Shown piece after piece: positions 1-22,599 of a DNA stretch of 22,599 nt. Location: the IMG/VR virus record IMGVR_UViG_3300020172_001232, positions 1 to 22,599 of that record. One strand, 5' to 3'. The DNA comes from a virus. The notes below the pieces were generated by a model. It saw only the letters and a program-made list of their open reading frames with translations, had not been told where the DNA came from and searched no databases. The position numbers and the translations under genes are program-made. The first letter of the stretch is position 1, and each line of letters starts with the position of its first letter.

Positions 1-76
1 ACTCACCAAAGCTCTTTGCTAGGTATTGATGACGGTTGCACTCAGTGCAATACAAATACAGCCTGTTGTTTGCCAT
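1..76 (-). CDS. Partial small protein with CxxC motif (N-terminus only)
   Basis: The ATG at 76..74 overlaps the TAA stop of the upstream gene (TAATG). The frame stays open to the window edge and gives 25 residues starting MANNRLYLYCTECNRHQYLA. An AAGGAG-like ribosome site lies about 11 nt upstream inside the previous gene. A Cys-x2-Cys pair at residues 10 and 13 suggests the first half of a zinc ribbon, as in several other small proteins of this phage. It is the last visible member of the leftward recombination operon. The function is unknown and the C-terminus is outside the window. Confidence 0.6.
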   Translation of the reverse strand, partial: MANNRLYLYCTECNRHQYLAKSFGE

Positions 77-294
77 TACTTGTTGTTCTCCTTTTCTTCT
101 ATGGCAGCAGCAAGTTTGTGATACAGCGCAAGCATCACATCGTTGATCTCGTCGCACTCCTTGATCGCCTCATCGCGCTCCTTCGCAGCTTGGTTGCAGA
201 AGTCGCAGGACACAGTGCGTCCGGTCAACGCTTGGCGAAGCTCTTCGATCTCACGCATTAGCTGCACGATCTTGTCTTCAGGTGAGTCGCTCAC
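76..294 (-). CDS. Small coiled-coil protein with CxxC, unknown function
   Basis: A 72-residue acidic, helical protein. A longer reading from an ATG at 351 is possible. The GTG at 294..292 is preferred because it overlaps the TGA of the upstream HTH gene (GTGA) and has GGGAGG about 5 nt upstream. The first part, IVQLMREIEELRQAL, looks like a short coiled coil. It is followed by CDFC (Cys-x2-Cys) near residue 30 and then a second charged helix ending in Lys/Asn residues. No family was recognised. Its position after the annealing protein and the HTH gene places it in the leftward recombination operon. Confidence 0.65.
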   Translation of the reverse strand: MSDSPEDKIVQLMREIEELRQALTGRTVSCDFCNQAAKERDEAIKECDEINDVMLALYHKLAAAIEEKENNK

Positions 295-518
295 ACCACC
301 CTCCCTGAAGTCTTGGGCCTGCCGCATGGCACGATGCCATCCTTCTCCCACTCTTCGACATCGACGATGCGATAGCGCACCTCAGCACTGCGCCCGTCAC
401 CCAGCTTCATGTAAGCTGGACCAATGCCAGCCACTCGCCACTTGCGGATGGTGTTCTCTGCCAAGCCCCAGCGAATCGCTAGCTGCTTAGATGTGAGGAC
501 TGTCGTGATATCACTCAC
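291..518 (-). CDS. Small HTH DNA-binding protein (excisionase/MerR-like)
   Basis: A 75-residue protein. Residues 8 to 28 (LTSKQLAIRWGLAENTIRKW) have the pattern of a winged helix-turn-helix of the phage excisionase or MerR N-terminal type. The following part, PAYMKLGDGRSAEVRYRIVDVEEW, is the usual beta-wing and final helix, in which an Arg-Tyr-x-ILE/V-x-D step follows a Gly turn. It starts at GTG 518..516, overlapping the TGA of the ERF gene, with AAGGAGG just upstream. No integrase is visible, so it could be a small transcriptional regulator rather than an excisionase. The fold is fairly sure; the role is inferred. Confidence 0.75.
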   Translation of the reverse strand: MSDITTVLTSKQLAIRWGLAENTIRKWRVAGIGPAYMKLGDGRSAEVRYRIVDVEEWEKDGIVPCGRPKTSGRVV

Positions 519-1111
519 GACAGTTCCTCCTTGCGCTTGGCGTAGATCTCGCGAGCCTCACCACGTTCGCTCTCAGGCAGGGACTTCGCCTGCGCTGCCA
601 GCGAGTCGAGTTCTGCCAGCGTCTTGGCTTCACGCAGTGCGCCGCACAGCGTCATCGCGTCCATCGTTGGCACAATTGTGCCGCTCATCTTGGTGATCAC
701 CTTCTGCACTGCTGCGCCCGGCTTAGCTGGCGCAGGCGCAGGCGCGCTCGCAGCCGTGCCGTCATCGTCCACCTCAGCCAGCCCAAGCAGGGACTTGATG
801 GTCATGCGACGGTAGTAGGTGCATGCTGCCGCATACCCTTGAGGATCTTGCTTCGATGGGTTGAGAGGGATGACGCTGTCGATGCGCTCGCCCGACTCTG
901 CGTGCCACAGCGTGGTGACAAGCGAGACGATTGGGTGCGGGATGATCGTCTGCGTGAGGACCAGACCATGCTTGTTGAGCGGCTTGGTCACAGCCTCCAG
1001 CACGCTTTCAAGTGACGCGTAGTTGTTCTTGAAGTGCGGGTTCTTGCTGTCCTTGACGGGGTTGGTGATTTCGGACTGAGCCGACACAAGTGCTTTCAGG
1101 AGATTGTTCAT
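515..1111 (-). CDS. erf: ERF-family single-strand annealing protein
   Basis: A 198-residue recombinase mediator of the Erf superfamily. It anneals complementary single strands during phage recombination and genome circularisation. Residues 24 to 34 (NPHFKNNYASL) and the following helix with PLNKHGLVLTQ are the family signature. DPQGYAAACTYYRR at 89 to 102 followed by LGLAEVDDDGT at 110 to 119 is the second conserved block. An Ala/Pro linker (123 to 132) leads to a charged helical tail likely used for partner binding. The ATG at 1111..1109 overlaps the exonuclease stop (TGATG); a frame-open extension to 1195 would lie inside that gene and is rejected. Its partner is the exonuclease encoded just before it. 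Confidence 0.9.
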   Translation of the reverse strand: MNNLLKALVSAQSEITNPVKDSKNPHFKNNYASLESVLEAVTKPLNKHGLVLTQTIIPHPIVSLVTTLWHAESGERIDSVIPLNPSKQDPQGYAAACTYYRRMTIKSLLGLAEVDDDGTAASAPAPAPAKPGAAVQKVITKMSGTIVPTMDAMTLCGALREAKTLAELDSLAAQAKSLPESERGEAREIYAKRKEELS

Positions 1112-1950
1112 CAGAAGAGGATCTTTTGCGCCCAAGAAGGGGCATACTTGTTCTTGACTTGCCAGAAGTGGAGCAGTGCCTTGAACATCGCCCACCCATG
1201 CTCCATCTCTTCGGGTGTTGCGATGACCAGCTTTGCGGTAGGTTCGGTGCGACTGACGTAGAGGATGGCACCTTTAGCGTTAGGCATTTCGAGAGCGCGT
1301 GCGGTGGCAGCAAGCTGCTGCGCATGCTCGATGTAGATCTGCGTCACGTTGTCGAGGTTGCCGTCCTTCGTCTTCATGTCTACGACCCACTGGTGGACCT
1401 TGCCTTCGCTTGGGCCAAGGCACTTCTGAAATGGGTCATACTCTTTGACATCGAGTGACAGGTCGGACTTGGTGCCATACCCATACGGGTGGACGCATGG
1501 TCGTTCGCATCGCCACGCCATCGAGTCCACATCGTAGAGCGAACTGAGTTGCTCGCGCACAGCCAGCACCCATTCGTCTGCGCTTTCGCGAGAGTGCAGC
1601 CCATGCTCGACGCGAGCGTGGATCTGCGATCCCTTGCTGGCAGCTTGGAACGCAGCCTCCTTCGCGTCCGACATGATGCGTGCGATGAAGTCATCGTCCG
1701 TCTCTGATGCCATTCGCCCAAGCGTGAGCGACGCGAGCAGCACCTGACGCTCGCGATACATGACAAGCTGTTCCTTGTGCGCCTCCTTGATGATGGTGGT
1801 CACGCCAGGGACGAGGTCCAACTTGCGTGCCTGACGCAACGTGGGCTTGATTGCCTTGCCTTCTGCGCTGAGGACGGTGGCGACTTGCACACCAGTGCGG
1901 TCATACCAGTGGCCGGATGCCTCACTGGTCGTGGTCTTGTAAGTGGTCAT
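1111..1950 (-). CDS. PD-(D/E)XK exonuclease (RecB/lambda-Exo-like)
   Basis: A 279-residue nuclease that probably resects double-stranded ends to make the single strand loaded by the ERF protein. An N-terminal helical part ends in SKGSQIHARVE (105 to 115), the typical helix before the catalytic core. The core shows Asp163 in YGTKSDL and the D-x-K step Asp191-Met-Lys193 in WVVDMKTKDG, followed by a Gln-rich helix (QIYIEHAQQLAA, 204 to 215) typical of RecB-like and Cas4-like phage exonucleases. The length is usual. The start ATG at 1950 overlaps the previous stop (TGATG), and the stop overlaps the ERF start, so the two recombination proteins are translated in a coupled way. Confidence 0.85.
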   Translation of the reverse strand: MTTYKTTTSEASGHWYDRTGVQVATVLSAEGKAIKPTLRQARKLDLVPGVTTIIKEAHKEQLVMYRERQVLLASLTLGRMASETDDDFIARIMSDAKEAAFQAASKGSQIHARVEHGLHSRESADEWVLAVREQLSSLYDVDSMAWRCERPCVHPYGYGTKSDLSLDVKEYDPFQKCLGPSEGKVHQWVVDMKTKDGNLDNVTQIYIEHAQQLAATARALEMPNAKGAILYVSRTEPTAKLVIATPEEMEHGWAMFKALLHFWQVKNKYAPSWAQKILF

Positions 1951-2255
1951 CAGTTGTAGTCGTGCGGGTTGCGGGAACGGTAGAGGTGGGTCGGCGTGCC
2001 ACCAACGTAGTGGCTGTGCGACGGGGCGTTGGTGCAGATCATGCTCAGGTGAGCGTGCGCTTCGCAGATCAGGAGGCGAGCAGCTTCCAGCTTCGTCTGC
2101 ATGTAGCGATAGCTGTCATCACTGTGTCCGTCCAGGTTGTGGACGCCATGCATCGACTCGCTGATCCCATCGAGTGCGGTCAGCATGGGTAGGCTGATGT
2201 TGGTCATCTCTTCGAACAGCTTCTTGATCTCGTCAGGCAGGTTGTTGGTATCCAT
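1950..2255 (-). CDS. Hypothetical protein, first gene of leftward recombination operon
   Basis: A 101-residue protein of unknown family. The ATG at 2255..2253 has AAGGGA about 7 nt upstream, and the more upstream in-frame sequence is low-quality Arg/Cys-rich translation of the intergenic region, so the short start is used. The protein is helical and acidic at the front (PDEIKKLFEEM). It is His/Ser-rich near residues 36 to 47 and 64 to 84, with three His-x-His pairs that could bind metal; this is an observation only. It is followed without a gap by the exonuclease (TGATG overlap), so it may serve the same recombination process. Confidence 0.65.
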   Translation of the reverse strand: MDTNNLPDEIKKLFEEMTNISLPMLTALDGISESMHGVHNLDGHSDDSYRYMQTKLEAARLLICEAHAHLSMICTNAPSHSHYVGGTPTHLYRSRNPHDYN

Positions 2256-2487
2256 GTGTTCCCTTGTAGCATCTGTCTCGTCTGTTGCAACACGTTGACC
2301 TAAGTTTTTTTGTGTGTGCATGCAAGTCGTTGAGCCGCATGCCCTTGCGCATCTGCTGCGCCGGAATAAAATCCTTGCGTGGCCTGACCAGCCACCCTCA
2401 GGGCTGAGGGTAGCTAGCATCTGAATGCCTGCCATCGCATGGATGGTGGGCTGTCGGCGTGTTGCCGTCTAAGGGTGCTGGGTGCGA
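2256..2487. promoter_or_regulatory. Divergent intergenic region between recombination operon and tRNA/replication operon
   Basis: About 230 nt without a credible gene separate the leftward and rightward blocks, so promoters for both should lie here. For the rightward side a weak sigma70-like pair can be read: TTGCGC at 2345..2350 and TAAAAT at 2367..2372 with a 16-nt spacer. No convincing leftward pair was found. A T-run at 2305..2311 and a 7-bp hairpin at 2394..2411 are the other visible structures. The promoter reading is tentative. Confidence 0.3.
2394..2411. repeat. Short inverted repeat (possible operator or hairpin)
   Basis: ACCCTCA and TGAGGGT flank a GGGC tetranucleotide, giving a perfect 7-bp stem. 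No T-run follows on either strand, so a rho-independent terminator is unlikely. It sits between the candidate rightward promoter and the tRNA, where it could be an operator or an RNA processing signal. Confidence 0.4.
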
Positions 2488-2561
2488 CGCGATGTAGAGT
2501 AACGGTAACTCGCCTGCCTCATAAGCAGGGGATCCCAGTTCGAATCCGGGCATCGCTACCA
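2488..2561 (+). tRNA. tRNA with CAU anticodon (tRNA-Met type), 3' CCA encoded
   Basis: A 74-nt cloverleaf can be folded by eye. The acceptor is 2488..2494 with 2551..2557 (6 pairs plus a C1/U72 mismatch). The D-stem is GAGT/ACTC around the loop AACGGTA. The anticodon stem CCTGC/GCAGG closes the loop CTCATAA (anticodon CAU at 2520..2522). A 4-nt variable region is followed by T-stem CCCAG/CCGGG (one A-C mismatch) around TTCGAAT. Discriminator A2558 and CCA 2559..2561 are encoded. The C1/U72 mismatch and A11-U24 pair recall initiator tRNA, but the three G-C anticodon pairs of initiators are absent, so elongator Met is more likely. A modified Ile(CAU) identity cannot be excluded. Confidence 0.88.
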
Positions 2562-2566
2562 CTACC

Positions 2567-2938
2567 ATGATTGAACTGCCCTGGCCTCCACCCCAGCTTA
2601 GCCCGAACAAGCGCATGCACTGGGCTGCGCTCGCCAAGTATAAGGCGAAGTATCGGGAGCAGTGCTGCGCTGTGACCACAGCTAAGCCAACCAAGCTTCC
2701 GGCTGGGCCGCTAGCCATGCGCCTTACGTTCTTCCGGCCTGATCGCAGGAACTACGACCGGGACAACCTGCTCGCTCGCATGAAGTCAGGTCTCGATGGG
2801 ATGAGCGATGCGCTCGGCATCAACGACGCTCGATTCACCGTCATCACGTTGCGGGTTTCCGACATTGTGGTTGACGGTGGAGCGGTTCACGTTTACATCT
2901 CCGAAGACCATGAAGAAAATCTACGATCTCGCAGTTAA
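2567..2938 (+). CDS. rusA: RusA-like Holliday junction resolvase
   Basis: A 123-residue endonuclease of the RusA family, which cuts four-way junctions formed during phage recombination and replication. The start LPWPPPQLSPNKRMHW matches the family N-terminus (Pro-rich strand, then Asn near residue 14). The acidic core is visible as NYDRDNLLARMKSGLDGM (Asp residues in the D-x-D-N step near 63 to 66 and a second Asp in the helix), followed by ALGINDARF with another conserved Asp. The ATG lies only 5 nt after the tRNA CCA end and has no Shine-Dalgarno site, so tRNA processing would leave an almost leaderless message. A later Met would delete the conserved N-terminus. Confidence 0.88.
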   Translation: MIELPWPPPQLSPNKRMHWAALAKYKAKYREQCCAVTTAKPTKLPAGPLAMRLTFFRPDRRNYDRDNLLARMKSGLDGMSDALGINDARFTVITLRVSDIVVDGGAVHVYISEDHEENLRSRS

Positions 2939-3149
2939 GACTGGCACCTACACCGCTAACGGCGAAACCAAGAACCGCTACCTGACGGTCGGCTCCTGCA
3001 TGGAGAACGACGAGGGCGCGATGTTCTTGTTCTTGAACAAGGCATTCAACCCTGCTGGCATCGAGAGCAAGGAAGGCTCGGACTCGATCATCGTGTCGAT
3101 GTTCACGCCGAAGCCGAAGGACGGGATGAAGGGCGGGACCCCGTTCTGA
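2910..3149 (+). CDS. Conserved small phage protein of replication module
   Basis: A 79-residue protein, MKKIYDLAVKTGTYTANGET onward, of a type often found near RusA and replication genes in phages. Beta-rich segments (RYLTVGSCM, AMFLFLNKAFNPAG, SIIVSMF) and a Pro/Lys tail suggest a small OB-like or beta-barrel protein, but I do not recognise a proven function. The ATG at 2910 overlaps the end of the resolvase gene by 29 nt and has a GAAG site about 4 nt upstream. An upstream reading from 2808 is a shadow of the resolvase gene. The stop overlaps the next ATG (TGATG). A single-strand-binding role is possible but unproved. Confidence 0.75.
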   Translation: MKKIYDLAVKTGTYTANGETKNRYLTVGSCMENDEGAMFLFLNKAFNPAGIESKEGSDSIIVSMFTPKPKDGMKGGTPF

Positions 3150-3403
3150 TGGCCCGCAAATTCTTCGTCCCCTGCGCTGATCGTCGCAAGATTGTAACGA
3201 TCAAGTGCGAGTGCGGTAAGACGCACAAGGCTCGCATGGATCGGGGCCACGACCTGTGCCCCAAGTGCGCGCAGGTTTTGCACACCAAGCGGCAGCAGAA
3301 AGAGAACGCTGAGCAGTTGGAACCATGGCAGGTCAAGATGTATCTTGACTCGATGATCCGCAACGAATGCGCGATGCCATGGGAGAAGCGTAAGATTCGC
3401 TGA
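3149..3403 (+). CDS. Small zinc-ribbon protein
   Basis: An 84-residue protein with a four-Cys zinc ribbon. CEC (Cys20, Cys22) lies in VTIKCECGKTHKARMDRG, and CPKC comes about 15 residues later. A helix follows, and then a Trp-containing basic C-terminus (EPWQVKMYLDSM, PWEKRKIR). The ATG overlaps the preceding TGA, so it is translationally coupled to the small replication-module protein. The ribbon may bind nucleic acid or a protein partner. No specific family was recognised. Confidence 0.7.
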   Translation: MARKFFVPCADRRKIVTIKCECGKTHKARMDRGHDLCPKCAQVLHTKRQQKENAEQLEPWQVKMYLDSMIRNECAMPWEKRKIR

Positions 3404-3430
3404 GCCATTTAGCTTTTTCTCTTGACCGTT

Positions 3431-3461
3431 CATGCCCTCATCGCTTACGGATGGGGGCATG
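3431..3461 (+). promoter_or_regulatory. 11-bp inverted repeat enclosing the start region of the replication gene
   Basis: CATGCCCTCAT (3431..3441) and ATGGGGGCATG (3451..3461) pair over 11 positions with one G-U wobble around the 9-nt loop CGCTTACGG. Both candidate ATG codons of the downstream gene (3432 and 3459) and the G-rich ribosome site lie within the arms. As RNA the structure would hide the translation start. As DNA it is an operator-like dyad. No T-run follows on either side. Confidence 0.6.
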
Positions 3462-4115
3462 GATACCACAGAACCAAGAGCAGAGAGCGCGCTCCAGGCA
3501 GCTAAGGCCGGGCGCACCAAGTTCCTCAGCCATCCCTGCAAGAAGTGCGGGGAACGCCTGCGCTACACCAGCAGCAGGGCGTGCGTCCCTTGTGCCATCG
3601 CCAAGGCGACCGCCTACCAGAACGAGATCAGGGATTCCCTCCGCAAAGTCAATGGCAAAGGCAAAGTGAAAGGCAAAGGCAAAGGCAGCGCAAAAGCTGA
3701 AGTCAAAATCAGCGACACGGCGCAGGCCCCTGTTGTCGTAAGCCCTGTAGTTCCAACGACTTGCGAAGAACCCAAAGACAAAGCAAAGGCAAAGTCTGAA
3801 GTGGCTGTGCCTTATAATAGTATTAATACTACTACTAGTACTAAAGAGAATACTAAGACACAGAAGCCAGAAGGTGTGTCCGATACGGTGTGGTCGGACT
3901 GGCTGGCGCATCGCAAGGCTCGCCGCTCGATGGTCACCGACAACGTGATCGCATCGATGCAGCGAGAGGCCAAGCTCGCAGGCTGGACGCTGGAGCAGGC
4001 GATGACCGAGTCGGTCATGCGTGGATGGCAGGGCTTCAAGGCTGAGTGGGTCAAGGCCCGTGCTTCGACGGCTCGCACTTTCACTGAGGTGGAATACCGT
4101 GACGGCGATCTGTGA
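3459..4115 (+). CDS. Phage replication organiser-like protein with N-terminal zinc finger
   Basis: A 218-residue protein from the ATG at 3459, or 227 from the ATG at 3432, which has no ribosome site. Residues 26 to 45 carry CKKC and CVPC separated by RYTSS, a small zinc finger common in phage proteins. A Lys/Gly then Thr/Asn low-complexity linker fills about 65 to 136. Residues 139 to 199 (VWSDWLAHRKARRSMVT then GWTLEQAMTESVMRGWQGF) match the C-terminal helical domain of phage replication initiators and organisers, which recruits the helicase loader. The loader follows directly, overlapping by 17 nt. The arrangement resembles lambda O and P, in which the origin lies in the linker coding region. 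Confidence 0.7.
   Translation: MDTTEPRAESALQAAKAGRTKFLSHPCKKCGERLRYTSSRACVPCAIAKATAYQNEIRDSLRKVNGKGKVKGKGKGSAKAEVKISDTAQAPVVVSPVVPTTCEEPKDKAKAKSEVAVPYNSINTTTSTKENTKTQKPEGVSDTVWSDWLAHRKARRSMVTDNVIASMQREAKLAGWTLEQAMTESVMRGWQGFKAEWVKARASTARTFTEVEYRDGDL
3650..3692 (+). repeat. GGCAAA hexamer repeats in the replication gene
   Basis: Five GGCAAA units, interrupted by GTGAAA, encode alternating Gly-Lys in the linker of the replication protein. More AAAGCAAAGGCAAAG copies follow near 3779..3793. Such a stretch is prone to slippage and would give length variants of the linker between related phages. It may also help DNA or RNA binding through its Lys content. Confidence 0.6.
3813..3855. other. AT-rich iteron-like cluster, candidate replication origin
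   Basis: Within the linker codons of the replication gene there is TATAAT (3813), a perfect 14-bp palindrome TAGTATTAATACTA (3818..3831), and four direct TACTA units beginning at 3827, 3833, 3839 and 3851, spaced 6, 6 and 12 nt. Inverted TAGTA units start at 3818 and 3836. The stretch is far more AT-rich than its surroundings, and its Thr codons are ACT while flanking genes favour ACC and ACG. In lambdoid phages the origin iterons sit in the same place, inside the initiator gene. Confidence 0.45.
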
Positions 4116-4857
4116 TACTCGCCGGGACAATTGCCCGGACCATGGCGAGTATGAGGCGCGCAAGTTCGGGCGATTTGGTGGTTGGTCCAGGTGCCCTACG
4201 TGCGACCAGGATCTCGCGAAAGAGATCGAGGCTACCAAGACTCAAGCCGAGAAAGATCTCGCAGCAGAGAGGATCCTGGCGCGTTTGGTGGCAAGCGGCA
4301 TCCCTGTCCGCTACCACGACCGCACTCTTTCCGTGTATCGGGCAGAGAATCCAGGCCAGCGCAAGGCTCTCGCTTTCGCTCAGCAGTATCTGGCTGAGTG
4401 GGACGAGGTGAAGGGCAGTGGACGTAGCGCACTGTGGATTGGCACGCCGGGCACGGGCAAGACGCATCTCGCTATCGGCGTGTGCCTTGCTCTTCTCGAC
4501 CGGGATGCCAGCGTCTACTACACCACCGTGCAGCGTGCGGTGCGCCGGGTGCGTGACACATGGGACGCAGAGAACCGGACGGAGACGGAGAAGCAGGCAG
4601 TGCAGGCGATGACGGGCTGCGACCTTCTAGTCTTGGACGAGGTCGGCGTGCAGACGGGCAGTCAGTCGGAGCAGCACCTGCTCTTCGATCTGATCAACGA
4701 AAGATACAACATGCGGAGACCTACCATCCTCCTATCTAACCTCCCTCAGCAGGAGGTGGTCGCCCTTCTTGGCGAACGCATCATCGATAGATTGCGAGAG
4801 GACGGTGGCAAGGTGGTCGCATTCGATTGGCAGTCATGGAGGAAGAACAATGCGTGA
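4099..4857 (+). CDS. DnaC-like AAA+ helicase loader
   Basis: A 252-residue ATPase that would load the host replicative helicase at the phage origin. An N-terminal zinc finger uses Cys12, His15, Cys32 and Cys35. The AAA+ part shows Walker A GTPGTGKT (115 to 122), Walker B LLVLDEVG (176 to 183), a sensor-1 type Asn in LLSNLP (211 to 216), and an Arg in RIIDRL near 227 to 232. The GTG at 4099 has GAGGTGG about 6 nt upstream and overlaps the replication organiser gene by 17 nt. The open frame to 4021 is inside that gene and is not used. The C-terminus overlaps the next gene by 8 nt. Confidence 0.88.
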   Translation: MTAICDTRRDNCPDHGEYEARKFGRFGGWSRCPTCDQDLAKEIEATKTQAEKDLAAERILARLVASGIPVRYHDRTLSVYRAENPGQRKALAFAQQYLAEWDEVKGSGRSALWIGTPGTGKTHLAIGVCLALLDRDASVYYTTVQRAVRRVRDTWDAENRTETEKQAVQAMTGCDLLVLDEVGVQTGSQSEQHLLFDLINERYNMRRPTILLSNLPQQEVVALLGERIIDRLREDGGKVVAFDWQSWRKNNA

Positions 4858-5119
4858 TACTTGGATGAACCAGTGCATCGTCTGCATGACTAACAACCCC
4901 AGCATAGCGTTCAAGCGGCCAGCCAAGTGTGCTGGCTGTGGCCTCAAGCTGGAGTGTGTGCGTCAGTATCCTGGCGAAGCTGACGGATTATTCGGAGAGC
5001 TTCGCCGGGTTACCGATAACGAGCAGAGAAAGGAGCGGCGCAAACACAAGAAGTCTTTGCGTGAAAAGTGGGAGACCCATGCTAAGAAGATGGGCCTCCC
5101 ACTGGATGATGATGACTAG
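4850..5119 (+). CDS. Small zinc-ribbon protein at end of replication operon
   Basis: An 89-residue protein starting MRDTWMNQCIVCMTNN, with Cys pairs CIVC near residues 9 to 12 and CAGC near 28 to 31, so a four-Cys ribbon is likely. The middle is acidic. The C-terminus is a long Arg/Lys/Glu helix (NEQRKERRKHKKSLREKW) ending LPLDDDD, suited to nucleic acid or protein contact. GGAGG lies about 6 nt before the ATG. The gene overlaps the loader by 8 nt. Its stop (5117..5119) overlaps the stop of the opposing gene by 2 nt (5117..5118). Function unknown. Confidence 0.75.
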   Translation: MRDTWMNQCIVCMTNNPSIAFKRPAKCAGCGLKLECVRQYPGEADGLFGELRRVTDNEQRKERRKHKKSLREKWETHAKKMGLPLDDDD

Positions 5120-5364
5120 TCAGCGTAGGACCAGTCCTTCTTGTTGTCGGGGTTGACCCGTATACGGATCTCGAATCCGTGCGACTCGTCAGCCGCAACC
5201 ACACCAGCGTGGGTAATCTTGTTCACCCATGCCCAGCTAGCCAGGGCATAGCGGATGTCCTGTTCGAACACCTTACCGGGCGGTAGCGTGAGCGGGGTGC
5301 GCTCGACGGCATAGGTGCTAACGTCATACGGGAACCAGTGCTGCTCGTAGTTGATGTTGGTCAT
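5116..5364 (-). CDS. Hypothetical protein, last gene of leftward operon C
   Basis: An 82-residue protein, MTNINYEQHWFPYDVSTYAV onward, containing several aromatic residues and a basic beta-like C-terminal part (GFEIRIRVNPDNKKDW). The ATG at 5364..5362 overlaps the upstream TGA (ATGA) and has AGAGGAA about 7 nt upstream. An extension to 5385 would overlap more and is less likely. It is the most distal gene of the long leftward operon and meets the replication operon tail to tail. No family was recognised. Confidence 0.7.
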   Translation of the reverse strand: MTNINYEQHWFPYDVSTYAVERTPLTLPPGKVFEQDIRYALASWAWVNKITHAGVVAADESHGFEIRIRVNPDNKKDWSYAD

Positions 5365-5726
5365 CGTTCGTTCCTCTTCTCCCATTGGGAGATCTCGTTG
5401 TTGAGTGCGCGATCCCAGAAGTGGTCTCGCACCTGACGGATGATGGCTGGCACAGGAGACGGGATCTCAGCGTTGGGATCCTGCTCGCTGTCATGCACTG
5501 CGATCACCTGCTCTATCGAATCCCTACTGTTGTCGATTGCCTCCATGTCAGCGTCATCGAACCAAGTCATTAGCTGCGACAGCCTTGACGTTGGGTCGCT
5601 CGCCTGCTGAAGGACGAACAGGGCCTGCTTCAGGTAGCGCATGCGGAACTTGATGGTCTCGTTGTGGGACCATGCAATCCCGATCTCGTAGCCGTCAGGT
5701 AGTGGGTTGATGTAGTCACCGCTCAT
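5361..5726 (-). CDS. Hypothetical acidic helical protein
   Basis: A 121-residue protein starting MSGDYINPLPDGYEIGIAWS. The remainder is mainly helical with a strongly acidic middle (WFDDADMEAIDNSRDSIEQV). The ATG at 5726 is chosen because AGGAG lies about 8 nt upstream and the frame upstream of it overlaps the previous gene. It overlaps that gene by 11 nt and is coupled to the next one by ATGA. No recognised domain. Its place in a block of small early genes suggests a host-takeover or accessory role, which is inference only. Confidence 0.72.
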   Translation of the reverse strand: MSGDYINPLPDGYEIGIAWSHNETIKFRMRYLKQALFVLQQASDPTSRLSQLMTWFDDADMEAIDNSRDSIEQVIAVHDSEQDPNAEIPSPVPAIIRQVRDHFWDRALNNEISQWEKRNER

Positions 5727-6042
5727 TGAGTTTCTCCTGTTGTTTGTTGAGTGTGTCTGCTGATACATCCAGGTCACGCAGAATGCGGCGACCTACCATG
5801 CATTGCACCTTGAGTGTGTCGTAGTATCGGTTGGATGCAGAGAGGGCGAGTATGGATGCGCTACGCAGCGCAGCCTGCGCCTCAGCTATGGTTGGTTGGT
5901 CGGGCATGATGGAGAGTGCGCGCTCTGCTGCTGCGCGCATCTCCCTTGAGTCCTGCCCATCGAACGCGTCCATGGTGCGGTGTGTGCCAATGGCATACCA
6001 CACAGCAGCACGGATCCTCTTGATCACGATCTTGCTGATCAT
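5716..6042 (-). CDS. Hypothetical helical protein
   Basis: A 108-residue protein, MISKIVIKRIRAAVWYAIGT onward, with a basic amphipathic N-terminal helix and an Ala/Arg-rich middle (REMRAAAERALSI, EAQAALRSASILALSAS). The ATG at 6042 overlaps the TGA of a tiny upstream membrane-peptide gene (ATGA), with AAAGG about 9 nt before it. The pattern is of a helical bundle. No catalytic motif is visible and no family was recognised. Confidence 0.7.
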   Translation of the reverse strand: MISKIVIKRIRAAVWYAIGTHRTMDAFDGQDSREMRAAAERALSIMPDQPTIAEAQAALRSASILALSASNRYYDTLKVQCMVGRRILRDLDVSADTLNKQQEKLNER

Positions 6043-6155
6043 CGCATGAGCCTTTCAGTTACGAGAAGGATGAAGAATAGCAACAGCCCGTAGACGGTGA
6101 GCATACCAATCAACAGGCTGGTGTCATTGTCAGTAGTATCGCGAGTCACGAGCAT
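6039..6155 (-). CDS. Tiny single-span membrane peptide
   Basis: A 38-residue reading starts at ATG 6155 (MLVTRDTTDNDTSLLIG) and continues into the hydrophobic segment MLTVYGLLLFFILLVTERLMR. An internal ATG at 6104 would make only the 21-residue hydrophobic part. It begins inside the end of the previous gene (26-nt overlap) and its TGA overlaps the next ATG, the same coupling used by its neighbours, which supports translation. A single transmembrane helix with a charged tail is all that can be said. Which ATG is used is uncertain. Confidence 0.45.
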   Translation of the reverse strand: MLVTRDTTDNDTSLLIGMLTVYGLLLFFILLVTERLMR

Positions 6156-6423
6156 CGAGCAGGCGTTCCATCCTGCGCTCCTGCCTGTCGGTCTCGATGT
6201 CTTCCTCCAATTGCTTGCTGATGTAAGCAATGAACTGGTCCTCGACCTCAGCCCAGTCCTCCTTGCTGACCGGGATGTAGTGAGGCCAGCACGATGCCTC
6301 ATCCATACTGATGACTTCGCGACTGATGATGTCGATCTGAATCGACTGATCAACGCCGTCACCGAATTCGTAGTAGGCATCGATCTCAAACCTGATGCCG
6401 TGCCAGATGCGTTCGTATTCCAT
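6130..6423 (-). CDS. Hypothetical acidic protein
   Basis: A 97-residue protein, MEYERIWHGIRFEIDAYYEF onward, with an alternating beta-like first half and a highly charged C-terminal helix (YISKQLEEDIETDRQERRMERLL). GGAGGAG lies about 8 nt upstream of the ATG at 6423, which overlaps the previous TAA (TAATG). It is part of the coupled leftward operon. No family was recognised. Confidence 0.72.
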   Translation of the reverse strand: MEYERIWHGIRFEIDAYYEFGDGVDQSIQIDIISREVISMDEASCWPHYIPVSKEDWAEVEDQFIAYISKQLEEDIETDRQERRMERLLDARDSRYY

Positions 6424-6623
6424 TACTGCTGCTCCTCCATGTCAGTGTCAAGGTTGATGTATGTGTGCTTGCCAGTCTGCATGTCTACGCAGTAGAGCAT
6501 GCGCTTGTTGCCGAACATGATCGGCTGCTCGGTGCCACCATTGGCAGGCACCCAGCCCAGTCGGTAGACGCGTGCGATCCACGCAGCCACCGACTCACTG
6601 TCCTTGCGTGCGCCAGGGATCAC
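6423..6623 (-). CDS. Hypothetical small protein
   Basis: A 66-residue protein beginning with GTG at 6623. GGAGGTGG lies about 5 nt upstream, and the codon overlaps the TGA of the 55-residue gene before it (GTGA). The sequence has SVAAWIARVYRLGWVPANGG, a helix then a turn, followed by a beta-hairpin-like part (RMLYCVDMQTGKHTYINL). No known domain was recognised. Confidence 0.68.
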   Translation of the reverse strand: MIPGARKDSESVAAWIARVYRLGWVPANGGTEQPIMFGNKRMLYCVDMQTGKHTYINLDTDMEEQQ

Positions 6624-6787
6624 GACACCACCTCCACCTTCACGCTCCAGCCACGATCTGCGTAGCTGGCAGCAGCCTGTTCGGCTAGCGTGCGATCCTG
6701 GAAGGGGCCAGCCTGTGCGACGATAGCCTGCTTGAAGAAGGCAGTCGCCATGTAGAGGGGGATCTTCTTGGTTGTGCTAGTAGCCAT
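6620..6787 (-). CDS. Hypothetical 55-residue protein
   Basis: ATG at 6787..6785 with AGGAG about 8 nt upstream opens a 55-residue frame, MATSTTKKIPLYMATAFFKQ onward, ending in GWSVKVEVVS and a TGA that overlaps the next GTG. The middle has an Ala-rich helix (RTLAEQAAASYADRG). Good ribosome site, exact coupling and operon context make it a likely real gene despite its size. It is the first gene after the intergenic hairpin at 6813..6838. Function unknown. Confidence 0.7.
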   Translation of the reverse strand: MATSTTKKIPLYMATAFFKQAIVAQAGPFQDRTLAEQAAASYADRGWSVKVEVVS

Positions 6788-6812
6788 TGTGTTCTCCTGT
6801 TCTGTTGGTTGT

Positions 6813-6838
6813 GGGCGCAGCCGACATTGACTGCGCCC
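6813..6838 (-). ncRNA. Intergenic hairpin element, copy 1
   Basis: In mRNA sense GGGCGCAG and CTGCGCCC form a perfect 8-bp stem around a 10-nt loop. The flanks are A/C-rich (AACCA before, ACAACCAAC after). There is no U-run, so it is not a standard terminator. Copy 2 at 7181..7205 has the same stem except that a G-C pair is replaced by A-U, a compensatory change that supports selection on the RNA structure. It lies between two genes of operon C. Confidence 0.6.
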
Positions 6839-6846
6839 TGGTTGTG

Positions 6847-7152
6847 TCAGCTCTTGATGCAGATCCTGTGGATGTCAGACAGCGATCCAGACACGCTGTC
6901 CTTGAGGTCGAGCAGACGGTCCTGAAGCTTGCTGATCTGGTCGTAGATAGCCTGCACTTCGACGGCAACGAGGCTGATCTCGCTGCTGTGCTTGGCGATA
7001 TCGCTGCTGTCGATTGCCAGCATCTGCGTGATGTGTTCGACATGCTTGAACCCACTTTGGATAGTGAGCGCATTGCGCCAGATGTCAGGCATCTGGCTGA
7101 GGATGTGGTCGCACGAATCGAGGCAGAGACTACGGGTATTGACGATGCTCAT
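6847..7152 (-). CDS. Hypothetical helical coiled-coil protein
   Basis: A 101-residue protein, MSIVNTRSLCLDSCDHILSQ onward, predicted by eye to be nearly all helical. A heptad-like stretch is seen in IYDQISKLQDRLLDLKDSV. The ATG at 7152 has no strong Shine-Dalgarno site (leader AACCTAGCA). The gene is bracketed by the two related intergenic hairpins, one on each side, as if it were a separately processed cistron. No family was recognised. Confidence 0.68.
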   Translation of the reverse strand: MSIVNTRSLCLDSCDHILSQMPDIWRNALTIQSGFKHVEHITQMLAIDSSDIAKHSSEISLVAVEVQAIYDQISKLQDRLLDLKDSVSGSLSDIHRICIKS

Positions 7153-7180
7153 TGCTAGGTTACTTGCGTTGGTTAGTTGC

Positions 7181-7205
7181 GGGCACAGCCACAGTGACTG
7201 TGCCC
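7181..7205 (-). ncRNA. Intergenic hairpin element, copy 2
   Basis: In mRNA sense GGGCACAG and CTGTGCCC form an 8-bp stem with a 9-nt loop. Relative to copy 1, one G-C pair has changed to A-U on both sides. An inner alternative stem, CACAG with CTGTG, is also possible. The flanks again read AACCAACCA before and CAACTAACCAAC after. No U-run is present. It sits 12 nt after the stop of the 172-residue gene. Confidence 0.6.
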
Positions 7206-7216
7206 TGGTTGGTTGA

Positions 7217-7735
7217 TCAGACGGTGGGATTGGACAACATGCCGAGCGCATCTGCAAGCAGATTCTTCGCTTGCTCGATCATCTGCGTCGGCGTGCTGGG
7301 TTGGGGTTGGGGCTGCTGCGCCAGCGTCATGTGGACCCTGCGCCACGACTCCAGTTCAGCGATGCGCTGCGACATCTCAGCGAGCTTCGCCTCCATCTCT
7401 GCCATCACTGCGTCCTTGATGCTGTCGGCGTCGGGGACGCTGATGTGTTCGGACAGGGCGTTGAGGTCGATCTCGTTGGCGAGGCTGCTGAGGCAGACCT
7501 CATTGGCAATCTCGTCCATAGGCAGGTCGCACGCGATGTCGCTCGCGTCGATGTGCCGGGCGACGTCGGACGCGTCGATGTCGAGCGACTCGATGACGCG
7601 CTCCTTGATCGCGTCGTAGTCCACATTGTCGCAGACGCTGTCATGCAGACGGTCGGCCAGGATGGCGTAGTCGATCTCCGGCTTGGCGTGCTGCTGGATG
7701 AGGGAAATGATGGCGGTCTCGATTGCGTTCGTCAT
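7217..7735 (-). CDS. Hypothetical acidic repeat-like coiled-coil protein
   Basis: A 172-residue protein, MTNAIETAIISLIQQHAKPE onward. The middle contains repeated short acidic helices of the form hydrophobic-Asp-x-x-x-hydrophobic (DYAILADRL, DYDAIKERV, DASDVARHI, DASDIACDL, MDEIANEV, LNALSEHI), suggesting an internal repeat of about 12 to 20 residues. A coiled coil (EMEAKLAEMSQRIAELESW) and a Gln/Pro tail follow. The ATG at 7735 lies about 40 nt after the 3' end of the type II hammerhead ribozyme, in an A-rich leader with only a weak AGAGA site. No family was recognised. Confidence 0.72.
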   Translation of the reverse strand: MTNAIETAIISLIQQHAKPEIDYAILADRLHDSVCDNVDYDAIKERVIESLDIDASDVARHIDASDIACDLPMDEIANEVCLSSLANEIDLNALSEHISVPDADSIKDAVMAEMEAKLAEMSQRIAELESWRRVHMTLAQQPQPQPSTPTQMIEQAKNLLADALGMLSNPTV

Positions 7736-7775
7736 TGCTAGTTCTCTGTCTGTTGGTATGTGCTGATTGGCAAAG

Positions 7776-7827
7776 GGCCTCATCAGGTGGTGCGTAACAC
7801 CACGACCGGGCTGTCCCGGTTTCGGCC
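7776..7827 (-). ncRNA. Hammerhead self-cleaving ribozyme, stem II open (type II)
   Basis: Read on the minus strand, every core element is present. GGCC (7827..7824, stem II 3' arm) is followed by GAAA (7823..7820). Stem III pairs ACCGGG with CCCGGT around loop ACAG. The cleavage triplet GTC ends at C7804. Stem I, GTGGTG/CACCAC, has loop TTACG. CTGATGA (7786..7780) precedes GGCC (7779..7776, stem II 5' arm). Predicted cleavage falls between 7804 and 7803. The first G of the ribozyme is the last base of the TAG stop of the zinc-ribbon gene. Stem II is only 4 bp. Confidence 0.88.
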
Positions 7828-7973
7828 TAGTCTTCTGCGTCGTTGTCCTCCTCAATGATTTCGGACGGCAGGCTGTAGTCGGTGCCACAGTAGCGGCACC
7901 GGAAGTGTGCGAGATTGCCAAGGATACCGAGCAGCACGGGCATGTCGGCATTGCAGGCGGGGCAGCAGATCAT
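7827..7973 (-). CDS. Mini zinc-ribbon protein (48 residues)
   Basis: A 48-residue protein starting MICCPACNADMPVLLGILGN, with CPAC near residues 4 to 7 and CRYC near 27 to 30, a classic four-Cys ribbon, followed by an acidic tail (EIIEEDNDAED). The ATG at 7973 overlaps the upstream TGA (ATGA). A longer start at 8015 lies inside the upstream gene. Its TAG stop runs into the first base of the hammerhead ribozyme, so terminating ribosomes would sit on the ribozyme. Confidence 0.75.
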   Translation of the reverse strand: MICCPACNADMPVLLGILGNLAHFRCRYCGTDYSLPSEIIEEDNDAED

Positions 7974-8203
7974 TGCTCCACCGTCTTGTTTGCGGCATCG
8001 ATCATGCGATTCCACGCACGCGTCCGACTTGCCTTCGCACGGGACAGGTGCGACTGGAGCGTGCGGACCTGGACGAGCAGGCCATCGATCTCATGCTCGA
8101 TGTCTTCGGCCCTATTAGAAGCAGCCTCAAACACATCGACGAGGTCGGGCACGATGTTGTAGAGGTCGGTGATTGCAAGCTTGCTGCTGAGATTGTGTTC
8201 CAT
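7970..8203 (-). CDS. Hypothetical helical protein
   Basis: A 77-residue protein from the ATG at 8203 (MEHNLSSKLAITDLYNIVPD). Alternatively it has 89 residues from the GTG at 8239, which overlaps the TGA of the small membrane-protein gene (GTGA). The ATG is preferred because the 17 nt before it (CCAACCAACAAACCAAC) look like the A/C-only leaders of this operon, although no Shine-Dalgarno site is seen for either start. The protein is one long helical hairpin with a coiled-coil pattern (DIEHEIDGLLVQVRTLQSHL) and a basic end. Function unknown. Confidence 0.68.
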   Translation of the reverse strand: MEHNLSSKLAITDLYNIVPDLVDVFEAASNRAEDIEHEIDGLLVQVRTLQSHLSRAKASRTRAWNRMIDAANKTVEQ

Positions 8204-8235
8204 GTTGGTTTGTTGGTTGGCTGATTGTGATGCGC

Positions 8236-8334
8236 TCACCCAAGCAGGGCGAGCGCGAGAAGGGCGAGCATCAGCGCAATGCTGACTGCCTGTTCGATGC
8301 GGAACATGATACGCTTGGTGCGGAACGTGGTCAT
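8236..8334 (-). CDS. Tiny single-span membrane protein (32 residues)
   Basis: The ATG at 8334 with AAGGA about 7 nt upstream opens MTTFRTKRIMFRIEQAVSIA followed by LMLALLALALLG and TGA. A basic N-terminus followed by an unbroken hydrophobic helix indicates a type II single-span inner-membrane peptide. The stop overlaps a GTG that could start the next gene. The leader ACACACAATG matches those of the neighbouring genes. Size and topology would fit a small holin-like or regulatory peptide, but there is no direct evidence for a function. Confidence 0.6.
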   Translation of the reverse strand: MTTFRTKRIMFRIEQAVSIALMLALLALALLG

Positions 8335-8356
8335 TGTGTGTGTCCTTGTGTGTGTG

Positions 8357-8779
8357 TCAGTCGAAGCGCGAGTCCCAGCCGACTTCACTGTGGCCGAGCG
8401 TGTTCATGTGTTCTGCGAACGCCTGAGCGAACGCCTCCTTGAGCGTGTGCGATTGCTCGAACGCCTGGATCGACAGTTCGATGCGCTTGTGCCATGCGCT
8501 GCTGCGCCATCCCAGTTCGCCTTCGGCAAACTTGGCAAGCTTGCAATTGCGAGGGCGGATCGTGATGTGTGCGAACCCACAAGGACCGCCAGGGATTTCG
8601 TGAACCTCCCCAGTGAACGTGTTACGGATCAGCATAGGCTCGACCTTGACGGTCTTCACATGCTCAGTCGCATGCGCCCAGGCTGCTTCGATGTCATTGC
8701 GGAACCTGATACGGAGCGCAGCGCGCTCGGCCTTCTCGTGCGCGATCTTCTCGCGCAGACTGTTGAATTGCGTGGTCAT
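8357..8779 (-). CDS. Hypothetical protein
   Basis: A 140-residue protein, MTTQFNSLREKIAHEKAERA onward. An N-terminal charged helix (about 1 to 40) is followed by a beta-rich middle (VEPMLIRNTFTGEVHEIPGG, AHITIRP) and a helical C-terminus. GGAG is 7 nt upstream of the ATG at 8779, in the leader GGAGACACACAATG. The open frame continuing to 8866 crosses the CA-rich spacer and is not used. No domain was recognised. Confidence 0.72.
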   Translation of the reverse strand: MTTQFNSLREKIAHEKAERAALRIRFRNDIEAAWAHATEHVKTVKVEPMLIRNTFTGEVHEIPGGPCGFAHITIRPRNCKLAKFAEGELGWRSSAWHKRIELSIQAFEQSHTLKEAFAQAFAEHMNTLGHSEVGWDSRFD

Positions 8780-8805
8780 TGTGTGTCTCCTTGTTTGTGT
8801 GTGTG

Positions 8806-9054
8806 TCAGAAGTCGGGGCATTCCTGTTCTGGGGCAGCGTCGATTTCCAGGTCTCGCAGTCGGCATGCTTCGCGATACGAGTATTCTACGACCTCCATGG
8901 CTGCGCGAGCGGCCTTGATGATCTTGATCGCATTGGAACCCGGCAGGTGGCCGGATTCAAAGATTGCGGATTCCATCGCCCGGATGATGGTGCGCGCTCC
9001 CTCATACTCATACGAGCGATTAAGCGCGAAACGTGCCATATCGATGTTCTTCAT
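8806..9054 (-). CDS. Hypothetical helical protein behind the type III ribozyme
   Basis: An 82-residue protein, MKNIDMARFALNRSYEYEGA onward, with helical Ala-rich segments (AIKIIKAARAAMEVVEYSY) and an acidic C-terminus. The ATG at 9054 has no Shine-Dalgarno site. It is preceded by about ten CA dinucleotides that also form part of stem III of the hammerhead ribozyme. After self-cleavage its message would start inside the ribozyme with a 5' hydroxyl. Function unknown. Confidence 0.7.
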   Translation of the reverse strand: MKNIDMARFALNRSYEYEGARTIIRAMESAIFESGHLPGSNAIKIIKAARAAMEVVEYSYREACRLRDLEIDAAPEQECPDF

Positions 9055-9075
9055 TGTGTGTGTGTGTGTGTGTGT
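9055..9075 (-). repeat. (CA)10 dinucleotide repeat leader
   Basis: The plus strand reads (TG)10T, so the transcript has about ten CA units directly before the ATG at 9054. It replaces a ribosome-binding site and its outer part pairs with GTGTGT in stem III of the hammerhead. Similar but shorter ACACACA leaders precede the ATGs at 8334 and 8779. A dinucleotide tract of this length can change by slippage. Confidence 0.8.
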
Positions 9076-9131
9076 CGGTTTCGGCCTACTGGGCCTCATC
9101 AGGTGCGGTACACACCGCACGACCGACACAC
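9070..9131 (-). ncRNA. Hammerhead self-cleaving ribozyme, stem III open (type III)
   Basis: Read on the minus strand, stem III 5' arm GTGTGTCGGT (9131..9122) is followed by C9121, the cleavage site of a GTC triplet. Stem I, GTGCGGT/ACCGCAC, has loop GTGT. CTGATGA spans 9102..9096. Stem II, GGCC/GGCC, has loop CAGTA. GAAA (9082..9079) continues into CCGACACAC, which closes a 10-bp stem III. All conserved core bases are present. Predicted cleavage falls between 9121 and 9120. The element begins 2 nt after the TGA of the 248-residue gene and ends in the leader of the next. Confidence 0.9.
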
Positions 9132-9133
9132 GG

Positions 9134-9880
9134 TCAGCGAACGTATTGCTTCGCCGTTCCGTGTGCATTGATCCAGACATCAATCTTCTGCCCATTGCAT
9201 GCGCCACATGTCGCACAATCCAGGCCGTTCCTATCGGCCAGACACTGGATACTGCGTCGGCCAGTATCAGGCGCGCCGACAGCATCGACGGGACGGACAA
9301 GGAATGCATGCCAGCCTGCCCTTGCTGCGTCGGCTGCGTCTAGGACGCTGTCGCATGATGCTTGGCAAAGATCGCGCATGCGAACGTCGCACGTGCGCCA
9401 CTGGTGGGTATAACCCGTGCGCTTGATCGTGGGGAAGCGCAGAAGCATCGACCATACGTCGAACGGCGCAGCAGCAGGGTCTCCGTATGTTCCAAGACGG
9501 ACGGGCTTGCCATTGCTGGCCGCAATTACGTCGGCCATCGTGCCGACAGCATAGCGGCCCTTCTTGTAGGCCTTCCAAATCGAGTTTGGACCCTGCCCGA
9601 CGTTCACGTAGCAGGTCCGAACCTTCTTCGTCTTGCCATTCTTCGCGTGCGTCTTAAGCCCGCCACGATGAGGGCAGTGGCCACAGATGGACACATCGAG
9701 CGCGCTGGCAATTGCAGCCGTAGGGCTGATATCAGCGCGAAGGATGACGACCTGTACCATATCGCCAGTCTTCCGGTTCTTTGCAGGCTTGCTGATAGCC
9801 GTAGCGATCACGACAATGGGCGCGCCATCGATCACTGACGGCCCTTCGTAGATTACAAATCCGAGCGGTTTCTTGCCCAT
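9134..9880 (-). CDS. Conserved Cys-rich phage protein, unknown function
   Basis: A 248-residue protein, MGKKPLGFVIYEGPSVIDGA onward. It belongs to a widespread but uncharacterised phage family by pattern. CGHCPHRGG near 66 to 74 is followed by RTCYVNVGQGPNSIW, then KGRYAV, RLGTYGDPAAAPFDVW, TGYTHQW, and CQASCDS, with a C-terminal CATCGAC. The Cys/His clusters suggest metal binding. AGGAG is about 9 nt upstream of the ATG at 9880, behind an AACC-repeat leader. The stop is followed within 2 nt by the type III hammerhead. I recall this family near phage replication genes, but no activity can be assigned. Confidence 0.8.
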   Translation of the reverse strand: MGKKPLGFVIYEGPSVIDGAPIVVIATAISKPAKNRKTGDMVQVVILRADISPTAAIASALDVSICGHCPHRGGLKTHAKNGKTKKVRTCYVNVGQGPNSIWKAYKKGRYAVGTMADVIAASNGKPVRLGTYGDPAAAPFDVWSMLLRFPTIKRTGYTHQWRTCDVRMRDLCQASCDSVLDAADAARAGWHAFLVRPVDAVGAPDTGRRSIQCLADRNGLDCATCGACNGQKIDVWINAHGTAKQYVR

Positions 9881-9892
9881 GTTCTTTCTCCT

Positions 9893-9948
9893 GGTTTGGT
9901 TTGGTTTGGTTTGGTTTGCTTGCCATGGAATCGCACCATGGAATCGCA
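9893..9948 (-). repeat. Tandem repeats in operon leader: (AAACC)5 and a 13-bp duplication
   Basis: On the plus strand GGTTT is repeated five times (9893..9917), so the transcript reads AAACC x5 just before the AGGAG site of the 248-residue gene. Immediately upstream in transcript sense, the 13-mer CCATGGAATCGCA (plus strand) occurs twice in tandem (9923..9935 and 9936..9948). The AACC tract is nearly unstructured RNA. Confidence 0.85.
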
Positions 9949-10026
9949 CTAGCCAAGCGTTGCGCCGATACCGCCACAGTATCGGCCTTCTTCCTCAAGT
10001 AACTTGAAACAGTGACCGCATTGCAT
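9949..10026 (-). CDS. Possible 25-residue zinc-ribbon micropeptide
   Basis: An ATG at 10026 opens MQCGHCFKLLEEEGRYCGGI followed by GATLG and TAG. CGHC and a third Cys 11 residues on look like most of a zinc ribbon, a motif very common in this phage. There is no clear Shine-Dalgarno site, only three Cys, and the frame is short, so chance cannot be excluded. If real it would be the first gene of leftward operon C. Confidence 0.25.
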   Translation of the reverse strand: MQCGHCFKLLEEEGRYCGGIGATLG

Positions 10027-10310
10027 TGCGGACGATGGACGGGTTTCGTTGAACCGTCATACGGCAAGGGTTCTCCTTGCGTTCTCGCGATCCTTGCATG
10101 CGCTCCTTGTCGAAGGGGGAGCATGTCGCGACGGCGTTTTGCCGGGAAACCTGATTATCAAAGAACATCCCGATCCGCATCGCATCGCTGCGTTGCGTTC
10201 GACTCACCTTCCGCCCCACAGATGCGAACGGTGTGCCGACGCGTTGCCTTGCGTTGCCAGGATTGCGGGGTGGCGACGTAAACCCTTGCAAACACTAGGC
10301 TTGCGACAGG
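10027..10310. other. Stretch without a convincing gene
   Basis: Open frames exist on both strands (up to 98 codons) but all have Arg/Cys/Ser-rich random-looking products and poor ribosome sites. A 52-codon plus-strand frame at 10123..10281 has AAGGGGGAG before its ATG but no recognisable protein. The motif TTGCGTT occurs at 10077, 10193 and 10249, and again at 10730 with its complement at 10712. I see no tRNA. Confidence 0.5.
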
Positions 10311-10311
10311 G

Positions 10312-10345
10312 AAAAAAAGTTAGGCCCAACCTGGGCGCACCCTAA
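10312..10345 (-). terminator. Leftward rho-independent terminator candidate
   Basis: In minus-strand sense GCCCA-GGT-TGGGC forms a 5-bp stem. It is extended by an outer TTAG/CTAA pairing (with a bulge), then C and seven T residues (10318..10312). It would end a leftward transcript starting to the right of 10345, where no leftward gene is visible. This suggests either a short non-coding RNA or a block that isolates the late-promoter region from operon C. Confidence 0.5.
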
Positions 10346-10349
10346 CGGA

Positions 10350-10397
10350 CACCGAAAGTCGGTGCGAAACCGCACAGTCGCTGTGCGAAACCGCACA
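10350..10397. repeat. Tandem dyad repeats (two identical 15-bp units, 21 bp apart)
   Basis: GTGCGAAACCGCACA occurs at 10362..10376 and 10383..10397. Each is itself a dyad (GTGCG / CGCAC around AAAC). The start-to-start spacing is 21 bp, two helical turns. A related dyad CACCG-AAAGT-CGGTG precedes them at 10350..10364, and CACAG-TCG-CTGTG lies between them. They could be operators for a dimeric regulator on one DNA face, or alternative RNA hairpins upstream of the leftward terminator. Confidence 0.6.
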
Positions 10398-10581
10398 CAT
10401 GGCGTGTGTAGAGATACGTCTAGACGCAATGCTCTCCTTCACATACACGCGACCAACATGTTGCAACTTCGCGCTTGCATCCGGCCAGCCGTTCGCTAGC
10501 CACCACGACGAGCGACACGACGCGACCCCCGAAATCACGCCGTCCCGTTCAACTTGCGGCGACCTGGCCGATTGGCGAGCC

Positions 10582-10602
10582 GGGAGGGGTGGGGGGGCCC
10601 CC
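10582..10602. other. G-run cluster adjoining G/C palindrome
   Basis: Runs of 3, 4 and 7 G on the plus strand, separated by single A and T, are followed at once by five C residues. The G runs could form a quadruplex and the G5C5 part is a perfect palindrome. The block stands between GC-rich and AT-rich stretches in the control region before the packaging genes. Confidence 0.6.
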
Positions 10603-10679
10603 AGGCGTGCGCGTCGCGTAGAATTACCTTCCCACCTATTTTTCCATTTTCTCGATCTAGTCAAAATCAAAACGCACTG

Positions 10680-10770
10680 TGTTACGAAACGTCAGTCCGT
10701 TTGCAGGAGGTAACGCAAGTTGTTACTTTTTGCGTTCAGGCTACATAACAGCCTGTTACCAACTGTAACT
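10680..10770 (+). promoter_or_regulatory. Cluster of TGTTAC / GTAAC motifs before the late operon
   Basis: TGTTAC occurs at 10680, 10721 and 10754, and its complement GTAAC at 10710 and 10765. AACGCAA (10712..10718) and TTGCGTT (10730..10736) also form a 7-bp inverted repeat. A GATAAT at 10774 may be a -10 box but has no good -35 partner. The layout suggests binding sites of a regulator or a phage-specific promoter controlling the late genes. No canonical promoter can be named. Confidence 0.35.
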
Positions 10771-10825
10771 AAAGATAATGCTGTAGCCGACCGTTTGGTC
10801 AATCTGTCGCACTTGTTTGTGGATT

Positions 10826-10849
10826 TCTGTGATTTCTCACAGATTTTTT
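10826..10849 (+). terminator. Intrinsic terminator directly upstream of the late operon
   Basis: TCTGTGA and TCACAGA form a 7-bp stem around loop TTTC, followed by six T residues. It stands 14 nt before the ATG of the first late gene and points the same way. No rightward gene precedes it, so a transcript started in 10640..10800 would end here unless termination is overridden. That fits attenuation or antitermination of late transcription. Confidence 0.75.
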
Positions 10850-10863
10850 AACGGGGCACTATC

Positions 10864-11205
10864 ATGGACAAAGACAAAATCAATAGTCTGGTAGCTGAGA
10901 AGCTTGGTGTTACCTGTGTTGTGGACAATGCTGGTCCCTGCTGGAAGCTCCAGGATGGCACCAAATCGATTGAATTGCCGGACTGGGTAGACGGGGTTCG
11001 GACGCAGGATGTCGCAGTGTGGGCCGTGCAGCAGGGCCTGGACATCGTTTGCCAGCTTCTGCCTGAAGGGGTGGTGTGCTGGTTCGAGAAGGATAGCGAA
11101 GCTATTGGGTCCGTGATATACGCTGAGACGCTAAGTGAGGCAGTGTGCTTTGCTTTCTTGGATCTTACCGATAGTAACCAAAGTAATAATGGACGTAAAG
11201 CTTGA
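10864..11205 (+). CDS. Small phage protein, possibly ABA-sandwich type
   Basis: A 113-residue protein, MDKDKINSLVAEKLGVTCVV onward. The layout is N-terminal INxLVAEKL, a middle strand with WKLQDG, then DVAVWAVQQGLDIVCQL, a Trp/Phe strand, and ETLSEAVCFAFLDLT near the end. It resembles the phage ABA-sandwich (BC1872-like) proteins, whose role is unknown; this is a pattern judgement. GGGG is about 7 nt upstream of the ATG. It is the first gene of the late operon and lies directly after the intrinsic terminator. Confidence 0.7.
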   Translation: MDKDKINSLVAEKLGVTCVVDNAGPCWKLQDGTKSIELPDWVDGVRTQDVAVWAVQQGLDIVCQLLPEGVVCWFEKDSEAIGSVIYAETLSEAVCFAFLDLTDSNQSNNGRKA

Positions 11206-11665
11206 ATGGTATGAGGTGGCTATGGCTAGCCATGTTGGCTATCTCCGCCAAGTCCAGTCTATCCGTAACGGGCTAAAGAACAGCGCAGGCTTCAATGGGG
11301 CTGGCTGGACCGAACACTGCGAAGGCGCATGCGGGGAGTATGCGGCTGCTAAGGTTCTTGGCATTCCCTGGACTGGAACTGTTGACACCTTCAAGGCAGA
11401 CGATCTGCCGGGTATCCAGATCCGAACCCGCTCAAAGCATAACTACGACTTGATCGTCCGTAAGCATGATTCCGATAAGGCTATCTGGATCTTGGTTACG
11501 GGCATTTCTCCTAACTACAAGGTTCATGGCTGGATTCTTGGGGCGGACGCAAAGAAGGAACAATGGCTCAGAGAATATGCCGGACGGCCAGAAGCATACT
11601 TCGTCCCCATAAGCGAATTAAAGCCGATGAGCGAACTCAAGATGCCATCATGCGAAAGCGGATGA
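11189..11665 (+). CDS. Conserved phage protein upstream of terminase, nuclease-like pattern
   Basis: A 158-residue protein from ATG 11189 (MDVKLEWYEVAMASHVGYLR). Residues 40 to 60 carry ACGEYAAAKVLG (helix with Glu). LPGIQIRTRSKHNYDLIVRK follows, then beta-rich segments (AIWILVTGI, VHGWILGADAK) and AYFVPISEL. A helix-Glu, a Gly-x-Gln-x-Arg strand and a core beta-sheet recall degenerate PD-(D/E)XK folds, but the usual Lys is replaced by Arg and no activity is claimed. It overlaps the previous gene by 17 nt. The frame upstream to 11135 is internal to that gene. Confidence 0.7.
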   Translation: MDVKLEWYEVAMASHVGYLRQVQSIRNGLKNSAGFNGAGWTEHCEGACGEYAAAKVLGIPWTGTVDTFKADDLPGIQIRTRSKHNYDLIVRKHDSDKAIWILVTGISPNYKVHGWILGADAKKEQWLREYAGRPEAYFVPISELKPMSELKMPSCESG

Positions 11666-11913
11666 TCCCAGTTAACGAGTTCGGTCGCCGTATCGGGGAG
11701 GGGCACCCAAAGGCAAAGCTCCCCGATATCGTCGTAAACCGAATTCGTGACATGCATGAGTTGGAGGGTATGGGCTACCGCAAGATTGCGCGTGCGCTTA
11801 ATATACCCAGATCCACAGTGCAGAAGATTTGTAACTATACTAGGCGGGCGCAGATCCCGTTTAATTGGATTCCAGATGACTCGCAAAAGCAAGCCGAAGA
11901 AGATGTTGGGTGA
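11650..11913 (+). CDS. HTH protein preceding terminase small subunit
   Basis: An 87-residue protein, MRKRMIPVNEFGRRIGEGHP onward. Residues 38 to 66 (RDMHELEGMGYRKIARALNI then PRSTVQKICNY) form a clear helix-turn-helix of the resolvase/Hin or sigma-4 type. The basic flanks suit DNA binding. It overlaps the previous gene by 16 nt and the small terminase gene by 38 nt. A start at 11662 is possible. It may be a late regulator or a packaging-site binding protein. The domain is sure, the role is not. Confidence 0.75.
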   Translation: MRKRMIPVNEFGRRIGEGHPKAKLPDIVVNRIRDMHELEGMGYRKIARALNIPRSTVQKICNYTRRAQIPFNWIPDDSQKQAEEDVG

Positions 11914-12370
11914 TCAATACGAGATCGCTCCGGCTGCAAAGCCAGTGACTATCGTAGACACCATCTCTCCAGAATTTGCCGAATCCATTATCCAGTGGAT
12001 CTCTGACGGCAAGACGTTGCGTGAGTGGTGCCGCCTACCGGGCCACCCTCACTGGACTGTCGTTGTCCGTTACCTGGAAAAGGACAAGGACTTCCAGGCC
12101 CGCTACCGCCAAGCACGTATTGCTGGCATGGACGCGATTGCTGAAGACACCATCTCCATGGTGGATGAGTATCCTGAAAAGATCCAGGGTGACCGCATCG
12201 ATCCAGGCTGGGTCCAGTGGCGGCGCATCCAGATCGAGCAGCGACTCAAGCTCCTGGCTAAGTGGGATCCCAAGCGTTACGGCGACAAGGTTGGCCTTGA
12301 CCACTCTGGTGACATCTCGCTGATCGTTTCTACTGGCGTGCCGGATGACACGCCCGAACTCCCAGAATGA
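11876..12370 (+). CDS. terS: Terminase small subunit
   Basis: A 164-residue protein that recognises the packaging site and regulates the large terminase. The HTH is at about 42 to 68 (DGKTLREWCRLPGHPHWTVV then VRYLEKD). It is followed by the oligomerisation helices with DFQARYRQARIAGMDAIAED, and ends with RLKLLAKWDPKRYGDK, a hallmark of this small-terminase family. The ATG at 11876 overlaps the HTH gene. A later ATG at 11903 with a GAAG site is an alternative. Its TGA overlaps the terL ATG (ATGA). Confidence 0.88.
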   Translation: MTRKSKPKKMLGDQYEIAPAAKPVTIVDTISPEFAESIIQWISDGKTLREWCRLPGHPHWTVVVRYLEKDKDFQARYRQARIAGMDAIAEDTISMVDEYPEKIQGDRIDPGWVQWRRIQIEQRLKLLAKWDPKRYGDKVGLDHSGDISLIVSTGVPDDTPELPE

Positions 12371-13689
12371 AAAGCATCAAGCTCGACTACAAGCCAAGAG
12401 TGTGGCAGAAGGAATGCCACAAGCGCAAGAAGCGGTTTACCGTCTTGGCACTGCATCGTCGAGCAGGCAAGACGGAGTTGGCGATCATGGAGTTGATCGA
12501 CCACGCCATTAAGTTCAAGAAGGATCTGGGACTTTTCTGTTACATTGCTCCGTTTCTCAAGCAGGCGAAGATCATCGCCTGGAGCCGTCTCAAGCAACGT
12601 GTCGAGCCTCTTAGGATTGCTGGTGCAGTAGATGTCAACGAAGGCGAACTACAGGTCGTGTTCAAGCACAATGGCGCGATCATTAGAATTTTTGGTGCTG
12701 ACAACCCCGATGCTATGCGTGGTGTCCGGTTGGATGGAATTGTCATCGACGAGGTGGCCCAGATCAAACCCGAACTCTGGGTTGACATCGTCCAGCCTGC
12801 CCTCTCCGACCGACTGGGATGGGCCATGTTCATTGGAACTCCCAGTGGAATCAACCTGTTCTCAGAGCTTTACTACAAGGCCAACGAGCTACCGGACTGG
12901 CACGCAGCACGGTTCACCGTCTATGACACTGGGGCACTAGACGAGAAGGAAGTCGAGCGTCTCAAGAAGGAGATGCCAGAAGCCAGCTTCGCTCGCGAGT
13001 ATCTCTGCGACTTTTCGGCTTCAGGGGAAGATCAGCTTATCTCTCTCTCCGACACTGAGGCTGCTGCAAAGCGCGTCGTGCTGGAGCGAGACTACTTGAG
13101 TCAGCCAAAGATTCTGGGCATCGACCCAGCACGCTTTGGCGATGATAGGTCGGTTATTATCAAGCGTCAGGGACTCTACTGTTATGAGCCACTAATTTAC
13201 AAAGGCATCGACAACATGGACCTTGCGGCCCGTGTTGCAACCGTCATAGATCAGTGGGTTCCTGACGCTGTCTTTGTTGACGCTGGTGCTGGTGCTGGCG
13301 TGATCGACCGTCTGCGCCAGCTTGGCTACAGCGTGATCGAAGTCCCATTCGGTGGACGGGCACTACGACCTGACCTGTATGTCAACAGGCGCGCAGAGAT
13401 GTGGGTCGAGATGGCTTCGTGGATTCGCGTAGGCCAGATCCCAGACCTCATCGCGCTTAAGCAGGAGCTTGCCACCCCAGTGTTCTGGTTCGACAGCCAG
13501 AACCGCAAGACGCTTGAGAGCAAGGACGATATCAAGAAGCGTCTTCAGGGTGCTGGGTCTCCAGACATTGCTGACGCTCTCGCGCTTACGTTTGCAAGTC
13601 CGGTCCGGTCTGCTCCTACTCAGGAGGAGACGATCCGCAAGAAGTCGCACACCAAGCGCGAATACGACCCATACATTGGACTTATGTAG
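12367..13689 (+). CDS. terL: Terminase large subunit (ATPase and nuclease)
   Basis: A 440-residue motor that translocates DNA into the prohead and cuts concatemers. ATPase: Walker A HRRAGKTE (30 to 37), Walker B GIVIDEV (124 to 130), coupling motif GTPSG (157 to 161). Nuclease of the RNase H fold: Asp253 in GIDPARFGDD, Asp305 in VFVDAGAGAG, and Asp400 with Asp403 in SPDIADAL. The length is usual for terminases of this group. It starts inside the small-subunit stop (ATGA), so the two packaging subunits are coupled. Confidence 0.95.
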   Translation: MKSIKLDYKPRVWQKECHKRKKRFTVLALHRRAGKTELAIMELIDHAIKFKKDLGLFCYIAPFLKQAKIIAWSRLKQRVEPLRIAGAVDVNEGELQVVFKHNGAIIRIFGADNPDAMRGVRLDGIVIDEVAQIKPELWVDIVQPALSDRLGWAMFIGTPSGINLFSELYYKANELPDWHAARFTVYDTGALDEKEVERLKKEMPEASFAREYLCDFSASGEDQLISLSDTEAAAKRVVLERDYLSQPKILGIDPARFGDDRSVIIKRQGLYCYEPLIYKGIDNMDLAARVATVIDQWVPDAVFVDAGAGAGVIDRLRQLGYSVIEVPFGGRALRPDLYVNRRAEMWVEMASWIRVGQIPDLIALKQELATPVFWFDSQNRKTLESKDDIKKRLQGAGSPDIADALALTFASPVRSAPTQEETIRKKSHTKREYDPYIGLM

Positions 13690-13699
13690 GGGTACATGT

Positions 13700-14152
13700 A
13701 TGCTTAGGGTGGTATCTGTTGATGAGGCTCAAGAAATTCTTACAGACGTAATCCGTGAGGACTACGAAAGAAGTCTTTCGTCAAAACTTGGGCTTGCTCT
13801 TTCGCCTAACTGGAATGCTTACAGGATTCTTGAACAGTATGGGATTCTTTACAGCGTTGTCGCAGAACATGACGGCAAGCCAATTGGCTATGCGTGCATC
13901 ACGTTCTCGCGATCTAATCACTACGACGCAATGTGCGCCACAGTTGATTCCCTATGGGTGCTTAAAGAGTTCAGGTCTAAGTCAAGGGTTGGACTAATGT
14001 TGATCAAGGAAATCGAACGAGAAGCAAAAGCTCGCAAGGCTGACTTGATCAATTTCCATTTTCAGGAATACGGCAACCTTGACTGCATTCTTGATAAGTT
14101 TGGCTACTCGCCAACAGACGTAGTAATGTCAAAAAGGATTAATCATGGGTGA
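13700..14152 (+). CDS. GNAT-family N-acetyltransferase-like protein
   Basis: A 150-residue protein, MLRVVSVDEAQEILTDVIRE onward. The GNAT layout is visible. There is an N-terminal helix pair, then strands with YSVVAEHDGKPIGYACITF. Motif A, ATVDSLWVLKEFRSKSRVGL then MLIKEIEREAK (about 80 to 110), leads to KADLINFHFQE and a final LDKFGYSPTDVVMSK. AGGGG is about 8 nt before the ATG. Similar acetyltransferases are common between terminase and portal genes in podoviruses, where the target (virion or host protein) is unknown. The open frame upstream to 13469 is a shadow of terL. Confidence 0.82.
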   Translation: MLRVVSVDEAQEILTDVIREDYERSLSSKLGLALSPNWNAYRILEQYGILYSVVAEHDGKPIGYACITFSRSNHYDAMCATVDSLWVLKEFRSKSRVGLMLIKEIEREAKARKADLINFHFQEYGNLDCILDKFGYSPTDVVMSKRINHG

Positions 14153-14471
14153 ACCAGTTTCTACTGCAATCATTATCAGCGCGCTTGTCGGAGCTGGTAC
14201 TAGTATTTATGGATCTGAAAAGTCTGCAAAGGGTCAACGAGAGGCTCTTCGCGCTCAAGAGCAAGCGCAAAAAAAGGCTGAAGGTCAAGCACTAGACCAA
14301 AAGAGGCAAAGCTCACAAGCAATTAATAAGGCAAACGCAAAAACCCCAGACATCTCGTCGATTATGGCAACGGCCATGGGATCGTCAAAGTCTGGAGCAG
14401 CTAGTACATTGCTTTCTGGTCAATCGCCAAACTCTCTTGGCCTTGCGCGCACTCGTCTTTTGGGAGAGTAA
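14145..14471 (+). CDS. Small virion-associated protein with N-terminal hydrophobic helix
   Basis: A 108-residue protein. Residues 5 to 22 (VSTAIIISALVGAGTSIYG) form a hydrophobic helix. A charged Gln/Lys coiled coil (QREALRAQEQAQKKAEGQAL) follows. The C-terminal ASTLLSGQSPNSLGLARTRL then LGE fits the STLL...LGxxxLLG ending seen in small structural proteins of many phages. It overlaps the acetyltransferase gene by 8 nt and ends 1 nt before the portal start. It may be an ejection or internal head protein; this is inference from context. Confidence 0.68.
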   Translation: MGEPVSTAIIISALVGAGTSIYGSEKSAKGQREALRAQEQAQKKAEGQALDQKRQSSQAINKANAKTPDISSIMATAMGSSKSGAASTLLSGQSPNSLGLARTRLLGE

Positions 14472-14472
14472 T

Positions 14473-16146
14473 ATGATTAAGCCCGACCAAAGCAAACTTC
14501 TGACTCGATGGGGTCAGCTTAAGAGCGAGCGAGCAACTTGGTGGTCGCACTGGCAAGAGATCACCAACTACTTGCTGCCACGCAATGGTCGGTACTTTGT
14601 CCAAGATCGCAACAAGGGTGAGCGTAGGCACAACAACATCTACGACAATACCGGAACCCGTGCGCTGCGCATTCTTGGCGCAGGCATGATGGCTGGTGCT
14701 ACTAGCCCTGCCCGTCCCTGGTTCCGTCTCACGACTGCCGATCCCGATCTCAATCGCAACCATGCTGTCAAGCTTTGGCTTGATGATGTCACGTTGCGAA
14801 TGCAGATGGTGTTCCAGCGATCCAACACCTACCGGGCACTGCACCAGCTTTACGAAGAGCTTGGTGCGTTTGGCACTTCGGCTTCGATTGTGTTGCCGGA
14901 CTTTGTCAACGTCATCCACCACTACCCGGTCACTATCGGTGAGTTTGCAATCTCCCAAGATCACAAGGGTATTGTAAACACACTGTATCGGGAGTTTGAG
15001 AAGACCGTGTCGCAACTCGTTGCAGAGTTCGGCTACGAGAACTGCTCTCGATCTGTGCAACGCCAATACGACGTTGGCGATCTCGATAACTGGATCACTG
15101 TAATCCATGCCATCGAGCCACGCCATGATCGTGACCTCAGTAAGGTTGACAACAAGAACATGCCGTTCAAGTCTGTCTACTTTGAGGTTGGCGGCGACAA
15201 GGATAAGTATCTCAACGAGTCTGGCTTTCCTGAGTTCCCGGCCCTTGTCCCACGTTGGGCAGTTGCTGGCGGCGACATCTATGGCAACAGCCCTGGCATG
15301 GAAGTGCTTGGCGATGTCAAGCAGCTTCAGCATGAGCAGCTTCGCAAGGCTCAAGGCATTGACTTCCAAACCAAGCCACCTCTCCAGGTCCCGGTCACGA
15401 TGAAGAATCGCGACATCGAGACGCTTCCTGGCGGCATCTCGTTTGTCGATTCGGCTAATCCTCAAGGCGGCATTCGCACTGCATTTGAGGTCAACCTCAA
15501 CCTTGACCATCTCTTGGCCGACATCATGGATGTGCGCGAGCGCATTCGTGGCGGCTTCTACGCAGACCTGTTCCTGATGCTGGCTAACAGCGCAAACTCT
15601 CGCATGACGGCAACTGAAGTTGCTGAGCGTCACGAAGAGAAGCTGCTGATGCTTGGCCCTGTCTTGGAGCGACTGCACAACGAGTTGCTTGATCCACTCG
15701 TTGACATGACGTTTACGCACATGGTTCGTGCTGGCCTTATCCCGCCTGCTCCTGAAGAAATGCGTGGCATGGAACTCAACGTCGAGTTTGTATCCATGCT
15801 TGCACAGGCGCAGCGCGCAATCGGCACGAACGGTGTGGATCGGTTTATCGGGTCTCTTGGTGTCATTTCGCAGATGAAGCCTGACGTTCTCGATAAGCTC
15901 AATGCGGACAATTGGGTTGATGCCTACAGCGATATGCTTGGCGTGGACCCACGCCTGATCGTCCCTGGCGATCAGGTTGCTATTCTGCGCGAAGCGCGCA
16001 ACCAAGCCATGGCAGCTAAGGAGCAGCAAGAAATGATGCTCCAGCAAGCAACTGCTGTGAACAAACTTGGCAACACGCCGTCTGGCGGCAACGTCCTCAG
16101 CGATGCCGTCAATATGTTCAGTGGCTACTCTGCTCCCACCGCATGA
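14473..16146 (+). CDS. Portal protein (head-to-tail connector)
   Basis: A 557-residue protein forming the dodecameric portal through which DNA enters and leaves. The N-terminal part has WQEITNYLLPRNGRYF and the DNTGTRALRILGAGMMAG block with SPARPWFRL (58 to 85), diagnostic of the podovirus head-tail connector family (T7 gp8, BPP-1 type). The middle has IEPRHDRDLSKVDNKNMPF and the MEVLGDVKQLQHEQLRKAQG helix. The TATEVAERHEEKLLMLGPVL stretch (near 390) is the conserved stem region. GGGAG lies about 6 nt before the ATG at 14473. Its TGA overlaps the next ATG. Confidence 0.94.
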   Translation: MIKPDQSKLLTRWGQLKSERATWWSHWQEITNYLLPRNGRYFVQDRNKGERRHNNIYDNTGTRALRILGAGMMAGATSPARPWFRLTTADPDLNRNHAVKLWLDDVTLRMQMVFQRSNTYRALHQLYEELGAFGTSASIVLPDFVNVIHHYPVTIGEFAISQDHKGIVNTLYREFEKTVSQLVAEFGYENCSRSVQRQYDVGDLDNWITVIHAIEPRHDRDLSKVDNKNMPFKSVYFEVGGDKDKYLNESGFPEFPALVPRWAVAGGDIYGNSPGMEVLGDVKQLQHEQLRKAQGIDFQTKPPLQVPVTMKNRDIETLPGGISFVDSANPQGGIRTAFEVNLNLDHLLADIMDVRERIRGGFYADLFLMLANSANSRMTATEVAERHEEKLLMLGPVLERLHNELLDPLVDMTFTHMVRAGLIPPAPEEMRGMELNVEFVSMLAQAQRAIGTNGVDRFIGSLGVISQMKPDVLDKLNADNWVDAYSDMLGVDPRLIVPGDQVAILREARNQAMAAKEQQEMMLQQATAVNKLGNTPSGGNVLSDAVNMFSGYSAPTA

Positions 16147-18038
16147 AGCACATCATCGTCCAGAATCTCGCCAACGAAACTCAGACTGACTGGGTGTTCG
16201 TTGGCATTCCTAAGGAAGACAAGCCCACGAAGCCCAATGGCTGGCTTACGGATGGGGTCTACAAGTACCCGTATGTTGCCGAAGAAGGCGGCATTCGTGC
16301 GCTTGTTACTTTGCCTCCTACGCAGCGCAAGAAGCTGGAGCTTCTGGACGAAGAGCGAAAGGCTGAGCCGTTTGCGTGGAGTCCTTACATCACCAACGAC
16401 CTGAGTCGCGTCGTTCCGACGCTTGTGTTGGGAGATGCAGTCGGTGTCGCAGGTGTTCCTACTCCTGTCAGTAGCTCTGACGCGTGCCAGATTTGGCGGA
16501 TTAGCTACAGGTGGGAACAGCAGAATGTAAATGCTGTACTGTGGGCGACATGCCTGTCCGGTCTGTCGCACGTTACATTTACGGTACAAGCCGTCTACGG
16601 CTCGACCCAGAATAACGGCCAGCCGCAAAGCGTGATCATGCCGGAACTCCGCATGGTCAGTGGCGTTCGGATCCATTCCGACTTCGCCATCCGTAACGGC
16701 CAGCAGCAGGCTTCGTGGGAGTCGGAGACGGGCGCGTGGTCGCTGACGCTGGTGCCCGCCAATCGTCGCTGGCATCGCGCCAGCCGCTTTGAGACGCGTG
16801 GTGCCCTGATCTGCTCGCCTGTTAACGAGCGGGCTGCTGGCCTGCCCATGCAGGGCGTTTACGCAGGCTGGGACGGCAAGTGGATGGCTCTTGGCAAGGT
16901 GCCAGCCATGACTGCTGACGTTTCGCGCATCCGCACTAGGCAACTTGCTGAGTATCTGAACCCAGTTTGGGGTAGCTATACTCAGGCCCGCCCCCGCACC
17001 CAGCCGCATGAGAGCGGCACCACTGGCGAACAGCCGGACTTTGGGTGTGCATCCGATCTGGCCGTAACCGCACTTGAGCCATGGGAAATCCATGACGCTC
17101 TGTGGCAGTGTCAGAGTTACGTCCAGCGACCCACTGGGAATAGAGAGCCTGACGGGTCGAAGATGGAAGCCGCAAGGCATCCAGCAGCAGAGACGATGGG
17201 CCAGCGACCAGACTTGTCGCTTGGCTTGGGCGACCGCATTGGCTGGCCTGGAGCCAACCAGATTGCTTGGATCCCTAGTCCGGCAACTTGTGCTTGGACT
17301 ACGAGTGATGATCAGCATCGAGCGGACAACTTCCTTCATGCAGCCTATGCGCTGACGCGAGACCCTGCGCTCAAGGAACTTATCCAGGACCACATCGAGA
17401 TTGACAAGACTGATGTCTACGTCAAGAAGGCGATGCTTGCGTCCCCCCGATCTGTCGGTCGCCTTGCGCTAACGCGAGCCAACCAAGTCTGGCTTGGCTT
17501 TGCTCAGGCAGAGAACACCTTGCTTACGGGCATCTTCTCTGCAATCAAGAACTCGCCACTGACTACGCTCCCGCCTGATCGCAAGGTGCGGACGATTGGC
17601 GGTCACGAGCAGGCAAAGTACGGCTGGACGTATGCTGATGGCCGTCCTATTATTGGCTGGCAACCCTGGCAGGAGTCAATTGCTGCAATTGGCTTCCTTG
17701 CTGCCGCTCGCGTCCTGCGTAACGGGACGCTCCAGGATATCGCCATCGCCATGGCCAAGACCATTAACGAGAATGCGTGGCGCATCGAGAACGGCAAGCT
17801 GCTTCATGCCTACGCCATTCGCTGGAACGAAGGCAACAAGTTCCAGCTTTCCGATTGGCCTGCCGTCACTTGGACGAGCGATTCCAAGAATGACAACATC
17901 TTTGTAACTGGTGCGTGCGACTACTGGACGCTCGCAATGGCTTACATGCTTAAGGATTACGATCAACGAGCCAAGGAAATCGTTTCCATCTTTGGCTCAC
18001 TTAACTCCCTAACTCAAGCAAGGTGGACTGCGCTGTGA
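16143..18038 (+). CDS. Large unknown protein between portal and capsid genes
   Basis: A 631-residue protein, coupled to the portal gene by ATGA. The first part (1 to about 230) is beta-rich with a Pro/Trp-rich region (DDSFAWSPYI-like aromatic segments, SGVRIHSDFAIR). The C-terminal half has repeated helix pairs with Trp and His residues (DQHRADNFLHAAYALTRDPA, RANQVWLGFAQAENTLL, QPWQESIAAIGFLAAARVLR, ACDYWTLAMAYML), recalling alpha/alpha-toroid enzymes such as lyases and glycosidases. Catalytic residues cannot be assigned. Position argues for a virion protein, possibly with a polysaccharide-active domain. I do not recognise a named family. Confidence 0.7.
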   Translation: MKHIIVQNLANETQTDWVFVGIPKEDKPTKPNGWLTDGVYKYPYVAEEGGIRALVTLPPTQRKKLELLDEERKAEPFAWSPYITNDLSRVVPTLVLGDAVGVAGVPTPVSSSDACQIWRISYRWEQQNVNAVLWATCLSGLSHVTFTVQAVYGSTQNNGQPQSVIMPELRMVSGVRIHSDFAIRNGQQQASWESETGAWSLTLVPANRRWHRASRFETRGALICSPVNERAAGLPMQGVYAGWDGKWMALGKVPAMTADVSRIRTRQLAEYLNPVWGSYTQARPRTQPHESGTTGEQPDFGCASDLAVTALEPWEIHDALWQCQSYVQRPTGNREPDGSKMEAARHPAAETMGQRPDLSLGLGDRIGWPGANQIAWIPSPATCAWTTSDDQHRADNFLHAAYALTRDPALKELIQDHIEIDKTDVYVKKAMLASPRSVGRLALTRANQVWLGFAQAENTLLTGIFSAIKNSPLTTLPPDRKVRTIGGHEQAKYGWTYADGRPIIGWQPWQESIAAIGFLAAARVLRNGTLQDIAIAMAKTINENAWRIENGKLLHAYAIRWNEGNKFQLSDWPAVTWTSDSKNDNIFVTGACDYWTLAMAYMLKDYDQRAKEIVSIFGSLNSLTQARWTAL

Positions 18039-18289
18039 ACGAGAGCCAGAATCGCGTTGTGTTTTTGCGTGAACTTGAGACCCGGTTGGCTAAGGGTGCC
18101 GAAGAATACGGCAACAAGAGCTTCAACCGATCCTTCAAGGATCTGACTGAGGAAGTTCTCCAGGAATACTTGGATATCGCAGGCTGGGCCTACGTTGGCT
18201 GGGCCAAGGCTAAGGAGCGTCTTGAGATTATCGAGGCGCAGATGGCGCAGGTTAAGTATACCAAACAGTGTGTTGATGACTGTTGCTAG
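18035..18289 (+). CDS. Small helical protein, MazG-like pattern
   Basis: An 84-residue protein from GTG 18035, which overlaps the previous TGA (GTGA) and has AAGGTGG about 8 nt upstream. An in-frame GTG at 18023 is the alternative. The sequence LAKGAEEYGNKSFNRSFKDL then TEEVLQEYLDIAGWAYVGW has the KGAxEYG...EExxxExxD spacing of phage MazG-like all-alpha NTP pyrophosphohydrolases. The second motif block is not clear, so activity is uncertain. It ends with two Cys (VDDCC). It sits in the structural operon, as such genes often do in podoviruses. Confidence 0.65.
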   Translation: MNESQNRVVFLRELETRLAKGAEEYGNKSFNRSFKDLTEEVLQEYLDIAGWAYVGWAKAKERLEIIEAQMAQVKYTKQCVDDCC

Positions 18290-18319
18290 GTATCCGTATT
18301 TAGTAACAGGTTATAGCTT

Positions 18320-18631
18320 ATGGACAACAAGGATCCTTTCGACCTGCATGGACAAGAGGCATACGCGCTAGAAAAGAAGGAGCGCGAGCGTCTTGAACAG
18401 CAGGGAGAAGAGTCTGACGTTAAGTGGTTGATGAGTAATAAGAGGGGTCGCCGGATTATCTGGCGGCTCCTGAATCAGAGCGGAGTGTTCCGGCTATCGT
18501 TCAACACCGACTCGATGCTAATGGCATTTGCAGAAGGTAACAGGAACTTTGGCAATCGCATTCTGTCTCTTGTTCATTCTCAGTGCCCAGAACTTTACCC
18601 CGTAATGGTTAAGGAACAGAACAATGTCTGA
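18320..18631 (+). CDS. Bbp19-like phage structural-module protein
   Basis: A 103-residue protein matching the Bbp19-like family of podoviruses. A charged N-terminal helix is followed by DVKWLMSNKRGRRIIWRLLN, GVFRLSFNTDSM, FAEGNRNFGNRILSLVHSQC and PELYPVM. The GRRxxWRLL...GVFR...EGxRNxG...CPELYPxM pattern is characteristic. These genes lie just before the scaffold and capsid genes in BPP-1-type phages; the role is unknown but structural or assembly-related. The start ATG has only a weak ribosome site. The end overlaps the scaffold gene by 8 nt. Confidence 0.8.
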   Translation: MDNKDPFDLHGQEAYALEKKERERLEQQGEESDVKWLMSNKRGRRIIWRLLNQSGVFRLSFNTDSMLMAFAEGNRNFGNRILSLVHSQCPELYPVMVKEQNNV

Positions 18632-19262
18632 ATCGCTGCTTTCGGAGCCAGCTAATAGCACTCAACAGGTCCAGGCACCCGCACCTGTAGCGGAAAAGGG
18701 AGCCACCCAAGCTACTCAGGCTCAGGGACAGACTGTCGCTAACCAAGCGGCACCTGCTCAACCTAATAGCGAACAGCCAGCGCAACCCCAGCAGCCGACT
18801 CAATACGAGTTCAAGGCTCCTGAGGGTCGCAACTTTGATCCTGAAGTGATCAAGGCTTATGGCGATGTCGCGAAGGAGTTGAACCTGCCTCAGGAGGCTG
18901 CGCAAAAGATGCTCGACAAGATTGGTCCAGTGCTACAGGACCGACAGTCGCAGCAACTTTCGGAAATTCGCAATTCGTGGGTCTCTGACTCGCGAGCCGA
19001 CAAGGAGTTTGGCGGGGAGAAGCTGCAAGAGAATCTTGCAGTAGCTCGCAAGGCCCTTGATTCTTTCGGCACTGATGAACTTCGTGCGCTGCTCAATGAG
19101 TCAGGACTGGAGAATCATCCTGAGGTCATTCGGCTCCTGTATCGGGCCGGGCGCGCAATTAGTGGAGACCGCTACGTTGGTGGTTCTCCGTCCAAGTCCA
19201 GTTCTCCGACTGGCGTGCGCTCGTTCGACGATCACGCATCGATTCTTTACCCCAATACTTGA
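18624..19262 (+). CDS. Scaffold-like capsid assembly protein
   Basis: A 212-residue protein. The first 65 residues are Ala/Gln/Pro-rich low complexity. A helical acidic middle follows (YEFKAPEGRNFDPEVIKAYG, then KELNLPQEAAQKMLDKIGPV), then a coiled part with WVSDSRADKEFGGEKLQENL and a short C-terminal region ending DDHASILYPNT. This layout and the position directly before the major capsid gene are those of podovirus scaffolding proteins, which guide prohead assembly and then leave. The C-terminal ILYPN tail is shared by many. Its ATG overlaps the previous gene by 8 nt. Confidence 0.82.
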   Translation: MSESLLSEPANSTQQVQAPAPVAEKGATQATQAQGQTVANQAAPAQPNSEQPAQPQQPTQYEFKAPEGRNFDPEVIKAYGDVAKELNLPQEAAQKMLDKIGPVLQDRQSQQLSEIRNSWVSDSRADKEFGGEKLQENLAVARKALDSFGTDELRALLNESGLENHPEVIRLLYRAGRAISGDRYVGGSPSKSSSPTGVRSFDDHASILYPNT

Positions 19263-19274
19263 TAGGTTTCTATT

Positions 19275-20327
19275 ATGGCAGTTCTTAGCACCAACAATCT
19301 TACTCTTCTTGATCACGCAAAGCGTCTGGACCCTGAGGGTCGTATTGCGACGATTGCGGAACTTCTCTCGACTTCGAACGAGATCCTTACGGATTGCGTT
19401 TGGAAGGAGTCGAACCTCCCTACGGGCCATCGTGAGGTGATTCGTACGGGTCTGCCGGATGTCTACTGGCGTTCGCTGAACCAGGGTATCCCGAGCAGCA
19501 AGTCCACGACTGCTCAGGTCGATGAGGCGTGCGCGATCATGGAAGCGCGCAGTGAGGTCGATAAGGATCTCGCAATGTTGAACGGCAACACGGCTGCTTT
19601 CCGTCTGTCGGAAGACGCTGCGTTCCTTGAGGCCATGAATCAGCGCATGGCTACGACGCTGTTCTATGGCAACCCGGCTACTGATCCTAAGGAATTCTTG
19701 GGTCTGGCTAACCGCTACAACAGCACGGCTGCTGGTAACGGCCAAAACGTGCTTCTGGCTGGCGGCACTGCTGAAGTTAGCGGTCCCACCGATCTTACGT
19801 CGATCTATCTTGCGTGCTGGGGCGATCAAACGATTTTCTGCCCGTTCCCGAAGGGTAGCAAGGCTGGCCTGATCCATGAAGATCTTGGCGAGCAGACGGT
19901 CTATACAAACGGTGGTAGCGTTGCAGAGCGCATGCAGGCTCTCGTCACGCGTTACCAGTGGAAGTGTGGTCTCATGGTCAAGGATTGGCGTTATGCGGTT
20001 CGCATTGCCAACATTGACGTTGACGACCTTGTTGGACTCAATGGCAATCAAGGTCTTACGGCTGGCGAATACGACACGAACATCATTCACTTGATGGCTC
20101 GCGCTGTTTACCGCCTGCCTTCGCAGTCGATGGGTCGCTGCGCTTTCTACATGAACCGCACGACGCACAGTGCGCTGTCGCGAATGGCGATGGAGAAGTC
20201 GCTTGGCGTGATGGGCATTGAGCAGGGCCTTACGCAGTTTGGCACGGCTCAGAGCTACCTGACGTTCCTTGGCATCCCGATTCGTCGTTGCGATGCTATC
20301 ACCAACAACGAAGCCCAGATTAGCTGA
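19275..20327 (+). CDS. Major capsid protein (HK97-fold, BPP-1 type)
   Basis: A 350-residue shell subunit. The N-terminal LDHAKRLDPEGRIATIAELL is typical of this capsid family. NEILTDCVWKESNLPTGHRE, VYWRSLNQGIPSSKSTTAQV and EDAAFLEAMNQRMATTLFYG follow, then the core with GKAGLIHEDLGEQ-like segments and KCGLMVKDWRYAVRIANIDV. The C-terminal TFLGIPIRRCDAITNNEAQI is the final axial-domain strand. The length is usual for podoviruses of this kind. Strong codon preference and position after the scaffold support high expression. An 11-nt gap with GAGGAGG leads to the first cement gene. Confidence 0.93.
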   Translation: MAVLSTNNLTLLDHAKRLDPEGRIATIAELLSTSNEILTDCVWKESNLPTGHREVIRTGLPDVYWRSLNQGIPSSKSTTAQVDEACAIMEARSEVDKDLAMLNGNTAAFRLSEDAAFLEAMNQRMATTLFYGNPATDPKEFLGLANRYNSTAAGNGQNVLLAGGTAEVSGPTDLTSIYLACWGDQTIFCPFPKGSKAGLIHEDLGEQTVYTNGGSVAERMQALVTRYQWKCGLMVKDWRYAVRIANIDVDDLVGLNGNQGLTAGEYDTNIIHLMARAVYRLPSQSMGRCAFYMNRTTHSALSRMAMEKSLGVMGIEQGLTQFGTAQSYLTFLGIPIRRCDAITNNEAQIS

Positions 20328-20338
20328 GGAGGCACCAC

Positions 20339-21055
20339 ATGATTACTGATTTCAATCTTAGGCTTAGTGGCACTACGGCAGAGCCGCCTGTTGCCCAGTC
20401 TATCGCCATCAGCAGTGGCACCGTGTCCACTAACGTGGTGGACATTTCTAGTGACAAGTTCAATCTCAGTGATGGCGAAGACATTGAGGTGCATTTCGGA
20501 GTTGTTACGAGCGCAACTGCAAGTTCTCCTGGCGTAAACATCACTCTTGATATTGCGCTTTACGCTGTTCCAGTTAACGATGCGGCTGGTAGTGCTGGCA
20601 CGATTGCCAGTGTTGCATATACCAATGCATCAGTAATTTTTACTAAGGCAGCACATGGACTTGGTAATGGAACGCGAGTAACTCTTGGGTCGGCTATTGG
20701 TAGCAGTTTCACCACTTCGACTGCGTATTACGTTGTTAACGCAACTGCCAATACGTTTTCGCTTGCAGCCGCCCCAAATGGAGCCGCAATTGCGGCAGAC
20801 GCAGCGTCTAACGTTACCATTACTTGGTATGGCGAGCATCTTGGCACCCTGATCGTTCCTTACGAGCGACTGGTTGCCGGGACTGAGTTCACTATGTGCG
20901 CGTCTCCGGCCCATATGTTGGCTCCTACAAACCGCTACATCATTGCTGTCTACACCCCAAGCGCAGCACTGAACGGTGGGTCCATTTTTGCTCATGTTGT
21001 TTACGACACCAGCGATGGTCGAAAGTTCTACCCTAACGGGTTTACCATTCTGTGA
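20339..21055 (+). CDS. Bbp16-like capsid cement protein 1 with inserted beta domain
   Basis: A 238-residue protein, MITDFNLRLSGTTAEPPVAQ onward. The outer parts (1 to about 92 and 165 to 238, ending GRKFYPNGFTIL) fit the Bbp16-like cement proteins that bind the capsid surface and stabilise it. Between them, residues 93 to 164 carry an extra module (TKAAHGLGNGTRVTLGS, TAYYVVNATANTFSLAAAPN, GAAI). I recognise this pattern from phage fibre and surface proteins. GAGGAGG precedes the ATG. It is the first of three related genes in tandem. Confidence 0.78.
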   Translation: MITDFNLRLSGTTAEPPVAQSIAISSGTVSTNVVDISSDKFNLSDGEDIEVHFGVVTSATASSPGVNITLDIALYAVPVNDAAGSAGTIASVAYTNASVIFTKAAHGLGNGTRVTLGSAIGSSFTTSTAYYVVNATANTFSLAAAPNGAAIAADAASNVTITWYGEHLGTLIVPYERLVAGTEFTMCASPAHMLAPTNRYIIAVYTPSAALNGGSIFAHVVYDTSDGRKFYPNGFTIL

Positions 21056-21056
21056 T

Positions 21057-21078
21057 AGCTGGGGCTTCGGCCCCAGCT
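21057..21078 (+). repeat. UUCG-tetraloop hairpin between cement genes 1 and 2
   Basis: AGCTGGGGC and GCCCCAGCT form a perfect 9-bp stem closed by the very stable C(UUCG)G loop, 1 nt after the TGA stop. No T-run follows, so it is likely an mRNA 3'-end stabiliser or processing barrier, not a complete terminator. The ribosome site AAGGAG of the next gene follows 7 nt later. Confidence 0.85.
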
Positions 21079-21094
21079 CCTACAAGGAGCTAAC

Positions 21095-21568
21095 ATGATC
21101 CCAGATCAACTACTTAGGGTTGCAGACGGTCAATCAATTGCCACTTCTGGAACAGTCCAAACTAGCGCAATTGATCTCGACACTTTGCGCGACATTGGAA
21201 CGGGGACTACGCTGTATGTCCGAATTAGGGTTGACACGGCATACACGCAGTCAAACGCTGGCGGTGGCGGAGCAAACATCAACATTGGTTACGCAGACAA
21301 TGATGCTGCTTCCAACTTTGTAATGCTTTCTCAGTTTCCACTGGCTTCTGGCCCAGGAGTTCCGGCTGCTGGAACGGTATTGTATTTCCCGATTCCACCG
21401 ATCTCTAAGGCTCGGCTTGGGACGCTGCCAAACAACACTAAGAAGTATTTCTTGGTTCAGTTTGCACCGTATACCAATCCTACGGTTGGAGGCACCTGGA
21501 CTATTGACATCGTTACTGATGTCAACATGGTCGAACACACCTACACCAAGGGCTTTACCGTCCAGTGA
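21095..21568 (+). CDS. Bbp16-like capsid cement protein 2
   Basis: A 157-residue protein, MIPDQLLRVADGQSIATSGT onward, the short form of the family. The beta-rich sequence has GTTLYVRIRVDTAYT, GYADNDAASNFVMLSQFPLA, TVLYFPIPPISKARLG, YFLVQFAPYTNP and TWTIDIVTDVNMVEHTYTKG with final FTVQ. The MI-x-D-x-x-L-x start and the DIV...GFTV end are shared with the genes on each side. AAGGAG lies 7 nt before the ATG. It probably decorates the shell at a different site or stage from its paralogs. Confidence 0.8.
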   Translation: MIPDQLLRVADGQSIATSGTVQTSAIDLDTLRDIGTGTTLYVRIRVDTAYTQSNAGGGGANINIGYADNDAASNFVMLSQFPLASGPGVPAAGTVLYFPIPPISKARLGTLPNNTKKYFLVQFAPYTNPTVGGTWTIDIVTDVNMVEHTYTKGFTVQ

Positions 21569-21573
21569 CCACA

Positions 21574-21593
21574 GGCCCGGCTTCGGCTGGGCC
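21574..21593 (+). terminator. UUCG-tetraloop hairpin, weak or partial terminator between cement genes 2 and 3
   Basis: GGCCCGGC and GCTGGGCC form an 8-bp stem (one G-U) closed by C(UUCG)G and followed by GTTTTA. The T-run is short, so partial termination or mRNA stabilisation is likely. This would lower expression of cement gene 3 and the genes behind it. The AGGAG site of gene 3 follows directly. Confidence 0.7.
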
Positions 21594-21609
21594 GTTTTAG
21601 GAGACACAC

Positions 21610-22338
21610 ATGATCCTTGATAAGAAACTTCAGCTTGCCAGCAATTTTGATATCGGAAACGCAGCGCGAACTAAGGCTGGCACCCGCATTAGTGATCTCC
21701 TTCCAATGGATGGTCTTGGAGATGTGGGTGCTGGCGAACAACTTTACTGCTGCGTTACGGTTAGGGAGTCGTTCTCAGCATCTACCGGTTTGTCTTCCGA
21801 CCCCCTACCGCAAGCATCGTTGTTTTCGTTTCGCATTCATCATACTTACGAGTATGACCCTGTAGCTTTTGAGGCAGGCCCTGATAATGCGGTTACAGTC
21901 ATGTATGCACATCGAATGCAACCGCTTCTCGGCAGCACTGGTTTTATCCCAAATAACTATGGTAATTTTACTGCTGGCAAGAAGTTCATCTTCCCAATTT
22001 CGCCAATAAGCAATAGAAGCACATTGATTGTAGGGCAAAACCAGAGCATTTTGGGCACTGGAGTTATTGTTGGCCCAAGCCCTATTCCTGGTCTGGCTAA
22101 GTGGGATCCAGGTAGCCCTCAAACATACTTGTATGCTGTTGTTGAAGAAACCGGTTCCGATGGGCCTACGCTTGTTTCGTCTGCTTTTGGAGGTGCTGGC
22201 TTCCCAGTGTCCGCTTACCCAGTCAACCAAACGGTTTCTGGTCGTGTCGATATTGACATCGTTACGATTGCAGATTTTGGTGCTGGCCCAGGTTTTTCTG
22301 ACGGTAAGCATTACCCGACTGGAACCATTGTCCGATGA
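21610..22338 (+). CDS. Bbp16-like capsid cement or decoration protein 3
   Basis: A 242-residue protein, MILDKKLQLASNFDIGNAAR onward, the longest of the three paralogs. Shared features are the start MI-x-D-x-x-L-x, a central strand KKFIFPISPISNRSTL that parallels YFPIPPISKARL of protein 2, the late VDIDIVTIADFG parallel to TIDIVTDVN, and the end GKHYPTGTIVR. Extra loops fill 60 to 120 and 150 to 205 (Gly/Pro-rich). AGGAG lies 7 nt before the ATG. It is coupled by ATGA to the small exported protein gene behind it. Confidence 0.72.
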   Translation: MILDKKLQLASNFDIGNAARTKAGTRISDLLPMDGLGDVGAGEQLYCCVTVRESFSASTGLSSDPLPQASLFSFRIHHTYEYDPVAFEAGPDNAVTVMYAHRMQPLLGSTGFIPNNYGNFTAGKKFIFPISPISNRSTLIVGQNQSILGTGVIVGPSPIPGLAKWDPGSPQTYLYAVVEETGSDGPTLVSSAFGGAGFPVSAYPVNQTVSGRVDIDIVTIADFGAGPGFSDGKHYPTGTIVR

Positions 22339-22553
22339 AAAAGTTGCTGCTCATTTTTTGCGCACTAGCTTTCCATTCGTGCGCATCTACGCATGACAAC
22401 CACGACATGTGCCCAATTCTTGGAAAGCCGATTGATGCTTCTGTCAAGAAGCGTTCGTTTGCTGGCGAAGAGTATGGGTTCTGTTGTAACGGATGTCTTA
22501 GTCGCTGGGACAAGATGACGAACGCCGAACGGGCTAAAGCAACAAGCAACTAA
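22335..22553 (+). CDS. Small exported or lipoprotein with YHS/TRASH-like metal motif
   Basis: A 72-residue protein. Residues 1 to 15 (MKKLLLIFCALAFHS) form a signal peptide, followed by Cys16 in a non-canonical lipobox (FHSC). The mature part has CPILGKPIDASVKKRSFAGE then EYGFCCNGCLSRW (Cys26, Cys50, Cys51, Cys54). This CPxxGKPID...FxGxxYxFCCxGC arrangement is that of YHS-type metal-binding domains. Its ATG overlaps the stop of cement gene 3 (ATGA). A periplasmic or envelope metal-binding protein inside a virion operon is unusual and could be a host-derived gene. Confidence 0.78.
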   Translation: MKKLLLIFCALAFHSCASTHDNHDMCPILGKPIDASVKKRSFAGEEYGFCCNGCLSRWDKMTNAERAKATSN

Positions 22554-22557
22554 TAGC

Positions 22558-22599
22558 ATGGTAGACCGTAATGTTGATATCGTTCAGTCCGAGCGCAAT
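22558..22599 (+). CDS. Partial start of next late gene
   Basis: An ATG at 22558, 4 nt after the previous stop, opens 14 residues MVDRNVDIVQSERN that run off the window. Only a weak ribosome site is visible. Context suggests another head or tail structural gene; nothing more can be said. Confidence 0.5.
   Translation, partial: MVDRNVDIVQSERN

Follow-up and report, generated by a model that had tools for sequence, protein, structure and literature searches.

The stretch of DNA analysed here (the window; 22,599 nucleotides, a 22.6-kb virus record with a phage terminase, a head-tail adaptor, a major head protein and a DnaC-like loader) carries on its minus strand, at 7776-7827, an element whose identity as a genuine type II hammerhead is near certain. 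The ribozyme probably cuts in cis a polycistronic phage transcript, just after the stop codon of a zinc-ribbon gene. This reading is based on the motif, on covariation across its class, on its co-orientation with the genes and on its place between a stop and a start codon. Self-cleavage of the predicted ribozyme is very likely, and tandem hammerheads of the (pro)phage type were reported to cleave both in vitro and in E. coli (PMC3088659). We infer that the element is active in vivo and that the separation of messages, so that the stability or translation of each can change independently, is the selected function.

Sequence and fold of the element

The minus strand was read from 7827 to 7776 as GGCC, GAAA, CCGGG, ACAG, CCCGG, UC, GUGGUG, UUACG, CACCAC, CUGAUGA and GGCC, in that order. 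The features of the element are as follows.

7776-7827, minus strand: type II hammerhead, stem II open, 4 bp GGCC/GGCC (grammar scan, fold, shuffles and class covariation)
7827-7824, minus strand: 5' strand of stem II, GGCC (sequence)
7820-7823, minus strand: core GAAA (sequence)
7814-7811, minus strand: loop ACAG of stem III, ACCGGG/CCCGGU (sequence)
7804, minus strand: C17 of the cleavage triplet GUC (sequence)
7803-7804, minus strand: predicted cleavage, C7804/G7803, at the GUC triplet (sequence and established hammerhead chemistry)
7797-7793, minus strand: loop UUACG of stem I, GUGGUG/CACCAC (sequence)
7780-7786, minus strand: core CUGAUGA (sequence)
7779-7776, minus strand: 3' strand of stem II, GGCC (sequence)

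The CUGANGA, GAAA and NUH core elements are in the correct order and joined by three helices; stems I and III are closed by loops and the 5' and 3' ends both lie in stem II, which is the type II permutation. The first-pass annotation had described a complete type II hammerhead on this strand, and every core position and the three stems were recovered by sequence reading, folding and a grammar scan. The cut that it placed between 7804 and 7803 agrees with the GUC triplet (C17 = 7804), and the open stem II of 4 bp is present at 7827-7824/7779-7776. The gene setting it gave was also confirmed: the UAG at 7829-7827 closes a CxxC/CxxC ORF, and 7735 is the start of a 172-aa ORF.

The minimum free energy (MFE) structure of the 52-mer was the hammerhead fold (-24.8 kcal/mol, z -3.0), to which a single U-G pair within loop I was added. 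Scanning both strands of the whole window with a strict grammar for the three topologies gave 2 matches only, the type II element and one of type III (9131-9070), with scores of 17 and 19; 1000 dinucleotide shuffles of the window gave 12 matches of any type, none scoring as high as 17.

The check proposed in the first-pass annotation, a covariance search with the Rfam type II model (RF02276), gave 19.0 bits (E 0.11 in a 201-base scan) at the element, under the gathering score of 37, and the element was absent from the list of the whole-window E-value scan. The check fails because RF02276 fits the phage subclass poorly. RF02275 (Hammerhead_HH9), sought as an alternative family, gave no match at the element; elsewhere in the window it gave a weak and probably chance match (19701-19746, minus strand; 21.1 bits, E 0.47), antisense in the head protein gene. 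A covariance model built from 27 class members, the window included, gave 70.5 bits for the element, a score that is high by construction. The low Rfam score, together with the different MFE fold of the longer RNA (see below), would fit a decayed or chance hammerhead-like sequence without activity, but this is very improbable: all core bases are intact, none of the 1000 shuffles produced a comparable match, all features of the class are present and a second hammerhead lies in the same operon.

Operon context and a second hammerhead

The first-pass annotation had overlooked the type III hammerhead, and also that the type II ribozyme includes the stop codon. The features of the operon are as follows.

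9134-9880, minus strand: PHROG 2554 ORF (unknown function), with its 3' end just before the type III hammerhead
9073-9128, minus strand: type III hammerhead (stem III open), predicted cut C9121/G9120 (Rfam RF00008, grammar scan and fold)
8806-9054, minus strand: 82-aa ORF directly 3' of the type III hammerhead, the first inter-ribozyme gene
7827-8015, minus strand: small CxxC/CxxC (zinc-ribbon-like) ORF, PHROG 33891, upstream of the type II hammerhead
7827-7829, minus strand: UAG that ends the zinc-ribbon ORF; the A serves as the conserved -1 A and the G as the outermost base of stem II
7804-9120, minus strand: 1,317-nt RNA with four small ORFs that would be freed by both predicted cuts
7217-7735, minus strand: 172-aa ORF downstream of the type II element, with no family matches

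The type III element lies 1.3 kb upstream of the type II element on the same strand, in the gap between the stop of the PHROG 2554 gene (9134) and the ATG of the 82-aa gene (9054). It has the hammerhead core, an open stem III that can be lengthened to 9070-9131, and a covariance match to RF00008 of 41.1 bits (E 1e-7 in 401 bases, 5.8e-6 in the window), below the gathering score of 48.5. This match is stronger than the Rfam match of the type II element, and the fold survives 100-nt flanks. The element agrees with the RF00008 model, and its setting is a phage operon, not a plant satellite RNA or a retrozyme. The zinc-ribbon-like ORF may start at an ATG (7973) or a GTG (8015). CA-repeat leaders (ACACAC...) precede two genes, at 9055-9078 and 8780-8809 (minus strand); the former is without a Shine-Dalgarno sequence and also lengthens stem III of the type III hammerhead. 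A tRNA gene with the anticodon loop CAU is found at 2488-2558 on the plus strand (Rfam RF00005, 58.9 bits).

After cleavage of the type II element, the upstream message would keep its stop codon and 23 nt and would end in the stem III hairpin with a 2',3'-cyclic phosphate. The downstream message would start 68 nt ahead of its ATG, with a 5'-OH and the hairpin of stem I, and would retain its ribosome-binding site, so that the cut would leave both neighbouring genes translatable. With the upstream type III hammerhead, the transcript would be split into at least three pieces; the leaders downstream of the two cuts are 66 and 68 nt.

Because two hammerheads on the same strand bracket 1,317 nt, the excised segment with its four small genes could also give rise to a circular or specially protected RNA. 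Hammerhead cleavage ends are compatible with ligation. Formation of such an RNA is nevertheless hardly to be expected, since the two ribozymes are of different topologies, which sets them apart from retrozyme repeats, and spliced or circular products of tandem phage hammerheads were sought and none detected (PMC3088659).

More than one hammerhead brackets genes on one strand of the window, as in the clustered phage and prophage hammerheads reported previously (PMC3088659, Figure 3), in which single genes or small gene blocks are flanked by several same-strand hammerheads, at times of mixed types; stop codons are not mentioned in the main text of that paper, and the window ribozyme is fused to the stop codon that precedes it. 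In 2011, prophage genes flanked by several hammerheads were described, with processing into operon- or gene-length mRNAs as the proposed role (PMC3088659), and hammerheads are enriched near genes of Mu-like phages (PMC10085705). The novelty implied in the first-pass annotation is therefore lower than suggested: gene-flanking prophage hammerheads had already been reported (PMC3088659), and the window element is a further example of these known phage ribozymes.

The phage type II class

Relatives were collected with a pattern in which the core and the GGCC stem II were fixed and the stem I and stem III regions were left as free inserts. The pattern matched 86 stretches in IMG/VR and 15 in GTDB genomes. 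Stems I and III (at least 4 bp each) were both formed in 90 of the 96 distinct matches, as compared to 89 of 20,000 random inserts (0.45%). Five of the six exceptions were from GTDB bacterial or archaeal contigs; these resemble chance coding matches or have a broken pair, and the sixth is similar.

Twenty-seven members of equal length were aligned without gaps, with 99.5% of the cells paired against 69.7% after shuffling; the rows came from unrelated contexts and were picked for the presence of the stems, and the pairing percentage is in part the result of this selection. The two-sided changes and the unselected pattern test (90/96) are free of it. Among the 27 members the covariation score was 0.684 as compared to 0.137 in shuffles, with 0 of 500 shuffles as high, and the signal was abolished by sliding the stem partners; the helices are supported by compensatory change among relatives. 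A second set was obtained with a stem II of GGTC/GACC (at least 120 stretches), and both stems were present in 116 of 118 distinct elements, among the matches listed. The class is larger in viral contigs than the counts given.

At its gathering score, the Rfam type II model gave 1 match in 20 loci that hold about 26 elements by the grammar. The model misses a common phage subclass, and annotation undercounts such ribozymes.

The A immediately 5' of stem II was present in 108 of 115 distinct elements and, among the matches listed for the second set, in 158 of 166; the seven exceptions in the first set were all U, all with stem I regions of 22-23 nt. The position immediately 3' of stem II was A in 86/115 and, in the second set, among the matches listed, in 128/166. 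Given a 17-nt stem I region, loop I began with U in 93/93 elements (second set 142/144, among the matches listed). The window element carries the class features -1 A, U-first loop I and 17-nt stem I region. A reverse-Hoogsteen type contact is on record from type I and III hammerheads (PMC6155905); a loop I U with an A adjacent to stem II would be expected if the class uses such a contact.

A pseudoknot between loop I and the tail has been reported for most type II hammerheads (PMC3088659). In the window, no complementarity of 3 nt or more was found between the two, and in this the element departs from the type II consensus of Perreault et al. In the class, no pseudoknot excess was found over tails swapped among members (13.9% and 13.9%), and stem II was not lengthened past 4 bp, one offset of seven being slightly high. 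The class shares with the type II hammerheads of Perreault et al. (2011; PMC3088659; RF02276) the core, the topology and a short stem II. Those elements also lie between phage or prophage genes, several per region (PMC3088659). Unlike them, the window class is without the loop I-tail pseudoknot, has a short U-first loop I and a nearly invariant A before stem II, and scores below the Rfam gathering score.

An exact search of viral contigs with the window's own stems found nothing, and a distant blastn search for close phage relatives gave no match among annotated phages. The scarcity of recognisable ribozymes near close relatives of a neighbouring gene counts against the main reading, as does the missing pseudoknot: among ten loci that carry a relative of the 9134-9880 gene there was no clear hammerhead, except for a weak type II-like one in L009 (8903-8969, plus strand; 20.3 bits), which has an extra U before stem II. 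It lies one small ORF downstream of the relative of the 9134-9880 gene, and a stop codon is found 2 nt upstream.

The viral records with most type II elements held 11, 8 and 7 in single contigs. One of these records (L013; 67,627 bases) has eleven type II hammerheads in about 5 kb, each behind a different small gene. In 53 of 54 loci with several hammerheads all copies were on one strand, and eight loci besides the window mix types II and III. A census of elements with a closed GGCC stem II gave at least 65 of type I and at least 50 of type III, and protection by a 5' hairpin as a general rule, in which types II and III would be expected to dominate, was ruled out by this census.

Stop-codon docking and the AUCAG tail

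An element was scored as docked when an ORF (40 aa or longer) had its stop codon ending between -1 and +4 nt from the ribozyme. This held for 71 of the 114 distinct type II elements, as compared to 1.8% of positions drawn at random from those contigs. The independent second set, for which the tests were fixed in advance, gave 119/166 among the matches listed (random positions 2.4%). The most frequent arrangement (22 elements, including that of the window) was a UAG with its G as the first base of stem II and its A as the conserved A. Docking is also seen where stem II is not GGCC (12/23). The upstream ORFs comprised 82 families among 89 in the first set, 63 of them docked, and 105 of 134 upstream families were docked in the second, among the matches listed; docking is therefore not due to one gene being copied.

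For 68% of the distinct type II elements a stop codon was found within 60 nt upstream and a start codon with a Shine-Dalgarno sequence within 60 nt downstream (antisense 0%, random positions 5.5%). The Shine-Dalgarno start within 60 nt was present after 78% of the elements (random 15%), mostly 3-38 nt after the ribozyme. The minimum distance from stop to cut was at least 33 nt for type I, at least 21 nt for type II and mostly 13-64 nt for type III. A ribosome-footprint rule for this minimum was considered and dropped, as types I and II are explained by ribozyme length and docking.

Docking could mean that cutting is gated by translation: a ribosome terminating on the UAG would cover GGCC/GAAA and block folding, and the RNA would be cut only if the upstream gene is untranslated. 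The docking frequencies in the two sets, their spread over 63 and (among the matches listed) 105 upstream families, and the UAG that overlaps stem II by one base in the window speak for this reading, which we regard as unlikely; that docking was selected as a sensor, beyond compactness, is equally doubtful. The -1 A is kept in 36 of 43 undocked elements, which argues that the A is structural and that stops may dock merely because they supply it. Type I elements are also close to stops (43/86; type III, 1/45), consistent with mere compactness.

Downstream of the ribozyme a short motif complementary to the core was found.

7763-7767, minus strand: AUCAG, complementary to the core CUGAU (enriched at the class level; the copy in the window is weak by itself)

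Within 35 nt downstream of type II elements AUCAG ranked first of its 60 permutations (20 as compared to a mean of 4.4), nearly always at +1 or +2; in the second set the count was 24 against 6.7 (rank 2), with 21 at +1/+2, among the matches listed. The excess is solid at the class level. AUCAG was found after 0/44 type III and 1/90 type I elements, among the matches listed. The loci with AUCAG directly after stem II include L016, L021, L024, L042, L047, L058, L059, L073, L084 and L090, and others. The window copy is at +9, not +1, and could be a chance occurrence. Together with GGC/GCC, it is predicted to form an 8-bp alternative hairpin (7786-7763) incompatible with the ribozyme fold, and with 40-100 nt of flank the MFE structure contained this hairpin (-28.7 kcal/mol, as compared to -27.1 kcal/mol with the ribozyme enforced). 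Cleavage may therefore be partial or conditional.

The tail might act as a switch or product trap, an off-state before the cut and a block to religation after it. The type II-specific enrichment, replicated in the second set, and the predicted 8-bp version in the window point in this direction, but the motif is carried by only about one sixth of type II elements, the tail hairpin is no more stable than with shuffled tails (mean z -0.02), the core is invariant, so that covariation is uninformative, and the window motif lies at +9; a switch or trap is accordingly rather improbable. The combined reading, in which the class is welded to stop codons, translation termination sets the time of cleavage and the product is locked by a core-complementary tail, is also viewed with considerable doubt.

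The docking rule, the subclass with a U-first loop and -1 A and no pseudoknot, and the AUCAG tail were not found in the accessible literature, and an earlier description is possible; the term 'stop codon' has 0 occurrences in the main text of PMC3088659. Docking, seen in the two sets over more than 100 unrelated gene families, speaks for a role in which neighbouring messages are parted and neither is harmed. This placement bears on the role of phage hammerheads, a question since 2011, and makes a link to translation termination directly testable.
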